Shown here one piece after another: positions 1 to 64,000 of a DNA stretch of 64,000 nucleotides; the stretch's first letter is position 1; the number at the start of each line of letters is the position of its first letter. The notes under the pieces were generated by a model. That model worked only from the letters and a program-made list of their open reading frames with translations, ran no database searches and was not told the DNA's origin. This stretch comes from Tenacibaculum sp. MAR_2010_89. Its GTDB lineage: Bacteria > Bacteroidota > Bacteroidia > Flavobacteriales > Flavobacteriaceae. Position numbers and translations under genes: made by a program. The stretch spans positions 2,232,001 through 2,296,000 of the forward strand of contig NZ_FNUB01000005.1 of assembly GCF_900105985.1 (NCBI RefSeq), given 5' to 3'.

Positions 1-762
1 TTTTTTAAAAGATTCAATTCTATCTAATGATCCAGGAAATAATATACTAGCTCCTATAATATATCCACAAGCAGCTTCTATAATCATAGCGAAAATTTCA
101 TAAGTTCCATGTATCCAGATACCTTTTACACTATCAAAAAAAGTATTATTTTGATAAAAGAAAGCTTGAAAAACAGCAACCATAATACCATTGTATATAA
201 TATAGTATCCTGTTCCCAATCCAATAAATAAACCAGATAAAAACATATTTAGTCCTACACGTAAATTATTGTCAAAAATACCGATAAAGCTTCCCCAGTT
301 ACTTCCGCCTTTATAAATAGCTAATGCATCACCACTTTCAATATTTTCGAGAGTAACATCAATATATTCATTTCCTAAAATTTCTCTGGCAAAACTATCG
401 TCATTAAATGTAGATAGCAAACCAATAAAAAAACATAAAAAGAAAAAAATAAATGAGATATAAATATATTTACGATGCTTATAAGCAAGTAAAGGAATTT
501 TTTCAAAGAAAAATTGTGCTAGGGTATTTTTATCTTGTTTTTTAGTATGGTAAATTTTCCCATAACTTTTCTTAGCAAGTTTGTTTAAGTATATAACAAC
601 CTTACTTTTAGGATAAAACGATTGTGCATACGACAAATCATTCATTATCTTAATGTGCAATTCAGCAATTTCGTCTGGGCTCTTTTTCGTATTATTTGAA
701 ATTACTTGTTCAAATTCAAGCCATTTTTCTTTATTTTGCTTTATAAAAGCTACCTCTCTCAT
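1..762 (-). CDS. SpoIIM/DUF95-family membrane protein (3' end cut by window edge)
   Basis: Reading the minus strand from ATG at 760-762 gives an open frame of 254 codons that runs off the left edge, so the C-terminus is missing. The protein starts MREVAFIKQNKEKW, has a charged cytoplasmic N-terminal part of about 100 residues, then hydrophobic segments (around residues 100-125 and 165-220) containing GLFIGLGTGYYIIYNG and WIHGTYEIFAMIIEAACGY. The HG.YE..A..I..A pattern is typical of the stage II sporulation protein M family, widespread in non-sporulating Bacteroidota, where its role is not established. It is divergent from the RDD gene, a pairing often seen in Flavobacteriia. Family call confident; function unknown. 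Confidence 0.85.
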   Translation of the reverse strand, partial: MREVAFIKQNKEKWLEFEQVISNNTKKSPDEIAELHIKIMNDLSYAQSFYPKSKVVIYLNKLAKKSYGKIYHTKKQDKNTLAQFFFEKIPLLAYKHRKYIYISFIFFFLCFFIGLLSTFNDDSFAREILGNEYIDVTLENIESGDALAIYKGGSNWGSFIGIFDNNLRVGLNMFLSGLFIGLGTGYYIIYNGIMVAVFQAFFYQNNTFFDSVKGIWIHGTYEIFAMIIEAACGYIIGASILFPGSLDRIESFKK

Positions 763-767
763 TGAGA

Positions 768-798
768 CAAATGTAAATAATGTATGAAAAGACTGCAA
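768..798 (-). promoter_or_regulatory. Bacteroidota-type promoter of the SpoIIM-like gene
   Basis: On the minus strand a TTG (796-798), a 20-nt spacer and TACATTTG (768-775) match the -33/-7 consensus TTG-N19..23-TAnnTTTG. The -7 box ends 5 nt before the ATG at 762, so transcription would start at or next to the start codon (leaderless). The -33 element lies inside the 5' coding end of the divergent RDD gene. Confidence 0.6.
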
Positions 799-1596
799 GT
801 AAATACCACACAAAATGTTATTATCAATTTTGAATTAGCTAATCTTGGTCAGCGTATACTCGCTTTTTTTATTGATAACATAATAAAATTTGCTTACATA
901 TATTTCATCATATACATGTTTAACTTCACTTTAATTAAAGCGGCTGTTGATGGAGATTCTTGGTCTATAAAGGCTATAGATATTTTATTATTTTTACCTA
1001 TTACGTTTTATTCATTATATACTGAGATGTTGTTAAACGGACAAACTCTAGGTAAAAAAATGTTGAAGTTAAGAGTTATAAATATTGATGGATTTAAACC
1101 TTCATTTACAGATTATACGATGCGTTGGTTTTTGCGAGTAGTAGATTTTAATTTATTTATGTTGATTTTTGTATATGTATCTTCTTTAGGAGCAAATGAA
1201 TATTTAGGTTTGCTATGGTTGATATTTTTAGGTGGTAAAATGGTAGGTTTATTTTCAATAATTATGACTAAAAATAATCAAAGGATAGGTGACATATCTG
1301 CTAATACAGTTGTGGTTAATTTAAAAGATGAAGCAAAATTTTCTCAAACTATTCTTGAGGATATTAGTGAAGAGTATGTGCCAACTTATCCAAGTGTTAT
1401 AAAACTTTCAGATAATGACGCTCGTATTATAAAGGATACTTTTTCAGTTGCTAAAAAAAGTAAAGACTATAAAACTCTTATAAAATTAAGAACAAAAATA
1501 GAAGAAGTTACAGAAGTGAAATCAAAAGATAAAACTGACATTATATTTATAGATACTATATTAAAAGATTATAATTTTTATACTCAAAACATGTAA
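784..1596 (+). CDS. RDD family membrane protein
   Basis: 270 aa. The N-terminal half carries the RDD pattern: Arg in NLGQRILAFFID, followed by Asp and several hydrophobic segments (about residues 25-50, 65-85, 115-160), a G.TLGKK.L..RV motif near residue 88-98 and NQRIGD near 165-170. The C-terminal 80 residues are soluble and charged. RDD proteins are integral membrane proteins of mostly unknown role, some linked to Na+/H+ exchange. Only 21 bp separate this start from that of the SpoIIM-like gene, so the two are likely co-regulated. Family call secure; substrate unknown. Confidence 0.88.
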   Translation: MKRLQVNTTQNVIINFELANLGQRILAFFIDNIIKFAYIYFIIYMFNFTLIKAAVDGDSWSIKAIDILLFLPITFYSLYTEMLLNGQTLGKKMLKLRVINIDGFKPSFTDYTMRWFLRVVDFNLFMLIFVYVSSLGANEYLGLLWLIFLGGKMVGLFSIIMTKNNQRIGDISANTVVVNLKDEAKFSQTILEDISEEYVPTYPSVIKLSDNDARIIKDTFSVAKKSKDYKTLIKLRTKIEEVTEVKSKDKTDIIFIDTILKDYNFYTQNM

Positions 1597-1694
1597 GTTT
1601 ATTTATCAATTAATATTGGTTTAAAATTAAAAAAAGGTTAAATTTGTTAACCCAGATATAAAATGTTACTTTATTCTGTGTTTATTATAAAATT

Positions 1695-2030
1695 TTGAAG
1701 AACTCTATTGTATACATGTTAATACTATTATTGTTTGCACCTCCAATGCAAGCACATAATGATGTAGTTATATATGATACTATAGAAAACCATTTTGATA
1801 TTGATGAAGCTCATGAAGATATTCATCATCAAGAAGATTCTAAAGATGAAGAAAATACCGAACATCATCATCATTGTAATGTAGTTTCATTGTCTTCAGA
1901 ATTTGTGCCAATTTTAGAATATAATTTTCAATTTCTTACTTTTATAACGATAAAGCAAGAAATCAACTTTTATCAAAATACTTACCTTAATTCATTCTTA
2001 GAGGAAATTTTCCAACCACCAAGAGTTTAA
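1695..2030 (+). CDS. small exported His-rich protein upstream of the metal efflux genes
   Basis: 111 aa, starting at TTG (1695), the only start that gives a complete signal peptide: a KNS n-region, a hydrophobic core and cleavage near MQA/H (residues 20-21). ATG at 1716 would leave almost no n-region. The mature part is rich in His, Asp and Glu (HEDIHHQ around residue 40, EHHHHC around 57-61), then a more hydrophobic stretch and the C-terminal IFQPPRV. Small His-rich proteins ending in a similar QPP motif are often encoded before metal RND genes in Bacteroidota; I do not know an assigned family. A periplasmic metal-binding or sensing role is inferred from composition and position. Confidence 0.7.
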   Translation: MKNSIVYMLILLLFAPPMQAHNDVVIYDTIENHFDIDEAHEDIHHQEDSKDEENTEHHHHCNVVSLSSEFVPILEYNFQFLTFITIKQEINFYQNTYLNSFLEEIFQPPRV

Positions 2031-2143
2031 TTTATTATATCATTTATTTAAAATCATGTACGCATCATAAATTTAATATGATGTGAAAAGTAGTTGTATA
2101 TCAATATATACAATGAAAAAATAATAAATTAAAATCATTGATA

Positions 2144-5100
2144 ATGTTAGATAACATCATAAAATTTTCAATTAAAAATAAATTGATTATTGGTGTATTA
2201 GTATTAGCGTTAATAGGTTGGGGTGTATACTCATTTAAACAACTACCTATTGATGCAGTACCAGATATAACAAATAATCAGGTGCAAATAATAACATCAG
2301 CACCATCACAATCAGCTCAAGATATTGAACGATTAGTTACATTTCCTATAGAAATGACTATGTCAAGTATTCCTAATATAGAAGAAGTTCGTTCCTTTTC
2401 TAGATTTGGACTTAGTGTTGTAACTATTGTATTTAAAGATAATATAGATATTTATTGGGCGCGACAACAAATTAATGAACGCTTAGTTGAGGCTAAAAAT
2501 CAAATTCCAAGTGGTGTTGGAAATCCAGAAATGGCACCTGTAACTACAGGGTTAGGAGAAATTTACCAATATACTTTAAAGGTAAATGAAAAGAATAAAA
2601 AAGAATATTCAATTATGAAGCTTCGTACTATTCAAGACTGGATTGTTCGACGTCAATTATTGGGTATTGAAGGTGTTGCGGATGTAAGTAGTTTTGGAGG
2701 TAATTTAAAGCAATACGAAGTAGCTTTACACCCTGAAAAATTACAAACGTTAGAAGTTAGCATACAGGAGGTATTTAAAGCATTAGAAAATAATAATCAA
2801 AATACGGGAGGAGCTTATATAGATAAAAACCCAAAAGCTTATTTTATAAGAAGTGAAGGATTAATTAAAACTCCAGATGATATTAGAAACATTGTTATCA
2901 AGAATACAAAAAATGGCACTCCAATTTTAATTAAAAATATAGGAAATGTACAATTAGGTAGTGCAGTTAGATATGGAGCTATGACTAAAAATGGTGAAGG
3001 AGAAGTTGTAGGAGGGATAGTTATGATGCTTAAAGGAGCAAATTCATCAAAAGTTATAAAGACAGTTAAAAATCGTATTGCGCAAATAGAAAAAAGTTTA
3101 CCCAAAGGGGTTGTAATTGAGCCATTTTTAGATAGAACTAAACTAGTTAATAAAGCAATTAATACTGTAACAACAAATTTAATAGAGGGAGCACTAATTG
3201 TTATATTTATTTTGGTGTTGTTACTGGGGAATTTAAGAGCTGGATTAATTGTAGCTTCTGTAATTCCAATAGCTATGTTATTTGCTATTAGTTTGATGAA
3301 TGTATTTGGTGTTTCAGGTAACTTAATGAGCTTAGGTGCTATAGATTTTGGGATAATTGTTGATGGTTCAGTTATTATTGTTGAAGCTACTTTACATTAT
3401 TTAGGGCTTAAAAAAGCGAATACAGTATTAACTCAAAAGCAAATGGATGAAGAAGTTTATAATTCGGCATCTAAAATTCGTACCAGTGCAGCATTTGGAG
3501 AAATAATTATTCTTATTGTTTATTTACCAATTTTAGCGCTGGTGGGTATAGAAGGAAAAATGTTTAGGCCAATGGCTATCACAGTTAGCTTTGCAATTTT
3601 AGGAGCATTTATATTATCATTAACCTATGTACCTATGATGAGTGCTTTGTTTTTAAAGAAAAAAATAAGTAATAAATCTACTGTTTCTGATAAAATAATA
3701 GAAGGAATACAAAAAGGCTATAATCCTTTGTTAAATTTTGCATTAAAAAATAAATTAAAAGTTGTTATAGGAGCTGTATTAACTTTTATAGCTAGTGTAT
3801 TTATGTTTACTAAGATGGGAGCTGAGTTTATTCCTTCTTTAGATGAAGGAGATCTTGCTGTACAAGCAGTAGTATCAACAGGGAGTTCATTATCATATTC
3901 GGTTGATGCCTCTAATAAATCTTCAAAATTATTATTAAAAGAGTTCCCAAATGAAATAGAACAGATAGTAAGTAGAATAGGTTCTTCAGAAATACCAACA
4001 GATCCAATGCCTATTGAGGCTACGGATATAATTATCATTTTAAAAGATAAAAGTCATTGGACGAAAGCTTATACTAAGAATGAGTTGACGTATAAGATGC
4101 AAAAATTATTAGAAGATAATATGTTAGGTGTTTCTTTTGGGTTTCAACAGCCAATACAAATGCGTTTTAATGAGTTAATGACAGGGGCAAGGCAAGATGT
4201 AGTGTTGAAAATTTATGGAGAAGATTTAGATAAGTTAGTTAAATATGCTAACGAATTAAGCGTAATAATACCAAAAGTAGAAGGAGCTGAAGATTTATAT
4301 GTTGAAAAAATAACAGGTTTAAAACAAATTGTAATTAACTATAAACGAAACCAATTAGCATATTATGGTTTAAATATATCTGATGTGAATACCGCTATAA
4401 ATGCAGCTTTTGCAGGTCAAAAAGCAGGCTCTGTTTATGAAGGCGAAAAGTGTTTTGATTTAGTAGTACGATTAGCAAAAAATAAAAGAGAGAGTATAGA
4501 AGATATTCGTAAGCTATATATATCTACAGCCACTGGATTACAAATACCACTTGTAAATGTAGCTGATGTTAGTTTTAAAATTGGACCTAATCAAATTCAA
4601 AGAGATGATGCTAAACGAAGAATTACTGTAGGTTTTAATGTAAGAGATCGTGATGTTGAAAGTATTGTTAAAGAATTAAAAAAGAAGGTAAATGAAAATA
4701 TAAAATTTGATGCTGGATATTATATTACTTATGGAGGGACTTTTAAAAATCTTGAAGAAGCTAGAGAACGCTTATCTGTAGCTGTTCCAGTAGCCTTGTT
4801 GTTAATATTTATATTGCTGTATATTACATTTAATTCTATTAAACATAGTGTGTTAATTTTTACAGCAATTCCAATGTCAGCTATTGGAGGAATATTAGCA
4901 TTATGGTTAAGGGGGATGCCTTTTTCTATTTCTGCCGGTGTTGGATTTATTGCATTGTTTGGCGTTGCAGTATTAAATGGAATTGTATTAATTGCAGAAT
5001 TTAATAGACTAAAGAAACAGGGGATTACTGATTTATATGAAATAATAAAGAGAGGTACTTCTGTGCGTTTAAGACCTGTAATTATGACAGCAGCTGTAGC

Positions 5101-6457
5101 TTCTTTAGGTTTTTTACCAATGGCTTTATCATCATCTGCTGGAGCTGAAGTTCAAAAACCATTAGCCACTGTCGTTATTGGTGGTTTAATATCTGCTACA
5201 TTTTTAACACTGTTGATTTTACCAGTGTTATATATGTTATTTGAAACTATTAAACTAAAAAAAGTTAAACCTTCTGTATTAGGGATTGTTTTACCAATAC
5301 TATTTTATTGTTCTATATCTAATGCTCAGGAAAGAAATAGAAAAATATCAGAAAATGATGCTATTAAAATAGCATTGAAAAAATCGGTAATTCTTAAAAA
5401 ATCACAACTTAATATCGAAAAAAGTAAGGCTGGTGTTTCTGGAGCAATAGTATTAAAGCCTATGAATGTAAGATATCAAGATGTTGGTGTTTCTTCAGGT
5501 ATTAATGAAAAAGAATGGTCAATTAACCAGAATTTTGGATCTGTATTGTCGCATATAAAAAAAAGAGAATTAGCAAAAACAACTGTTGAGTTAATGAATA
5601 TATCTAATGAGATTTCCGAAAAAGAGTTGATTAAAAAAGTTAAAAGCCTGTATCAAGAATGGAATTATTTATATGGACTTAATGTTTTAATGAATAAACA
5701 ACAGCAAAATAGTAGTAAAATTAGCACTATAGCAAAAGAATTGCATAAGGCTGGTGAAATAGGTGGTTTAGAAAATGATTTAACAACATTACAGTTTTTG
5801 GGTATACAATCTCAAAAAAACAAGATGTATAAGAAGTTACTAGAAGTAGAGAATGAATTAAAAAAGATACTTCAAATAAGCTATGCTATTATTCCGACCA
5901 AAGATTTTCCTAAAAAGAAAATAGTATCAAAAAAAGATGGAATTCTCTCTAGTAGATTTAAAAAGATTTTAAATAAACAGAATGAAAGAGCAAGTAAACA
6001 AGTTTCTTTAGCAAAATCTGCTAATTTTCCTGAGCTTACAGGAGGTTTGTTAAGAAGGAAAACAGGAGTTAATACTAGTTATACTGGGTTTAATGTTGGT
6101 GTAAATATACCTATTTCATTTTGGTCTAATAATTCAAAAGTTAAACAACAGAAAATATTTAAAGAAGAGGTTGTATTTGAAAATGAATCAAAGTTTATCG
6201 CTATTAATAATAATTTCGAGAGTTTACAAAATCAGATAGTTTATTTAAATAAAGAGTTAAAAGGAATTAATAAAACTGTTCTTGTAGCTGAAAAATTTAT
6301 AGAAAAGTTACAAATAGCATACAAAGCAGGAGAAATTGATGCGTTTCAATACAGTCAAAGTTTCACAGCATATTTTCAAGTAATGCAAAATTATTTATCA
6401 CTTATAAATAATTACAATCAAACAGTAATAACGTATGAATTTTATAGTAAAGAATAA
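2144..6457 (+). CDS. CzcA/CusA-type heavy-metal RND efflux pump fused to a TolC-like outer-membrane channel domain
   Basis: 1437 aa from ATG at 2144 (a TTG two codons upstream is possible). Residues 1 to about 1040 form a full heavy-metal RND pump: N-terminal TM, porter domains, and TM4 with D401, D407 and E414 in the pattern IDFGIIVDGSVIIVE, which matches the proton-relay D402/D408/E415 of CzcA. That pattern favours divalent cations (Zn/Co/Cd/Ni) over Cu(I)/Ag(I). After the last RND helices a second hydrophobic stretch (about 1042-1061, ending SNA/Q) resembles an internal signal peptide; residues 1062-1437 resemble an outer-membrane factor with long coiled-coil helices. RND-OMF fusions are known in Bacteroidota. 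The adaptor gene follows after 4 bp. Confidence 0.9.
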   Translation: MLDNIIKFSIKNKLIIGVLVLALIGWGVYSFKQLPIDAVPDITNNQVQIITSAPSQSAQDIERLVTFPIEMTMSSIPNIEEVRSFSRFGLSVVTIVFKDNIDIYWARQQINERLVEAKNQIPSGVGNPEMAPVTTGLGEIYQYTLKVNEKNKKEYSIMKLRTIQDWIVRRQLLGIEGVADVSSFGGNLKQYEVALHPEKLQTLEVSIQEVFKALENNNQNTGGAYIDKNPKAYFIRSEGLIKTPDDIRNIVIKNTKNGTPILIKNIGNVQLGSAVRYGAMTKNGEGEVVGGIVMMLKGANSSKVIKTVKNRIAQIEKSLPKGVVIEPFLDRTKLVNKAINTVTTNLIEGALIVIFILVLLLGNLRAGLIVASVIPIAMLFAISLMNVFGVSGNLMSLGAIDFGIIVDGSVIIVEATLHYLGLKKANTVLTQKQMDEEVYNSASKIRTSAAFGEIIILIVYLPILALVGIEGKMFRPMAITVSFAILGAFILSLTYVPMMSALFLKKKISNKSTVSDKIIEGIQKGYNPLLNFALKNKLKVVIGAVLTFIASVFMFTKMGAEFIPSLDEGDLAVQAVVSTGSSLSYSVDASNKSSKLLLKEFPNEIEQIVSRIGSSEIPTDPMPIEATDIIIILKDKSHWTKAYTKNELTYKMQKLLEDNMLGVSFGFQQPIQMRFNELMTGARQDVVLKIYGEDLDKLVKYANELSVIIPKVEGAEDLYVEKITGLKQIVINYKRNQLAYYGLNISDVNTAINAAFAGQKAGSVYEGEKCFDLVVRLAKNKRESIEDIRKLYISTATGLQIPLVNVADVSFKIGPNQIQRDDAKRRITVGFNVRDRDVESIVKELKKKVNENIKFDAGYYITYGGTFKNLEEARERLSVAVPVALLLIFILLYITFNSIKHSVLIFTAIPMSAIGGILALWLRGMPFSISAGVGFIALFGVAVLNGIVLIAEFNRLKKQGITDLYEIIKRGTSVRLRPVIMTAAVASLGFLPMALSSSAGAEVQKPLATVVIGGLISATFLTLLILPVLYMLFETIKLKKVKPSVLGIVLPILFYCSISNAQERNRKISENDAIKIALKKSVILKKSQLNIEKSKAGVSGAIVLKPMNVRYQDVGVSSGINEKEWSINQNFGSVLSHIKKRELAKTTVELMNISNEISEKELIKKVKSLYQEWNYLYGLNVLMNKQQQNSSKISTIAKELHKAGEIGGLENDLTTLQFLGIQSQKNKMYKKLLEVENELKKILQISYAIIPTKDFPKKKIVSKKDGILSSRFKKILNKQNERASKQVSLAKSANFPELTGGLLRRKTGVNTSYTGFNVGVNIPISFWSNNSKVKQQKIFKEEVVFENESKFIAINNNFESLQNQIVYLNKELKGINKTVLVAEKFIEKLQIAYKAGEIDAFQYSQSFTAYFQVMQNYLSLINNYNQTVITYEFYSKE

Positions 6458-6461
6458 CACG

Positions 6462-7655
6462 ATGAAAAAATATATAATACCACTACTTTTTATAATAATT
6501 ACAAGTTGTAATTCTAAAAAAGAAGATCACTCAGGGCATGACCATGCAAAAAAGGATCAAAAAAAACAATCAACAATATCTAAAGAAGAATATCATGAAG
6601 AAAATAAACTTCATTTAACAAAGGAGCAAATACAAAATGCTGACTTAAAAATAGAAGTGCTTAGTAAAAAATTAATAAGAAATAGAATAGCTGTAACTGG
6701 AACTATTGAAGCTCCTCCACAAAATAAAGCTACAATTTATGCACCAATGGAAGCATTTGTTTATAGTACTGATGTATTGCCAGGTGATAAAGTAACTAAA
6801 GGACAAACAGTAGCAATTTTGGAGCACCCTAATTTTATAAAACTTCAGTACTCGTACTTAGAGTCAATAAATAATTGTAATGTAGCTAAAGCTGATTATG
6901 ATAGAAAAAAAATGCTATTAGAAAAAGATATAACTTCTAAAAAATCTTTTCAAGCATCTGAAGGAAGGTATAAGTCGTTGCAAAGTTTGGTAAGTAGTTA
7001 TGCTTCTCAATTGAAAATGGCAGGTTTAAATCCTGTTACTATAAATAAAAAAGGAATTCAACAATATGTATATGTTAAGTCTCCTATAACAGGCTTTGTA
7101 GTTGAAAATAATATAAATAAAGGAAAATTTTTAATGGCTAATTCTGAAATGATTGAAGTGATTGATAATGATCATATTCATGCAGAATTAAATGTTTTTG
7201 GTTCTGATATAACTAGAATAAAAAAAGGAAGTGATTTTTCATTTAAACCATCCGGATTAAATCTACAATATGAAGGCTACATTAAGCTAATTAGTCAAAA
7301 GGTTGACGATAAAACTAAAACAGTAAATGTTCATGGTCATTTTGAAGACCCAGAAGGAAGGTTGAAGTCAGGTATGTTTATCAATGCTGAAGTTTTATTG
7401 GAAGGGAGCAAAGTATATGCTATTTCTGAAAATGCTGTTATAGAGAATGAAGGAAAGAATTTTATTTTCATTGCTATGAATGAAACTGAATTTATACCTG
7501 TAGAGGTTAGATTAGGAAATACAGATAAAGGTTTTGTAGAAATTAAAGAGATAGAAGAAGATAATTTTAATGTAAGTGTGGTAATAACTGGAGCGCATTT
7601 TTTAAAAGGTAAACTTATGCAAATGTCTGGTGGCATGGATGGACATGCTCATTAA
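6462..7655 (+). CDS. RND efflux periplasmic adaptor lipoprotein (CusB/CzcB type)
   Basis: 397 aa from ATG at 6462, 4 bp after the pump stop; an upstream in-frame ATG (6435) would overlap the pump and bury the signal peptide. MKKYIIPLLFIIITSC is a lipoprotein signal with lipobox Cys16. The early mature region is His/Asp-rich (DHSGHDHAK), as in metal adaptors, and the protein ends GGMDGHAH. In between lie the barrel-sandwich/lipoyl half-motifs (APMEAFVYSTDVLPGDKVTKGQ, residues near 95-115; YVKSPITGFV near 205), a helical hairpin and a beta-barrel domain. It should link the inner-membrane pump to the channel and deliver metal. Same operon as the pump. Confidence 0.9.
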   Translation: MKKYIIPLLFIIITSCNSKKEDHSGHDHAKKDQKKQSTISKEEYHEENKLHLTKEQIQNADLKIEVLSKKLIRNRIAVTGTIEAPPQNKATIYAPMEAFVYSTDVLPGDKVTKGQTVAILEHPNFIKLQYSYLESINNCNVAKADYDRKKMLLEKDITSKKSFQASEGRYKSLQSLVSSYASQLKMAGLNPVTINKKGIQQYVYVKSPITGFVVENNINKGKFLMANSEMIEVIDNDHIHAELNVFGSDITRIKKGSDFSFKPSGLNLQYEGYIKLISQKVDDKTKTVNVHGHFEDPEGRLKSGMFINAEVLLEGSKVYAISENAVIENEGKNFIFIAMNETEFIPVEVRLGNTDKGFVEIKEIEEDNFNVSVVITGAHFLKGKLMQMSGGMDGHAH

Positions 7656-7664
7656 AAAATATAA

Positions 7665-7697
7665 TTATGTGGTTACAGAAATGTAACCACATTTTAT
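7665..7697 (+). terminator. intrinsic terminator after the RND-adaptor operon
   Basis: ATGTGGTTAC (7667-7676) pairs with GTAACCACAT (7683-7692) around a 6-nt loop, followed by TTTTATTTA. It lies 11 bp after the adaptor stop and before the CDF gene, so the CDF gene may have its own promoter or depend on read-through. Confidence 0.8.
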
Positions 7698-7752
7698 TTA
7701 TAAATCATGCATCTTTTTTGTAAATTAATTGTCTTGTAAATAAAGTAATAAA

Positions 7753-8640
7753 ATGGGACACAATCATTCGCATAATAATTCTTCAGAAAATTTAGCGACA
7801 GCTTTCTTTTTAAATTTAACTTTTACTATAATTGAGTTCATAGGAGGGTTTTTTACTAATAGTTTAGCTATAATGTCAGATGCTTTACATGATTTAGGTG
7901 ATAGCTTAAGTTTGGGATTGGCATGGTATTTTGAGAAAAAGTCAACTAAAAAACCAACTAAGAAGTATACATATGGATTTAAAAGATTGTCTCTTTTAGG
8001 AGCTATTATAAATTCAATAATATTAATTATTGGTTCAATTTTTATAATAAAAGAGGCGATACCAAGAATTATGAACCCAGAATATTCTGATGCAAAAGGA
8101 ATGATGTGGTTGGCTCTTTTAGGTATACTTGTAAATGGAGCCGCTGTTTTTAAATTAAAAAAAGGAACAACCATTAATGAAAAAGTGGTTTATTTACATT
8201 TAATAGAAGACGTTCTGGGTTGGGTTGCTGTACTTATTGCAAGTATTATAATGCAGTTTTGGGATTTTCCAATTTTAGATCCAATTTTATCATTATTAAT
8301 AGCATTATATGTTCTCTTTAATGTTTACAAGAATATGAAAGAAAGCTTAGCTGTAATTCTTCAAGGGATTCCTGAAAATTTATCGATAGAAGATATTAAA
8401 AATTATATATTAAAAAATCCTTCAGTTGAAGATGTTCATGATTTTCATCTTTGGACTATGGATGGAGAGTATACTATTCTTACTGTTCATGTTGTTTTAA
8501 AAAACAATAGTAATTTAAAAGAGATTGCTGTTTTAAAAGGAACTTTGAAAAAAGAATTACATGATAAATACCATTTAGAACACATAACTATTGAATTTGA
8601 GTTAAAGACTGAAGAATGCGAATATCAAAATTGTAATTAG
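7753..8640 (+). CDS. cation diffusion facilitator family transporter (CzcD/ZitB-like)
   Basis: 295 aa. N-terminal His stretch MGHNHSHN, then six predicted TM segments; TM2 contains HDLGD (H46, D50) and TM5 contains HLIED, the paired HxxxD sites that form the intramembrane Zn site in Zn-type CDF proteins. A C-terminal cytoplasmic ferredoxin-like domain (about residues 205-290) has DVHDFHLWTMDG, the usual metal-binding region. It should export Zn2+ or similar divalent cations from the cytoplasm to the periplasm, feeding the RND system encoded just upstream. Family call secure; exact metal inferred. Confidence 0.92.
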   Translation: MGHNHSHNNSSENLATAFFLNLTFTIIEFIGGFFTNSLAIMSDALHDLGDSLSLGLAWYFEKKSTKKPTKKYTYGFKRLSLLGAIINSIILIIGSIFIIKEAIPRIMNPEYSDAKGMMWLALLGILVNGAAVFKLKKGTTINEKVVYLHLIEDVLGWVAVLIASIIMQFWDFPILDPILSLLIALYVLFNVYKNMKESLAVILQGIPENLSIEDIKNYILKNPSVEDVHDFHLWTMDGEYTILTVHVVLKNNSNLKEIAVLKGTLKKELHDKYHLEHITIEFELKTEECEYQNCN

Positions 8641-8660
8641 TGAATTTAATTGTACATTTG
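8631..8660 (+). promoter_or_regulatory. promoter of the prohibitin gene
   Basis: TTG (8631-8633), exactly 19 nt, then TACATTTG (8653-8660): a perfect match to the Bacteroidota -33/-7 consensus. The -33 element overlaps the last codons of the CDF gene. The start codon follows at 8673. Confidence 0.7.
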
Positions 8661-8672
8661 AAATAAAAAACA

Positions 8673-9509
8673 ATGAACAATAACAGGCAATTAGATTTAA
8701 AGTTTCCTAAAGGAGGTTTTATGGTAGTTTTATTAGCTGTAATTACAATTATAGCTTTTTCAAAATCAACAGAAACTATAAAGTCAGGTCAAGCTGGAGT
8801 TTTGTATAAAACTTTTGGAGGTGGTGTAGTAACAGATGAACCATCATTAGGTGAAGGTTTTCATATTGTGGCTCCATGGAATAAGGTTTTCGTGTATGAA
8901 GTACGTCAACAAGAAATTTTTGAAAAAATGCAAGTTTTATCTTCAAATGGATTAGAAATTCAATTAGAAGCTTCTGCATGGTTTCAACCACAATCAGAAA
9001 ATTTAGGGTTATTACATAAAGAAAAAGGAGAAAATTATATTTCAAGAGTTATTCAACCAGCCATTCGTTCTGCTGCTAGAAGTGTTGTAGGTCGTTATAC
9101 ACCAGAACAATTATACTCTAGTAAAAGAGATGTAATTCAAGAAGAGATATTTGTTGAAACAAAGAAAATATTAGACAAGCAACATATTCAATTAAATGAA
9201 GTATTAGTTAGAGATGTTACTTTACCAGCTACTATCAAATCAGCAATTGAACGAAAACTAAAGCAAGAACAAGAGTCATTAGAATATGAGTTTAGGTTAG
9301 TAACTGCACAAAAAGAAGCTGAAAAACAGATAATTGAAGCAAAAGGAAAAGCAGATGCAAACAAAATTTTAAGTGCTTCACTTACTGATAAAATTCTACG
9401 TGATAAAGGTATTGAAGCAACAATGAAATTATCTGAATCACCAAACAGTAAAGTTGTGATTATAGGTTCAGGTAATAGTGGAATGCCAATTATCCTTGGG
9501 AATCAGTAA
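8673..9509 (+). CDS. prohibitin/SPFH-domain membrane protein
   Basis: 278 aa. A short cytoplasmic N-terminus and one TM anchor (about residues 16-30, GFMVVLLAVITIIAF) precede a PHB/SPFH domain with GQAGVLYKTFGGGV, GFHIVAPWNKV and a long helical region VLVRDVTLPATIKSAIERKLKQEQE typical of prohibitins. The C-terminal Ala/Lys/Glu-rich coiled coil (about 200-245) supports ring oligomerisation. Bacterial prohibitin-like proteins organise membrane proteases such as FtsH; the specific partner here is unknown. It has its own promoter and a shared terminator with the convergent desaturase-family gene. Confidence 0.92.
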   Translation: MNNNRQLDLKFPKGGFMVVLLAVITIIAFSKSTETIKSGQAGVLYKTFGGGVVTDEPSLGEGFHIVAPWNKVFVYEVRQQEIFEKMQVLSSNGLEIQLEASAWFQPQSENLGLLHKEKGENYISRVIQPAIRSAARSVVGRYTPEQLYSSKRDVIQEEIFVETKKILDKQHIQLNEVLVRDVTLPATIKSAIERKLKQEQESLEYEFRLVTAQKEAEKQIIEAKGKADANKILSASLTDKILRDKGIEATMKLSESPNSKVVIIGSGNSGMPIILGNQ

Positions 9510-9531
9510 TTTAAAAAGTAAAAAATATAAA

Positions 9532-9562
9532 AAAGAGATAAATTATTAATTTATCTCTTTTT
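9532..9562. terminator. bidirectional terminator between prohibitin and sterol-desaturase genes
   Basis: AAAGAGATAAATTA and its reverse complement TAATTTATCTCTTT are separated by one T and flanked by A-runs and T-runs, so it can end transcription from both sides. The right arm overlaps the stop codon region of the minus-strand gene. Confidence 0.75.
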
Positions 9563-10441
9563 TTTTGCACTCCATTCTTTTCTTAAATCAGTAGATAATT
9601 TACCACTACCATCATGTTTCCATCCTGGTGGCTTAATCAAGTATTTAAGTTTATTTATAATAGATGTTTTAGAAAATAAAAAATCTGATAGCATATTGAA
9701 CCACTCATGAAAAGCAACTTTAATAGGATTGTATGTGTTAATATTACTAACTAAACCATATATAGGTTTTTCTATTTCTGGTTCAAATGTGCCAAATAGT
9801 TTATCCCATATAATAAAGATACCAGCATGATTTCTGTCTAAATATTGTGGATTTGTTGCATGATGAACTCTATGGTGACTAGGAGTGTTAAAAATTGCTT
9901 CAAACCAATTTGGTAGTTTGTAAATTAATTCAGTGTGAATCCAGTATTGATATAAAAGGCTTATACTCATTTGCATTAAAATCATTGCAGGATGAAACCC
10001 TATAAGGGCTAGGGGAGTCCAGAAAATAAAAGTATAAAAACTACCAGACCAAGTTTGTCGTAAAGCCGTTGATAAATTATATTTTTTTGAGGAATGATGT
10101 ACCACATGACTAGCCCAAAATAACCTACTTTCATGTGCAATTCTATGATTCCAGTAATACACTAAATCTTCAGCAAACAATAAAATTAACCACGACCACC
10201 AAATAAAGGGAATTGTAAAAAAGCGGTATTCATATATAAATAATAAGAAAGCGAATGTAATTCCTTTAGTAAATAATCCTATAAAAACATTACCTAAGCC
10301 CATCGTTATTGAAGTTAAGGAATCTATATATTCATAATTTTCCATTTTTACTTTTACAGTTAAAATTACTTCAATAAGTACTGTAATTATAAAAAAAGGA
10401 ATAGCAAAATGAATAATATTAGGTAATTCAGGGATTAACAT
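9551..10441 (-). CDS. sterol desaturase/fatty acid hydroxylase family membrane protein
   Basis: 296 aa with about four hydrophobic segments and the di-iron histidine boxes of the fatty acid hydroxylase superfamily: WNHRIAH (HxxxH), ASHVVHHSS (HxxHH) and a C-terminal HHRVHH. These ligate two irons on the cytoplasmic side of the membrane and support O2-dependent hydroxylation or desaturation of a lipid. Substrate cannot be told from sequence; in Bacteroidota candidates include sphingolipid, ornithine lipid or carotenoid-type substrates. ATG at 10441 follows a TAAGTTTG box (10466-10473, minus strand). Convergent with the prohibitin gene; no operon partner. Confidence 0.9.
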   Translation of the reverse strand: MLIPELPNIIHFAIPFFIITVLIEVILTVKVKMENYEYIDSLTSITMGLGNVFIGLFTKGITFAFLLFIYEYRFFTIPFIWWSWLILLFAEDLVYYWNHRIAHESRLFWASHVVHHSSKKYNLSTALRQTWSGSFYTFIFWTPLALIGFHPAMILMQMSISLLYQYWIHTELIYKLPNWFEAIFNTPSHHRVHHATNPQYLDRNHAGIFIIWDKLFGTFEPEIEKPIYGLVSNINTYNPIKVAFHEWFNMLSDFLFSKTSIINKLKYLIKPPGWKHDGSGKLSTDLRKEWSAKKKR

Positions 10442-10505
10442 ATTTTTGAAATTTTAGAAGGGTTACAAACTTACTCAAAAACAAATAAAAAAATATAGCG
10501 TGTAG

Positions 10506-10539
10506 TTGTTATATATATAGTCTATTTTTTATATATTTG
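10506..10539 (+). promoter_or_regulatory. promoter of the rpsF-rpsR-rplI operon
   Basis: TTG (10506-10508), 23-nt spacer, TATATTTG (10532-10539), the Bacteroidota -33/-7 pair at the long end of its spacing range. Predicted start of transcription near 10545, about 20 nt before the rpsF ATG. Confidence 0.65.
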
Positions 10540-10564
10540 CACCCTTAAAATAAAATTTTTAATT

Positions 10565-10906
10565 ATGAACCATTACGAAACTGTTTTCATTTTGAATCCC
10601 GTTTTATCTGAAGGTCAGATAAAGGAAACAGTGCAGAAATTTGAAGATTATTTGACTTCAAAGGGTGCAGAGGTGATTTACAAAGAAAATTGGGGCTTAA
10701 AGAAATTAGCTTACCCAATTGAAAAAAAGAAAAGTGGATTTTACCACTTAATCGAGTTTAAAGCATCAGGAGATACTATTACTCCGTTTGAATTAGAATT
10801 TAGACGTGATGATAGCATTATGCGTTATTTAACTGTAAGGTTAGATAAACATGCTGCGGCTTGGGCTGAGAAGAGAAAAGAACGTGTTAAATCATCAAAA
10901 AAGTAA
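10565..10906 (+). CDS. rpsF: 30S ribosomal protein S6
   Basis: 113 aa, MNHYETVFILNPVLSEGQIKETV at the start and WGLKKLAYPIEKKKSGFYHL in the middle, both diagnostic for bS6. It binds 16S rRNA in the platform together with S18. First gene of the conserved rpsF-rpsR-rplI operon; the next start is 3 bp after its stop. Full length, no anomalies. Confidence 0.98.
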   Translation: MNHYETVFILNPVLSEGQIKETVQKFEDYLTSKGAEVIYKENWGLKKLAYPIEKKKSGFYHLIEFKASGDTITPFELEFRRDDSIMRYLTVRLDKHAAAWAEKRKERVKSSKK

Positions 10907-10909
10907 CCT

Positions 10910-11206
10910 ATGTCGTCTATAGATCAACAAGCAAAAGGAAACAAGCAAGGAGAAGTACGTTACTTAACTCCACTTGACATTGAAACTAAAAAAGAAGCAA
11001 AATACTGTCGTTTTAAGAAAAATGATATTAAATACATCGATTATAAAGATGCTAGTTTCTTAATGTATTTAGTAAACGAACAAGGTAAAATTTTACCAAG
11101 ACGTTTAACAGGAACATCATTAAAATATCAACGTAAAGTTGCACAGGCTATTAAAAGAGCTCGTCACTTAGCTTTAATGCCATACGTTGGTGATATGTTA
11201 AAATAA
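10910..11206 (+). CDS. rpsR: 30S ribosomal protein S18
   Basis: 98 aa. The C-terminal two thirds contain [16 protein letters not shown] and [34 protein letters not shown], the bS18 core that contacts S6 and rRNA. The N-terminal 30 residues are a short variable extension, normal for the phylum. Middle gene of the operon. Confidence 0.98.
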
Positions 11207-11221
11207 TAAAGAAGTAGAAAC

Positions 11222-11671
11222 ATGGAATTGATATTAAAACAAGACGTAGAAAACTTAGGTTTTAAAGACGATGTTGTAACCGTTAAGAATGGTTATGGAC
11301 GTAACTGCCTAATACCTCAAGGATATGCAATTTTAGCTACTTCTTCAGCTAAAAAAGTATTAGCAGAAAACTTAAAGCAACGTGCTTTTAAGGAAGCTAA
11401 ATTAATAGAAGATGCTACTAAATTAGCAGATACTATTAAAGGATATGAACTTAAAATAGCTTCTAAAGTTGGTACAGGAGACAAATTATTTGGATCTGTA
11501 AACAATGCTGATGTTGCTGTTGCATTATCAAAAGCAGGAACTGAGATAGATAGAAAATTTATCAAAGTTACTGGAGGTAATGTTAAAAGATTAGGTAAAT
11601 ATAATGCAGCTGTTCGTTTACACAGAGCAGTAGTAGCAGATATTGTATTTGAAGTTGTTGCTGAAAAGTAA
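11222..11671 (+). CDS. rplI: 50S ribosomal protein L9
   Basis: 149 aa, with MELILKQDVENLGFKDDVVTVKNGYGRNCLIPQGYA as N-terminal domain, a long connecting helix (about residues 40-75) and a C-terminal domain. bL9 binds 23S rRNA near the L1 stalk and helps reading-frame maintenance. Last gene of the operon, ended by a strong hairpin at 11695. Confidence 0.98.
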   Translation: MELILKQDVENLGFKDDVVTVKNGYGRNCLIPQGYAILATSSAKKVLAENLKQRAFKEAKLIEDATKLADTIKGYELKIASKVGTGDKLFGSVNNADVAVALSKAGTEIDRKFIKVTGGNVKRLGKYNAAVRLHRAVVADIVFEVVAEK

Positions 11672-11694
11672 TAGTTTATTACATATAATATATT

Positions 11695-11721
11695 AAAAAT
11701 CCGCTATAAGCGGATTTTTTT
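11695..11721 (+). terminator. terminator of the rpsF-rpsR-rplI operon
   Basis: AAAAATCCGC (11695-11704) pairs with GCGGATTTTT (11710-11719) across a TATAA loop and runs into T residues: a 10-bp intrinsic terminator. Confidence 0.88.
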
Positions 11722-11769
11722 ATGAATAAAAACAGGGTTTTTCCTGTAATAATTTTATTTTATTTATAG

Positions 11770-11894
11770 TATGTTTGCAAAACGGATAGATAAATAGGGG
11801 AATTTATCTGTAACTTCTAACCAATTCTAATATAATTCGATGAAAGGATTGTATTAAAAAACTCCAATATTTTTTAGAAAATATTGGAGTTTTA
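11770..11894 (+). ncRNA. candidate small RNA in the rplI-lysA gap
   Basis: The gap holds TATGTTTG (11770-11777, a TAnnTTTG match; no TTG at the expected -33 distance), a perfect 8-bp hairpin AGATAAAT/ATTTATCT with loop AGGGGA (11788-11809), a 45-nt linker, and a terminator-like hairpin with T-rich tail (11856-11894). No ORF of note is present. The order of elements is what a roughly 110-nt small RNA would show. The final hairpin is also positioned to terminate lysA on the other strand, so it may simply be a bidirectional lysA terminator. Confidence 0.3.
11856..11894. terminator. bidirectional-type terminator downstream of lysA
   Basis: AACTCCAATATTTT and AAAATATTGGAGTT pair around a short TTAG loop and are flanked by A-runs and T-runs. 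It lies just after the lysA stop (minus strand) and also could end a plus-strand transcript from about 11780. Confidence 0.8.
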
Positions 11895-11896
11895 TT

Positions 11897-13105
11897 TTAG
11901 TTAATAACTACTTGTTCTTGATTTCGTACTATGTCTTCAAAGGTTTCTCTTTTTCTAATTAAATAGTCTTTCCCTTTATAAAGCATAACTTCTGCAGGTC
12001 TATACCTTGAGTTGTAGTTTGAAGCCATAGAAAAACAATATGCACCCGCATTATGGAAACATAATATATCATCTTCAGCTATTTCTGAAATTCGTCTATT
12101 AGAACCAAAAGTATCGTTTTCACATATGTATCCAACTATACTATAAAATCGTTCTCTACCTTTAGGATTAGATATATTTTCAATATGATGATATGAGTTA
12201 TAAAACATTGGTCTTATAAGATGGTTTAAACCACTATCAATTCCAGCAAATACTGTAGATGTTGTTTGTTTTATAACATTTACTTTAGCTAGAAAATAAC
12301 CAGATTCACTTACTAAAAATTTACCAGGTTCAAACATTAAGGTTACATCTTTACCGTAATTTTTACAGAAATCATTAAACCTTGTTGATAGTTTTTTACC
12401 TAATTCATCAATGTTTGTTGAAATATCATCTTTTTTGTAAGGAACTTTAAAACCGCTTCCAAAATCAATAAAATCTATATTTTTAAATTGTTTAGCTATA
12501 TCAAATAAAATTTCTGTAGCTCTTAAAAAAGTATCAATATCTAAAATATCTGATCCAGTATGCATATGAATACCATTTATATGCATGCCTGTATTTTCAA
12601 CAACTCTTTTTATATGTGGTACTTGGTGTATTGAAATACCAAACTTAGAATCAATATGACCAACAGATATTTTACTGTTTCCACCAGCCATAACGTGTGG
12701 ATTTATTCTTATACAAACAGGTATTTCAGGGTGTTTTTGACCAAAAAGTTCTAATATTGATAAGTTATCAATATTAATTTGCACACCTAATTTAGCTACT
12801 TTTTCTATTTCTTGTAAAGAAACTCCATTAGGGGTGTATATAATATCTTTTGGTTCAAAACCAGCCAATAGCCCTAGTTTTACTTCCTGTATTGATACCG
12901 TATCTAATCCACTTTTTAAAGAATTAAAAACTTTTAATATGTTAATATTAGATAGTGCTTTTGTTGCATAATTTATCTTTACATTTTTAACTTTAGAAAA
13001 AGCGTTTGTAATTTTTTTATATTGATTAATTATTACATCTGTATCATAAACATATAACGGACAACCGTATGTGTCTGCTAGCTTTAGTAATTCTTTTCTG
13101 TTCAT
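11897..13105 (-). CDS. lysA: diaminopimelate decarboxylase
   Basis: 402 aa from ATG at 13105. A longer frame to 13156 is rejected because a consensus promoter sits inside it. Fold III PLP decarboxylase: PLP lysine in NYATKALSN (near residue 46), HMHTGSD and EPGKFLV for cofactor and phosphate binding, and CENDTF near the C-terminus contributing the active-site Cys from the partner subunit. It converts meso-diaminopimelate to L-lysine and CO2, the last step of the pathway that also uses dapD in this window. Single gene with its own promoter and terminator. Confidence 0.95.
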   Translation of the reverse strand: MNRKELLKLADTYGCPLYVYDTDVIINQYKKITNAFSKVKNVKINYATKALSNINILKVFNSLKSGLDTVSIQEVKLGLLAGFEPKDIIYTPNGVSLQEIEKVAKLGVQINIDNLSILELFGQKHPEIPVCIRINPHVMAGGNSKISVGHIDSKFGISIHQVPHIKRVVENTGMHINGIHMHTGSDILDIDTFLRATEILFDIAKQFKNIDFIDFGSGFKVPYKKDDISTNIDELGKKLSTRFNDFCKNYGKDVTLMFEPGKFLVSESGYFLAKVNVIKQTTSTVFAGIDSGLNHLIRPMFYNSYHHIENISNPKGRERFYSIVGYICENDTFGSNRRISEIAEDDILCFHNAGAYCFSMASNYNSRYRPAEVMLYKGKDYLIRKRETFEDIVRNQEQVVIN

Positions 13106-13126
13106 TTTTAAAAGTATTTTACGGTT

Positions 13127-13156
13127 CAAATGTAGAAAAGATAGAAAGTCAAGCAA
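13127..13156 (-). promoter_or_regulatory. promoter of lysA
   Basis: On the minus strand TTG (13154-13156), exactly 19 nt, then TACATTTG (13127-13134). Predicted transcription start near 13121, giving a leader of about 15 nt before ATG 13105. This fixes the lysA start. Confidence 0.7.
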
Positions 13157-13362
13157 ATTAATTTTAAGAAATAAACATATCTATGATTTTTTGTAAAAAT
13201 TAGATATTAGGATATATTTAATTTTTACTTATTATAAAAAGAAGATTTTATATAAGAAACAAAAAATTACAAGTAAGTTGCTTTATAATTTTTGATAGTT
13301 CCATAATATGTTAAGTCAATGAGTAGTTAATTTAAATAATATACAGTTTAGCTTTTTTATTT

Positions 13363-13393
13363 AGGGTTGCTTTCTAGACGCAACCTTTTTTTT
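13363..13393 (+). terminator. orphan intrinsic terminator, plus strand
   Basis: GGTTGC (13365-13370) pairs with GCAACC (13380-13385) around TTTCTAGAC and is followed by eight T residues. It points away from lysA and has no coding gene upstream on its strand. Confidence 0.75.
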
Positions 13394-13440
13394 ATTTTAA
13401 GACTATATAGAAAAGTATATTAATTAAATATAAAACTATT

Positions 13441-13845
13441 ATGAAAAACATTAAATCAGTAATTCTTTTAGTAACAGTGTTATTCTTTTCGTGTAATGAA
13501 AATGATTCACCAACAATAAGTTTGAAAGATAATACGTTTGGGCTTTGTTTAGAAAATGAACCTAAATTAACTGACCTTAATTTTACAGGAACAGTTTGTT
13601 GTTTTCAAAGAAATTCAACATTGAATATTGGTACTCCAATAGTTTATGAATATGTTACAAATCTATCAGATCCAATTGTAAAATGGGAAATAATTTCAGG
13701 AGATATTGAATTTTTGTCAGGGATTGATAATAATAAAGTTACGATACAATTAGGGAATAATTTTAAAAATGGAAAAATTAAGGTGAGAGGTGTTTCATCT
13801 GGCGGTTTAACGTGTGATGAAGTTATTATTATTGAAGAAGATTAA
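13441..13845 (+). CDS. small lipoprotein of unknown function
   Basis: 134 aa. MKNIKSVILLVTVLFFSC is a lipoprotein signal with Cys18; acidic residues follow (NENDS). The mature part is predicted mostly beta (VKWEIISGDIEFLSGIDNNKVTIQLG), resembling a single Ig/PKD-like sandwich, and contains three further Cys (CLENEP, VCCFQ) plus one near the C-terminus. No family recognised. Preceded by an orphan terminator and followed by a very long hairpin terminator, so it is a monocistronic unit. Confidence 0.7.
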   Translation: MKNIKSVILLVTVLFFSCNENDSPTISLKDNTFGLCLENEPKLTDLNFTGTVCCFQRNSTLNIGTPIVYEYVTNLSDPIVKWEIISGDIEFLSGIDNNKVTIQLGNNFKNGKIKVRGVSSGGLTCDEVIIIEED

Positions 13846-13873
13846 TTTTTAATTAATAGTATTTTTATAAACT

Positions 13874-13922
13874 AAAAAGTTATAATCCCATAAAAGGTAA
13901 TTTTATGGGATTATAACTTTTT
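13874..13922. terminator. long bidirectional terminator
   Basis: A 22-bp perfect stem: AAAAAGTTATAATCCCAT continuing to 13895 pairs with 13901-13922 around loop GGTAA. A- and T-runs at both ends suit termination of the lipoprotein gene (plus) and of the sigma-factor operon (minus). Confidence 0.85.
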
Positions 13923-13944
13923 TAATATGAAAGAAGTATGAATA

Positions 13945-14673
13945 TTAGTTTCGACTAATAACATTTCCAGAACCAATAGAGTTAGTGTCTACATGTTTTG
14001 GTTTTCCTTTATAATAAATATTCCCAGAGCCAACTACGTTAGCCTTTATTTTTTTAGATACAGATGTTTGTATATCTCCTGATCCTGCTATGCTAGCTTT
14101 TAAATAAGAAGTTTTTAATTCATATGCTTTAACATCTCCTGAACCAGCGATAGAGCATTTAAAATTATTCGTACTTCCTTTTAATTTAATATTTCCTGAG
14201 CCTCCAATAGAAGCTCTTATTGTTTTAGCATTAACCATAGCTTTTATGTTTCCAGACCCAGCTATACTGAAAGAAATATCTTCTTCTTTAATTTTTTTAT
14301 TTACTACAACGTTTCCAGAGCCTTCTAAAGATACACCATCAATACTTTCAAAAGAAACAGTAACAACAAGTTTTTTAGTAGTTCTTATATTAATATTCTT
14401 TTTGAATTTAATTTTTAGTTTGTTGTTTTTTACAATTGTTTCAATGTAAGGAATAATATTTTCTTCACCTTCAATTGATATTTTACCTTCATTACCTTCT
14501 ACAAGTCTAACATCAAAAGAGCCGCCAACGTTAACTCTATCAAAATCATTCACTTTTCTTGTTTCTGTAGTTACATTACCATTTCCTTTTACTTTTTTTG
14601 AACTCCACCAACTTTGAGCTTGTGATGTTAAGCTCATGCTTATTGCTATTAATATTATTATTGATTTTTTCAT
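13945..14673 (-). CDS. head-GIN (DUF2807) exported beta-helix protein
   Basis: 242 aa from ATG at 14673: MKKSIIILIAISMSLTSQAQ is a signal peptide. An alternative ATG at 14703 overlaps the upstream stop as ATGACTAA and would allow translational coupling. The mature part begins with a short GNVTTETRKV strand and then short repeats of the type GSGNV/GSGDI (about every 18-22 residues: GSGNVVV, GSGNIKA, GSGNIKL, GSGDVKA, GSGDIQT, GSGNIYY, GSGNVIS), the hallmark of head-GIN right-handed beta-helix proteins. Last gene of the sigma-factor operon; role at the cell surface unknown. Confidence 0.88.
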   Translation of the reverse strand: MKKSIIILIAISMSLTSQAQSWWSSKKVKGNGNVTTETRKVNDFDRVNVGGSFDVRLVEGNEGKISIEGEENIIPYIETIVKNNKLKIKFKKNINIRTTKKLVVTVSFESIDGVSLEGSGNVVVNKKIKEEDISFSIAGSGNIKAMVNAKTIRASIGGSGNIKLKGSTNNFKCSIAGSGDVKAYELKTSYLKASIAGSGDIQTSVSKKIKANVVGSGNIYYKGKPKHVDTNSIGSGNVISRN

Positions 14674-14695
14674 TTTTAAAGTTTTTATAATTGTT

Positions 14696-15793
14696 TTAGT
14701 CATTTGTTTTTAAAGAAACCCCTCCGTAACTTGACTTTATATTAATTACAGAATTACTATTTGAGTTCCCGAATACTCCTTCATAATATTTTTTTGAGGA
14801 TTTTTTAATGCTTTTATACATCTCTACTTTATCTTTCGGATAATTGAAACTTGCATATCCTAAACTCATAGTGAATTTGAAATTATTTGTACTGCTTGTT
14901 CCTAGCTTTATGCCTGCATAACTACCATCGATACTTATTTTTTCAAAATTATTTGCTATGTTTTGTATTTTAACACTTCCGTAATCTGTATTTATTTCGA
15001 GGTTCTTTTTTAAAGTACCAATTTTTACACCTGCATAATCAGAATTACCATATATATTTTCAACATTATTAACAATAAGACTACCATAATCACTATTAAA
15101 GTTTATAGTATTAGAGTTTTGAATTTTTACTGCAGAGTAATCAGCATTAATTTTTAGTTTTTCAGAATTATTAATTCTTAATTTAGAATAATCTATAGAG
15201 ATGTTACCAGATTTTATATAGTTAATTTCCGAAGCACCGCAATAATCTAAATTTATAGTATTGTTAATATTGGTTAGTTTATCTATATCAATATTTCCAT
15301 AATCACAATTAATGTTTGATTTTCCTTCAAGTACATCAATTTCGATATTTCCATATGCATTATTAAAATCTGCATTATTTGTTACTGGCATTTTAATAAA
15401 ATAATTAATTTTAAAATTAATATTATTACTTTTCCACCATGATGACCAACTAGATTTTGTTTTTTCTATTCTAGTTCTGGCTTCTACTAAATTTTTAGTA
15501 GCTTCAAAATCAACAGTAATAGCATCTAGTTTATTTTCTACTTTATCTAAACTATTTCCCTTTACAGTAATTTTCACATCAATTTGTATACGATTTTCAT
15601 TCCATGTAGTTACATTAATGTTTCCATATTTGTTTTTAATATATAGTGTAGCATTACTATTTACTGAAAATTGTTTTTTAATGGTCTTACTTTTTTCATG
15701 CTTTTTACTACTATTATCATTAATTGTATTTGAGAATAATAGAGCAGGAGTTAAGCCAATAACTAATAAAAGTGTTTTATATAATTTCATCAT
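14696..15793 (-). CDS. exported adhesin-like beta-helix protein (DUF4097-type)
   Basis: 365 aa from tandem ATGs at 15793/15790; a further in-frame ATG lies at 15805. Signal peptide MKLYKTLLLVIGLTPALLFS. The mature protein has a conserved start VNSNATLYIKNKYGNINVTTWNENRIQIDVKITVKG, then repeated YGNI/YGSV/YAGVKI turns (DYGNIDIDKL, DYSAVKIQN, DYGSLIVNN, DYAGVKIGT, DYGSVKIQN, SYAGIKLGT), again a parallel beta-helix. It overlaps the anti-sigma-like gene upstream by about 17 bp and the head-GIN gene follows, so the two exported beta-helix proteins are co-expressed with the sigma factor. Function unknown. Confidence 0.8.
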   Translation of the reverse strand: MMKLYKTLLLVIGLTPALLFSNTINDNSSKKHEKSKTIKKQFSVNSNATLYIKNKYGNINVTTWNENRIQIDVKITVKGNSLDKVENKLDAITVDFEATKNLVEARTRIEKTKSSWSSWWKSNNINFKINYFIKMPVTNNADFNNAYGNIEIDVLEGKSNINCDYGNIDIDKLTNINNTINLDYCGASEINYIKSGNISIDYSKLRINNSEKLKINADYSAVKIQNSNTINFNSDYGSLIVNNVENIYGNSDYAGVKIGTLKKNLEINTDYGSVKIQNIANNFEKISIDGSYAGIKLGTSSTNNFKFTMSLGYASFNYPKDKVEMYKSIKKSSKKYYEGVFGNSNSNSVINIKSSYGGVSLKTND

Positions 15794-16310
15794 ATTTAAT
15801 TTCAAATTTTGTTGGGTTTTTTTGATATTCTAATTGAGTAAGTAATTCTCCTAAAATATCTAATCTCTGTTGGTAATTATTTATCATTCTTTGTATGATG
15901 TACCTTTTGTTTTCATTTTTAAGTAGCTCTTTAGAGAATGTTTTAAATTTATCTTCAAGGTCTTCAAATTTATCAAGAGCATCTTCAATTAGGGTTTCAG
16001 TTTCAATATTTCTATGCTTTTCAACTTCTTTTAATTCTTGCTTAATTGTTGAAACAAAAAAAGTTTCAGCTTCGGCCATTTTAGGAGATATTCCAGCTAA
16101 ACCATATTGTGCTTTTGTGTTTTGAATATTACCTAGATAAAATCCTAAAACTAATATAACAGAAGCTGCTATACTCATCCATTTCCATGAAGTAAATGTT
16201 CTTTTTTTAGGAGTTTGTAACTTGCGTTGAAATCTAATAAGATGACCAGAATGAGGTTCATGAATATCGAAATCATTATCATGAAAAAAGTTATGTAATT
16301 TATCTGCCAT
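15777..16310 (-). CDS. anti-sigma-factor-like single-pass membrane protein
   Basis: 177 aa. A cytoplasmic N-terminus of about 40 residues with FDIHEPHSGHLIRFQRKL, one TM (about residues 43-60, WMSIAASVILVLGFYLG) and a periplasmic, strongly helical, charged domain (about 85-175). This layout and its place directly downstream of the ECF sigma gene fit an anti-sigma factor; the HEP.SGH.xRF.xKL segment would contact the sigma factor. No zinc-finger HxxxCxxC motif is seen, so it is not a classical ZAS anti-sigma. Function is inferred from context. Confidence 0.7.
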   Translation of the reverse strand: MADKLHNFFHDNDFDIHEPHSGHLIRFQRKLQTPKKRTFTSWKWMSIAASVILVLGFYLGNIQNTKAQYGLAGISPKMAEAETFFVSTIKQELKEVEKHRNIETETLIEDALDKFEDLEDKFKTFSKELLKNENKRYIIQRMINNYQQRLDILGELLTQLEYQKNPTKFEIKYDEII

Positions 16311-16359
16311 AAAATTTCATTTTATAAATTCTTATTAATTTATTTAATACTACATCTTT

Positions 16360-16470
16360 TTAAAAAAGTAGTAACTTTAATTTTTGTCTAAATCGGTCAA
16401 AATGTCCAGAACGTGGTTCATGAATATCAAAGTCATTTTCATAAAAAAAGACAAGTAATTTATCTACCAT
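16360..16470 (-). pseudogene. truncated second copy of the anti-sigma N-terminus
   Basis: A 36-codon frame from ATG 16470 (inside the 3' end of the sigma gene) to TAA 16360-16362. Residues 1-31 (MVDKLLVFFYENDFDIHEPR, then SGHFDRFRQKL) align over their whole length with residues 1-31 of the anti-sigma-like protein encoded 50 bp downstream. It stops before the TM segment. The aligned DNA is also clearly similar. It is either the relic of a tandem duplication or a tiny expressed peptide holding only the sigma-binding part. Confidence 0.75.
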
Positions 16471-17026
16471 ATATTTTTGTTTTAACATCATTTCCAATTA
16501 AAATTTGCTTTAACTTTTTCTTTGCTCTAGAAATAGTTGTTCTAACATTTTCATTGGTGTAATTTAAAATTTGAGCTATTTCTTCATAATCATACCCTTC
16601 AACAAGGTTTAGAGTAAGTGTTAAACGGTAATTATCTTTTAAACTTTGAATTACTTTTAATACTTCTTGTATATCTAAATCGTTGTAATTAATTGTATCA
16701 CTCTCAACTTCATTATTAGGAATTACATCCATTTTTACTTCATCGTAGCGATTGTTTTTTTTTAATTGTGTTAAACTTTTGTTTATTACAATTCTTTTTA
16801 ACCAAGCACCAAAAGCTACTTCACCTTTAAAAGTGTGTAATTTTGTAAATGCAGTAAGAAAAGCTTCTTGCATTAGATCTTCAGCTTCAAATTCGTCTTT
16901 TAATATGCGAAATGCGGTATTATACATTGCTTTATAATAGCTTTTATATACTTGCATTTGCGCATTATTATCCTTCTTCTTACAGCGTTCGATTAGTTGG
17001 TTGATATGTAAATTTTGCGATTCCAA
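16460..17026 (-). CDS. ECF-type RNA polymerase sigma factor
   Basis: 188 aa. Sigma region 2 spans about residues 20-95 (YKAMYNTAFRILKDEFEAEDLMQEAFLTAF, with AWLKRIVINKS) and region 4 about 120-180 (LTLNLVEGYDYEEIAQILNYTNENVRTTISRAKKKLKQIL, the helix-turn-helix that reads the -35 element). No region 1 or 3, as expected for sigma-70 ECF proteins. It heads an operon with an anti-sigma-like protein and two exported beta-helix proteins, which suggests control of envelope functions; the inducing signal is unknown. Confidence 0.93.
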   Translation of the reverse strand: MESQNLHINQLIERCKKKDNNAQMQVYKSYYKAMYNTAFRILKDEFEAEDLMQEAFLTAFTKLHTFKGEVAFGAWLKRIVINKSLTQLKKNNRYDEVKMDVIPNNEVESDTINYNDLDIQEVLKVIQSLKDNYRLTLTLNLVEGYDYEEIAQILNYTNENVRTTISRAKKKLKQILIGNDVKTKIYGR

Positions 17027-17189
17027 TAAATATATTCTAACCTAATGACAATCTAATTTTTAATGTGTGACACTTTTTTATAAAAAAGTTTTATGCTTAT
17101 AAAAATAAAGAAAGAGATGAGAAATTACTTTTTTTATAAGTATTAAATTATTATATCAAAATTTAAAATAAAAAACTAATGAAAATATG

Positions 17190-17197
17190 TATATTTG
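17190..17197 (+). promoter_or_regulatory. -7 box of the HMG-CoA lyase gene
   Basis: TATATTTG (TAnnTTTG) ends 5 nt before ATG 17203, the same geometry as the SpoIIM-like gene; this favours ATG 17203 over 17179 and predicts a leaderless message. No TTG is visible at the -33 distance. Confidence 0.45.
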
Positions 17198-17202
17198 GCG
17201 CG

Positions 17203-18060
17203 ATGAATGATAGAGTTAAAATTATTGAATGCCCTAGAGATGCAATGCAAGGAATTAAGAGTCATTTTATTTCTACAGATTCTAAGGCAAAATATATAAA
17301 CTCTTTACTTAAAGTAGGTTTTGACACTATTGATTTTGGTAGTTTTGTTTCACCTAAGGCAATACCACAAATGCGTGATACTGCTGATGTTTTATCAAAA
17401 TTAAATCTAGCAGATACAGAAAGTAAATTGCTAGCTATTGTTGCTAATGTTAGAGGAGCTAATGATGCATCATGTTTTGACGAAATTGATTACTTAGGAT
17501 ACCCTTTTTCTATATCTGAAAATTTTCAAATGCGTAATACGCACAAAACAATTGAACAATCTATAGATACATTAAAAGAAGTTTTGTCAATTGCCACAAG
17601 AACGAATAAAGAAGTAGTTGCTTATTTATCAATGGGGTTTGGGAATCCTTATGGAGATCCTTGGGATGTTGATATTGTTGGAGAATGGACAGAAAAACTT
17701 TGTAATTTAGGAGTGAAAGTGTTATCTTTATCTGACACAATAGGTAGCTCAACCCCACAAGTAATTGAGTATCTGTTTACTAATTTAATTCCTCAATACC
17801 CTGAAATAGAATTTGGAGCACATTTACATACAACTCCTGACACTTGGTTTGAAAAAGTTGATAGTGCATACAGGTCTGGTTGTAAACGTTTTGATGGAGC
17901 TATAAAAGGTTATGGTGGTTGTCCTATGGCTAAAGATGATTTAACAGGTAATATGCCAACAGAGAAATTGTTGTCTTATTTTACCTCTAATAAAGTTAAT
18001 ACCAATATTAAACCAATGAGTTTTGAAAGTGCATATAACAAGGCACTAGAAGTTTTTTAG
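17203..18060 (+). CDS. hydroxymethylglutaryl-CoA lyase
   Basis: 285 aa from ATG 17203 (MNDRVKIIECPRDAMQG); ATG 17179 adds eight residues that homologues lack. HMGL-like TIM barrel: ECPRDAMQG carries the catalytic Arg and metal Asp, FGSFVSPKAIPQM is the substrate-binding strand, GAHLHTTP gives metal-binding His residues, and YGGCPMA near residue 240 is the signature with the catalytic Cys. It cleaves HMG-CoA into acetoacetate and acetyl-CoA in leucine degradation. The next gene starts 4 bp after its stop. Confidence 0.92.
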   Translation: MNDRVKIIECPRDAMQGIKSHFISTDSKAKYINSLLKVGFDTIDFGSFVSPKAIPQMRDTADVLSKLNLADTESKLLAIVANVRGANDASCFDEIDYLGYPFSISENFQMRNTHKTIEQSIDTLKEVLSIATRTNKEVVAYLSMGFGNPYGDPWDVDIVGEWTEKLCNLGVKVLSLSDTIGSSTPQVIEYLFTNLIPQYPEIEFGAHLHTTPDTWFEKVDSAYRSGCKRFDGAIKGYGGCPMAKDDLTGNMPTEKLLSYFTSNKVNTNIKPMSFESAYNKALEVF

Positions 18061-18064
18061 AATT

Positions 18065-18868
18065 ATGAAGTTTATAGTTGTTACTTTTTTTATTACTTTT
18101 TCTTTTTTTCATTATTCTTCAGATGATGAAAACATAGGGACGTGGAATATAAGGAATGGTAGATTTATTAAAAACTATTCTAAAAATGACAAGTTAGCTG
18201 CTCTTCATTGGCAAACTTTTTACGAGATTTTCCCTAAATCAATCACAAAAAAATACATTAAAAAATTAGTGCTTATTTCTGATGGTTTAGATGAAAAAAC
18301 TGGTGCATTGGGAGCTTTAAGTTCTAAAAATGATAAATGGCAATTAGTTATTGATACTTTAGATGTTAATTTTAAATCAAAAAACAAAAAAAGACTACAA
18401 GAATCAGTTTATACTTTAGTTCATGAGTTTGGGCATTTATTAACACTTAACAATACTCAGATAAAACCAACCAACAAAATACTTCAAGATGAGGGAGGTT
18501 TATATCTTACTTTAGAAGGTGAAGCGTACAAAAATAGTTATTTAAATAGGTTTGTGTCTTTGTTTTGGAAGGGGAGATTGTTAGAGAAATGGGATGTTAT
18601 AAAGGAAAGGCATTGTTTTACAGAAGAAAGTTGTGTAGAAAAATTAAATGGACTGTATTTTGATAATCTTGCAGATTTTGTTACAGATTATGCAGCAGAA
18701 AGTCCTGAAGAAGATATAGTTGAAAGTTGGACATATTTTGTTTTAAAGAAAAAAGTAAAAAATCCAAAAACAATCGCACAAAAGAAAATAAATTTCTTCT
18801 ACCAATTTCCAGAATTAGTCGCTTACAGAAAATTAATACGATATAATACACGTTATTATGTTCATTAA
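18065..18868 (+). CDS. exported zinc-metallopeptidase-like protein (HExxH)
   Basis: 267 aa. The N-terminus (MKFIVVTFFITFSFFHYSS) looks like a signal peptide. The zinc motif HEFGH is at H120-H124, and a second conserved block YAAESPEEDIVESW near residue 220 provides a likely third ligand Glu; this YA..SPEED..ES arrangement is typical of putative zinc-binding metallopeptidases of Bacteroidota. Peptidase activity and substrate are inferred. It follows the HMG-CoA lyase gene by 4 bp and precedes a 5'-nucleotidase lipoprotein. Confidence 0.72.
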   Translation: MKFIVVTFFITFSFFHYSSDDENIGTWNIRNGRFIKNYSKNDKLAALHWQTFYEIFPKSITKKYIKKLVLISDGLDEKTGALGALSSKNDKWQLVIDTLDVNFKSKNKKRLQESVYTLVHEFGHLLTLNNTQIKPTNKILQDEGGLYLTLEGEAYKNSYLNRFVSLFWKGRLLEKWDVIKERHCFTEESCVEKLNGLYFDNLADFVTDYAAESPEEDIVESWTYFVLKKKVKNPKTIAQKKINFFYQFPELVAYRKLIRYNTRYYVH

Positions 18869-18901
18869 TATTGTAATTTTGGCTTTTTAAAATTAGCCTT
18901 A

Positions 18902-20464
18902 ATGAAACTTAAAAAGCAATTATTTTTCTTTTTACCATTACTACTACTTTATTTTAGTTGTAGTACACAAAATAAAGCATCTAAAGCTTTACTAAAACAA
19001 TCAAACTACTCATTTAAAAAAGCACCAAACAAAACTTATTTTTCAATAGTACAACTCAATGACGTATATGAAATAGCTCCAATTCAAAATGGAAAATTTG
19101 GAGGTATGGCAAGAGTTGAAACTATTCATCAAGAAGTGCTAAAAGAGAATAAAAATTCAATGTTAGTTCTAGCTGGTGATTTTTTAAATCCTTCTTTACT
19201 TGGTACATTAAAAATAAATGGAGAACGTGTTAGAGGTAAGCAAATGGTTGAAGTAATGAATGCTATGAATTTTGATTTAGTAGCTTTTGGTAACCATGAA
19301 TTTGATTTAAGTTATACTAATTTACAAAAAAGGTTAAACGAAAGTAATTTTGATTGGATTTCTGCAAATGTTCTTCATAAAGAAGTTGAAAGTAAAAAGT
19401 ATTTTTATAAAATTAAAAATCAAAAAAAACAAATACTTAAAGATTCTTATATAAAAGAATTTAAAAACTCAGATGGATCTATTTTAAGAGTTGGTTTTAT
19501 TAGTGTTTGTATACCTTCTAACCCTAAAAACTATGTTTTTTATGGTGATATGTTTGAAGAAATAAAGAGGGCTTATAATGAAATTAAACCCAAAGTTGAT
19601 ATTGTTTTAGGTTTAACACATGTAAAAGTTGAACAGGATAGAATAATTGCAAAATTACTACCTGATTTAGCATTAATAATGGGAGGGCATGAACATACTA
19701 ATAGTTATGAGAATATAAATAATGTTATAATAGCGAAAGCTGATGCAAATGCGAAAACAGTTTATATTCATAGATTTGAATATGATAGATTAACAAAAAA
19801 AGTAAAAGTTAAATCTGAATTAAAAGAAGTCAATAAATCAATTATTCCAAATAAAAAAATAGAAAATATTGTTAGTAAGTGGGAAGGGATTTTAAACACT
19901 AAAATTAAAGAAGTAGTAGCAAGCCCTAATGAAGTTATTTTTAATACAAAAGAACCTTTAGAAGCTCGTGATACACCTGTACGCAGTATTCAAACTAATA
20001 TGGGTAATATGATAACTAAAGCTATGAGTTATGCTTATAATGATAAAGTAGACTGTGCTTTGGTTAATGGAGGTTCAATTAGAATTGATGATGTACTTGA
20101 AGGGAAAATTACTGCTGTAGATGTTTTTAGAGTGTTGCCATATGGTGGGGCAATATTGAAAGTTGAAATAAAAGGAAGTTTGCTTAAAAAAGTTTTAGAT
20201 TTTGGATTATCAGCTTCCGGAACAGGTGCATTTTTACAACGTTTTAATGTATCAAAGAAATCTGGTAATTGGTATGTAAAGGCTAAAAAAATTGATGAAA
20301 ATAAAGTATATAAAGTAGCTTTTTCTGATTACCTTTTAAAAGGGTTTGATATTCCTTTTTTATCAAATAAAAACCCTGAAGTTTTATCTATCTATAAGCC
20401 AAAATCCATAGAAAAAGCATTTGATATTAGAAAGGCTATTATTGATTATATGAAAAAACTATAA
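18902..20464 (+). CDS. 5'-nucleotidase/metallophosphatase lipoprotein (UshA-like)
   Basis: 520 aa. Lipoprotein signal with lipobox YFSC (Cys20). The N-terminal calcineurin-like metallophosphatase domain has QLNDVYEI, AGDFLNPS, FGNHEFD and GGHEHT, the usual metal ligands of two-metal phosphatases. The C-terminal 5'-nucleotidase domain (about residues 330-515) has NGGSIRIDDVLEGKI and DVFRVLPYGG. The first block reads QLNDVYE where many UshA proteins have a D.H motif. It should hydrolyse extracytoplasmic nucleotides or nucleotide sugars. A TAATTTTG box (18874-18881) precedes the start. Confidence 0.9.
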   Translation: MKLKKQLFFFLPLLLLYFSCSTQNKASKALLKQSNYSFKKAPNKTYFSIVQLNDVYEIAPIQNGKFGGMARVETIHQEVLKENKNSMLVLAGDFLNPSLLGTLKINGERVRGKQMVEVMNAMNFDLVAFGNHEFDLSYTNLQKRLNESNFDWISANVLHKEVESKKYFYKIKNQKKQILKDSYIKEFKNSDGSILRVGFISVCIPSNPKNYVFYGDMFEEIKRAYNEIKPKVDIVLGLTHVKVEQDRIIAKLLPDLALIMGGHEHTNSYENINNVIIAKADANAKTVYIHRFEYDRLTKKVKVKSELKEVNKSIIPNKKIENIVSKWEGILNTKIKEVVASPNEVIFNTKEPLEARDTPVRSIQTNMGNMITKAMSYAYNDKVDCALVNGGSIRIDDVLEGKITAVDVFRVLPYGGAILKVEIKGSLLKKVLDFGLSASGTGAFLQRFNVSKKSGNWYVKAKKIDENKVYKVAFSDYLLKGFDIPFLSNKNPEVLSIYKPKSIEKAFDIRKAIIDYMKKL

Positions 20465-20500
20465 TTTTTTTACTAAAAAAAGAAGATAAAGTAAATTTAG

Positions 20501-21280
20501 TTATTTAAAATAAGCTTTTGATTTTTCCCAGTAAACATCCATTTCACTTAAAGTCATGTCAGATAATTCTTTGCCTTCTTTTTTTACTGCCTTTTCTAAA
20601 AACTGGAATCTATTTATAAATTTTTTATTAGTTTTTTCAAGAGCATTTTCAGGGTTAACACCAATAAAACGAGCGTAATTTATCATTGAAAATAATACAT
20701 CACCAAACTCTTTTTCAGTTTTTTCTTGGTTCTTATTTTTAATTTCTTCATTAAGTTCAGATATTTCTTCCTGTACCTTTTCCCAAACTTGATGTGGTTC
20801 TTCCCAGTCAAAACCAACTCCAGCAACTTTATCCTGAATTCTACTTGCTTTTATTAAGGCAGGTAAACTTTTAGGAACTCCTTCTAACACAGAGTTTTTA
20901 CCTTCTTTAAGCTTAAGTTTTTCCCAATTTTGCTTTACTTCTTCTTCATTGTTAACCTTAATATCACCATAAATATGAGGATGTCTATTAATTAACTTGT
21001 CAGAAATAGAATTTGCTATATCTGCAATATCAAAAGCACCTTTTTCACTTCCTATTTTAGCATAAAAAACGATGTGCAAAAGCACATCGCCTAATTCTTT
21101 TTTTATCTCTTCTAAATCATTATCTAAAATAGCATCAGCTAACTCATAGGTTTCTTCAATAGTTAAATGACGTAAACTTTCTAAGGTTTGTTTTTTATCC
21201 CATGGACACTTCTCTCGAAGTTCATCCATAATATCTAACAAACGATTAAAAGCTTCTAATTGATTTTTTCGAGTATACAT
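20501..21280 (-). CDS. mazG: nucleoside triphosphate pyrophosphohydrolase MazG
   Basis: 259 aa with two MazG domains: N-terminal KCPWDKKQTLESLRHLTIEETYELADAI with EExxD-type metal ligands and GDVLLHIVFYA, and a C-terminal repeat EISELNEEI with EFGDVLFSMINYAR. It hydrolyses NTPs to NMP plus pyrophosphate for pool cleansing. Last gene of the ruvX-def-DUF5606-mazG operon; 3 bp after the DUF5606 stop. Confidence 0.95.
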   Translation of the reverse strand: MYTRKNQLEAFNRLLDIMDELREKCPWDKKQTLESLRHLTIEETYELADAILDNDLEEIKKELGDVLLHIVFYAKIGSEKGAFDIADIANSISDKLINRHPHIYGDIKVNNEEEVKQNWEKLKLKEGKNSVLEGVPKSLPALIKASRIQDKVAGVGFDWEEPHQVWEKVQEEISELNEEIKNKNQEKTEKEFGDVLFSMINYARFIGVNPENALEKTNKKFINRFQFLEKAVKKEGKELSDMTLSEMDVYWEKSKAYFK

Positions 21281-21283
21281 GTT

Positions 21284-21706
21284 TTATTCTTCTTCTTCAG
21301 AAACTACTTCTTTTTCAATTAAAGAACTAAAATCAAATCCAGCTTTAACTAAAGAATTATACCATTGAATTACTTTCTTAATGTTTGAAGCATACACACG
21401 TTCTTCATCAAAGTTTGGTAAAACTTCACTAAAATAAGCAACTAGTTTATTAGAACTTTCTTTGTGAGAAATTGTTTCTTTTCCGTCTTCTTTATCGGCT
21501 ATGTTTTTTATAACTTTAGCTAATGGAACCTCTTCTTCATATGTATAAATAGCAATATTCTCTAATAAACTTACGTTATGAGTAGCTGTAATAGGAAAAC
21601 GTTTACCGTCAGTAATTGACTTAACAATCACACCAGTTTTTGTTTGTGATAAGATTTCAAATAAACCAGGTTTTCCAGTTACAGATATAATTTTGTTAAA
21701 CTCCAT
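21284..21706 (-). CDS. DUF5606 family protein
   Basis: 140 aa, cytoplasmic. It begins MEFNKIISVTGKPGLFEILS and has SLLENIAIYTYEEEVPLAKVI; the C-terminal part has a helical KVIQWYNSLVKAGFDFS. This matches DUF5606, a family restricted to Bacteroidota and usually located between def and mazG, as here. Function unknown; the SH3-like N-terminal part is my impression only. Confidence 0.88.
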   Translation of the reverse strand: MEFNKIISVTGKPGLFEILSQTKTGVIVKSITDGKRFPITATHNVSLLENIAIYTYEEEVPLAKVIKNIADKEDGKETISHKESSNKLVAYFSEVLPNFDEERVYASNIKKVIQWYNSLVKAGFDFSSLIEKEVVSEEEE

Positions 21707-21733
21707 ATATTTATATTATTAATGTCTTGTTTT

Positions 21734-22321
21734 TTATTTTCTCTTAGCATTAGGAAAACGCATTCTATAATCAGCGTTTACCTTTCCTTTTGAAATGTTT
21801 TCTAATTTTTTCTTAATTAATCGTTTTTTTAATGATGATAATTTATCAGTAAATAAAACTCCTTCAATATGATCATATTCATGTTGAAAAACTCTTGCAG
21901 CCAACCCACTTAGTACTTCAGTATGCTTTTTGAAGTTTTCATCTTGATATTCTATTGTAATTGTTTCTTGTCTCCACACATCTTCATTTACTGACGGAAT
22001 ACTTAAACAACCTTCATTAAAAGCCCATTCATCTCCTTCTTCTTTTATAATTTTAGCATTGATAAAAACACGATTAAAATTACCTAAAATTTCACGTTCC
22101 TCTTCATCAAGTTCTTCATTATCTTTAAAAGGAGATGCATCAATAAGAAACAAACGAATATCTTTTCCAATTTGTGGAGCAGCTAAACCTAAACCATTAG
22201 CGTTATACATAGTTTCCTTCATATTAGTAATTAATTTACTTAATTCAGGATAGTCAGCATCAATATCTTTTCCTACTTTACGTAAAACAGGATCACCGTA
22301 TGCAACAATTGGTAAAATCAT
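21734..22321 (-). CDS. def: peptide deformylase
   Basis: 195 aa with the three deformylase motifs: GLGLAAPQIG (about 43-52), EGCLS (C105 metal ligand) and HEYDH (H147 and H151 ligands, E148 catalytic). It removes the formyl group from nascent proteins. Insert DNEELDEEEREILG near residue 67-80 is acidic and normal for the phylum. A TATTTTTG box on its strand (22343-22350) lies 21 nt before the ATG. Confidence 0.97.
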   Translation of the reverse strand: MILPIVAYGDPVLRKVGKDIDADYPELSKLITNMKETMYNANGLGLAAPQIGKDIRLFLIDASPFKDNEELDEEEREILGNFNRVFINAKIIKEEGDEWAFNEGCLSIPSVNEDVWRQETITIEYQDENFKKHTEVLSGLAARVFQHEYDHIEGVLFTDKLSSLKKRLIKKKLENISKGKVNADYRMRFPNAKRK

Positions 22322-22342
22322 TTATTTATTTTTTAGTGTCGG

Positions 22343-22350
22343 CAAAAATA
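22343..22350 (-). promoter_or_regulatory. -7 box upstream of def
   Basis: TATTTTTG on the minus strand in the 52-bp gap between ruvX and def; no clear TTG at -33. It suggests def-DUF5606-mazG can be transcribed independently of ruvX. Confidence 0.4.
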
Positions 22351-22373
22351 CAAAGAAAGGAGTTTGTATAAAA

Positions 22374-22784
22374 TTATTTATTGTATAAATAAGATTGAAG
22401 AATGATTGTAGCACTAATTTCATCAACTAAAGCTTTATTTTGGCGTTGCTTCTTCTTAAGTCCGCTATCAATCATTGTTTGAAAAGCCATTTTTGAAGTA
22501 AATCGTTCATCAATACGTTTTATTGGAATATTAGGGATTGCTTTCGAAATTTTCTCTAGAAAAGGAGTAATTAAAACTTCACTTTCGCTATCAGTATTAT
22601 TTAACTGTTTTGGTTTACCAACAAGAAACAAATCAACAGTTTCTTTAGTGATATAATCTTTTAAAAAAGAAATCAGATTATTAGTATCAATAGTAGTTAA
22701 ACCAGAAGCTATAATTTGCAGCTCATCTGTTACTGCAATACCAGTTCTTTTCTTTCCAAAATCAATAGCTAAAACACGGCCCAT
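22374..22784 (-). CDS. ruvX: Holliday junction resolvase RuvX (YqgF family)
   Basis: 136 aa from ATG 22784 (MGRVLAIDFGKKRTGIAVTD); a TTG six codons upstream is less likely. RNase H-fold with the first catalytic Asp in LAIDFG, later VGKPKQLNNTDS, and DERFTSKMA near residue 95-105 plus the C-terminal DEISATIILQSYL with further acidic residues. RuvX/YqgF has been linked both to junction resolution and to pre-16S rRNA processing. A TACTTTTG box (22800-22807, minus) precedes it. Confidence 0.93.
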   Translation of the reverse strand: MGRVLAIDFGKKRTGIAVTDELQIIASGLTTIDTNNLISFLKDYITKETVDLFLVGKPKQLNNTDSESEVLITPFLEKISKAIPNIPIKRIDERFTSKMAFQTMIDSGLKKKQRQNKALVDEISATIILQSYLYNK

Positions 22785-22799
22785 ACTTTCTGTTTTAGG

Positions 22800-22807
22800 C
22801 AAAAGTA
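22800..22807 (-). promoter_or_regulatory. -7 box upstream of ruvX
   Basis: TACTTTTG on the minus strand, 15 nt before the ruvX ATG; it supports the shorter ruvX start. No TTG at the -33 distance. Confidence 0.45.
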
Positions 22808-22876
22808 ATGATTTTTAACAAGAGTAAATTATCTGTTTAAAAAATGTATCTTCGTGCTTAATTCATGAACACAAAT

Positions 22877-22884
22877 TATATTTG
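22877..22884 (+). promoter_or_regulatory. -7 box upstream of dapD
   Basis: TATATTTG ending 17 nt before the dapD ATG at 22902; a -33 TTG is not evident. Confidence 0.45.
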
Positions 22885-22901
22885 TAGCAAATTAATTAAA
22901 G

Positions 22902-23717
22902 ATGACAGAGTTACAATCTATTATAGAAAAAGCTTGGGATAACCGAGATTTATTAAAGGAAGAAGAAACAATAAGTGCTATTAGAAAAGTAGTTGATTTA
23001 TTGGATGCAGGTGATTTAAGAGTAGCCGAACCAATAGAAAATGGTTGGCAAGTAAATGAATGGGTAAAAAAGGCTGTAGTATTATATTTCCCTATTCAAA
23101 AAATGGAAACATTAGAAGCAGGTATTTTTGAATATCATGATAAAATTCCATTAAAGAGAAATTATAAAGAAAGAGGAATTAGAGTTGTTCCTAATGCAGT
23201 AGCTCGTCATGGAGCATATATTTCTTCAGGAACAATCTTAATGCCAAGTTATGTAAATATTGGTGCTTATGTTGATGAAGGAACAATGGTAGATACATGG
23301 GCAACTGTTGGTTCATGTGCACAAATAGGTAAAAATGTTCATTTATCAGGAGGAGTTGGTATAGGTGGTGTTTTAGAGCCTTTACAAGCTGCACCAGTAA
23401 TTATTGAAGATGGTGCTTTTATAGGATCTCGCTGTATTGTAGTTGAAGGTGTAAAAGTAGAAAAAGAAGCTGTTTTAGGAGCCAATGTTGTATTAACAAT
23501 GAGCACAAAAATTATCGATGTTACAGGAAATGAGCCAATTGAAATGAAAGGTGTAGTTCCTGCTCGTTCTGTTGTAATTCCTGGAAGTTATACTAAAAAG
23601 TTTGCAGCTGGTGAATATCAAGTACCTTGTGCATTAATTATAGGTAAACGTAAAGAAAGTACTAATAAAAAAACATCATTAAATGATGCTTTACGTGAGT
23701 ATGATGTTGCAGTTTAG
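22902..23717 (+). CDS. dapD: 2,3,4,5-tetrahydropyridine-2,6-dicarboxylate N-succinyltransferase
   Basis: 271 aa. An N-terminal helical domain precedes a left-handed beta-helix of hexapeptide repeats (GAYISSGTILMPSYVNIGAYVDEGTMVDTWATVGSCAQIG and following). VVPNAVARHGAYI and GGVGIGGVLEPLQAAPVIIEDGAFIGSRCIVVEGV are typical of DapD. It succinylates tetrahydrodipicolinate in lysine and diaminopimelate synthesis, the pathway completed by the lysA product encoded 10 kb upstream. Divergent from ruvX. Confidence 0.96.
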   Translation: MTELQSIIEKAWDNRDLLKEEETISAIRKVVDLLDAGDLRVAEPIENGWQVNEWVKKAVVLYFPIQKMETLEAGIFEYHDKIPLKRNYKERGIRVVPNAVARHGAYISSGTILMPSYVNIGAYVDEGTMVDTWATVGSCAQIGKNVHLSGGVGIGGVLEPLQAAPVIIEDGAFIGSRCIVVEGVKVEKEAVLGANVVLTMSTKIIDVTGNEPIEMKGVVPARSVVIPGSYTKKFAAGEYQVPCALIIGKRKESTNKKTSLNDALREYDVAV

Positions 23718-23772
23718 AAATAAATTTCAGTATTTGGGAAATATATATGCTATATCTAAGTTTTTAAAATAA

Positions 23773-23780
23773 TATATTTG
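23773..23780 (+). promoter_or_regulatory. -7 box at the head of the glycosyltransferase genes
   Basis: TATATTTG 15 nt before the TTG start at 23796; no -33 TTG recognised. Confidence 0.4.
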
Positions 23781-23795
23781 ACAAAAAATAGATAA

Positions 23796-24536
23796 TTGAC
23801 CAAATTAACAGTAATAATACCTACATTAAATGAAGAATCCAACATTCAAAGAGCGTTGGATTCTGTTTTTTTTGCAGATGAAATTATTGTAATTGATTCA
23901 TATAGTTCAGATAAAACAGTTACCATTGTTAAAAAGAACAATGTAACTTTACTTCAAAGGAAGTTTGATGATTTTTCATCACAAAAAAATTATGCAATAC
24001 AAAAAGCTTCAAACGATTGGGTTTTGATTGTTGATGCTGATGAGGAAGTTACAGATGAGTTGAGCAAAGAAATTAAAGAGATATTTTCTAAGGAGTTAAA
24101 CTATGTAGGCTTTTATATAAGAAGAAACAGCTACGTTGAGAATAAAAGACTTCAGTTTGGAGGCTATTCTAGTAAAATAGTTCGTCTTTTTAACAAAAAA
24201 TATTGTTTTTACGAAGGAATTGTACATGAAACAATAAAAACAACAGGGAAATTAGAAAATTTAGTAGGTAGATTAAATCATTATACGTACAAAGATTATA
24301 CACACTTTAAGAAAAAAATGAATTATTATGCAAAACTTAGAGCACAGGAGTTATTTGCTAAAGAAAAAAAAGTAACAATATTCCATTTATATATAAAGCC
24401 TTTTATTAGATTTTTAATTCATTACATTTTTAAATTAGGCTTTTTAGATGGGAAAGAGGGAATTATATTTTCATACTTAATGGCGTATGGAGTTGCAAAA
24501 AGATATAAAGAATTAACACTATTAAATAATAAATAA
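23796..24536 (+). CDS. glycosyltransferase family 2 (LPS-core type, WaaE/KdtX-like)
   Basis: 246 aa starting at TTG: a stop codon lies immediately upstream in frame, and TKLTVIIPTLNEE is the conserved GT2 N-terminus. GT-A motifs: VIPTLNEE, DSYSSDKT, and VLIVDADEE as the DxD-type metal site (near residue 82). The C-terminal part ends in a hydrophobic, basic amphipathic stretch (IRFLIHYIFKLGFLDG) that likely touches the membrane, as in LPS-core beta-glycosyltransferases. First of a + strand series of glycan genes, stop overlapping none; the next ATG follows directly. Confidence 0.85.
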   Translation: MTKLTVIIPTLNEESNIQRALDSVFFADEIIVIDSYSSDKTVTIVKKNNVTLLQRKFDDFSSQKNYAIQKASNDWVLIVDADEEVTDELSKEIKEIFSKELNYVGFYIRRNSYVENKRLQFGGYSSKIVRLFNKKYCFYEGIVHETIKTTGKLENLVGRLNHYTYKDYTHFKKKMNYYAKLRAQELFAKEKKVTIFHLYIKPFIRFLIHYIFKLGFLDGKEGIIFSYLMAYGVAKRYKELTLLNNK

Positions 24537-25646
24537 ATGAAGATAGGGTTTGATGCTAAACGTGTTTTTCATAATACTACTGGTTTAGGGAATTATAGCA
24601 GAGATTTGATAAGAATTTTAGCAAAATTTTATCCTAAGAGTACTTATTATTTATACAACCCAAAGCCAAAAAAAGTATATAGATTAGAACTAACTCAATC
24701 AATGCATGAGGTTTTACCAAATACAAAATTCTGGAAAAAGTATTCTTCTTTATGGCGTCAAACAGCTGTATTAAAACAAATTAAAAGTGATGGAGTAGAT
24801 GTGTTTCATGGCTTATCTGGGGAAATACCAAGAGGATTAACAAAAAATAAAATTAAATCGGTAGTAACAATTCATGATTTAATATTTATGCGTTATCCTA
24901 AATTATATTCATTTTTTGATAGAAAAATTCATTTTAAAAAGTTTAAATATGCTGCGAAAAATGCCAATAAAGTAATTGCGATTAGCGAGCAAACTAAAAA
25001 AGATATTATTACTTTTTTAAAAATTGATCCGTCAAAAATTGAAGTTGTCTATCAAGGCTGTAACAACGTTTTTAAAGAGGAAAGAAGTGTTATAGAAAAA
25101 AAAGAGTTTCTTGATAAATATAAGATACCTGATACCTTTTTATTAAATGTAGGAACAATTGAAGAAAGAAAAAATGCGTTGAGTATTGTAAAAGCTGTAA
25201 AAGAAATTGATATTCCTTTAGTTATTGTAGGAAGAAAAACAAAATATTACACTCAAATTGAAAATTATATTCAGAAAAATAATTTAGAAAACAAAATCTA
25301 TTTTCTAGAAGGATTAACGTTAAAAGAACTATCTACAGTATATCAATTAGCCGAAGTTTTTATTTATCCAAGTATTTTTGAAGGATTCGGTATTCCTATA
25401 ATAGAGGCTTTATTTTCAAAAACGCCAGTTATAACATCAAAAGAGGGAGTGTTTCCAGAAGCAGGTGGACCAAACTCTTTATATGTTGATCCTTATAATA
25501 TAAAGGAAATGATAGAAGCTATAGAATTATTATTAAAATCAAAAAATAAAAAGGAAGAGATGGTGAATAAAGGGTTTGATTTTGTACAACAATTTAATGA
25601 CGAAATTATAGCAAAGAAAATTAAAGCAATATATAAAGAGCTATAA
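24537..25646 (+). CDS. glycosyltransferase family 4 (GT-B)
   Basis: 369 aa. N-terminal IGFDAKRVFHNTTGLGNYSRDLI with the Gly-rich loop of GT4 enzymes, DVFHGLSGEIP, and in the C-terminal domain NVGTIEERKN and the EFG-type donor motif FIYPSIFEGFGIPIIEAL (E-x7-E). It starts directly at the stop of the preceding GT2 gene. Donor and acceptor cannot be assigned; mannosyl or rhamnosyl transfer is common in this group. Part of the surface-glycan block. Confidence 0.88.
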   Translation: MKIGFDAKRVFHNTTGLGNYSRDLIRILAKFYPKSTYYLYNPKPKKVYRLELTQSMHEVLPNTKFWKKYSSLWRQTAVLKQIKSDGVDVFHGLSGEIPRGLTKNKIKSVVTIHDLIFMRYPKLYSFFDRKIHFKKFKYAAKNANKVIAISEQTKKDIITFLKIDPSKIEVVYQGCNNVFKEERSVIEKKEFLDKYKIPDTFLLNVGTIEERKNALSIVKAVKEIDIPLVIVGRKTKYYTQIENYIQKNNLENKIYFLEGLTLKELSTVYQLAEVFIYPSIFEGFGIPIIEALFSKTPVITSKEGVFPEAGGPNSLYVDPYNIKEMIEAIELLLKSKNKKEEMVNKGFDFVQQFNDEIIAKKIKAIYKEL

Positions 25647-25657
25647 TCTATATATAG

Positions 25658-25665
25658 TATATTTG
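25658..25665 (+). promoter_or_regulatory. -7 box before the tandem GT2 genes
   Basis: TATATTTG in the 43-bp gap, 24 nt before the ATG at 25690; suggests an internal promoter in the glycan block. Confidence 0.4.
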
Positions 25666-25689
25666 TTGGTAATAAGGTTAAATTAATCT

Positions 25690-26499
25690 ATGAAAACAAA
25701 TTTTAAAACGTCTTTAATAATAGCTACTTATAATTGGCCAGAAGCGTTAACACTTACTTTAAATAGTGTATTATTACAAAAGGAGTTACCTGATGAAATA
25801 TTAATAGCTGATGATGGTTCAAAAGAAGAAACTAGAGTTTTAATAGAAGAATATAAACGAAGAATTAAAGTCCCTTTTATTCATGTTTGGCATGAAGATA
25901 AAGGTTTTCGATTAGCTGAAATTAGAAATAAAGCAATAGCTAAAGCTACAGGAGATTATATAGTACAAATTGATGGAGATGTAATAATGCATCCTTACTT
26001 CATTAAAGATCATAATAGGTTTGCAAAAAGAAATACATTCGTAAGAGCAAGTAGAATTTATTTAGATACTGAACTTTCAAAAAAAAAGTTAGATACTAAA
26101 GATGCTTCAATAAATATTTTCGCCAAAGGAGTAAGTAATTTTTTTAGTTCATTTAGATTTCCATTGGTTTGGAAATATTTCGAAAAAAACTATAAAGTTA
26201 ATGGGGATGAAAGATGGGAAATTCATGGATGTAATATGGCATTTTGGAGAGCAGATGCCATTAAAGTTAATGGGTATAATGAATCGTTTTATGGTTGGGG
26301 GCCTGAAGACAAGGAATTTGTTGCTCGCCTTTTGAATTCAGGAGTAGAGAAAAGGTTTTTAAAACTTGGTGGTGTTATTTTTCATATAGATCATCCAATT
26401 AACGAAAAAGAATTTTTAGGAGAGAATTTAGCAGTATTTGAAAGCACAAAAACTGATGGAGTTAAGTTTTGTGAAAAAGGAATTAATAAGTATTTATAG
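25690..26499 (+). CDS. glycosyltransferase family 2, galactosyltransferase-like C-terminal motif (copy 1)
   Basis: 269 aa. GT-A fold with SLIIATYNWPEALTLTL, ADDGSKEET, VWHEDKGFRLAEIRNKAIA, and VQIDGDV as the DxD site (about residue 98). The second half has GCNMAFWRADAIKVNGYNESFYGWGPEDKEFVAR; GWGxEDxE is the acceptor-domain motif of chondroitin-polymerase and galactosyltransferase-type enzymes. It is paralogous to the next gene. Sugar specificity unknown. Confidence 0.88.
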   Translation: MKTNFKTSLIIATYNWPEALTLTLNSVLLQKELPDEILIADDGSKEETRVLIEEYKRRIKVPFIHVWHEDKGFRLAEIRNKAIAKATGDYIVQIDGDVIMHPYFIKDHNRFAKRNTFVRASRIYLDTELSKKKLDTKDASINIFAKGVSNFFSSFRFPLVWKYFEKNYKVNGDERWEIHGCNMAFWRADAIKVNGYNESFYGWGPEDKEFVARLLNSGVEKRFLKLGGVIFHIDHPINEKEFLGENLAVFESTKTDGVKFCEKGINKYL

Positions 26500-26502
26500 A
26501 AA

Positions 26503-27279
26503 ATGGATATAGCGTTATTGATTTCAACATATAATTGGCCTAAAGCGCTTCATATGGTTTTAAGTACAGTACATAATCAAACAGTACTACCAAATGAAAT
26601 ATTAATAGCGGACGATGGATCTACTGAAGATACCAAAAAAGTAATAGAAGAATGGAAAGAAAAATTAACTATTCCAATTAAGCACCTATGGCATGAGGAT
26701 AAAGGGTTTCGAAAGACTATAATAATGAACAAAGCTGTAGCTTCCTCTTCTTCTGATTATATTGTTCAAATAGATGGAGATATATTATTAGAAAAACACT
26801 TTATACAAGATCATATAAAAAATGCTAAAAAGGGATTCTTTATTAAAGGAAGTCGAGCTTTAATATTAAAAGACAGAACAGAAAACATATTAAATAACCA
26901 GATTTTTGTTTTAAAAGAAGAAGTAAAGTATGTAAAAAATACAATTAATGCTACTAGGATGCCACTTTTTGCTCCTATTTTTAGAAAGGATAAATTTAAA
27001 TCGAATAACGTAAAAGGATGTAATTTTGCTTTTTGGAAAAAAGATTTTATAGCTGTGAATGGTTACGATAATGATATGGATGGGTGGGGACATGAAGATA
27101 TTGAACTTGCAGCTAGACTAACAAATCTAGGGATAAAACAACGACAACTAAAAATGGTTGCTATTTGCTTTCATTTACACCATAAGTTTAATGACAGAGG
27201 TAATGAAAATATTAATTATAGTAAATATTTAGATGTTGTTAAAAATGGGGTTGTAAGATGTAAAAATGGATTTAATTAA
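26503..27279 (+). CDS. glycosyltransferase family 2, galactosyltransferase-like C-terminal motif (copy 2)
   Basis: 258 aa, 3 bp after copy 1 and similar to it throughout: LLISTYNWPKALHMVLSTV, ADDGSTEDT, LWHEDKGFRKTIIMNKAV, VQIDGDI and GCNFAFWKKDFIAVNGYDNDMDGWGHEDIELAAR. The central region (about residues 115-165) diverges most. The pair looks like a tandem duplication that has since split in specificity, so each may add one sugar in consecutive steps. Confidence 0.88.
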   Translation: MDIALLISTYNWPKALHMVLSTVHNQTVLPNEILIADDGSTEDTKKVIEEWKEKLTIPIKHLWHEDKGFRKTIIMNKAVASSSSDYIVQIDGDILLEKHFIQDHIKNAKKGFFIKGSRALILKDRTENILNNQIFVLKEEVKYVKNTINATRMPLFAPIFRKDKFKSNNVKGCNFAFWKKDFIAVNGYDNDMDGWGHEDIELAARLTNLGIKQRQLKMVAICFHLHHKFNDRGNENINYSKYLDVVKNGVVRCKNGFN

Positions 27280-27287
27280 TAGTTTAT

Positions 27288-28235
27288 ATGAAACATGTTT
27301 TTTGGATACATAGTCACATAACTTTTTTAGTTTCTGAAATGGTAATAAGTCAATTAAAATTAAAAAAAGAAGACTTAGTTTTTTTGACTTATAGAAATTA
27401 TAAATTACCTAGACCAATTGAGGGGGTAACTTTATATGAAATACCTACTTATGATCCAATTTTAAAAGAATCAGAAGATGGTATAAAAATAAAGTGGTCA
27501 GAAATTTTAAATTTTGATTTTGAATTTTATATTCCTCAATCAAGAGAAAAATTAATACACTTAATCCTTAGTATTGATAATTGTAAATCTTATAATTATA
27601 TAGAAGAAGGATTGTTAGCGTATAATTATAAAGACAGTAAATTTAAAATAGCATCACATGTCCTTTTAAGAAGAACAGGGTTACGTAAAAGAATGAGAAT
27701 GCTAGATTATACAAATAAGAAGTTTAAAAAAGCTTTTTGTATTAATGATAAAGCATTCAAAAACTGTAAAGAAAAAAAAGTTTTACAAGCCTCTTATACT
27801 AAACCAAATTATGAAGATAAAGACTTGTTTGGTACTTGTATAATATTAGTTTTTGATGCTATTGTTCCTTATAATATGGTTTCTCAAGAGGAAAGCATAA
27901 AATTATTAGAAATAATTATTAAACATTTAATAATTACTAATCAAACTAAGGTGTTTTTTAAATTTCATCCTGAGCAATTAAGAATTAAAAATCAAGCAGA
28001 AATTTTAGAAATAAAGAATGTATTTTCTAAAAATAGTGATATAGAATTTAAAGAGTTAGGTAGTAATGTAATTTTAGAAGAGTTGTTGTTCTTTAATAAA
28101 AACATTACGATATATAATTATGTTTCATCAACAGGTTTATATGCAAATTTACTTGGAAATGAAGTAGTTTCAGTTAGTGATAGAATAGATGTTAAAATAG
28201 CAAACTCAATAAAGAAAGATTGGAAACAAATATAG
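27288..28235 (+). CDS. putative nonulosonate (sialyl-/pseudaminyl-) transferase
   Basis: 315 aa, GT-B-like, with the motif set of bacterial sialyltransferase families: (D/E)(D/E)G as EEG at 106-108 (YNYIEEGLLAY), HP at 227-228 (FKFHPEQ) and a Ser pair at 280-281 (YVSSTGLYAN). In known families these bind the general base, the CMP phosphates and the CMP moiety. The operon converging on this region makes a CMP-nonulosonate, which fits. Overall sequence is divergent and I do not assign a CAZy family. Its 3' end overlaps the next gene by 16 bp. Confidence 0.6.
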   Translation: MKHVFWIHSHITFLVSEMVISQLKLKKEDLVFLTYRNYKLPRPIEGVTLYEIPTYDPILKESEDGIKIKWSEILNFDFEFYIPQSREKLIHLILSIDNCKSYNYIEEGLLAYNYKDSKFKIASHVLLRRTGLRKRMRMLDYTNKKFKKAFCINDKAFKNCKEKKVLQASYTKPNYEDKDLFGTCIILVFDAIVPYNMVSQEESIKLLEIIIKHLIITNQTKVFFKFHPEQLRIKNQAEILEIKNVFSKNSDIEFKELGSNVILEELLFFNKNITIYNYVSSTGLYANLLGNEVVSVSDRIDVKIANSIKKDWKQI

Positions 28236-28798
28236 AGTACACATATATTAATAAAGTAAGTGAAATTCTTTTAGAAGGAAAAACTATTTTATATCCAACT
28301 GATACTGTTTGGGGGTTAGGTTGTGATGCAACAAATGACAAAGCAGTAAGTGAAATTTATAAAATAAAAAAAAGAAAAGAATCTAAGAGTTTAATAGTAC
28401 TTGTCAATTCTTTAGAAATGTTAAAAGAGTATGTTTTTGTTCCTGAGGAAGTTATAAAAATTATAAAAAATTCTACAAAACCAACAACTATAATTTATCA
28501 GGATTCAAAAGGAATTTCAGAGAAGATAATTAACAAAGAAGATAACTCAGTAGCTATAAGAATTGTAAAAGATGAATTTTGCCATAAGTTAATTAGTCAA
28601 TTTGGTAAACCAATTGTATCTACTTCAGCTAATATTAGTGGAGAAAATACACCTAAAGTTTTCAAAGATATTTCTGAAGAGGTTAAACTAAAAACTGATT
28701 TTATAGTTAGCCATTTATATGAGAAACAAAAGGATACCAAACCATCTACTATTTTAAAAATAGGAAAAGATGGTTCGGTAATAACTTTAAGAGCTTAG
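28220..28798 (+). CDS. Sua5/YciO/YrdC family threonylcarbamoyl-AMP synthase
   Basis: 192 aa. TTG start at 28220 (no ATG is available near the conserved N-terminus), inside the end of the preceding gene. YPTDTVWGLGCDATN, IYKIKKRKESKSLIVLV and KPIVSTSANISGENTP are the YrdC-domain motifs binding threonine, bicarbonate and ATP. The product, threonylcarbamoyl-AMP, is used for t6A37 in tRNA. It lacks the extra C-terminal Sua5 domain, so it is the short TsaC type. A tRNA gene in the middle of a glycan block is odd but not unique. Confidence 0.9.
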   Translation: METNIEYTYINKVSEILLEGKTILYPTDTVWGLGCDATNDKAVSEIYKIKKRKESKSLIVLVNSLEMLKEYVFVPEEVIKIIKNSTKPTTIIYQDSKGISEKIINKEDNSVAIRIVKDEFCHKLISQFGKPIVSTSANISGENTPKVFKDISEEVKLKTDFIVSHLYEKQKDTKPSTILKIGKDGSVITLRA

Positions 28799-29820
28799 TT
28801 TTTTTCTATATGGTTTAGATCTAAAGGAGTTCCCTTTTCAAGATCGAATAAAAGTTTTTTTCCTAAAATATCATTATAGTATTTTGGATGTAGTCCAAAA
28901 CCAGGTCGAATAGACCTTACGTTTTCTTCAGAAATAAATTCTCCCTTTTTAACATCTTTACAAATATATAATGAACGAGAAAACTCTCTACCATTTTTCA
29001 TTTTTTCTGTTAATTGGTAACTTATTTTTCCACTAGCTTTTTCAGCAGCTCTAACAGCACTTACCATTTGAGTAAACTCTGTTTCATCTAAAGAAAATGA
29101 AGCATCAGGACCTCCAATTTCTTTGTTTAAAATAAAATGTTTTTCAATAACCGTAGCACCTAAAGTTACAGCAACTACAGGAGTAACAATACCCATTGTA
29201 TGATCAGAAAGCCCAGATTTTACATTAAAACGTTTTTTTAAATTTTTAATCATTACAAGATTAGCTTCTTCAATAGGAGCTGGATAAGATGATGTACATT
29301 TTAATAAGGTAATATCATTATTTCCAACATCTCTACATGTTTTAACAGCTAGTTCAATATCTTCATCTGTTGCTATTCCAGTTGAAATAATGATAGGCTT
29401 CATTGTTTTTGCACAATATTCAATTAATGGAATATCAGTAATTTCAAAAGAAGCAATTTTATAAATAGGATTATCTAAAGACTCTAATAAATCAACTGCT
29501 GTTTTATCAAAAGGAGACGAAAAGACTATCAAACCTTCTTCTCTAGCAACTTTGTATAGATCTTCAAACCATTCCCATGGAGTATAGGCTTGTTTATATA
29601 AATCATGTAAAAACATTCCGTCCCAAATGGTTCCTTGTTTTAATTTGAAATCATCTTTTTTAGAATTTAAAGTAATTGTATCTGCTGTATAAGTTTGAAA
29701 CTTAATAGCATCTGCACCAGTTCTTTTAGCTGCTCTAATAGTTTCTATTGCAATTTCTTTACTACCATTATGGTTTGCTGATAATTCAGCAATTATAAAA
29801 CATTTATCTGATGGAATCAT
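28795..29820 (-). CDS. pseI: pseudaminic acid synthase-type nonulosonate synthase (NeuB family)
   Basis: 341 aa. NeuB TIM-barrel: IAELSANHNGSKEIAIETIRAAKRTGADAIKFQTY, YKIASFEI, ISTGIATDEDIELAV, LLKCTSSYPAP, SDHTMG, IEKHFIL; the C-terminal SAF/antifreeze-like domain spans about 285-340 (GEFISEENVRSIRPGFGLHP). It condenses the deacylated hexose with phosphoenolpyruvate to give the nine-carbon acid. ADTITLNS and the neighbour genes favour PseI over NeuB/LegI, but paralogues are hard to separate by eye. Last gene of the operon; its stop overlaps that of the convergent YrdC-family gene. Confidence 0.85.
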   Translation of the reverse strand: MIPSDKCFIIAELSANHNGSKEIAIETIRAAKRTGADAIKFQTYTADTITLNSKKDDFKLKQGTIWDGMFLHDLYKQAYTPWEWFEDLYKVAREEGLIVFSSPFDKTAVDLLESLDNPIYKIASFEITDIPLIEYCAKTMKPIIISTGIATDEDIELAVKTCRDVGNNDITLLKCTSSYPAPIEEANLVMIKNLKKRFNVKSGLSDHTMGIVTPVVAVTLGATVIEKHFILNKEIGGPDASFSLDETEFTQMVSAVRAAEKASGKISYQLTEKMKNGREFSRSLYICKDVKKGEFISEENVRSIRPGFGLHPKYYNDILGKKLLFDLEKGTPLDLNHIEKN

Positions 29821-31282
29821 TTTTTTCTAATTTATATATAAAACTATTTATTCCGTTATATTGTTCTTCTTTATAAGATTTATAACCAGATTTTTCAAAA
29901 GATTTAACGGAAGCAATATTTTCTTTTTTTATGTGAGCAAGAATAGGTTTTTTTAATACTTTGAAGTACTCTTTAGCCGATTTTTTTAAAAATAAATGAG
30001 CTAGTTTTTTCCCTCTATATTTTTTTGCTATTGTAATTCCTACAACTGTGTATTCTTCTTTAACTTCATATCGAACCATACCAGCAGGAGAGGAGTTGTA
30101 TTCTATAATATGGAAGATGTTATTCTTATCATTTATTTTAGATTCGAACCATTTTTCATGATTTTCTAAAGTTATAGGATTAGAATTATAAGAGTTTTTT
30201 CTTACTAATGGATCATTTGACCAATTATAAACATTTAGCTTATCATCTTTTGAAGCTTTTCTAGTTGATATTTGAACATAGTTTAATAATTCAAAAAAGC
30301 GGTTACTAATTTTACTGTCAAATAATTTTTGTTGAATTTTTAAGGAAGAATTATAATCATTAGTTTTAAGAATTTTTTCAATAGCTTTAAAAAAGTTTTC
30401 TTCTTCATATTTTGAAAAATCTCCTCCAGGATATACCGCTTTTTTATTAGTAAATGAATTATAAATATTTAATTGATTATCTACAAAATAACCTGATAAA
30501 ATTGGCATTTGAATAGCACATAATTCATATAAAGTTGTACTTGCTGGAGCAATAGCTAAATTACACTTCTCCATTATTAATATAATTTCTTTTTCTTGTA
30601 AGTTTTGGTAAATATGAATATTTGAATGCTTCTTTTGTAAATTAAATATTTGATTATGCTTATAGGCACCACCTAATAAAACATGTATTTCTTTTAATTT
30701 ATTAAATTTTAATAACGCCTTTGTAGCTTTATAGCTTAAATCATACATATCAGCACCTCCAAAACATACAAAAACGGTATTTATGGTATTAATAATTCTT
30801 TTATTTTTTGTTGCTTCTAAAAAAGAAGGTCTTAATATAGCATATTTAGTACCTAAAGCTAATTCAGTATAGTTTTCAGTAATATATTTCTTAGATTCTA
30901 TGCCTTCAGAGTGATTTATAACTACATCTGCATATTGATGATTTGTAATTAAATCATCAATATATATAATAATATATCCTAATGATTTTAATTTTCTTTG
31001 ATATTCAGATGTAAATTGATACCCATCTATTATAACTATATATTCTTTAGGAGAGTATTTTGTTGACAAAATATATGGTTCTTCAATTAAATCAATAGTA
31101 TTAGAAATGGTTTCAATTGAATAGTCTTTAGGAATTACTTTTAAAGTAGAACTCTCTTTAGTTATAAAGATAAAATCATTTTTCTCTTTATAAAGTTCAA
31201 CTAAGGCAAAAAGTCGATATAAATGACCTAACCCAATTATTGAGTTACCATCAGCTCTAAAAAGAAGTTTTTTTTGATTCAT
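29804..31282 (-). CDS. pseG: PseG-like UDP-sugar hydrolase fused to a GNAT N-acetyltransferase
   Basis: 492 aa. Residues 1 to about 325 are a GT-B-like PseG: FRADGNSIIGLGHLYRLFALVE, CFGGADMYDLSYKAT, APASTTLYELCAIQMP. It removes UDP from UDP-2,4-diacetamido-2,4,6-trideoxy-altrose. Residues about 335-490 form a GNAT domain (VYNWSNDPLVRKNSYNSNPI, VGITIAKKYRGKKLAHLFLK with the acetyl-CoA loop, ENIASVKSFEKSGYK). The GNAT part probably does the PseH job, 4-N-acetylation of the sugar, since no separate pseH is present. Overlaps pseI by 17 bp. Confidence 0.85.
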   Translation of the reverse strand: MNQKKLLFRADGNSIIGLGHLYRLFALVELYKEKNDFIFITKESSTLKVIPKDYSIETISNTIDLIEEPYILSTKYSPKEYIVIIDGYQFTSEYQRKLKSLGYIIIYIDDLITNHQYADVVINHSEGIESKKYITENYTELALGTKYAILRPSFLEATKNKRIINTINTVFVCFGGADMYDLSYKATKALLKFNKLKEIHVLLGGAYKHNQIFNLQKKHSNIHIYQNLQEKEIILIMEKCNLAIAPASTTLYELCAIQMPILSGYFVDNQLNIYNSFTNKKAVYPGGDFSKYEEENFFKAIEKILKTNDYNSSLKIQQKLFDSKISNRFFELLNYVQISTRKASKDDKLNVYNWSNDPLVRKNSYNSNPITLENHEKWFESKINDKNNIFHIIEYNSSPAGMVRYEVKEEYTVVGITIAKKYRGKKLAHLFLKKSAKEYFKVLKKPILAHIKKENIASVKSFEKSGYKSYKEEQYNGINSFIYKLEKNDSIR

Positions 31283-31284
31283 TT

Positions 31285-32592
31285 TTAATTTAACCTTTTA
31301 AAACCACCATGACAAATTGGACTTTCTAATAAGTTGTCAATTTTTAAAGCTCCTTTCTCACATTTTTCAATGGTTTGAAAAACAGTATTTAATTCATCTA
31401 AGTATGCATTTATAACAGGTTTAGTATGCGCAGTACAACTGTACAAAACAGTTGAAGCTAAGTATCCTTTTTTTAATAATTCTTGCGTAATAAAAGTTTT
31501 ATATTTTAAAGTATCTTTAGAAGTAAAAGAAAACCCAGCTAAGGCTGGTATACCAAAAGTATTTATTTCTAAATCATTGTTAGAAGCTATACTATTCCAT
31601 TGCTCTTTTATATAGTTTCCCATTTCAGTAATATAGTCCCAAGGCTGTTCTTTTTCCATAATCTCTAATGTTTTTAAAGCAGCAGCAGGACCTATTCTTT
31701 CTGTCCAAAAAGTAGAACTGATAAACGTATTTTGTGCGGCTTCCATTACTTCTCTTTTACCCACTACAGCAGTTAATGCATATCCATTAGCTATTGTTTT
31801 ACCAAAGACAGTCATATCAGGTTCAACTCCATATTTTTTGAAAATAGGACCATAAGTTTCTCTAAATCCTGAAGTGCATTCATCAAAAATTAGAACAATA
31901 TTATGGTCGGTAGCTAGTTTCCGTACCTTTTGAAGGTAACCTTCTTTTGGTGCATGATTACGTTGTACTTCCATTTTAATAACTCCTATATCATGGTTTT
32001 TTACCAAGTTTTCAAGCTCTTCGTAGTTATTGTATAAAAAAGGTAAAGTACTTCCTTTTAAATGATTTGGAACACCGGCAGGATCTAATCCAGGTAATAA
32101 ATGTTGATCTAAACCTTCATCATTTCCTAAATTTGTAGATAAATACCAATCATGCCATCCATGATAACCACATATAGCAACTTTGTCTTTACCACTAGCA
32201 GCACGAGCAATTCTAATTGCAATAGCATTAGCTTCTCCTCCTGAACGTGCAAAACGTACCATATCAGCCCAAGGGTTCATTTCAATAAGCTTTTCAGCTA
32301 AATAAACTTCTTCAGGACAATTAAAAGTAGACATGTTTCCAGTTTTAACTACATTAGAAACAACTTCATCTATTTCTTTATTACCATACCCTAAAATATT
32401 TGTTCCAATACCCATAATTGAAACATCAGTATATTTATTATTATCTAAATCCCATACATTACAACCTTTGGCTTTAGAATAATAAGAAGGCCATTTTTCC
32501 GGTAAGAACATTTCTGGCCTTTTAGAAAGTAACATAGTACCCCCAGGGATTAATTTCTTAGCTTTTTTGTATAAATTTTGACCTGTATTCAT
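31285..32592 (-). CDS. class III PLP aminotransferase (GSA-aminomutase-like) in the nonulosonate operon
   Basis: 435 aa. Fold type I, class III: ARSGGEANAIAIRIAR, CGYHGWHDW, FDECTSGFRE (D237) and PLP lysine K265 in VFGKTIANGYA. It resembles glutamate-1-semialdehyde aminomutase overall but sits in a sugar operon, 2 bp after pseG start and 1 bp from pseF, so a role in haem synthesis is unlikely. It is not part of the textbook six-enzyme pseudaminate pathway; it could transaminate a side-chain position of the acid or make an amino substituent. Function inferred from context only. Confidence 0.75.
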   Translation of the reverse strand: MNTGQNLYKKAKKLIPGGTMLLSKRPEMFLPEKWPSYYSKAKGCNVWDLDNNKYTDVSIMGIGTNILGYGNKEIDEVVSNVVKTGNMSTFNCPEEVYLAEKLIEMNPWADMVRFARSGGEANAIAIRIARAASGKDKVAICGYHGWHDWYLSTNLGNDEGLDQHLLPGLDPAGVPNHLKGSTLPFLYNNYEELENLVKNHDIGVIKMEVQRNHAPKEGYLQKVRKLATDHNIVLIFDECTSGFRETYGPIFKKYGVEPDMTVFGKTIANGYALTAVVGKREVMEAAQNTFISSTFWTERIGPAAALKTLEIMEKEQPWDYITEMGNYIKEQWNSIASNNDLEINTFGIPALAGFSFTSKDTLKYKTFITQELLKKGYLASTVLYSCTAHTKPVINAYLDELNTVFQTIEKCEKGALKIDNLLESPICHGGFKRLN

Positions 32593-32593
32593 T

Positions 32594-33352
32594 TTAATCT
32601 TTTTTTAATGATTTTTTATACCCTTCATTTCTATTAATGGTACTGTTTAAATCAGATATGTTAGTATCATTTAAATATAATTCTGCATATTCTTTCCAAC
32701 CTTTATCAATTCCTAAAGAGTTGATTAAGCTACTAACAACTTCATAGTCTTTAGGTTCATCTACAGTCATTCTAACATTTTTATATTTTAAATGGCTTGA
32801 GGAATAATTATAAGCAGTAAATAGTTCTTGATTAAAAAAAGAAGAGTTATTTCTTATATAAGGAGTAACATGTTCTCTTTCGGATATTAATTTAGCATTT
32901 TTCCATGCTAGTTCTAATGCTTTATAAGTGAAAACTTCAATATCCTGCCCATCAGGGAAAGTTTCTTCTTGAACATTAGAACAATAATCAACCTTCTTAT
33001 CTATTGTAGTTTTTATAACTGTATCTATTAATTGAGGGTCGAGTAGAGGACAATCAGAAGTTACACGGACAATATAGTCTGGGTTCAATTTTTTTACAGC
33101 TTGATAAAAACGATCTAACACATCGTCTTCAGACCCTCTTGAACAAATTACATTCTTTTTTTTTGACTCTTCTTCAATTAAATTGTCTTCTATTTTATTG
33201 GTTGTTGCAACAATAATATGTGTAGCTAATTTACTTTGTAATATTCTTTCTAGATGAATTTCTAACAATGTTTTATTTGCTATTTTTTTTAAAACTTTGT
33301 TAGGTAGCCTTGTTGAACCAGTTCTAGCTTGCGTTATAATAACTATTTTCAT
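32594..33352 (-). CDS. pseF: CMP-nonulosonate cytidylyltransferase (PseF/SpsF type)
   Basis: 252 aa from ATG 33352, which overlaps the upstream stop as ATGA. MKIVIITQARTGSTRLPNKVLKKI is the nucleotide-binding loop of the cytidylyltransferase family, followed by TSDCPLLDPQLID and a C-terminal RMTVDEPKDYEVV. It should activate the nonulosonic acid as the CMP-sugar. Reads like the glycan-type SpsF branch rather than housekeeping KdsB. Confidence 0.85.
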   Translation of the reverse strand: MKIVIITQARTGSTRLPNKVLKKIANKTLLEIHLERILQSKLATHIIVATTNKIEDNLIEEESKKKNVICSRGSEDDVLDRFYQAVKKLNPDYIVRVTSDCPLLDPQLIDTVIKTTIDKKVDYCSNVQEETFPDGQDIEVFTYKALELAWKNAKLISEREHVTPYIRNNSSFFNQELFTAYNYSSSHLKYKNVRMTVDEPKDYEVVSSLINSLGIDKGWKEYAELYLNDTNISDLNSTINRNEGYKKSLKKD

Positions 33353-34227
33353 AATTTCCAATTTGAAGGATTCAGCAATTCATTTTGTTCTACATTAATA
33401 TTGTTTATTTCTTCAATTCTGTCGCTTGAGATTTCTTTTTTAATTGAAGATAAATTATCTAATAATTGATCAACTGTATCAACACCAATTAAAACTTTGT
33501 CAATTTTTTCTTGGCTATGTACATAGTTTAATGCTAAGTCATTCATCTTATAATTATCTGAACAAAGATTATGTAGTTTATCAAAATTTTTGTTTAATGG
33601 CTTTAAATTACCACTTAAATCAGTTGTTTTTTTAAAAAACAAACCTTGTAAAAAAACAGATCTTGTATGAATTTCTATCCCTTTTTTTACAGCTTTACTT
33701 AAAATTTCGCCTCTTTTTGTTGTGTTATCTAACAAATTAAAGGGTAATTGAATTAAATCTATATCATCAAATTCTAAAACTTTTTCAAACTCTTCATTTG
33801 TATATAATGAAACCCCTATTTTTTTTATAATTCCTTCTTTTTTTAGAGAAGATAAATCTTTTTGGAAAGGTTTAAAATAGGAGTCAAAATCTTTAAAAGA
33901 ATGAAACATATAGCAGTATAAATTGTTTACTTGTAAAGTTGCTATATTTTTTTTAATGCGTTCCGTAATATTAAAAGGTAAGTTTTTAACAGTAGCACTA
34001 AACTTAGTGATTATTTCAAATTTATTAGAAGAATTTAGATGGTACTCTCCAATCTTCTCTTGAGAATCACCATAAGCCTCAGCAGTATCTAATAAATATA
34101 TACCATTATTATAAGCAGTATCTAAAATATTTTTAATATTTTCTGATGATGGTTTTCCTTTGGTGTTGTTTACACCATAATTTAATCCAAATTGAACAGT
34201 ACCTAATATTAGTTTTTTTTTAGTCAA
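33349..34227 (-). CDS. aldo/keto reductase in the nonulosonate operon
   Basis: 292 aa TIM barrel: LILGTVQFGLNYGVNN, GIYLLDTAEAYGDSQE with the catalytic Asp and Tyr, EIITKFSA with Lys and CYMFHSF with His complete the AKR tetrad; LIGVDTVDQLLDNLS near the C-terminus is the NADPH-binding region. Translationally linked to pseF by a 4-bp overlap and 3 bp after pseC. Such AKRs recur in nonulosonate clusters, but the reaction is not part of the standard pathway. Substrate unknown. Confidence 0.82.
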   Translation of the reverse strand: MTKKKLILGTVQFGLNYGVNNTKGKPSSENIKNILDTAYNNGIYLLDTAEAYGDSQEKIGEYHLNSSNKFEIITKFSATVKNLPFNITERIKKNIATLQVNNLYCYMFHSFKDFDSYFKPFQKDLSSLKKEGIIKKIGVSLYTNEEFEKVLEFDDIDLIQLPFNLLDNTTKRGEILSKAVKKGIEIHTRSVFLQGLFFKKTTDLSGNLKPLNKNFDKLHNLCSDNYKMNDLALNYVHSQEKIDKVLIGVDTVDQLLDNLSSIKKEISSDRIEEINNINVEQNELLNPSNWKL

Positions 34228-34230
34228 AGG

Positions 34231-35388
34231 TTAATACTCTTTATTTACGAATTCTAATACTTTTTTAATTACATGATTTTGTTCTTCATCGCTTAAGCTA
34301 GGATACATTGGTAGACTAAAACAGTTTTTATAATAATTCTCAGCATTTTTTAAATCTGCGTTTTCATAGCCTATACTTTTATAATATGGAAGTGTATGAA
34401 GAGGTATGTAGTGTATTTGAGGAACTATTCCTTCTTTTACTAAAAACTCGAAAAATTTTTTCCTTTTTTTTACTTCAACAACAAATAAATGATAAGCATT
34501 TAAATAGCCTGAAGGAGTATGCTGAAATTTCACTTTTCCATTGAAGGCTTTTATATATTTATTAGCAATTTGATTTCGTTTTATTATTCTTTTATCATTT
34601 TTTGCTAATTGTGTAATTCCCAAAGACGCATGGATATCTGTCAGTCTATAATTAAACCCTAAAGTTTGCATTTCATAATACCAATTACCATGATTCTCTT
34701 TCATATTATTTTTAGTAATTCCATGTGTACGAAGTAACATGACCCTATCATAGATTTCTTTAGAGTTAGTCGTAATCATTCCTCCTTCACCACAAGCAAT
34801 ATGCTTAACTGGGTGAAAAGAAAATACAGATATATCTGCGTAGTTTCCATTTCCACAGTATTGATCTTGCTTTTTAGAATTAGTAAAGTTACCACCAGGT
34901 GAATGACATGAATCTTCAATAATCCATAAATCATATTCATCAGCTAATTTTTTGAAATCTTCTAAATTAACAGGTAATCCCCCAAAGTTTACAGGAATAA
35001 TTCCTTTAAAAAAACCTTTAGGTTTAGATTTTAATAATTCTCTGGTTTTGTCTATATCAATTAAATACGTTTCAGGATTAATATCAGCAAACCAAACTTC
35101 AGCATCAACAAATCTTGCACAATTTGCAGAAGAAGCAAAAGTTATTGGGGTAGTAATTATACGATCACCTTTTTTTAAATTTAAAGACAATACAGCAAGG
35201 TGAAGTCCAGCTGTAGCATTACACATAGCAACAGCATATTTAGCACCTACATATTTGGCAAATTTATGCTCAAATTCTTCTACTTTTGGACCTTGGGTTA
35301 ATAGATCCGATTGTAATGTTTTTACAACAGAATCAATATCGTCTTGTTCTATATTGTGTCTCCCGTAAGGAATATTGAATTTAGTCAT
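34231..35388 (-). CDS. pseC: UDP-4-amino-4,6-dideoxy-N-acetyl-altrosamine transaminase
   Basis: 385 aa, DegT/DnrJ/EryC1 sugar aminotransferase: YGRHNIEQDDIDSVV at the start, CNATAGLHLAVLSL, TPITFASSANCARFV, EDSCHSPGG and PLP lysine K195 in FSFHPVKHIACGEGG. The NATAGLH and FHPVKHI patterns fit PseC, which uses the PseB product. It heads the operon; the 242-bp gap upstream should hold the promoter, though I see no full consensus on this strand. Confidence 0.87.
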   Translation of the reverse strand: MTKFNIPYGRHNIEQDDIDSVVKTLQSDLLTQGPKVEEFEHKFAKYVGAKYAVAMCNATAGLHLAVLSLNLKKGDRIITTPITFASSANCARFVDAEVWFADINPETYLIDIDKTRELLKSKPKGFFKGIIPVNFGGLPVNLEDFKKLADEYDLWIIEDSCHSPGGNFTNSKKQDQYCGNGNYADISVFSFHPVKHIACGEGGMITTNSKEIYDRVMLLRTHGITKNNMKENHGNWYYEMQTLGFNYRLTDIHASLGITQLAKNDKRIIKRNQIANKYIKAFNGKVKFQHTPSGYLNAYHLFVVEVKKRKKFFEFLVKEGIVPQIHYIPLHTLPYYKSIGYENADLKNAENYYKNCFSLPMYPSLSDEEQNHVIKKVLEFVNKEY

Positions 35389-35543
35389 TTAAGAAAATTA
35401 AATAGTTTTCTCGTTATTGAAAATAACAAGCATTTTGTTCTTTGTTCAGTTAAACAGTTTGTAAAAATACGTATTTTCTAAGTTTAAAGCTTAACTCTTA
35501 ATACAAATCATAAAATTTAGATTTAAATTTACTATATAAATAG

Positions 35544-35551
35544 TAGATTTG
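35544..35551 (+). promoter_or_regulatory. -7 box upstream of the CCA-adding enzyme gene
   Basis: TAGATTTG in the 242-bp divergent gap; predicted leader of about 75 nt before ATG 35631. Confidence 0.4.
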
Positions 35552-35630
35552 CATTAATTAAGATTACAGTAAAAGTACCTATTATAATAAATCGATTAAG
35601 GTAATGTAATTGTAATAAGAGAATAATTTT

Positions 35631-37052
35631 ATGCAAAAACAATACTATAAAGAGGCAATTTCTGCCGAAATATTTCATTATATATCAAAAGCTGCTAAGG
35701 AGTTAGGATTAGAAAGTTATGTAATTGGTGGGTTTGTTCGTGACCATATTTTACAAAGAGGAACAGCTAAAGATATTGATATTGTAGCTATTGGTAGTGG
35801 TATTGAATTAGCAGAAAAAGTAGCATCTTTATTGCCTACTAAACCAAAAGTTCAGGTTTTTAAAACCTACGGAACTGCTATGTTACGATTTCAAGATGTA
35901 GAAATTGAGTTCGTTGGAGCAAGAAAAGAATCATACACTGAAGAAAGTAGGAATCCAACAATATCGAAAGGTACTTTAGTAGATGATCAAAATAGAAGAG
36001 ATTTTACAATAAATGCCTTAGCATTAAGTTTAAATGAAGATAGTTTTGGATTGTTATTAGATCCTTTTAATGGAATAGATGATTTACAAAATAAAATAAT
36101 TAAAACACCATTAAGTCCTGATATTACGTATTCAGATGATCCATTAAGAATGATGAGGGCGGTTAGGTTTGCAAGTCAATTAGGATTTAAAATAGAAGAA
36201 AAGTCGTTAGATGCGATTACAAATAACGCTGACAGAATAGATATTATTACTCGTGAAAGAATTATAGTGGAGTTAAATAAAATTCTAGAATCGTATAAAC
36301 CATCTATTGGTTTTTTATTATTAGAAAAAACGAAATTACTTAAGCGTATTATTCCTGAATTAATTGATCTTAAAGGGGTTGAGGAAGTGGAAGGACAGAA
36401 GCATAAAGATAATTTTTATCACACATTAGAAGTGGTGGACAATATTTCATTAAAAACGAATGACGTTTGGTTGCGTTGGGCAGCTTTATTGCATGATATA
36501 GGAAAAGCTCCTACAAAAAAATATCATCCGAGAATAGGTTGGACATTTCATTCTCATGAATTTGTTGGTTCAAAGATGGTGTATAAATTATTTAAGCGCT
36601 TGAGAATGCCATTAAACAACAAAATGAAATTTGTGCAAAAAATGGTGTTATTAAGCTCAAGGCCTATAGTACTTGCCTCTGAAGTAACAGATTCAGCTGT
36701 TCGTCGTTTAGTTTTTGATTCAGGAGAAGATGTTGATAGTTTAATGACTCTTTGTGAGGCAGATATAACAACGAAAAACCCAAAAAAATTTAAACGTTAT
36801 CATAAAAATTTTGAAATTGTTCGTAAAAAAATAAAAGAAGTTGAAGAACGAGATAGAGTTCGTAATTTTCAACCTCCAATAACAGGAGAAGAGATTATGA
36901 AAACCTTTAATTTAAAACCGTGTAGAGAGATTGGTCAAATAAAAGAAGCTATAAAAGAAGCTATTTTAGAAGGTGAAATACCTAATGAATATGAAGCTTG
37001 TTATGAGTTTATGATCGAAAAAGGTAAAAAACTAGGGCTAGAATTAATCTAA
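35631..37052 (+). CDS. CCA tRNA nucleotidyltransferase with HD domain
   Basis: 473 aa. Class II nucleotidyltransferase head: YVIGGFVRDHILQRG and AKDIDIVAIG (catalytic Asp pair), DQNRRDFTINALALSL, DDPLRMMRAVRFASQLGF; the tRNA-binding helices follow, then an HD domain with HTLEVVDN and LLHDIGKAPTKK. It builds or repairs the 3' CCA end of tRNA; the HD part adds phosphohydrolase activity in related enzymes. Monocistronic, between the nonulosonate operon and the export genes. Confidence 0.94.
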   Translation: MQKQYYKEAISAEIFHYISKAAKELGLESYVIGGFVRDHILQRGTAKDIDIVAIGSGIELAEKVASLLPTKPKVQVFKTYGTAMLRFQDVEIEFVGARKESYTEESRNPTISKGTLVDDQNRRDFTINALALSLNEDSFGLLLDPFNGIDDLQNKIIKTPLSPDITYSDDPLRMMRAVRFASQLGFKIEEKSLDAITNNADRIDIITRERIIVELNKILESYKPSIGFLLLEKTKLLKRIIPELIDLKGVEEVEGQKHKDNFYHTLEVVDNISLKTNDVWLRWAALLHDIGKAPTKKYHPRIGWTFHSHEFVGSKMVYKLFKRLRMPLNNKMKFVQKMVLLSSRPIVLASEVTDSAVRRLVFDSGEDVDSLMTLCEADITTKNPKKFKRYHKNFEIVRKKIKEVEERDRVRNFQPPITGEEIMKTFNLKPCREIGQIKEAIKEAILEGEIPNEYEACYEFMIEKGKKLGLELI

Positions 37053-37066
37053 TTCTAGCTAGTTTG
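37030..37066. terminator. bidirectional terminator between CCA enzyme and GT90 genes
   Basis: AACTAG-gg-CTAGAATTA pairs with TAATTCTAG-CTAGTT around loop ATC, a 15-bp stem with a 2-nt bulge that overlaps both convergent stop codons. Confidence 0.7.
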
Positions 37067-37990
37067 TTTAAAATAATTATTTAAAACTAATAAAGAAAGT
37101 TGTTTTTCTGAAGTAGGGTTTTCAAATTTTTTTACCCAATCATTTGCATTTTTTATAATATTTAAAGCTTCATTTACATTATTTAGATAATAATCTCTTT
37201 TTTCTAAGAGATCAGAATAATCATCTTTAATATGTACATAATGATGGTTAGGTATTAATTTACCTTCCATATACCAAGTTTCAAATATGGGAGTAGGCAT
37301 GAAGCAAAGTGAATTAGAAGACATAATCCACTTTAAGTTTGTAGCAACATCAATACCTTCTATAGATAAAATGAATTTATAATCTAATTGCTGGTTTATA
37401 CTTAAATACTCTTTTTTCCATGCTAAAGGATAATGTTCATTCTTACTAACTTCTCCAATGTTACATAATGAATGATTATGGAATTTCTCAACTAATAACC
37501 GTCTGTTTTCTTTATGAATTTCACCTCTCCAAACAACCACATCATTTTTTTCATGAAACTGCTTATTATCAGTAATAAAATGAAAGTGTCTTAAAGAATC
37601 CAATTTCATTAAAACAGAATTACCATTATGATTTATAGGACGACTTTTAACAATTGTTGGTTGATCAAAATTCTCAGTAACATCTCCGAATTTAAATTTT
37701 ATTTTATTTTTTACTGAAAAATACTTTGTAAACTTTACCAAATCAAAAAAATATAAACTCCCTTTTTTAGGAAGTTTAAAATCTTTTAATGATGTCCATT
37801 CGTTTTTATTAGTAGAAGAAGTAACTGAGGGAGATATGTAATATTCTAAACGCTTTTTTAGTTCATCATTTTCAACTTTCAACCATTTATTTAATTGAAA
37901 TCTAAAAATAAAATTTGGAGTTATGTATCTAAAAATATTTGTTATATAATAATAAAATTTTTGACGCTTAATATTTTTAAGAAATCCCAT
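37055..37990 (-). CDS. GT90-family glycosyltransferase (LPS-modifying type)
   Basis: 311 aa. A basic N-terminus (FLKNIKRQKFYYYITNIF) precedes the CAP10/LpsA-like domain: VVWRGEIHKENRRLLVEKF, then KFILSIEGIDVATNLKWIMSSNSLCFMP, where EG..va..lkwimss.s is diagnostic, and LIPNHHYVHIKDDYSDL. GT90 enzymes in bacteria transfer xylose or related sugars to LPS or capsule. Last gene of the minus-strand export operon, starting 1 bp before the ABC exporter stop region. Confidence 0.82.
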   Translation of the reverse strand: MGFLKNIKRQKFYYYITNIFRYITPNFIFRFQLNKWLKVENDELKKRLEYYISPSVTSSTNKNEWTSLKDFKLPKKGSLYFFDLVKFTKYFSVKNKIKFKFGDVTENFDQPTIVKSRPINHNGNSVLMKLDSLRHFHFITDNKQFHEKNDVVVWRGEIHKENRRLLVEKFHNHSLCNIGEVSKNEHYPLAWKKEYLSINQQLDYKFILSIEGIDVATNLKWIMSSNSLCFMPTPIFETWYMEGKLIPNHHYVHIKDDYSDLLEKRDYYLNNVNEALNIIKNANDWVKKFENPTSEKQLSLLVLNNYFKQTS

Positions 37991-37991
37991 T

Positions 37992-39827
37992 TTACTGAAA
38001 TGATTGCATGGTTATTAATTTAAAGTATTCACCTTTTTTAGCTAGCAATTCCTCATGATTTCCTTGCTCCATTATTTTACCTTTTTTCATCACCACTATT
38101 AAATCAGCGTTTTGAATAGTAGATAATCTGTGAGCAACAACAATAGAAGTTCTGTTTTTCATCATATTATCTAGATCATCTTGTACTAACTTTTCTGACT
38201 CTGTATCTAAAGCAGAAGTAGCTTCATCTAAAATCATTATTGGAGGGTTTTTCAAAACCGCCCTAGCTATTGATAAACGTTGCTTTTGACCACCAGATAA
38301 GTTACCACCTCCATCACCAATATTGGTGTTATATTGCTCGGGTAAATCTTTTATAAACTCGTGAGCGTTGGCAATTTTTGAAGCTTTTTGTATTTCTTCT
38401 GGAGTTGCATCTGGGCTACCTAAAGAGATGTTATTTGCAACGCTGTCATTGAATAATATTGAATCTTGAGTAACGATACCTATTAAACTACGTAAAGAAT
38501 TTTTTGTGACATCTTTAATGTTTAAGCCATCTACAGTAATACTTCCTTTATCAATGTCATAAAAACGAGGAATAATATTTGTTAAAGTAGATTTTCCACT
38601 TCCTGATTGTCCAACTAAAGCTACAGTTTTTCCTTTAGGAATAGTTAAAGAAAAATCTTTTAAAACATAATCATTTTTATATTTAAAGGAAATATTGTCA
38701 ATTTTAATTTCAGAATTGAAATCATCCTTAGTGATTGCATCTTTTTTATCAGTTATTGGATTTTTCTTATTTAATATTTCTAATATTCTATCTATTGAAG
38801 CTCCGGCTCTTTTAATGCTGTACATAGCATTTGATATGTTTTTTGCAGGAGTTAAAATATTATAAGCTAAAGCCATGAATCCAATAAAAGTTCCACCTGT
38901 CATTGACTTATCTATTAATACCATTTTACCTCCATACCATAAAACTACAACTATAACAGTAATACCCAATACTTCACTAAGTGGAGTCGCCAAATTTTGT
39001 CTAAACATTAATTTATTTGAATGTTTAAAAATTTTATCAGAAGTTTTAAAAAACCTATTTTTAAAAATAGATTCAGCAACAAATCCTTTTATTATTTTTA
39101 AACCAGATAATGTTTCTTCAACATGTGATAAAAACTGACCGTTTTCTCTTTGCACTTGATCAGAAGAAGCTCTTAGTTTTTTACCAATGAAGGCAATTAT
39201 TAACCCTGATAAAGGAATGAAAATAAAAATAAATAATGTTAGTTGAGGACTTATCGCAAACATCATTGATAAAGTGAAAATAATAATTAAAGGTTGTTTA
39301 ACAAGCATTTCTAAAACACTTAAAAATGACCATTGAACTTCTCCTACATCATTTGTTATTCTAGACATCACATCACCTTTTCTTTTTTCAGTAAAAAAAG
39401 AAATAGGTAAGCTAATTACTTTTAAATAAACTTCATTTCTCATGTCTTTAATTACACCATTTCTAATAATAGCCATGAAGTATAAAGAAGCATAGTTTGC
39501 AATATTTTTTAAAAGAAAAAGAAAAATTATTATTATACACACGTACCCTAAAACAACAATTTCACCATTATTACCATTTTCGATTTGTTGCGTAACAAAA
39601 TAATTTAAACTGTTTTCTAAATATAATTTAAAATTATTTGTTAATCCTTCATATACAGGTTTAACATAGACTCTTTTATTACTTTTAAATAAAATATCCA
39701 ACATTGGTATAAAAGCAACAAAACTTAATGTACTAAAAAGAGCATAAAAGACATTGCAGATAATATTTAATATTAGAAGTCTTTTATAAGGGAAAATAAA
39801 TCGTATGACTTTTTTTAAATCATTCAT
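37992..39827 (-). CDS. MsbA-like ABC exporter (fused permease and ATPase)
   Basis: 611 aa. Six-TM exporter domain (about residues 15-330) with TEKRKGDVMSRITNDV in the first coupling region, then an ATPase domain: GQSGSGKST (Walker A), LSGGQKQRLSIARA (signature), IMILDEATSALDTESE (Walker B) and VVAHRLST. Homodimeric lipid, lipid-A or lipid-linked oligosaccharide flippase family. Its place between glycosyltransferases suggests transport of a lipid-linked glycan, but a general MsbA role is possible. Confidence 0.9.
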   Translation of the reverse strand: MNDLKKVIRFIFPYKRLLILNIICNVFYALFSTLSFVAFIPMLDILFKSNKRVYVKPVYEGLTNNFKLYLENSLNYFVTQQIENGNNGEIVVLGYVCIIIIFLFLLKNIANYASLYFMAIIRNGVIKDMRNEVYLKVISLPISFFTEKRKGDVMSRITNDVGEVQWSFLSVLEMLVKQPLIIIFTLSMMFAISPQLTLFIFIFIPLSGLIIAFIGKKLRASSDQVQRENGQFLSHVEETLSGLKIIKGFVAESIFKNRFFKTSDKIFKHSNKLMFRQNLATPLSEVLGITVIVVVLWYGGKMVLIDKSMTGGTFIGFMALAYNILTPAKNISNAMYSIKRAGASIDRILEILNKKNPITDKKDAITKDDFNSEIKIDNISFKYKNDYVLKDFSLTIPKGKTVALVGQSGSGKSTLTNIIPRFYDIDKGSITVDGLNIKDVTKNSLRSLIGIVTQDSILFNDSVANNISLGSPDATPEEIQKASKIANAHEFIKDLPEQYNTNIGDGGGNLSGGQKQRLSIARAVLKNPPIMILDEATSALDTESEKLVQDDLDNMMKNRTSIVVAHRLSTIQNADLIVVMKKGKIMEQGNHEELLAKKGEYFKLITMQSFQ

Positions 39828-39841
39828 ATATAGTTAACTAA

Positions 39842-40831
39842 TTATTCAAACCAATCTAAAAACTTTTTGGTTTGAATATTTTTTATTTTTGGTTTTTGAG
39901 TATGTAAAAGATTACCATTAGCTACTTTATGATATACTTCTATATATGATAAAGCCATTTTTTTGGCATTAAAATTCTCAATAGCATACTCATTACAACT
40001 CTTTTGAGAATAATTACCAATATTTTTAATAGCATGAGTTAGTTCTTTACGATTATTAGAAAGGTATCCTACATCCTTATTTATTAACTCATTTAAAGAT
40101 CCGTAAGGAGTTGCAAAAACTGGGCAACCATAATATAAACTTTCAATAATAGCTAAACCAAAAGGTTCATGCCAAAGAACAGGGAATATTAATCCTTTAG
40201 ATTTATTAAGTAGTTGATTTTTTTCTTTACCACCTACCATTCCATAAAATGAAGCTTTAGGAGTAAGAGTAAATCGCATTCCCATTTTAAAGTTGAAACG
40301 ATCACCGCCCAAAACTTTTAAATGTTCATTCTTAGCTTTTTTTACAACGTTTATTGCTCCTTTTACATTTTTTATTCTCCAAGCTGCTTTAGCTAAAAAA
40401 TGAAAATAATTTTCTTTAGAGAAAGTAGGATTTAGATAATCGTCCCAATCCAATCCATTATAAACATACGTACTTGCACTATATCTTTCAGCATGGTTTT
40501 TTGAAACAAAAACTGTATTATTATCAATAAAAGCATCTTTGTTTGCATTACCATGCATAGTAACAACATAAGGATGTTTTGCCCTTTCAATATCTCCTGG
40601 TTGATGTTGAAAATGAATAACATCAGTGTTTTCAGGAATTTGAGCCCAAATATTTACACTATGATCAATATTTTTTATTGTAGCAAAATTACATTGAGAA
40701 CCTTTTTCTACTAAATAGGTTACATTATGCCCTAATAAGCTAAGTTCTTTACCTAGATACCAGATAACCCTTTCAGTACCTCCATAATGAGTTACAGGAA
40801 TAATATTATAATGTACAATAGTTATATTCAT
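39842..40831 (-). CDS. glycosyltransferase family 4
   Basis: 329 aa. ITIVHYNIIPVTHYGGTERVIWYLGKELSLLGH is the GT4 N-terminal loop; HQPGDIERAKHPYVVTMHGN follows; the donor domain has AKAAWRIKNVKGAINV, GLIFPVLWHEPFGLAIIESLYYGCPVFAT (E-x7-E) and GSLNELI. Starts immediately after the stop of the phosphosugar mutase gene (TAG/ATG abutting), so translation is likely coupled. Sugar unknown. Confidence 0.88.
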   Translation of the reverse strand: MNITIVHYNIIPVTHYGGTERVIWYLGKELSLLGHNVTYLVEKGSQCNFATIKNIDHSVNIWAQIPENTDVIHFQHQPGDIERAKHPYVVTMHGNANKDAFIDNNTVFVSKNHAERYSASTYVYNGLDWDDYLNPTFSKENYFHFLAKAAWRIKNVKGAINVVKKAKNEHLKVLGGDRFNFKMGMRFTLTPKASFYGMVGGKEKNQLLNKSKGLIFPVLWHEPFGLAIIESLYYGCPVFATPYGSLNELINKDVGYLSNNRKELTHAIKNIGNYSQKSCNEYAIENFNAKKMALSYIEVYHKVANGNLLHTQKPKIKNIQTKKFLDWFE

Positions 40832-42541
40832 CTATAACTTTAAATCTTTAATAATTCGTTTAATTTTTTCATCTAAAGTAGCTTCTGTGTTTTTCGCATC
40901 TTCAATTTTAGATAAACCTATTTTTACACTAATGTAAAATTTAATTTTAGGTTCAGTTCCACTTGGTCTAGCGGCAATTTTTGAACCATCTATGGTTTCA
41001 TAGATTAAAACATTTGACTTAGGTATCTCAATTTTAGTTTCTTCACCAGTAATTATGTTTTTCTGTATTGAAGTATGATAGTCAAATAAATATTTTACTT
41101 GTACTCCATCTATTTCAGTTAATGGGTTGTTGCGTAAATCAACCATCATTTGTTTGATTTGCTGAGCACCATCCATTCCTTTTTTAACTAAAGAAATTAA
41201 ATGTTCTTTATAAAAATGATGTTTAGTGTAAAGTTGAAGTAATTCATTATAAAATGAGCTACCATTATTTTTTGCTTCACTGGCAATTTCACATGCAAGT
41301 AGGGCGGAGGTTACTGCATCTTTATCTCTAACAAAATCACCTACCATGTAACCAAAACTTTCTTCACCACCACCAATAAATTCTTGATTAGGGTGATCTT
41401 TAATCATTTTTGCAATCCATTTAAAACCAGTTAACCCAACTTTGGTTTCAACACCATAACTATCAGCAATTTCATTAACTAAATTTGTTGATACAATTGT
41501 AGAACCTACAAATTGTTTTCCATTTAATTTACCTTGTTTTTTCCAATCATTGATTAAAAAATCAGTCATTACACTCATGGTTTGATTACCATTTAGTAAT
41601 TTCATGTTCCCTTCTAAATAACGAACAGCTATACCAATTCTATCAGAATCTGGATCGGTACCTAAAACAATATCAGCATCTATTTTGTTAGCTAAATTTA
41701 CAGCTAACTGTAAAGCTTCTGGCTCTTCTGGGTTAGGTGATTTAACAGTAGGAAAGCTTCCATCTGGTTCAGCCTGTTCTTCAACAATATGGACCTGCGT
41801 GTATCCAGCTCTTTTTAAAACTTCAGGGATTAATTTAATAGAAGTACCATGTAAAGAAGTAAAAACTATTTTTAAATCTTTTCTTCCTTTTACATTAAAA
41901 GTACCATTTTGTAATGAGGCTTGCCAAAAAGCTTCGTCAACTTCTTTTCCTATTGTAGTTATTAAATTTTCTTTCGCATTAAAATTAATGTCAGAATAAT
42001 TTAATGAATTAACATTGTCAATGATTCCGTGATCTTGAGGAGGCACTATTTGGCCACCATCGGTCCAATATACTTTATAACCATTGTATTCAGGTGGATT
42101 ATGAGAAGCAGTAAGTACAATTCCTACATCACATCCTAAATGATTTACAGCAAAAGATAATTCTGGAGTAGGGCGTAAGTCTTCAAAAATGAAAACCTGT
42201 ATATTATTAGCAGATAATACATCAGCAACAACTTTTGCTAACCATTTACTATCATGCCTACAGTCATACCCAATTGCTACCTTTAATTCTTTTTTAGAAG
42301 TAGTTTTATGTAAATAATTACTTAACCCTTGGGTAGCTTTACCTAAGGTATATTTATTAATTCTATTTGTGCCGGCACCAACAATTCCTCGCATTCCTCC
42401 AGTTCCAAACTCTAAGTTTTTATAAAAACGATCAGATAAATCTTCAGAATTAGTAGTTATTAATTCTTGAATTTCTTGTCTTGTTTCTGCATCGAAAATC
42501 TCAGAAAGCCACATTTTGGCTTTATTTATTATATCTTCCAT
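40832..42541 (-). CDS. phosphosugar mutase (phosphoglucomutase/phosphomannomutase family)
   Basis: 569 aa, four-domain alpha-D-phosphohexomutase: TASHNPPEYNGYKVYW holds the phosphorylated Ser, GTDPDSDRIGIAV the Mg2+ site, GGGEESFGYM the sugar-binding loop and RPSGTEPKIKFYI the phosphate-binding loop. At 569 aa it belongs to the long PgcA/PGM2-like branch. It interconverts hexose 1- and 6-phosphates, supplying nucleotide-sugar precursors to the surrounding glycan genes. A TAGCTTTG box (42562-42569, minus) precedes the ATG. Confidence 0.93.
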   Translation of the reverse strand: MEDIINKAKMWLSEIFDAETRQEIQELITTNSEDLSDRFYKNLEFGTGGMRGIVGAGTNRINKYTLGKATQGLSNYLHKTTSKKELKVAIGYDCRHDSKWLAKVVADVLSANNIQVFIFEDLRPTPELSFAVNHLGCDVGIVLTASHNPPEYNGYKVYWTDGGQIVPPQDHGIIDNVNSLNYSDINFNAKENLITTIGKEVDEAFWQASLQNGTFNVKGRKDLKIVFTSLHGTSIKLIPEVLKRAGYTQVHIVEEQAEPDGSFPTVKSPNPEEPEALQLAVNLANKIDADIVLGTDPDSDRIGIAVRYLEGNMKLLNGNQTMSVMTDFLINDWKKQGKLNGKQFVGSTIVSTNLVNEIADSYGVETKVGLTGFKWIAKMIKDHPNQEFIGGGEESFGYMVGDFVRDKDAVTSALLACEIASEAKNNGSSFYNELLQLYTKHHFYKEHLISLVKKGMDGAQQIKQMMVDLRNNPLTEIDGVQVKYLFDYHTSIQKNIITGEETKIEIPKSNVLIYETIDGSKIAARPSGTEPKIKFYISVKIGLSKIEDAKNTEATLDEKIKRIIKDLKL

Positions 42542-42574
42542 AGATAAATTTAAAAAGTTTACAAAGCTACAACT

Positions 42575-43531
42575 TTAAAGATTTAGCTGTTCTTTTATCG
42601 TATAATGTTTTTGATGTTCACCACTTTTTATAATAAGTTCACCAAGGAAACCTGCTAAAAATAATAAGGTACCTAAAACCATAGATGTTAAAGCAATATA
42701 AAACCAAGGATTACTTGTGACTAAAATTGTTTTTATACCAGCAGAAACTCTATATAATTTCATAGCTCCAATGAAAAAAGCAGATAAAAAACCAAATAAA
42801 AACATTAATGTACCCCATAGGCCAAAGAAATGCATAGGTCTTTTTCCAAATTTAGAAAGAAAAGAGATAGTAATCAAATCTAAAAAACCGTTAACAAAAC
42901 GATCTATTCCAAATTTTGTAACTCCATATTTTCTTGCCTGATGTTGAACTACTTTTTCACCAATATTAGAAAAACCTTCATTTTTTGCTAAAACAGGAAT
43001 GTATCGATGCATTTCACCACTAACTTTAACCGTTTTTACAACTTCATTTTTGTAAGCTTTTAGGCCACAATTAAAATCATGAAGTTTTAAGCCTGAGGTT
43101 TTACGAGCAGCCCAATTAAATAATTTTGAAGGAATGTTTTTGGTTATAATATTATCATAACGTTTCTTTTTCCAGCCAGAAACTAAATCATATTTTTCAT
43201 TGGTAATTAAGTTGTATAAGCCAGGGATCTCATCAGGACTATCTTGTAAGTCAGCGTCCATTGTAATTACAACTTCACCTTGCGCTATATTAAAACCAGC
43301 GTCTAATGCTTGTGATTTTCCGTAGTTTCGTTGAAAACGAATTCCTTTAACAGATTTATTTTTTAATGATAACTCTTCAATTACTTTCCAAGATGTATCA
43401 GTACTTCCATCATCAATAAAAATAATTTCATACAAAAATTGATTGGATTGCATGGTGTTTGCAATCCAATCATGTAATTCTTGTAAAGACTCTTCTTCGT
43501 TAAGAAGTGGTATTACTACCGATATATTCAT
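42575..43531 (-). CDS. GT2 polyprenyl-phosphate-type glycosyltransferase (DPM1/GtrB-like)
   Basis: 318 aa from ATG 43531 (MNISVVIPLLNEEESLQEL); an ATG five codons upstream adds only MYLKS. GT-A motifs FIDDGSTDTSW, FQRNYGKSQALDAGF and ITMDADLQDSPDEIP. Two C-terminal TM segments (about residues 230-255 and 270-295) are typical of polyprenyl-phosphate glucosyl/mannosyltransferases. It would make a lipid-linked sugar donor on the cytoplasmic face. First gene of the minus-strand block down to 37.1 kb, although the mutase has a promoter-like box of its own. Confidence 0.9.
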   Translation of the reverse strand: MNISVVIPLLNEEESLQELHDWIANTMQSNQFLYEIIFIDDGSTDTSWKVIEELSLKNKSVKGIRFQRNYGKSQALDAGFNIAQGEVVITMDADLQDSPDEIPGLYNLITNEKYDLVSGWKKKRYDNIITKNIPSKLFNWAARKTSGLKLHDFNCGLKAYKNEVVKTVKVSGEMHRYIPVLAKNEGFSNIGEKVVQHQARKYGVTKFGIDRFVNGFLDLITISFLSKFGKRPMHFFGLWGTLMFLFGFLSAFFIGAMKLYRVSAGIKTILVTSNPWFYIALTSMVLGTLLFLAGFLGELIIKSGEHQKHYTIKEQLNL

Positions 43532-43631
43532 GCTTTTTAAATACAAAATTTATTAAGTTGTAAAGTTACAAAGTAAGTAGCAATTTATTACTCACAATAA
43601 CTGTTAATTTGTATTTAAAAATTAACAAGTA

Positions 43632-44153
43632 TTAATATTCGTTTTCTTCTGTTTTTTTCATTATAGCTCCTGCTATTGCAGAAATTATAAATCCAAGAAC
43701 AGCTGAACCTATGATTCCCATAGCTGCACCAATTAAAGGAGAACTAAGTTTTTGACTCATTTCATTCGCAGCTTCAATTTGCTCCTCAGACATTCCTCCG
43801 TCTAACATTTTTTGATTTTGAACTTCCATCATTTGAGTCATAAAATCAGGTTCAATGAAAGAAACAAAAATATAGTTATAAATAACACTTACTAATGCTG
43901 CTAATACAGTTATACCAACACCGATCTTTACAGACTGTCCCCATGTAATTAGGTCGTTGTTGATAGCTCTATATTTTTTTATCCCTAAAACAATTAATGT
44001 AATGGTTATAAGCATAGAAACTATAGATAGTGACCAGTGTGGATTTAAATGTTTTCCTAAGGCATACATAGTTAAACTTAATAAAACACTAGATGCTCCT
44101 AGAATTAAACCATTGTTGATGATAATACTTTTACTGTTTGCTTGATTTTCCAT
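43632..44153 (-). CDS. DUF4199 family membrane protein
   Basis: 173 aa. Four hydrophobic segments (about residues 12-30, 38-57, 73-95 and 135-160), with KKYRAINNDLITWGQSVKIGVGIT between TM2 and TM3 and a periplasmic/cytoplasmic helical loop QMMEVQNQKMLDGGMSEEQIEAANEM. This is the DUF4199 layout, a Bacteroidota family of unknown function often encoded near the polyprenyl-phosphate GT2 as here. A TATATTTG box (44176-44183, minus) lies before the ATG. Confidence 0.88.
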   Translation of the reverse strand: MENQANSKSIIINNGLILGASSVLLSLTMYALGKHLNPHWSLSIVSMLITITLIVLGIKKYRAINNDLITWGQSVKIGVGITVLAALVSVIYNYIFVSFIEPDFMTQMMEVQNQKMLDGGMSEEQIEAANEMSQKLSSPLIGAAMGIIGSAVLGFIISAIAGAIMKKTEENEY

Positions 44154-44175
44154 TGTGTGAATTTAGTTAGTTATA

Positions 44176-44183
44176 CAAATATA
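44176..44183 (-). promoter_or_regulatory. -7 box of the DUF4199 gene
   Basis: TATATTTG on the minus strand 22 nt before ATG 44153. No clear -33 TTG. Confidence 0.4.
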
Positions 44184-44318
44184 TTATTTTCTTATACACT
44201 TTAATACTATGTGTTTTAAAAGTAAAAAAGTATAGTAACAATTCATTAGTATTCAAAACCTTAGAAATGTTACATAAATTTTATGCAAATTTTATTATTT
44301 TTTATAAAAAAAAGGATG

Positions 44319-44326
44319 TAGATTTG
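44319..44326 (+). promoter_or_regulatory. -7 box of the SRP RNA gene
   Basis: TAGATTTG, 4 nt before GGCAAG at 44331, the expected 5' end of the RNA; the spacing fits transcription starting at the first paired base. Confidence 0.5.
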
Positions 44327-44330
44327 CCTC

Positions 44331-44430
44331 GGCAAGTCCTACACAACTAGCTCCCTTTGAATCCCCCAGGGCGGGAACGCAGCAAGGGTATTAGGTTGAG
44401 CAGTGTGATGTAGGTAGCTTGCCTTTTTTT
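44331..44430 (+). ncRNA. ffs: signal recognition particle RNA, small bacterial type (4.5S)
   Basis: About 95-100 nt. The apical hairpin contains CCCAGGGCGGGAACGCAGCAAGGG, the conserved Ffh-binding core with GGAA-type tetraloop and asymmetric loop (A.CAGCA). The ends pair: GGCAAGTCCTACACA at 44331 with TGTGATGTAGGTAGCTTGCC ending near 44423. A run of seven T (44424-44430) forms the terminator. It is the RNA part of the particle that delivers membrane proteins with Ffh and FtsY. Convergent with xerD. Confidence 0.93.
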
Positions 44431-44446
44431 ATGCTCTTATTTTTCC

Positions 44447-45361
44447 TTACTCTTTAGTATTTAAATTACTTCTTGGATGATGTAGGGTAACCACTTCTTT
44501 TAGATATTCTCTATCAACATGTACATAAATTTCTGTAGTAGTAATACTTTCATGCCCCAATAGTTGTTGTATAACTCTTAAATCTGCTCCATTTTGTAGT
44601 AAATAAGTAGCAAATGAATGGCGTAAGGTATGTGGGCCTATTTTCTTTTTAAGGTTTATTTTAGTAGCTAAATTTTTTAAAATTATAAATATCATTTGAC
44701 GAGTTAATCGTTTTCCACGTCTGTTTAAAAAAATGATGTCCTCATCTTCTTTTTTAGGGAGTATGCTTGAACGTATTTCATTGATGTAAAGTTCTATTCT
44801 TTTTATAGTAGTATTATGTATAGGTACAAAACGATATTTATTACCTTTTCCTAAAATTCTAATGTAATTTTCTTCAAAAAATAAATCCGACAATTGTAAA
44901 TTAATAACTTCACTAACACGAAGACCACAACTATAAATTGTTTCAATTATAGTTTTATTTCGTTCTCCTTGAGGATGACTTAAATCTATAGCAGAAATAA
45001 TAGAATCTACTTCATCTTTTGAAATAGTGTCGGGAAGCTTTCTCCCTATGTTTGGGCTTTCAATTAAATCAGTAGGATTGTCTTTTCTATAATCTTCAAA
45101 AACTAAATAATCAAAAAAACCTCTAAGGCTTGATATTAATCTAGCCTGACTTCTAGCATTTATAGTTTTACTAACATCATAAATAAATTCTTTGATTATG
45201 TTAGAAGAAATGTAAATAGGGGAGTAGTGTTCTTTTAATAAGTCAATAAATAAAATAAGTTTTTTTATATCTCTTTGATAACTTTCAATGGAGTTTTTAG
45301 CTAAACCACGTTCAATTTTTAGGTAACTTACATAATCTGATAAAGCTTGTTGCCAATTCAT
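44447..45361 (-). CDS. xerD: tyrosine recombinase XerD
   Basis: 304 aa. N-terminal core-binding domain (SAM-like, about 1-95) and catalytic domain with R148 (YSCGLRVSE), K172 (GKGNKYR), H244/R247 (HTLRHSF), H270 (LLGHESI) and Y279 (TEIYVHV). Length and GLAKNSIESYQRDI at the start fit XerD rather than an integron or phage integrase. It resolves chromosome dimers at dif together with XerC. No att-like repeats flank it. Confidence 0.92.
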   Translation of the reverse strand: MNWQQALSDYVSYLKIERGLAKNSIESYQRDIKKLILFIDLLKEHYSPIYISSNIIKEFIYDVSKTINARSQARLISSLRGFFDYLVFEDYRKDNPTDLIESPNIGRKLPDTISKDEVDSIISAIDLSHPQGERNKTIIETIYSCGLRVSEVINLQLSDLFFEENYIRILGKGNKYRFVPIHNTTIKRIELYINEIRSSILPKKEDEDIIFLNRRGKRLTRQMIFIILKNLATKINLKKKIGPHTLRHSFATYLLQNGADLRVIQQLLGHESITTTEIYVHVDREYLKEVVTLHHPRSNLNTKE

Positions 45362-45453
45362 TAATCTGTATTAATTTTATGGAAAGATAGTAGAAATATT
45401 AAATATAAATATATCAACAATAATTAGAAATAAGAAAAGATAGTGTGTTGAAA

Positions 45454-45487
45454 ATAAAAAAACTCCCTACAATTTAATTGTAAGGAG
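45454..45487 (-). terminator. terminator of the ABC-F gene
   Basis: Minus-strand CTCCTTACAAT pairs with ATTGTAGGGAG (one G-T pair) around TAA and is followed by seven T residues; 45 bp past the ABC-F stop. Confidence 0.8.
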
Positions 45488-45532
45488 AAGTTTCTATATA
45501 TATTTAAGAGCTTATTTATGTATTCTACAAGT

Positions 45533-47155
<1,623 letters not shown>

Positions 47156-47178
47156 TTATAAAATTTTAAATTCCGGTG

Positions 47179-47186
47179 CAAAAGTA
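47179..47186 (-). promoter_or_regulatory. -7 box of the ABC-F gene
   Basis: TACTTTTG on the minus strand 23 nt before ATG 47155; no -33 TTG at the usual distance. Confidence 0.45.
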
Positions 47187-47337
47187 TAAAATATAAAGAG
47201 TTTAAAAGAATTTGGATAGAAAATTTTAAGATTATAAATTTGGAAAATTTTAAATTCTTTTAACAACGAATTAACAAGGTTATTCTTAATTGATATTTAT
47301 TTTTGGATGTTGCTTTAATGCATACACATAAAACAGT

Positions 47338-48690
47338 ATGACAAAATATTTAATTCCCTTCTTACTTTTAACAACAATTATTGGTTGTAATACTCCAAAT
47401 AAAACTAAGTACACTTATTTTGGAGGTAAAATTATAAATCCAAAAGGTTGTTATGTTATTTTATCTGATCACAAAAACTTTAGAGATACCATTATGCTTT
47501 CTAAAGACAATACTTTTATGGGTAAGTATGAAAATTTTAAAGAAGGATTATATATTTTTGATCATGGACCTGAATATCAATATGTGTATATTCAACCTTC
47601 TGATAGTTTACTTTTTAGATTGAATACATGGGATTTTGATGAGTCTTTAGTTTTTAGTGGTAAAAATGCTGAAAGAAATAATCTTTTAATAGAAACTTTT
47701 TTGAAACATGAAGAAGATAAAAGAAGGTTATTTGATAACAAAAAGCTTGAGAAATTCAAATTTATTTCAAAAATTGATTCCTTATTACTAAGTAAACAAA
47801 GTATTCTAAAAAAATATAAAAAAGAACATAGCGAAGAACCTTTAGAATTTTTAGATATATTAAATATATCATTAACATATCCTGTTTATTCAAATTTAGA
47901 AACATATTCAATAGATAATATTGAAAATGAAGAGCCATTAGATAGTAATTATTTTAGCTATAGAGATAAAATAGAATTAGGTAGAGATTCTTTAATGTTT
48001 TATGGTCCTTATTATAGGTATGTAATTAACAAAATTTATAATGAAGCTTATTTAAAAGGTTCAGATGAGAAATCTCAAATCTTTGTAAAAAGTCTATTAA
48101 ATAATATTAATCAGGAACTAACTGATGAGAAAATAAAAGATAGATTTTTATATAGTACTGTAGTTTATCATTTTAATAAAAGAACTAAAAGTAATTCATA
48201 TAAAGATGTATTTCATAGATACTTTGAATTAAGTAGAGATATAGAAAATAAGAAAAAAATTCAACGTCTTATTAATGATATCAAACAGATAAAAATTGAT
48301 AAAAGAATTCCAGATTTTAAATTAGAGGCTCCAACAGGTAACTGGGTAGATGTTTCAAAAATTATAAGAAATAAAAAAACGGTTATTTTCTTTAAAAGTC
48401 AAAAAGTTAATTCACGAGAAAGAATAGCCTCAAGAGTTAATTATTTTATTAAAAAATATCCAGAAATTAATTTTATACTAGTTAATTCTAGAGTTAAAGG
48501 TAAATTTACAAAGAATGTACCTATTAGGTATCAATATAAGATACCTGAAAATAGTAAAGCTTTTAATTTCTTAACTAGTGAGTTTTCTCGTTTAGTAATA
48601 GTAGATGAAAATGGAATTGTAAAGAATGATTACACAAGTACTTCTGCTTATGATATAGAGCAACAATTTAAAGAATTACAAAAAAAATAA
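47338..48690 (+). CDS. lipoprotein with a thioredoxin-fold C-terminus lacking CxxC
   Basis: 450 aa. Signal peptide MTKYLIPFLLLTTIIGC with lipobox Cys17. An N-terminal beta domain (about 25-110, FGGKIINPKGCYVILSD, resembling DUF4369) and a helical middle region resemble the TlpA/ResA-like lipoproteins of Bacteroidota. The C-terminal part (RIPDFKLEAPTGNWVDVSKII, KKTVIFFKSQ, FSRLVIVDENGIV) follows the AhpC/TSA-thioredoxin fold, but where CxxC should stand the sequence reads FFKSQKVNSRERI. Redox activity is therefore unlikely; binding or structural role inferred. Monocistronic, function unknown. Confidence 0.72.
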   Translation: MTKYLIPFLLLTTIIGCNTPNKTKYTYFGGKIINPKGCYVILSDHKNFRDTIMLSKDNTFMGKYENFKEGLYIFDHGPEYQYVYIQPSDSLLFRLNTWDFDESLVFSGKNAERNNLLIETFLKHEEDKRRLFDNKKLEKFKFISKIDSLLLSKQSILKKYKKEHSEEPLEFLDILNISLTYPVYSNLETYSIDNIENEEPLDSNYFSYRDKIELGRDSLMFYGPYYRYVINKIYNEAYLKGSDEKSQIFVKSLLNNINQELTDEKIKDRFLYSTVVYHFNKRTKSNSYKDVFHRYFELSRDIENKKKIQRLINDIKQIKIDKRIPDFKLEAPTGNWVDVSKIIRNKKTVIFFKSQKVNSRERIASRVNYFIKKYPEINFILVNSRVKGKFTKNVPIRYQYKIPENSKAFNFLTSEFSRLVIVDENGIVKNDYTSTSAYDIEQQFKELQKK

Positions 48691-48720
48691 CTCTCTGCAC
48701 CTTATATTAATAAATTAGCG

Positions 48721-48728
48721 TACTTTTG
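48721..48728 (+). promoter_or_regulatory. -7 box of the DEAD-box helicase gene
   Basis: TACTTTTG, giving a predicted start near 48735 and a leader of about 80 nt. No -33 TTG at the usual distance. Confidence 0.5.
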
Positions 48729-48734
48729 CGCCGT

Positions 48735-48813
48735 CCAAAATCTCACTACAGAGATAATTAAAAATAAAAAGAATTCATAGGTGGGCATCTGTGGGTTCGT
48801 TTAAATTCACAGT
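48735..48813 (+). promoter_or_regulatory. long 5' leader of the DEAD-box helicase gene
   Basis: About 79 nt between the predicted start and ATG 48814, long for this genome where leaders are mostly 0-25 nt. It contains GAATT (48770-48774) able to pair with AATTC (48806-48810) and, as an alternative, CTGTG with CACAG around GGTTCGTTTAAATT. Cold-shock helicases often have regulated leaders; here that is inferred. Confidence 0.35.
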
Positions 48814-50619
48814 ATGTCAACATTTTTAGAATTAGGCTTGAAAGAGCCTATAAGCAAAGCATTAATTGATTTAGGGTATGAAACGCCAACCGTAATTCAA
48901 CAAAAAGCAATTCCACAAATAATAGGATCTGACCAAGATTTAAAAGCTTTTGCTCAAACAGGAACTGGTAAAACAGCAGCATTTAGCTTACCTATTATTG
49001 AGTTAATTAACGAGAAAGATAATAATACTCAAGCTATTATTTTATCACCAACTAGAGAATTAGCTGTACAAATTGGTAAAAACATTGAAAGTTTTTCAAA
49101 ATATATACCTGAATTAAAGGTAGCAACAGTATATGGTGGTGCTAACATAGATCAACAAATAAAGCAACTTAAAAGAGGTGCCCAAATAGTTATTGGAACT
49201 CCTGGTAGAACAGTAGATTTAATAAAAAGAAGAGCATTAAAGTTAGGTAATGTTAAGTGGTTAGTTTTAGATGAAGCTGATGAAATGCTTAATATGGGCT
49301 TTAAAGATGAGTTAGATAAGGTATTAGAAGCTACCCCTGAAACAAAACAAACATTATTGTTTTCTGCAACTTTTCCAAGAGAAGTTGAAGCAATTGCTAG
49401 AAATTATATGAGCAATCCTGCTGAGATTACTTCTGGACAGAAAAATCAAGGATCAGAAAATGTAAGCCATGAATATTATTTGGTAACGGAAAGAACACGT
49501 TATCCTGCACTTAAAAGAGTGGCAGATGTAAACCCTAATATTTATGCGATTGTATTTTGTAGAACACGTAGGGAAACTCAAGAAGTAGCTGACTTTTTAA
49601 TTAGAGATGGTTATAGTGCTGATGCATTGCATGGTGATTTATCACAAGCACAGCGTGATAGCGTTATGGAAAAATTTCGTAAGAAAAATATTCAAATGTT
49701 AGTAGCTACTGATGTTGCTGCACGTGGTTTAGATGTTGATAGTCTTACACATGTTATTAACCATAAGTTACCTGACCAAATTGAAAATTACAACCATAGA
49801 AGTGGTAGAACAGGTAGAGCAGGAAATAAAGGAATTTCTATTGCTTTAGTAACTAAGAAAGAACGTGGACGTTTAAATCCAATAGAAAGAATTTTAAAGA
49901 AAAAATTTGTTCATACACCTGTACCTACTGGGAAAGAGATATGTGAGAAACAATTATTTCATTTAATAGATAAAGTAGAGAATACTGAAGTAAAAGAAAA
50001 TGAAATAGCAAGTTTTTTACCAAGTATTTATGAAAAATTAGAAAATTTAACTAGAGAAGAATTAATTCAAAAGTTTGTTTCTATAGAGTTTAATAGCTTT
50101 TTATCATACTATGAGAAGGCACCAGATTTAAACGATTTATCTTCAAGAGATAATTCTAGAGGAAGATCAGTAAATGAAGATATGACTCGTTTTTTCATTA
50201 ATTTAGGAAGAAAAGATCGTTTAAATCCAGCAAAGTTAATAGGACTTATTAATGAGCAAAACATATCGGATAAAGTTGAGATAGGAGCTATCGATATTTT
50301 AGATACTTTTTCATTTTTTGAAATAGATAAAAACTTTGAAAGCGAAACTCTTGCTTCTTTTGAAAAGAATAGACCAGATTTTGAAGGACGTACTGTAAAC
50401 ATAGAAATCACTAAGAGTGATAGAGGTGGTGGAAGTAGAGGTAGAGGTCGTAGCCGTGGTAATAATAGCGGTGGTGGATTTAGAGGTAAGCGAAGAAGTA
50501 GTAATGATTCAGGAAGCTCATCTAACAAGAGTTTTGGAAGAAGAAGAAGCAGTGGTGGTGGAGATTCATCTCCTAGAAAATCAAATTCTGGTTTTGGTAG
50601 AAAACGAAGAAGAGATTAA
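48814..50619 (+). CDS. DEAD-box ATP-dependent RNA helicase with DbpA-like and RGG-rich tail
   Basis: 601 aa. Motifs: FAQTGTGKTAAF (I), PTRELAVQ (Ia), GTPGR (Ib), LDEADEML (II), FSATFP (III), ATDVAARGLDVD (V) and HRSGRTGRAG (VI). After the RecA2 domain, residues about 460-535 (DMTRFFINLGRKDRLNPAKLIGLINEQ, VNIEIT) look like a DbpA/CsdA RNA-binding domain. The last 60 residues are Gly/Arg/Ser-rich (RGGGSRGRGRSRG), a low-complexity RNA-binding tail. Likely DeaD-like role in ribosome assembly or RNA decay in the cold. Single gene. Confidence 0.93.
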   Translation: MSTFLELGLKEPISKALIDLGYETPTVIQQKAIPQIIGSDQDLKAFAQTGTGKTAAFSLPIIELINEKDNNTQAIILSPTRELAVQIGKNIESFSKYIPELKVATVYGGANIDQQIKQLKRGAQIVIGTPGRTVDLIKRRALKLGNVKWLVLDEADEMLNMGFKDELDKVLEATPETKQTLLFSATFPREVEAIARNYMSNPAEITSGQKNQGSENVSHEYYLVTERTRYPALKRVADVNPNIYAIVFCRTRRETQEVADFLIRDGYSADALHGDLSQAQRDSVMEKFRKKNIQMLVATDVAARGLDVDSLTHVINHKLPDQIENYNHRSGRTGRAGNKGISIALVTKKERGRLNPIERILKKKFVHTPVPTGKEICEKQLFHLIDKVENTEVKENEIASFLPSIYEKLENLTREELIQKFVSIEFNSFLSYYEKAPDLNDLSSRDNSRGRSVNEDMTRFFINLGRKDRLNPAKLIGLINEQNISDKVEIGAIDILDTFSFFEIDKNFESETLASFEKNRPDFEGRTVNIEITKSDRGGGSRGRGRSRGNNSGGGFRGKRRSSNDSGSSSNKSFGRRRSSGGGDSSPRKSNSGFGRKRRRD

Positions 50620-50636
50620 ATAAAATCATTTACAAT

Positions 50637-50669
50637 AAAAAAACACTATAGTAACTATAGTGTTTTTTT
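50637..50669. terminator. bidirectional terminator between helicase and FdhF/YdeP genes
   Basis: AAACACTATAG (50641-50651) pairs with CTATAGTGTTT (50655-50665) around TAA, with A- and T-runs outside. Confidence 0.85.
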
Positions 50670-50689
50670 ATTACCTAAATATTAATTTT

Positions 50690-52987
50690 TTAGCTTACTT
50701 TTTGTAATGTTATAATTATCGTTTTTGAAGTAGGTGTGTGACTAATATCAGCTTTACTTTTTATTGGAACTAGAACGTTTGCTTCAGGAAAATAAGTAGC
50801 TGTACATTGATTAGGAATACTATATGGAATTACTAAAAAACCTTTTGCATGTCTTTCTTGTCCCTGAAAATGACTTGTTAAATCAACTTTGTCTAATTTT
50901 TGTACTCCAATCTTTTTCATGTCATTTGGATTCATGAAAATAACACGACGTTCATTTAATACACCTCTATATCTATCATCTAAACCATATATAGTAGTGT
51001 TATATTGATCATGAGTACGTATTGTCATCATAATAAATTGATCATCTTCTAGCTTAATTTCTGATGGTTTATTAGTGGTGAAATTTGCTTTTTTAGTTTT
51101 AGTGGGTTTAAAATCATTATCACGTGCATTATTAGGTAAATAAAAACCACCTTTAATACGAACACGTTCATTATAGTTATCAAAACCATTTATAGTAGCT
51201 TCAATTTTATCTCTTATGAAATCATAATTAGTAATTAATTCACTCCAGTTTACTTTGGAGTTTTTTAAAGTAGCATTTGCTAGTCCTGCAACAATTGCAG
51301 GTTCACTAAGCAGGTGTTTTGATAAAGGATTTAAATGTCCTTGTGATTGATGTACAACTCCCATAGAGTTTTCTACAGTTACAAATTGATCTCCTGATTC
51401 TTGATTATCTTTTTCTGAACGACCTAGACAAGGAAGGATAAGTGCTTGCCTTCCATGTATTAAGTGACTCCTATTTAGTTTTGTAGAAACATGAACTGTT
51501 AAATTACAATTTTGCAATGCTTTGGCAGTAAATTCAGTATCTGGAGTAGCAGAAATAAAATTACCCCCCATTCCTATAAAAACTTTAGCCTCTTTTTTGT
51601 GCATTGCTTCAATAGCAGCTACAACATCATAGCCATGTTTTCTAGGAGCATTAAAAGAAAATTCTTTCTCTAATTTATTTAAAAAACCTTCTTTAGGTTT
51701 TTCCCATATTCCCATTGTACGGTCTCCTTGAACATTTGAGTGACCTCTAACAGGGCAAGTACCTGCTCCTTTTTTTCCAATACTTCCTTTTAATAATAAA
51801 AGGTTTACAACTTCACGAATATTATCAACAGAGTTTTTATGTTGAGTTAACCCCATAGCCCAGCAAATAATTATTTTGTCATTGTTAATGATTAATTCAC
51901 TAGCATCTTTAATTTGTTTTAAAGTAAGTCCTGTTTGTGGTAATAAACTCTCTATTGAGTAATTGTCTAAATCCTCTAAAAACTCATCAATACCTGATGT
52001 TTTTTCTTTTATAAATTTATGATTGAATACAGAATTAGGTTGCTCTAATTCTTTTTCTTTCATTATTTTTAATATTATTTTTAATAAAGCAACATCACCA
52101 TTTATCTTAACCTGTAAAAATAAGTCAGTTAAATCCTGACCTTTACCAATCCACTTTAAAGGATTTTGTGGATCTTTATAGTTAAGTAACCCCACTTCTG
52201 GTAGTGGATTTACTGTAATTATTTTACCTCCATTTTTTTTAGTCTCGCTAAGTGCGGTTAACATCCTAGGATGATTTGTTCCAGGGTTTTGACCCATTAC
52301 AATTACTAAATCAGCATGATTAAAATCATTTAAAGTAACTGACCCTTTACCAATACCAAGAGTTTCAGAAAGTGCAGCACCACTACTTTCATGACACATA
52401 TTTGAGCAATCTGGTAAATTATTTGTTCCGAATTGGCGTACGAAAAGTTGATAAAGAAAAGCAGCTTCGTTACTAGTTCTACCTGAGGTATAAAAAATTG
52501 CCTCATCTGGAGATTTTAGATTGTTCAATTCTTTCCCAACTAAACTAAAAGCATCGTTCCAAGATATTTCTTCATAATAATCAGACCCTTCTTTTAAAAT
52601 CATAGGGTGAGTTATTCTACCACTTTTACCGATTTCATAATCGGATAACTTAGAAAGTTCTTGAATTGAGTGTGTAGAAAAAAACATTGGAGAAACTCTA
52701 TTTTTAGTTGCTTCTTCAGCAATTGCTTTCGCACCATTTTCACAATATTCAGCTAAAAAGGCGCGTTTTTCATCCGGATCAGGCCAGGCACAACCCGGAC
52801 AATCAAATCCATCTTTTTGATTTATTTTAGACAGTAACCCAATTCCTTTTATCAATCCAACTTCTTCATTAACATGGGTTAAAGCTGATGCAATTGCTTT
52901 AGCTCCTACCGCAGATGAAGGTATATTAGTTAATTTAATTCCAGTTAATTCTTCAGGAGGTTGAGCATGAATTTTTTTAGTACTCAT
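50690..52987 (-). CDS. FdhF/YdeP family molybdopterin oxidoreductase
   Basis: 765 aa, cytoplasmic. After an N-terminal part with DCPGCAWPDPD comes the molybdopterin domain (IFYTSGRTSNEAAFLYQLFVRQFGTNNLPDCSNMCHESSG, VIVMGQNPGTNHPRML, VRGHSNVQGDRTMGI) and a C-terminal dinucleotide-binding domain (MMTIRTHDQYNTTIYGLDDRYRG). It lacks the four-Cys cluster start of classical formate dehydrogenases, normal for YdeP-type proteins. Physiological substrate is not established; acid resistance and formate oxidation have been suggested for relatives. No fdhD or moa genes nearby. Confidence 0.9.
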   Translation of the reverse strand: MSTKKIHAQPPEELTGIKLTNIPSSAVGAKAIASALTHVNEEVGLIKGIGLLSKINQKDGFDCPGCAWPDPDEKRAFLAEYCENGAKAIAEEATKNRVSPMFFSTHSIQELSKLSDYEIGKSGRITHPMILKEGSDYYEEISWNDAFSLVGKELNNLKSPDEAIFYTSGRTSNEAAFLYQLFVRQFGTNNLPDCSNMCHESSGAALSETLGIGKGSVTLNDFNHADLVIVMGQNPGTNHPRMLTALSETKKNGGKIITVNPLPEVGLLNYKDPQNPLKWIGKGQDLTDLFLQVKINGDVALLKIILKIMKEKELEQPNSVFNHKFIKEKTSGIDEFLEDLDNYSIESLLPQTGLTLKQIKDASELIINNDKIIICWAMGLTQHKNSVDNIREVVNLLLLKGSIGKKGAGTCPVRGHSNVQGDRTMGIWEKPKEGFLNKLEKEFSFNAPRKHGYDVVAAIEAMHKKEAKVFIGMGGNFISATPDTEFTAKALQNCNLTVHVSTKLNRSHLIHGRQALILPCLGRSEKDNQESGDQFVTVENSMGVVHQSQGHLNPLSKHLLSEPAIVAGLANATLKNSKVNWSELITNYDFIRDKIEATINGFDNYNERVRIKGGFYLPNNARDNDFKPTKTKKANFTTNKPSEIKLEDDQFIMMTIRTHDQYNTTIYGLDDRYRGVLNERRVIFMNPNDMKKIGVQKLDKVDLTSHFQGQERHAKGFLVIPYSIPNQCTATYFPEANVLVPIKSKADISHTPTSKTIIITLQKVS

Positions 52988-53111
52988 AGGTTTAAGGTCT
53001 GCATTTTTTTTCTTAGTAAGTCAAAGATACTGAAAACATACTGGATATAATTAATTAAAAAATCTCATTAATTTAGTAGTGTAGTATTGAAAACAGTTTA
53101 CAGGGTAGTGT

Positions 53112-54398
53112 TTAATTAGTTCCTTTTACGTCTCCCATACTTAAAATTCTATTCTTTCCGAAAGTATGACTTGTTGGGAGTAAAGTTCCACTATTAGTAG
53201 TTATCCAGTTGTCCCATGTTGCATCAACTCCGTTCATTTTCATGCTAGGAACATACATTTTATAGCTTTTAGGAACATAATTAGAATCTAAAAACCAAAG
53301 ATAAGAGTCACCAGGTGTTGTTCCACCAGTTGTGTATTTTACTAATAAAGCATCTTTACTATTTATTTTTTTAATGGTTCTAATAATTCCATCTTCAAAT
53401 AGTTTATGAGGGGCTATCAACCAAAAACTATCATTATTAAAAAGATCATTCGCTTTTTGAATGATTTTAAAATTAGGGTTTTTCTGTAAAACATCATTAT
53501 AAGAAACGGTACTTTTATTTAATTTATTTGGATATAAATTTACTTGAATTGTATCCCAACTAACATAAACATTATGTTGTTCTTTATTCCATTTATAATG
53601 TCTTTTTCCTGCAAAACTCCACTCTAAAAATTTAGTTTTTTTATAAGCTTCATGTTTTATTGCTTTCAATACCTTTTTAGCTAATATGTTAGCATTGTTA
53701 TTATAAGCTTTAACTTCTCCCATGTTTAATTCAACGCCAAATAAAGAAAGTTTATGTTTGGTAGGTAGCTGTATACCAGCTTCAGTTTTTTTCCAATCAG
53801 ACCAAGTTGCTGAAACACCGCCAATAGGAATAATACTTGTCCACATTTTATAAGATATAGGGTAGTAGTTATCATCTAGTATCCATAAATAAGAATCTCC
53901 TGGAGTCGATCCACCGGAAGTGTAAGTAATTAAAAGAGCATCTTTATTATTATGTTTAACGATACTTCTTTTTGTGCCTTTATCAAAAATTTTATAAGGA
54001 GCAACTAACCAAAAAGAATCATTATTAAAAAAATTATGTGCTTGTTGAAATATTTTTGAGTCTGGATTTTTTATTTTTACTTTTTCTTTATTAAACAGTA
54101 TATTTTTTTGTGGTTGATTAGGAAATAAGTGTACGATATAATTATCCCATTCAATAATTACATATCCTTCTCTTTTCATCCACTTATAAAAGTGTTTTCC
54201 TCTAAAGCTCCATTCTATTACTTCAGTATTTTCAAAAGCCTCATGATGTAATGAATTAATTACTTTTATTGCTAAAGCATCAGCTTCTTTTCCTTCCTTT
54301 CCTTTAGGAAGTGGCTCATTATTTATAAAATAAAAAACACCAATAGCTAAAACAAAAAACAATAAAATAATTCCTATAAACTTAAAAAGCTTCTTCAT
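53112..54398 (-). CDS. membrane-anchored protein built from two tandem copies of one domain
   Basis: 428 aa: N-terminal signal anchor (about residues 5-26) and then two copies of a domain of roughly 190 residues, about 41-230 and 239-424. Matching landmarks: HHEAFENTEVIEWSFRGKHFYKW / KHEAYKKTKFLEWSFAGKRHYKW; FFNNDSFWLVAPYKIFDKG / LFNNDSFWLIAPHKLFEDG; GGSTPGDSYLWILDDNYYPISYKM / GGTTPGDSYLWFLDSNYVPKSYKM; and GGVSATWSDW / NGVDATWDNW. I do not recognise a named family; the single-domain form may exist elsewhere in Bacteroidota. Beta-rich, likely periplasmic or outer-leaflet facing; LolA/LolB-like ligand binding is only a guess. Monocistronic. Confidence 0.75.
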   Translation of the reverse strand: MKKLFKFIGIILLFFVLAIGVFYFINNEPLPKGKEGKEADALAIKVINSLHHEAFENTEVIEWSFRGKHFYKWMKREGYVIIEWDNYIVHLFPNQPQKNILFNKEKVKIKNPDSKIFQQAHNFFNNDSFWLVAPYKIFDKGTKRSIVKHNNKDALLITYTSGGSTPGDSYLWILDDNYYPISYKMWTSIIPIGGVSATWSDWKKTEAGIQLPTKHKLSLFGVELNMGEVKAYNNNANILAKKVLKAIKHEAYKKTKFLEWSFAGKRHYKWNKEQHNVYVSWDTIQVNLYPNKLNKSTVSYNDVLQKNPNFKIIQKANDLFNNDSFWLIAPHKLFEDGIIRTIKKINSKDALLVKYTTGGTTPGDSYLWFLDSNYVPKSYKMYVPSMKMNGVDATWDNWITTNSGTLLPTSHTFGKNRILSMGDVKGTN

Positions 54399-54452
54399 TT
54401 TTATGATAGTTAAAAAATCAGAAGCTAAAATATTAATTTTTAAAGAAAGAAG

Positions 54453-55112
54453 CTATTTGTTCGCTTCATAATAATCTATTATATGCTTAGGTATTTCCAT
54501 GTTTTCAGGTTTACCTTTATCAGGAATCGGGTATTCAGCAATTTGTTTTATAGGAACAATGCCTGCCCATATAGGTAATTCGTAATCTTCAGGTTCATCT
54601 GCAACACCAACATCTCTTACTTTAGCTGAAGCTGTTTTAATAGTCATTTCTACAACTAATGTTCTGTCTAATTCTTTTTGATACATTGGCCTTAATGAAT
54701 CCCAATGGTTTGGTACCATTTGATTAACTATCCATTCTAGTATATCAGTTTTATCTGAGTCTTTTTCAATTTTTTTTAAGCTTCCAAAAAGAGTTACAGA
54801 TCTGTAATTTACTGAATGATGAAGCCCTGAACGGGCTAATACCAAACCGTCTAAATGCACTACTGTTATTGATGTTTCTTCACTTTCTAAAATTGATAAA
54901 AGCATTCTGTTGGCTGTAGAACCATGGATGTAAACTTTATCTCCCTTTCTACAATATGCCATTGGGATAGTAATAGGTTTACCATCATATATGTAACCTA
55001 CATAACATAAAAAACCTGCATCTAAAATAGTATTGATTTTTTCAACATCATAAATAGCTCTATTGGCACCTCTTTTTACCCTGTTTAGTTTTGATTTTGT
55101 ATATTCATTCAT
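54453..55112 (-). CDS. pyridoxamine 5'-phosphate oxidase-family flavin-binding protein
   Basis: 219 aa, split-barrel fold: RGANRAIYDVEKINTILDAGFLCYVGYIYDGKPITIPMAY, KVYIHGSTANRMLLSIL and YRSVTLFGSLKKIED-like strands. These match the PPOX/NimA-like group that binds FMN or related cofactors. Its gene follows a GNAT gene by 13 bp on the minus strand and lies opposite a PdxR/MocR-type regulator, which hints at a vitamin B6-linked role, but it is not the classical PdxH. Confidence 0.85.
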   Translation of the reverse strand: MNEYTKSKLNRVKRGANRAIYDVEKINTILDAGFLCYVGYIYDGKPITIPMAYCRKGDKVYIHGSTANRMLLSILESEETSITVVHLDGLVLARSGLHHSVNYRSVTLFGSLKKIEKDSDKTDILEWIVNQMVPNHWDSLRPMYQKELDRTLVVEMTIKTASAKVRDVGVADEPEDYELPIWAGIVPIKQIAEYPIPDKGKPENMEIPKHIIDYYEANK

Positions 55113-55125
55113 CAGTTTAGTTGTT

Positions 55126-55650
55126 TTAAATACGCTCTATTTTTTTTGAAAAAACTGTATTTTCATATTCAGTTTCATCTACTTTAAATTGTAAACTTCC
55201 AATTTTTTTGAAATTGTTTTTTAGATAAAATTGTATGGCTCTATTGTTTTTTATGTAAACAGAAAGCCAAATACAGTCAAAATTTAAAGAGATAGCTTTG
55301 TTTATAAGAATATCATATAATTGCTGACCAATTTTTAATGGTAGAAACTCATTAAGAATATAAATTCGTTCCAGTCGACATGAATTTTCAGGTGTTTCAT
55401 TATTAAAAGTAGCTCTTAAAACTAGTTTAGCATATCCAACGGGTAAATTGTTTATATAGACTAGGTAGAATAGATTATTAGTATCACTTAAAGATTCTTT
55501 TATTTTTTTTAAGGAAAAAGCCTCATTGTTATAATTTAACAGGTGTTTTTTATTGTCAATGTATTCTCCATGAGATTCAGAATAAGTAATTCTACCTAAT
55601 AAGGCAAGAATTTCAGCATCAGAAGTAGTTGCTGTTCTAATGGTAATCAT
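55126..55650 (-). CDS. GNAT-family N-acetyltransferase
   Basis: 174 aa. ITIRTATTSDAEILALLGRITYSESHGEYI at the N-terminus, LVYINNLPVGYAKLVLR, LERIYILNEFLPLKIGQQLYDILINKA with the acetyl-CoA pyrophosphate loop, and NNRAIQFYLKNNFKKIG. Substrate unknown. Third gene of the DinB-DUF1272-GNAT-PPOX operon. Confidence 0.88.
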   Translation of the reverse strand: MITIRTATTSDAEILALLGRITYSESHGEYIDNKKHLLNYNNEAFSLKKIKESLSDTNNLFYLVYINNLPVGYAKLVLRATFNNETPENSCRLERIYILNEFLPLKIGQQLYDILINKAISLNFDCIWLSVYIKNNRAIQFYLKNNFKKIGSLQFKVDETEYENTVFSKKIERI

Positions 55651-55679
55651 AATTTTTAATTTTATTGTTTTAGTAAAAA

Positions 55680-55970
55680 TTACCTTTTTATCGGTAGAAT
55701 ATTTTTGTAAGTTTCTGTATTTTGTTTTGTTAAGTTTTTATTTTTTGGGATAAAAACTCGTTCTTTTGATACGGGATATTTTTTTAAATGAAAAGAGGGT
55801 CTAATTGGACGTTGAATAAAATTACCACTACAACTAGGACATACATTCTCAAAAAGCTCTAAAGCACATTCTTTACAGTAAGTGCATTCAAATGAGCATA
55901 TCATTGCTTCTTCAGAATTATAGGGTAAATCTTTATTGCAATGTTCACAATTAGGTCTAATCTCTAACAT
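55680..55970 (-). CDS. DUF1272 zinc-ribbon-like small protein
   Basis: 96 aa from ATG 55970, which overlaps the DinB-family stop as TAATG. MLEIRPNCEHCNKDLPYNSEEAMICSFECTYCKECALELFENVCPSCSG has seven Cys in CxxC-type pairs, the DUF1272 pattern, presumably binding zinc. The C-terminal 40 residues are basic. Function unknown. Confidence 0.88.
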   Translation of the reverse strand: MLEIRPNCEHCNKDLPYNSEEAMICSFECTYCKECALELFENVCPSCSGNFIQRPIRPSFHLKKYPVSKERVFIPKNKNLTKQNTETYKNILPIKR

Positions 55971-56488
55971 TATAAGTACCTTTCTTTGATTACTTCTATA
56001 TGCCAAACACTATGGCCTAATAATATAAAAGCACAAGCTCTAGCTGATATAGTTGAATCACTAGCTGTACCTATGTTTTTTAAATTTTTATCAGAAATAC
56101 TTTCAATTAAGTTTATAGAATAAGAACGAGTACTATTAAATTCATTAATTAACTCTTCTAAAGACTTGTTGTTAGCCATAGAGGGATCAATGTATATATC
56201 TTGATCAAAACCAGCTAAAGCCGTTTTGTCATTTCTACTGATTCGAAGAAAGCGGTAAATAAATATTCTTTCAGTATCAATAATATGTTGAAGTAATTCT
56301 TTGATTGTCCATTTTTCAGGCTGGTATCGATATTCAAGTTTGTTTTCAGGAACTGATGAGAAAAAGTCAACAACCATTTTTCTATCATCTTCAAAGCCTT
56401 TTATTAAGCTAGTGTCTTTTGATACTTTATTTATATATCTTGAATAATATTCATTATATTCTGCTTGTTGTAAATCTTGTACTGTCAT
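55970..56488 (-). CDS. DinB-family protein
   Basis: 172 aa four-helix bundle: EYNEYYSRYINKV at the start, YQPEKWTIKELLQHIIDTERIFIYRFLRI with the conserved metal-site His, and the C-terminal LLGHSVWHIEVIKERY with H-x3-H. DinB/YfiT proteins are metal-binding, often thiol transferases or nucleases-like folds of unclear role. First gene of the minus-strand operon; a TACTTTTG box (56541-56548, minus) lies 52 nt upstream of its ATG. Confidence 0.87.
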   Translation of the reverse strand: MTVQDLQQAEYNEYYSRYINKVSKDTSLIKGFEDDRKMVVDFFSSVPENKLEYRYQPEKWTIKELLQHIIDTERIFIYRFLRISRNDKTALAGFDQDIYIDPSMANNKSLEELINEFNSTRSYSINLIESISDKNLKNIGTASDSTISARACAFILLGHSVWHIEVIKERYL

Positions 56489-56540
56489 ATCTTCCTTTTA
56501 ATGGCTTAGTTAATGTAATGATGTGTTTGTTTTGTATAAT

Positions 56541-56600
56541 CAAAAGTATTACATTTATGGACTATAATATTAGTCCAGAATTAAAATAATTAATAGTCCA
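56541..56600. promoter_or_regulatory. operator region of the MocR/PdxR-type regulator
   Basis: A perfect 20-bp palindrome TGGACTATAATATTAGTCCA (56558-56577; 7-6-7) is followed 23 bp on by a third half-site TAGTCCA (56594-56600) that touches the regulator's ATG. The minus-strand -7 box TACTTTTG (56541-56548) of the DinB operon lies next to the palindrome. MocR-type regulators bind such direct plus inverted half-sites, so one site set likely controls both transcripts. Confidence 0.7.
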
Positions 56601-56601
56601 G

Positions 56602-58092
56602 ATGTTTCCTTATAAAACTAGCTTTAAATTTGATAAAAGTTGTAACCAACCTATTTATTTACAATTAGCAAATCAATTAATTGCATTTATAAAAAGTGGA
56701 GTATTACCAGCAAATACTAAATTATTAGGAACAAGAACTTTAGCGGAATTGTTAAAAGTACATAGAAAGACTATAGTAGCGTGTTATGAAGAACTTGATT
56801 TGCAAGGTTGGGTAGAGTCAATTCCTAAAAAAGGAACATTTGTTAAGGCAGATTTACCATTATTACAACTTCGTGTATTTGATAAAACTACGAGTAACAA
56901 TAAAAACACAGTTAGCGGATTTTCGTTTTATAAAAATGAGTTGTTAAGTGTTAAAACAAATCAAAAAGAAAAAGAAAAAATATACCTAAATGATGGTGTT
57001 TCAGATAGCAGACTTACACCAACAGTTGAGCTAGCTAGAGTTTATAGAAAAATAGCAGGGAAGAAAGACGTTTTTGAACATTTATCGTATGGTTCTACGT
57101 ATGGAAATGATAGATTACGAGAAGTTTTAGTTACTTATTTGAATGAAACAAGAGGTTTACAAATAACAAAAAACAATATATTAATAACTAGAGGAAGTCA
57201 AATGGGAATATGGCTTAGTACACAGTTATTATTAAAAAAAGAGGATGTAATTGTTGTTGGTGCAACAAATTATTCATCGGCAGATACTACTTTTTTGCAA
57301 CATGAAGCAACATTAGTTCGTATTCGGGTTGATAATGATGGTTTGTGTATTACTGAGCTAGAAGAAATATGTAAAAAGAAAAAAATTAAGGCTGTGTATG
57401 TAACTTCTCATCATCATCATCCTACTACAGTAACCTTATCTGCTGAAAGAAGAATTCATTTATTGAATTTAGCAAAACAACATCAATTTGCAATCATTGA
57501 AGATGATTATGATTATGACTTTAATTATAATCATGCACCAATTTTACCATTGGCAAGTCATGACATTCATGGAAACGTAATATACATCGGATCTATTTGT
57601 AAAACAGTAGCGCCAGTTTTCAGGATAGGTTACTTGATAGCTTCTAAAGAGTTTGTAGATGAAGCATCTAGTTGTAGAAGGTATATAGATAGGCAAGGAG
57701 ATGCTTTATTAGAGTTGACTTTTGCGGATTTTATAAAATCGGGAGATTTAGATAGACATATTAGAAAGGTTTTGAAAATATATAAACAGCGTAGAGATTT
57801 GTTTTGTAAATTATTAAAAGAAAAACTTTCAGAATTTTTAGAATTTGATATTCCAAAAGGAGGAATGGCTATTTGGGTTGTTTTAAATAAAAAGTACTCT
57901 TGGAAGGTAGTTGAAGAGAAGGCTTTGAAGTATAATTTAATAATTGGAGATTGGAAACGATATGATCTTGGAAATAACAATCATAATTCATTGCGAATAG
58001 GTTTTGCTAGTTATAACGAAGTAGAAATTTATGACTTAATAAGTTGTTTAGAGAAAATAATGAAAGAAGTAAAAGCTATAAGTTTGCTTTAA
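56602..58092 (+). CDS. MocR/PdxR-type transcriptional regulator (GntR HTH plus aminotransferase domain)
   Basis: 496 aa. Residues 1-80: GntR winged helix (IYLQLANQLIAFIKSGVLPANTKLLGTRTLAELLKVHRKTIVACYEELDLQGWVES). Residues about 120-490: fold-type I aminotransferase domain with YGSTYGNDRLREVLVTYLNETRG, DDYDYDFNY and the PLP lysine in YIGSICKTVAPVFRIGYL. Such proteins sense pyridoxal phosphate or a derived aldimine. The divergent operon encoding a PPOX-family protein, and the TAGTCCA repeats between them, fit a PdxR-like vitamin B6 or a related amine regulator. Confidence 0.9.
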   Translation: MFPYKTSFKFDKSCNQPIYLQLANQLIAFIKSGVLPANTKLLGTRTLAELLKVHRKTIVACYEELDLQGWVESIPKKGTFVKADLPLLQLRVFDKTTSNNKNTVSGFSFYKNELLSVKTNQKEKEKIYLNDGVSDSRLTPTVELARVYRKIAGKKDVFEHLSYGSTYGNDRLREVLVTYLNETRGLQITKNNILITRGSQMGIWLSTQLLLKKEDVIVVGATNYSSADTTFLQHEATLVRIRVDNDGLCITELEEICKKKKIKAVYVTSHHHHPTTVTLSAERRIHLLNLAKQHQFAIIEDDYDYDFNYNHAPILPLASHDIHGNVIYIGSICKTVAPVFRIGYLIASKEFVDEASSCRRYIDRQGDALLELTFADFIKSGDLDRHIRKVLKIYKQRRDLFCKLLKEKLSEFLEFDIPKGGMAIWVVLNKKYSWKVVEEKALKYNLIIGDWKRYDLGNNNHNSLRIGFASYNEVEIYDLISCLEKIMKEVKAISLL

Positions 58093-58972
58093 TCATTCTA
58101 TTGTTTCCAAACAAATCTTTACGAAGTTCAATGTTTTTAAATCCTTTTTGATGAAGCATTCCAACAGTTTGGCTTCCTAAATATTGATTTATTTCAAAGA
58201 AAAGAAAACCGTCAGAAGAAAGATGTTTTTTTGCTAAATCTGCTATTTTAGTATAAAAAATTAAAGGATTGTCATCTTCAACAAATAAGGCTAAATGAGG
58301 TTCATTTTGTAAAACATTATTTTTAATTTCTATTTTTTCTAAGTTCCTTACATATGGGGGATTAGAAACAATAATGTTAAACTTAATGATTTCATCAGAT
58401 GTTGTTTTTTTCGTAAAAACATTTAAAGAATCTGCTTTTAATATATCTAAATTTAAAAATTGGACAAGAGAATTATTTAAATCTGAATTATGCTTAGCTA
58501 TTTTTAAAGCTTCTTCAGAAACATCAATAGCACAAATCGTAGAATTATCAATATTAACTTTTAAACTTATAGGGATGCATCCCGAACCTGTACCGATATC
58601 TAGGATAGATAAAGATTTTGTTTGATTATTTGTTCTGATTTCTTTTACTTCAGAAATAATCCACTCAACTAACTCTTCTGTTTCTGGACGAGGAATTAAT
58701 GTGTGTCTATTTACATGAAAAGGTAATCCATAAAACTCAGTTTTACCTAAAATATATTGTATGGGTTCTTCTTTTTTTAATCGTGCTAAAGCTTTATTTA
58801 AAAGAGTTTCATTTTCAGAAGAAATTTCAAAATTAGGCTGTAAAGTAATATCTATACGTTGTAAATTTAAATACTCTTCTATTAAATAAAAGAAAAAGGT
58901 ATCTATTTCAGTTTGTGGATAAACTGGTGATAGTTGATAAATGAAATTATTTTTAAACTCTTTAATTGTCAT
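58076..58972 (-). CDS. prmC: peptide chain release factor N5-glutamine methyltransferase
   Basis: 298 aa. N-terminal helical domain, then a SAM-dependent methyltransferase: ILDIGTGSGCIPISL (SAM loop), CAIDVSEEALKIAKHN and the catalytic NPPY in FNIIVSNPPYVRN. RPETEELVEWI precedes the SAM loop as in PrmC/HemK. It methylates the GGQ glutamine of RF1 and RF2. Its 3' end overlaps the convergent regulator gene by 17 bp. Confidence 0.94.
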   Translation of the reverse strand: MTIKEFKNNFIYQLSPVYPQTEIDTFFFYLIEEYLNLQRIDITLQPNFEISSENETLLNKALARLKKEEPIQYILGKTEFYGLPFHVNRHTLIPRPETEELVEWIISEVKEIRTNNQTKSLSILDIGTGSGCIPISLKVNIDNSTICAIDVSEEALKIAKHNSDLNNSLVQFLNLDILKADSLNVFTKKTTSDEIIKFNIIVSNPPYVRNLEKIEIKNNVLQNEPHLALFVEDDNPLIFYTKIADLAKKHLSSDGFLFFEINQYLGSQTVGMLHQKGFKNIELRKDLFGNNRMIKANL

Positions 58973-58990
58973 TGTATAAAGTCTTCAGTT

Positions 58991-59482
58991 TTATAATTCT
59001 TTAATCATCCATACATTGCAGGAAAAATGTCCAGTATCTCCCATAGGTTTATCTAAGTTAACAAAACCATTTTTTTTATATAAAGCTCTAGCAGCATCCA
59101 TATAGGGCATAGTTTCTAAATAGCAGTGTTCAAAGCCTTGTTTTTTGGCTTCTTTTAAAGAAAAATCAATAAGCTTACTTCCAAGTCCTTTTCCTCTAGC
59201 TATAGGTAAAAAATACATCTTTTGAAACTCACAAACATTACCTTCAAAATTATTGAGTTTAGAAAAACCAGCACCTCCAACTATTTTATTTTTGTGTTCA
59301 ATAATATAATAACCAGCATTCTCTTCTTGATAAGTTTCATACATTTCATCAGTAGCACTGTCTTCATAAGCAGTACCAACTTTAGGTACACCAAACTCAA
59401 TTAAAACATTACGAATAACGGTAGCAATTTGCTTATTATCCTCAGGTTTAATTTCTCTTATAATAAAATCAGATGGTATCAT
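58991..59482 (-). CDS. GNAT-family N-acetyltransferase
   Basis: 163 aa from ATG 59482 (MIPSDFIIREIKPEDNKQIATVIRNVL); a longer frame to 59509 would cover the promoter. Acetyltransferase motifs GAGFSKL, EFQKMYFLPIARGKGLGSKLIDFSLKEAKKQGFEHCYLET and AARALYKKNGFVNLDKP. The N-terminal EFGVPKVGTAYEDSATDEM is frequent in a GNAT group of Bacteroidota; substrate unknown. Confidence 0.88.
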   Translation of the reverse strand: MIPSDFIIREIKPEDNKQIATVIRNVLIEFGVPKVGTAYEDSATDEMYETYQEENAGYYIIEHKNKIVGGAGFSKLNNFEGNVCEFQKMYFLPIARGKGLGSKLIDFSLKEAKKQGFEHCYLETMPYMDAARALYKKNGFVNLDKPMGDTGHFSCNVWMIKEL

Positions 59483-59492
59483 AGGAATGTAG

Positions 59493-59514
59493 TATTTTTG
59501 TACGTACAAAATTA
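59493..59514. promoter_or_regulatory. face-to-face -7 boxes over a 16-bp palindrome
   Basis: Plus strand TATTTTTG (59493-59500) and minus strand TAATTTTG (59507-59514) share the palindrome TTTTGTACGTACAAAA (59496-59511). The two predicted transcripts overlap at their 5' ends, one into the GNAT gene and one into the lipoprotein gene. Confidence 0.45.
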
Positions 59515-59533
59515 CTTAAAATTAAATACAAAA

Positions 59534-59995
59534 ATGATGAAAAGATTCACCTATTTTTCAATACTATTTTTATTTATAACAAGTTGTTCTGTTAAAAAGA
59601 AACCAATTTTTTTAAAATTAGATGATATTAAAATTGTGTCTTTTAAAATGGATACCATTCGTTTAAAAGCCATGGCATATTTTAAAAATGAAAATGATAT
59701 TGGAGGTAAGATTTCTACAGACAAAGTAAAGGTAATTATTAACGGAAGTGAAGTAGCTGAAGTATTTTCTGAACAATTTAAAGTACCAGCAAATAAAGAG
59801 TTTTCTATTCCTTTAAAAGTTATAATTCCATCAAAAAAAGTATTTGAAAATAATAAAGGAGGCATTTTAGGTGGAATTCTAAATTCAGTATTAAATAAAA
59901 GCTTAGATGTTACTTTTAAAGGAAACATAAAGTATAAAGTTCTAGGGTTTTCTAGTACGTATCCAATTGATAAAACAGAGAAAATAAAATTTTAG
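59534..59995 (+). CDS. LEA14/WHy-type small lipoprotein
   Basis: 153 aa from ATG 59534 (a second ATG follows at once). MMKRFTYFSILFLFITSC has a lipobox with Cys18 in this numbering. The mature part is a single beta sandwich: FLKLDDIKIVSFKMDTIRLKAMAYFKNENDIGGKIS, KVKVIINGSEVAEVFSEQFKVPANKEFSIPLKVII, KYKVLGFSSTYPIDKTEKI, the pattern of LEA type 2 (WHy) domains. Role unknown. ribD starts 6 bp after its stop. Confidence 0.8.
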   Translation: MMKRFTYFSILFLFITSCSVKKKPIFLKLDDIKIVSFKMDTIRLKAMAYFKNENDIGGKISTDKVKVIINGSEVAEVFSEQFKVPANKEFSIPLKVIIPSKKVFENNKGGILGGILNSVLNKSLDVTFKGNIKYKVLGFSSTYPIDKTEKIKF

Positions 59996-60001
59996 ATTAT
60001 T

Positions 60002-61060
60002 TTGAATCACGAAAAGTATATGGGCCGCTGTTTACAATTGGCTAAAAAAGGAATTGGAACAGTTAGACCTAACCCTTCAGTAGGAGCAGTTATTGTATTA
60101 AATAATAAAATAATAGGAGAGGGGTTTACTTCTCCTTATGGTGGTAATCATGCTGAAGTAAATGCTATTCATTCAGTAAATAATAAAGAGTTATTAAAAA
60201 ATGCGACAATATATGTAACCTTGGAGCCATGTTCACATTATGGAAAAACGCCACCATGTGCTGATTTAATAATAAAAATGAAAATTCCTAATGTTGTAAT
60301 TGGTTGTTTAGATACAAATAGTTTAGTTGCGGGAAAAGGTATTGAACGTTTAAAAAAAGAAGGTTGTAGTGTTACGGTAGGGGTGTTAGAAAAAGAATGT
60401 TTTGAGCATCATAAACGTTTTTTTACTGTTCAAAATAAAAAACGTCCTTACATTATTTTAAAATGGGCTGAAACACTTGATGGTTTTATAGCACCTTTAA
60501 CTAAGAGTGAACAAAGACCAATATGGATTTCAAATTCATATTCACAACAGTTAGTGCACAAGTGGCGAAGTGAAGAGCATGCTATTTTAGTCGGCACAAA
60601 TACTGTTATAGCTGATAATCCAAAGTTAAATGTAAGAAGTTGGTCAGGAAATAATCCTGTAAGAATTGTTATTGATAAAAACTTAAGAATTCCATTAGAA
60701 ACTAATATTTTTGATGAATCTATTAAAACAATAATAATAATTGATTCAAGTACAAATAAAAATGGATCAGTAGATAAAATTAGTGGATTTAAATATCACA
60801 TAGAGCAAATTGATTTTTCAATAGAAATAGCTCAACAAATTTGTGAAGTATTACATAAACATCAAATACAATCAGTTATTGTTGAAGGTGGAAAACAAAC
60901 TCTACAAACATTTATTGATGCAAATTTATGGGATGAAGCTAAAATTTTTATTGGTGATAATAAATTTCAAGAAGGAGTAAGAAATCCAAATTTTAAAGGA
61001 ACATTGATTTCCGAAGAAAAATTAAGTAACGATATATTAAGAACCTATATAAATGATTAA
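60002..61060 (+). CDS. ribD: bifunctional riboflavin biosynthesis deaminase/reductase RibD
   Basis: 352 aa from TTG 60002; the conserved N-terminus (NHEKYMGRCLQLAKKGIGTVRPNPSVGAV) begins right there and ATG 60020 would cut it. Deaminase: GNHAEVNAI and EPCSHYGKTPPCADLI (zinc His/Cys). Reductase: RPYIILKWAETLDGFIA, VGTNTVIADNPKLNVR and VIVEGGKQTLQTFIDANLWDE. Catalyses the second and third steps of riboflavin synthesis from GTP. Overlaps the HAD gene by 8 bp. Confidence 0.95.
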   Translation: MNHEKYMGRCLQLAKKGIGTVRPNPSVGAVIVLNNKIIGEGFTSPYGGNHAEVNAIHSVNNKELLKNATIYVTLEPCSHYGKTPPCADLIIKMKIPNVVIGCLDTNSLVAGKGIERLKKEGCSVTVGVLEKECFEHHKRFFTVQNKKRPYIILKWAETLDGFIAPLTKSEQRPIWISNSYSQQLVHKWRSEEHAILVGTNTVIADNPKLNVRSWSGNNPVRIVIDKNLRIPLETNIFDESIKTIIIIDSSTNKNGSVDKISGFKYHIEQIDFSIEIAQQICEVLHKHQIQSVIVEGGKQTLQTFIDANLWDEAKIFIGDNKFQEGVRNPNFKGTLISEEKLSNDILRTYIND

Positions 61061-61661
61061 AAATATCATTTTTGATTTTGGTGATGTATTCATCAATTTA
61101 GATAAGCAGGCAACATACAAGGAATTAGCAAAGTTAGGAGTAACAGAAGTTTCTGAAGAGATGATGCAAGTATATTACAGATATGAAATGGGGTTAATTA
61201 CTACCAAAGAGTTTGTTGATTTTTACCATAAAAAATTTAATATAGCTAAAAAGGATTTGATTAATGCTTGGAATGCCATTTTATTAAATTTTCCATTACA
61301 CCGGTTAGAGTTTTTAAAAGAGCTTGAAAAATCAAGTAAGTATCGTTTATTTTTATTGAGTAATACTAATGAATTGCATATTTCTTGGATTCAAAATGAT
61401 TGGGGAAATAACTTGTACCAGGAGTTTAAAAATTGTTTTGAGCAATTTTATTTATCGCATGAAATTAATTTACGTAAACCTAATGAGAATATTTATGAGT
61501 TTGTATTAGGAGAAAATAATTTATTAGCCTCAGAAACAATTTTTATTGATGATACAAAAGAAAATACAGATATAGCAAAAAATATGGGAATCCATGTATG
61601 GAATATAAATCCAGAAACTGAAGATGTAGTTAATTTATTAAATAGAAAAGAGTTTTTATAG
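61053..61661 (+). CDS. HAD-superfamily hydrolase
   Basis: 202 aa. Motif I is IIFDFGDVFINLD (the second position after FD is FG then D, i.e. DFGDV as in the DFGGV subgroup), with LFLLSNTNELH (motif II), LRKPNENIYEF (Lys, motif III) and IFIDDTKENTDIAKNMG (motif IV). Cap domain type I. In this operon it could be the missing riboflavin-pathway phosphatase that follows RibD; HAD phosphatases fill this step in other bacteria. That role is inferred only from linkage. Confidence 0.88.
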   Translation: MIKNIIFDFGDVFINLDKQATYKELAKLGVTEVSEEMMQVYYRYEMGLITTKEFVDFYHKKFNIAKKDLINAWNAILLNFPLHRLEFLKELEKSSKYRLFLLSNTNELHISWIQNDWGNNLYQEFKNCFEQFYLSHEINLRKPNENIYEFVLGENNLLASETIFIDDTKENTDIAKNMGIHVWNINPETEDVVNLLNRKEFL

Positions 61662-61662
61662 G

Positions 61663-62523
61663 ATGATATATTTAGTGTTAAGCGTTGTGTTTTCAACGTC
61701 TTTATTTGTAATATTTAAGTATTTTAATATTTATAAAGTAAATACTTTACAAGCTATTGTTGTAAATTATGTAGTAGCCTTTACTCTAGGTATGTTTTCA
61801 GCAAATGCTTTTAGTGAATTAGCAACAATAAATTTGCAACCTTGGTTTTATGGAGCAGTTTCATTAGGCTTGTTGTTTGTTTCAATTTTCTTTGTAATGG
61901 CTATGACAGCTCAATATAACGGTGTTTCAGTTGCTTCGATTGCTGGAAAAATGTCAGTAGTTGTGCCTATTGTTTTTGGTATTATTTTATATAATGAAAG
62001 CGTAACAGTTTTAAAGGTAATAGGTATATTAGTAGCTTTGATAGCTGTATATTTATCTTCAATTAAAGAAAAAAAATCAACAACAAAAGCAGGTTTGTTA
62101 TTTCCAGTTTTATTGTTTTTAGGTTCTGGAGTTATAGATACAACTTTAAAATATGTAGAAACTAATTTTGTAACTATTGATGGTGTTGATTTTTTCTCGG
62201 GTAGTTTATTTGGTTTTGCTGCTTTTTTTGGAATAGTAATTTTGATAGTAAAGCAATTGATTTCAAGAGAAAAAATAGAAAAGAAAAGTATAATAGCTGG
62301 TGTTATATTAGGGATTCCTAATTATTATTCAATTGTTTTTTTAATTAAAGCTTTGCAAAATAAAAACTTTGAAAGCTCAACATTATTTACAGTAAATAAT
62401 GTAGGAATTGTTATTGCATCTACTTTGGTTGGATTACTGTTATTTAAAGAGAATTTTAGTTTAAAAAATAAAATAGGAGTAGTTTTGGCTATTTTAGGAA
62501 TTATTATAGTAACTATAGCTTAA
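61663..62523 (+). CDS. EamA/DMT-family membrane transporter
   Basis: 286 aa, about ten TM segments in two EamA repeats (residues 1-130 and 145-285); ILYNESVTVLKVIGILVALIAVYLS closes the first repeat and LLLFKENFSLKNKIGVVLAILGIIIV the second. Drug/metabolite exporters of this type have varied or unknown substrates. Starts 1 bp after the HAD stop. Confidence 0.88.
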   Translation: MIYLVLSVVFSTSLFVIFKYFNIYKVNTLQAIVVNYVVAFTLGMFSANAFSELATINLQPWFYGAVSLGLLFVSIFFVMAMTAQYNGVSVASIAGKMSVVVPIVFGIILYNESVTVLKVIGILVALIAVYLSSIKEKKSTTKAGLLFPVLLFLGSGVIDTTLKYVETNFVTIDGVDFFSGSLFGFAAFFGIVILIVKQLISREKIEKKSIIAGVILGIPNYYSIVFLIKALQNKNFESSTLFTVNNVGIVIASTLVGLLLFKENFSLKNKIGVVLAILGIIIVTIA

Positions 62524-63134
62524 TGAGTGAAATAAAAGATACATATAAAACAATAACAAAACCTTCAGAAGAAACCCTGTTTAAAGATAGGAATAGCAAG
62601 TTTTTTGGTTATGCATTTCCCGTTTTTAATGAAGATGATGTGAAAAAAGCTTTAGAAGGCTTGAAAAAACAACATCATTCCGCACGTCATTTTTGTTATG
62701 CTTGGCAGTTAGGAACCGAAAAAATAAGGTTTAGAGCTAATGATGATGGAGAGCCAAGTAATTCTGCAGGGCAACCTATTTATGGGCAAATTCAGGCTTT
62801 TGATGTAACCAATGTTTTAATAGTTTCCGTTCGTTATTTTGGAGGAACTAAATTAGGAGTAGGTGGTTTAATTAATGCGTATAGATCTTCTGCTCAATTA
62901 GCTTTAGAAGCTTCAGATATTATTGAGAAAACTATTGATATACATTATAAGTTAACTTTCGGTTACGATATGATGAACAAAGTGCAACGTATTGTAAAAG
63001 AACGTAGTATTAAAATTATTAATCAAAAATTAGAGTTAGCATGCGAGTATACAATTTCAGTTCGTAAAAAAGAAGCACAGGTTGTTTTTAATATATTCAC
63101 TAACTTATTTAAAGTAGAAATTAAAGAATTGTAA
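62523..63134 (+). CDS. YigZ/IMPACT family protein
   Basis: 203 aa. EETLFKDRNSKFFGYAFPV, HHSARHFCYAWQLG, RFRANDDGEPSNSAGQPIYGQI and VRYFGGTKLGVGGLINAYRSSA are the hallmarks of the UPF0029/IMPACT N-terminal domain; the C-terminal domain is a DUF1949-like ferredoxin fold. Overlaps the transporter by one base (TAATG). Function is unclear; RNA or translation-linked roles are suggested for the family. Confidence 0.93.
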   Translation: MSEIKDTYKTITKPSEETLFKDRNSKFFGYAFPVFNEDDVKKALEGLKKQHHSARHFCYAWQLGTEKIRFRANDDGEPSNSAGQPIYGQIQAFDVTNVLIVSVRYFGGTKLGVGGLINAYRSSAQLALEASDIIEKTIDIHYKLTFGYDMMNKVQRIVKERSIKIINQKLELACEYTISVRKKEAQVVFNIFTNLFKVEIKEL

Positions 63135-63201
63135 TTTGAATTTCAATTCATTTTAACTAAATTAGCTATGTGTAAGCTTAATTAATTAAACTAAAAATAT
63201 A

Positions 63202-63693
63202 ATGGAAAACTTCTTAACTTTTTTAACAGAACATTCCAGTGGCATTATAATACTTATTTTGCTTATGTTTTCTTGTTTAATAATGATAAACTGGCTTGCA
63301 AAAATTTTTAATTGGGGTAAGTACAAAAACCCCGAAGTTAATAGTAAAGACTATGGTAATTTAATTTATGTAACAACGCAATTTTTTGCTAATTTAATAA
63401 ATGATTTTAAGCACTTTTTAGCTTTAGTTATCATAATAATTTTTGCTGGTTTAATAGTGTATTCTATGGCAGCTACTCCAGATTTTAATAATAAAATGAA
63501 AGCGTTACAACTTGTAATAGCTTCATTAGGAGGTATAGTTGGTACAGTCATAGGATATTATTTTGGAGAATCTGCAGCAAGAACGAATTCATCTAGAATA
63601 ACAACAACAAATGAGGTTACTCAATTAGACACTATTGAAAATAATTCAATAGAAGAAGAAATTCAACAAGCTCCTGAAATTGAAGAAAATTAA
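63202..63693 (+). CDS. two-TM membrane protein paired with the YEATS-domain gene
   Basis: 163 aa. Two or three hydrophobic stretches: about 12-34 (SGIIILILLMFSCLIMINWLA), 72-92 (FLALVIIIIFAGLIVYSM) and a Gly-rich 105-125 (LVIASLGGIVGTVIGYYFG), with GYYFGESAA at its end. The C-terminus is a Thr/Glu/Asn-rich cytoplasmic or periplasmic tail of about 40 residues. I do not recognise a named family. Only 6 bp separate its stop from the next ATG, so the two products are likely made together. A signalling or membrane-anchor role for the YEATS partner is inferred. Confidence 0.65.
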   Translation: MENFLTFLTEHSSGIIILILLMFSCLIMINWLAKIFNWGKYKNPEVNSKDYGNLIYVTTQFFANLINDFKHFLALVIIIIFAGLIVYSMAATPDFNNKMKALQLVIASLGGIVGTVIGYYFGESAARTNSSRITTTNEVTQLDTIENNSIEEEIQQAPEIEEN

Positions 63694-63699
63694 GAGGTT

Positions 63700-64000
63700 A
63701 TGAATAGTAGAGTAAAAACATATGATATAAAAGTACGTGACTCGATTTTTAGCCCGAATAAAAAAGGGGTAAATAAAGAGTTGATTGCTCATTATAAAAA
63801 AAATACATCTAGAAGTAGTAAAACACTATATAAAGTATATTTATTTATAGAGGGTAAAGATTTGCCTTTTATTAAAAAAGTTAAATATACACTACATAAA
63901 ACCTTTAGAAACCCAGTTAAAACCATTGAAAGAAAATCTGATAATACAAATTGTTCATTAGTAATTTGGACATGGGGCCTTTTTAATATAAAAGTTGAAT
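63700..64000 (+). CDS. YEATS-domain protein (prokaryotic YEATS), 3' end cut by window edge
   Basis: ATG 63700, 100 codons visible before the edge; about the first 45 residues are variable and basic (HYKKNTSRSSKTL). From residue 46 the sequence aligns with the YEATS core of eukaryotic GAS41/AF9: YKVYLFIEGKDLPFIKKVKY, then TLHKTFRNPVKTIER and VIWTWGLFNIKVE. In eukaryotes the matching stretch is KKIQFKLHESYGNP and GWGEFEI, where the His/Ser/Tyr loop and the WG block form the acyl-lysine binding cradle. Bacterial YEATS proteins are rare and uncharacterised. Full domain architecture lies outside the window. Confidence 0.72.
   Translation, partial: MNSRVKTYDIKVRDSIFSPNKKGVNKELIAHYKKNTSRSSKTLYKVYLFIEGKDLPFIKKVKYTLHKTFRNPVKTIERKSDNTNCSLVIWTWGLFNIKVE

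What the first reader, a model, noticed from the sequence alone, without database searches (positions are those of the whole stretch)
63202..64000. Membrane protein plus bacterial YEATS-domain module at the right edge
The last gene aligns by eye with eukaryotic YEATS domains over the diagnostic stretch: KKVKYTLHKTFRNP against KKIQFKLHESYGNP of human GAS41, and TWGLFNIKVE against GWGEFEIIIKI. YEATS domains read acylated lysines in eukaryotic chromatin; bacteria have no such chromatin marks, so a bacterial YEATS protein must read something else. It is linked by a 6-bp gap to a gene for a membrane protein with a Gly-rich TM and an acidic tail. A membrane-coupled sensor of acylated protein or lipid ligands, possibly in a conflict or signalling system, is a testable idea. 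The function statement is inference; the sequence match is direct.
Basis: partly seen in the sequence, partly recalled or inferred. Interest (0 to 1): 0.85.

Follow-up and report, generated by a model that had tools for sequence, protein, structure and literature searches.

The report
Two-gene bacterial membrane YEATS-reader module
A bacterial relative of the YEATS domain, which in our own cells reads acyl tags on lysines, is encoded beside a small membrane protein of no named family, and the two stay side by side in bacteria from several phyla, so they very likely work together; what they sense is not known.

Summary
Gene 63202-63693 encodes a 163-aa membrane protein with three predicted helices. 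Six bases later, gene 63700-64098 (98 bases past the edge, read in L003) encodes a complete 132-aa single-domain YEATS protein; there is no C-terminal effector. Profiles (PF20305 1.5e-20; PF03366 2e-7) and the AlphaFold model (pLDDT 90; the 50 PDB matches shown all YEATS) agree. The domain is known: Pfam has it, and I recall it from Burroughs and Aravind 2020. The added value is the module. Of 24 loci found with the membrane family, 23 have the pYEATS gene directly downstream, in six phyla by record title; the 24th contig ends too soon. The acyl-lysine sandwich residues are kept in nearly all pairs. No third gene recurs; defence evidence is scattered (an IetA-like ATPase lies downstream in the window's genome). 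Most likely a cytosolic acyl-ligand reader is tethered to, and controls, a membrane oligomer. Ligand, contact and output are inferred; a single-chain fold gave no sign that the tail docks. Verdict: real, a new variant of a known kind, with an unnamed partner family that makes 'do bacteria have acyl-lysine readers?' testable.

The parts
63202..63693 (+). 163-aa membrane protein, three predicted helices and an acidic tail; family without a Pfam or NCBIfam name
   Evidence: ORF; hydrophobic segments; helices in the fold of a relative (L012); 50 protein clusters at E up to 1e-3; no Pfam family or NCBIfam family above its cut-off
63700..64000 (+). single-domain prokaryotic YEATS protein, 132 aa; the gene runs on to 64098, 98 bases outside the window
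   Evidence: Pfam; PDB profile; AlphaFold model of the 99%-identical P0001; Foldseek; VIA-align; full gene in L003 5701-6099
63694..63699 (+). 6-bp spacer; the purine-rich stretch AAGAGG just before the pYEATS start overlaps the stop codon of the first gene

Best explanation
The pair is one two-subunit membrane sensor. Shown: the second gene encodes a single YEATS domain without a hydrophobic segment, with the acyl-lysine sandwich residues kept; the first encodes a protein with three predicted membrane helices; the two genes are inherited together. Inferred: the YEATS subunit sits on the cytoplasmic face near the acidic tail of the membrane subunit, holds an acyl-lysine (or a similar flat acyl or aromatic group) between F69 and W92, and binding changes the state of the membrane subunit, whose Gly-rich third helix probably packs into an oligomer (channel or scaffold). 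The trigger is most likely the acylation state of cytoplasmic or envelope-associated proteins, a readout of acetyl-phosphate or acyl-CoA stress or of infection.
For: Pairing: 23 of 24 loci fetched with the membrane family carry a pYEATS gene directly downstream on the same strand; 20 of 24 pairs (those 23 plus the window's) have gaps between -11 and +24 bp, four with a 4-bp overlap. Pairwise identities of the two proteins rise and fall together over 24 pairs: Pearson r 0.74, reached by 0 of 2000 permutations; Spearman 0.47. Pocket, by alignment, in 24 pairs: H66 24, S/T68 24, F69 23, W92 24, G93 24, F95 24. In Taf14, W81 and F62 sandwich the acyl-lysine and T61 bonds its amide (PMC6212594, passages). 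Fusion logic: in the 8 Bacteroidota genomes other than the window's own that rang for PF20305 (9 of 395 in all; one of the 8, L036, below cut-off), each protein carries at least one hydrophobic segment in the same chain, though in L035 it may be a signal peptide. Membrane tails are acidic in 23 of 24 pairs.
Against: No ligand or output was tested. A single-chain fold of the L012 pair left the tail under pLDDT 50 (residues 136-194), overall pTM 0.46, so it gave no sign of docking; coordinates and pairwise errors were not shown. The YEATS subunit is basic in only 16 of 24 pairs, so charge attraction is not general. No Pfam family recurs in more than 2 of 89 neighbours, so no constant writer or eraser of acylation travels with the pair. 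Pocket roles are mapped by alignment, not from a ligand complex; T91 replaces the glycine of the eukaryotic GWG motif. The covariation can come from shared ancestry.
Confidence: 0.45

Rival explanations
1. Anti-phage effector pair: the membrane subunit is a holin-like pore and the YEATS subunit releases it on sensing infection.
For: Sporadic distribution: 1 of 58 genomes of the genus in the sample, that one being the window's own. An AAA ATPase like IetA of the IetAS system lies two ORFs downstream in the window's genome (PADLOC 5e-63). By eye, a PIN/antitoxin-like gene pair and an ATPase lie upstream of the L025 pair and contractile-tail-like genes beside L018; PIN domains hit 2 of 89 neighbours. 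Weak holin matches in 9 and 8 of 50 family members. A congener has the site without the pair (L042). Prokaryotic YEATS domains were placed in immune systems by Burroughs and Aravind 2020 (recalled; paper not held).
Against: Among 89 neighbours of 22 other pairs no PADLOC family hit more than one (57 families at 1e-10, listed by number of members). The membrane protein and the pYEATS protein match no PADLOC family; of 29 pYEATS relatives one matched, a Cas6 model at 0.042. No relative in viral contigs with the membrane profile, nor in phage or plasmid records with the pYEATS protein or in plasmids with two divergent relatives. Holin matches are weak.
Confidence: 0.25
2. The YEATS cradle does not read a mark; it clamps a peptide of its own partner or another protein and acts as a structural adaptor.
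For: The membrane tail ends in a loosely conserved proline motif (P158 in at least 90% of 50 rows). [quoted passage not shown]
Against: The single-chain fold gave no sign of docking of that tail, and the tail alignment is loose.
Confidence: 0.2
3. A nucleic-acid-binding YEATS: the basic domain binds DNA or RNA at the membrane.
For: Net charge +10 in the window's protein over its core; AF9 YEATS binds DNA at a site apart from the acyl pocket (PMC6212594, passages).
Against: Only 16 of 24 members are positively charged, while the acyl pocket is kept in nearly all.
Confidence: 0.06

Closest known systems
Pfam PF20305, prokaryotic YEATS domain
   Same: Sequence profile over the whole domain, far above cut-off.
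   Different: The eight other proteins looked at carry a hydrophobic segment in the same chain. Here the YEATS domain is a separate protein without one, next to an unnamed three-helix partner, and has an extra Trp (W-x-W-G; 24 of 24 pairs, absent in L029 and L030, the two others aligned).
Eukaryotic YEATS readers Taf14, Yaf9, GAS41, YEATS2, AF9
   Different: Bacterial, with a membrane partner; 15-28% identity in the 50 structural alignments listed; mostly Thr in place of the Gly before the Trp (20 of 24 pairs).
Holins and small membrane effectors
   Same: Short multi-helix membrane protein with a Gly-rich helix; weak profile matches.
   Different: Matches are weak and in few members. The neighbourhoods were not searched for lysis genes as such; one cell-wall hydrolase family, Glucosaminidase, hit 2 of 89 neighbours.

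Membership tests
YEATS domain (PF20305 / PF03366) | Profile match above the curated cut-off | tested here: met
   73.3 bits vs 26.9 and 31.3 vs 22
YEATS domain (PF20305 / PF03366) | YEATS-type immunoglobulin fold | tested here: met
YEATS domain (PF20305 / PF03366) | Aromatic sandwich and Ser/Thr of the acyl-lysine pocket | tested here: met
   By alignment in 24 pairs: H 24, S/T 24, F 23, W 24, G 24, F 24; pocket roles from PMC6212594 passages
YEATS domain (PF20305 / PF03366) | Binding of acylated lysine | not testable with these tools
   Needs a binding assay
Prokaryotic immune (conflict) system | Neighbourhood with other defence genes | tested here: inconclusive
   89 neighbours of 22 loci (of 116 selected), PADLOC at 1e-10: 57 families, each hitting one protein (which proteins is not shown); but an IetA-like ATPase two ORFs downstream in the window's genome
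Prokaryotic immune (conflict) system | Protection against phage | not testable with these tools
   Needs plaque assays
Holin | Curated holin profile match | tested here: inconclusive
   PHROG holins at best 0.0083 and 0.021, in 9 and 8 of 50 members; Pfam GTA_holin_3TM in 4 of 50, best 0.033

The most novel reading that the evidence does not exclude
A bacterial acyl-lysine reader exists as a dedicated two-gene membrane signalling module found in several phyla: a soluble YEATS subunit converts protein acylation state into the state of a membrane oligomer. That would be a reader-to-membrane circuit for lysine acylation outside eukaryotic chromatin.
Probability: 0.3. Interest if true: 0.88.

Novelty: new variant of a known kind. 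Interest (0 to 1): 0.6.

Why it matters
Lysine acetylation occurs in bacteria and regulates basic processes, yet whether bacteria have dedicated reader domains was listed as an open question in a 2021 review (PMC8556138, passages). This is a minimal, two-protein candidate with the eukaryotic pocket residues kept, small enough to purify and test. It also points to a membrane partner family that the Pfam and NCBIfam searches here did not name, and it bears on how chromatin readers relate to membrane-linked prokaryotic domains.

Tried and rejected
Effector domain beyond the edge: rejected, the protein is complete at 132 aa. Defence island: not general, but see the IetA-like ATPase at the window's own locus. 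Carriage on phage or plasmid: no match with the pYEATS protein in either collection, with one divergent membrane and one divergent pYEATS protein in plasmids, or in viral contigs with the membrane profile (102 pattern matches, none confirmed). Tail docking: no sign in the single-chain fold. The membrane family as a known Pfam family: scattered matches at E up to 0.1, Yip1 in 23 of 50 (best 5.5e-5; our own protein 15 bits vs cut-off 28.6), DUF1673 in 17, GTA_holin_3TM in 4; taken as generic membrane similarity. L015's apparent 1029-aa ORF ahead of the membrane domain was taken as a GC-rich read-through of an upstream frame, because the family's start lies near its end; not tested further. Reverse test, pYEATS without the partner: the A3 profile rang in 4 of 395 Bacteroidota genomes: the window's own, two PF20305 proteins with in-chain hydrophobic segments (G430, G333), and a fragment with four stops (G255, not examined); only one true member, so weak. 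Topology: loop charges are net positive between helices 1 and 2 in 22 of 25 members, and higher than those of loop 2-3 in 24 of 25, but in the window's own protein both are +1. Literature: 'pYEATS' alone gave 0 papers; 'YEATS, prokaryotic, conflict systems' gave one paper whose YEATS occurrences are an author's name; in the listings I saw no paper on this pair. Burroughs and Aravind 2020 (J Bacteriol, doi 10.1128/JB.00365-20) is not held; that its abstract names prokaryotic YEATS domains is recalled, and only words of its title were confirmed as present in other papers. The NCBI product name 'YEATS-associated helix-containing protein' is recalled and was found in no call; NCBIfam gave none above cut-off for the window's pair or seven relatives. 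YEATS was also sought in two further held papers, with no occurrence.

Full report
What is there. The window ends inside a gene. The window maps to G000:C5:2232001-2296000, and the stretch beyond (L003) shows that the last gene runs to window position 64098 and encodes 132 aa. The gene before it, 63202-63693, encodes 163 aa. The spacer is 6 bp. Upstream lie ordinary genes, among them a UPF0029-family gene and an EamA-family transporter gene.

The pocket is kept. In 24 pairs (the window's and 23 others) the alignment shows His66 in 24, Ser or Thr68 in 24, Phe69 in 23, Trp92 in 24, Gly93 in 24 and Phe95 in 24. In Taf14, W81 and F62 sandwich the acyl-lysine, and T61 and the backbone of W81 bond its amide (PMC6212594, passages). 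That these positions correspond follows from the profile alignment to Yaf9 and the shared LHxT(F/Y) and WG motifs. The paired subfamily has an extra Trp90 (24 of 24), which the pYEATS proteins in L029 and L030 lack.

The partner. The membrane family has 50 protein clusters at E up to 1e-3 and no Pfam or NCBIfam name for our protein. Our protein has three hydrophobic stretches. The fold of the L012 pair shows helices at 15-39, 54-95 and 99-134 and a tail of very low confidence. Loop 1-2 is net positive in 22 of 25 members, loop 2-3 in 3, and loop 1-2 exceeds loop 2-3 in 24, so by the positive-inside rule the N terminus is probably outside and the tail inside; in the window's own protein the two loops are equal, +1 each. 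Conserved motifs are DF(K/R)H at the start of helix 2 and GYYFGES at the end of helix 3.

The pair is a unit. A scan of one genome per species with the membrane family gave 24 loci. In 23 of these 24 a pYEATS gene follows directly on the same strand, at E of 7.3e-23 or better to a seven-sequence profile; in the remaining one, L017, the contig ends 150 bp after the membrane gene. By record titles (phylum of named genera from my knowledge) the 23 span Bacteroidota (10), Pseudomonadota (5), Acidobacteriota (4), Planctomycetota (2), Actinomycetota (1) and Nitrospinota (1); most are metagenome bins, so single-bin phyla need care. Gaps are between -11 and +24 bp in 20 of 24 pairs (23 plus the window's), with 4-bp overlaps in four; the other four depend in part on which start codon is chosen. 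Identities of the two proteins covary (Pearson 0.74, 0 of 2000 permutations as high; Spearman 0.47); shared species history alone can cause this, so it shows joint inheritance rather than contact.

No third gene recurs. Of 116 selected neighbour ORFs of other pairs I scanned 89 from 22 loci, having dropped long or antisense ORFs that looked spurious and those of L014; the window's own neighbours were scanned apart. No Pfam family hit more than two of the 89 (94 families, listed by number of members), and several of the doubles fit L005 and L007 sharing one site. PADLOC at 1e-10 gave 57 families, none hitting more than one protein; which proteins were hit is not shown. At the window's own locus an IetA-like AAA ATPase lies two ORFs downstream (PADLOC 5e-63), and by eye L025 has a PIN/antitoxin-like pair upstream and L018 contractile-tail-like genes downstream. 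So a defence setting is neither general nor excluded.

Distribution. In samples of 58 genomes of the genus and 395 of the phylum, no intact copy was seen outside the window's own genome (the G255 fragment with stops was not examined), although Tenacibaculum proteins of the family are listed from other strains. In L005 and L007 the pair lies between the UPF0029 gene and rpsA (rpsA named by its S1 domains); in L003 four more ORFs of at least 70 aa follow before rpsA. Of 29 congener loci around the UPF0029 gene, none holds the membrane gene in the stretch held, and three show rpsA within it: L042 directly, about 184 bp on, L038 with another ORF between, and L054 further off; the other 26 do not reach it or have other genes. 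L042 thus shows the site without the pair.

How it may work. Eight further PF20305 proteins from Bacteroidota (one, L036, below cut-off) each carry at least one hydrophobic segment in the same chain; L035 resembles a metalloprotease, so its segment may be a signal peptide. This suggests that membrane attachment is a theme of bacterial YEATS proteins, which this pair meets with two genes. The membrane tails are acidic in 23 of 24 pairs; the YEATS subunits are basic in 16 of 24, with +10 in ours. A fold of both subunits of L012 as one chain gave no sign that the tail sits on the domain: pLDDT under 50 over 136-194 and pTM 0.46; coordinates were not shown. That counts somewhat against the simple idea that the tail fills the pocket, although a single-chain fold of a likely oligomer is a weak test. 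My best account is a reader of acylated lysine, or a like ligand, that controls a membrane oligomer. Identity and pairing are shown; ligand, contact, oligomer and output are inferred.

Known or new. The domain is known from Pfam and, as I recall, from Burroughs and Aravind 2020, whose paper is not held. A 2021 review asks whether bacteria employ acetyl-lysine readers such as YEATS domains (PMC8556138, passages). I saw no paper on this two-gene module in the listings, which cover open-licence papers only and show at most 20 titles each. I therefore file it as a new variant of a known kind.

Noticed in passing
L003 6356-8075 (beyond the window edge): After the pair come a small thioredoxin-like ORF (weak matches only), an AAA ATPase close to IetA of the anti-phage IetAS system (PADLOC 5e-63, but 243 aa and covering only positions 88-312 of 374), and a MarR-type regulator. 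An IetS-like protease was not searched for.
   Followed up: partly
window 55126-55650 and 58991-59509, - strand: Two ORFs that look by eye like GNAT acetyltransferases lie within about 9 kb upstream of the pair; no family search was made on them.
   Followed up: no
L018 2571-5005; L025 215-2045: By eye, contractile-tail sheath and tube-like genes lie beside the L018 pair, and an ATPase and a PIN/antitoxin-like pair upstream of the L025 pair.
   Followed up: no
L035 676-2118: A pYEATS-like stretch (27.1 bits, just over cut-off) in a 480-aa protein with a matrixin/astacin-like region (below cut-off) and a repetitive C-terminal tail.
   Followed up: no
L070 (G255:C5:98555-98704): A degenerate match to the pYEATS profile with four stops inside, possibly a decayed copy or chance (24.1 bits).
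   Followed up: no
window 63202-63693: 48 of 50 members of the membrane family match phrog_38564, a 75-aa phage protein family of unknown function (best 1.8e-6; ours 0.00073 over residues 76-130).
   Followed up: no
P0074: A relative of the pYEATS protein is named 'transcription initiation factor IIF auxiliary subunit' by its source, a eukaryote-style label on a metagenome protein.
   Followed up: no
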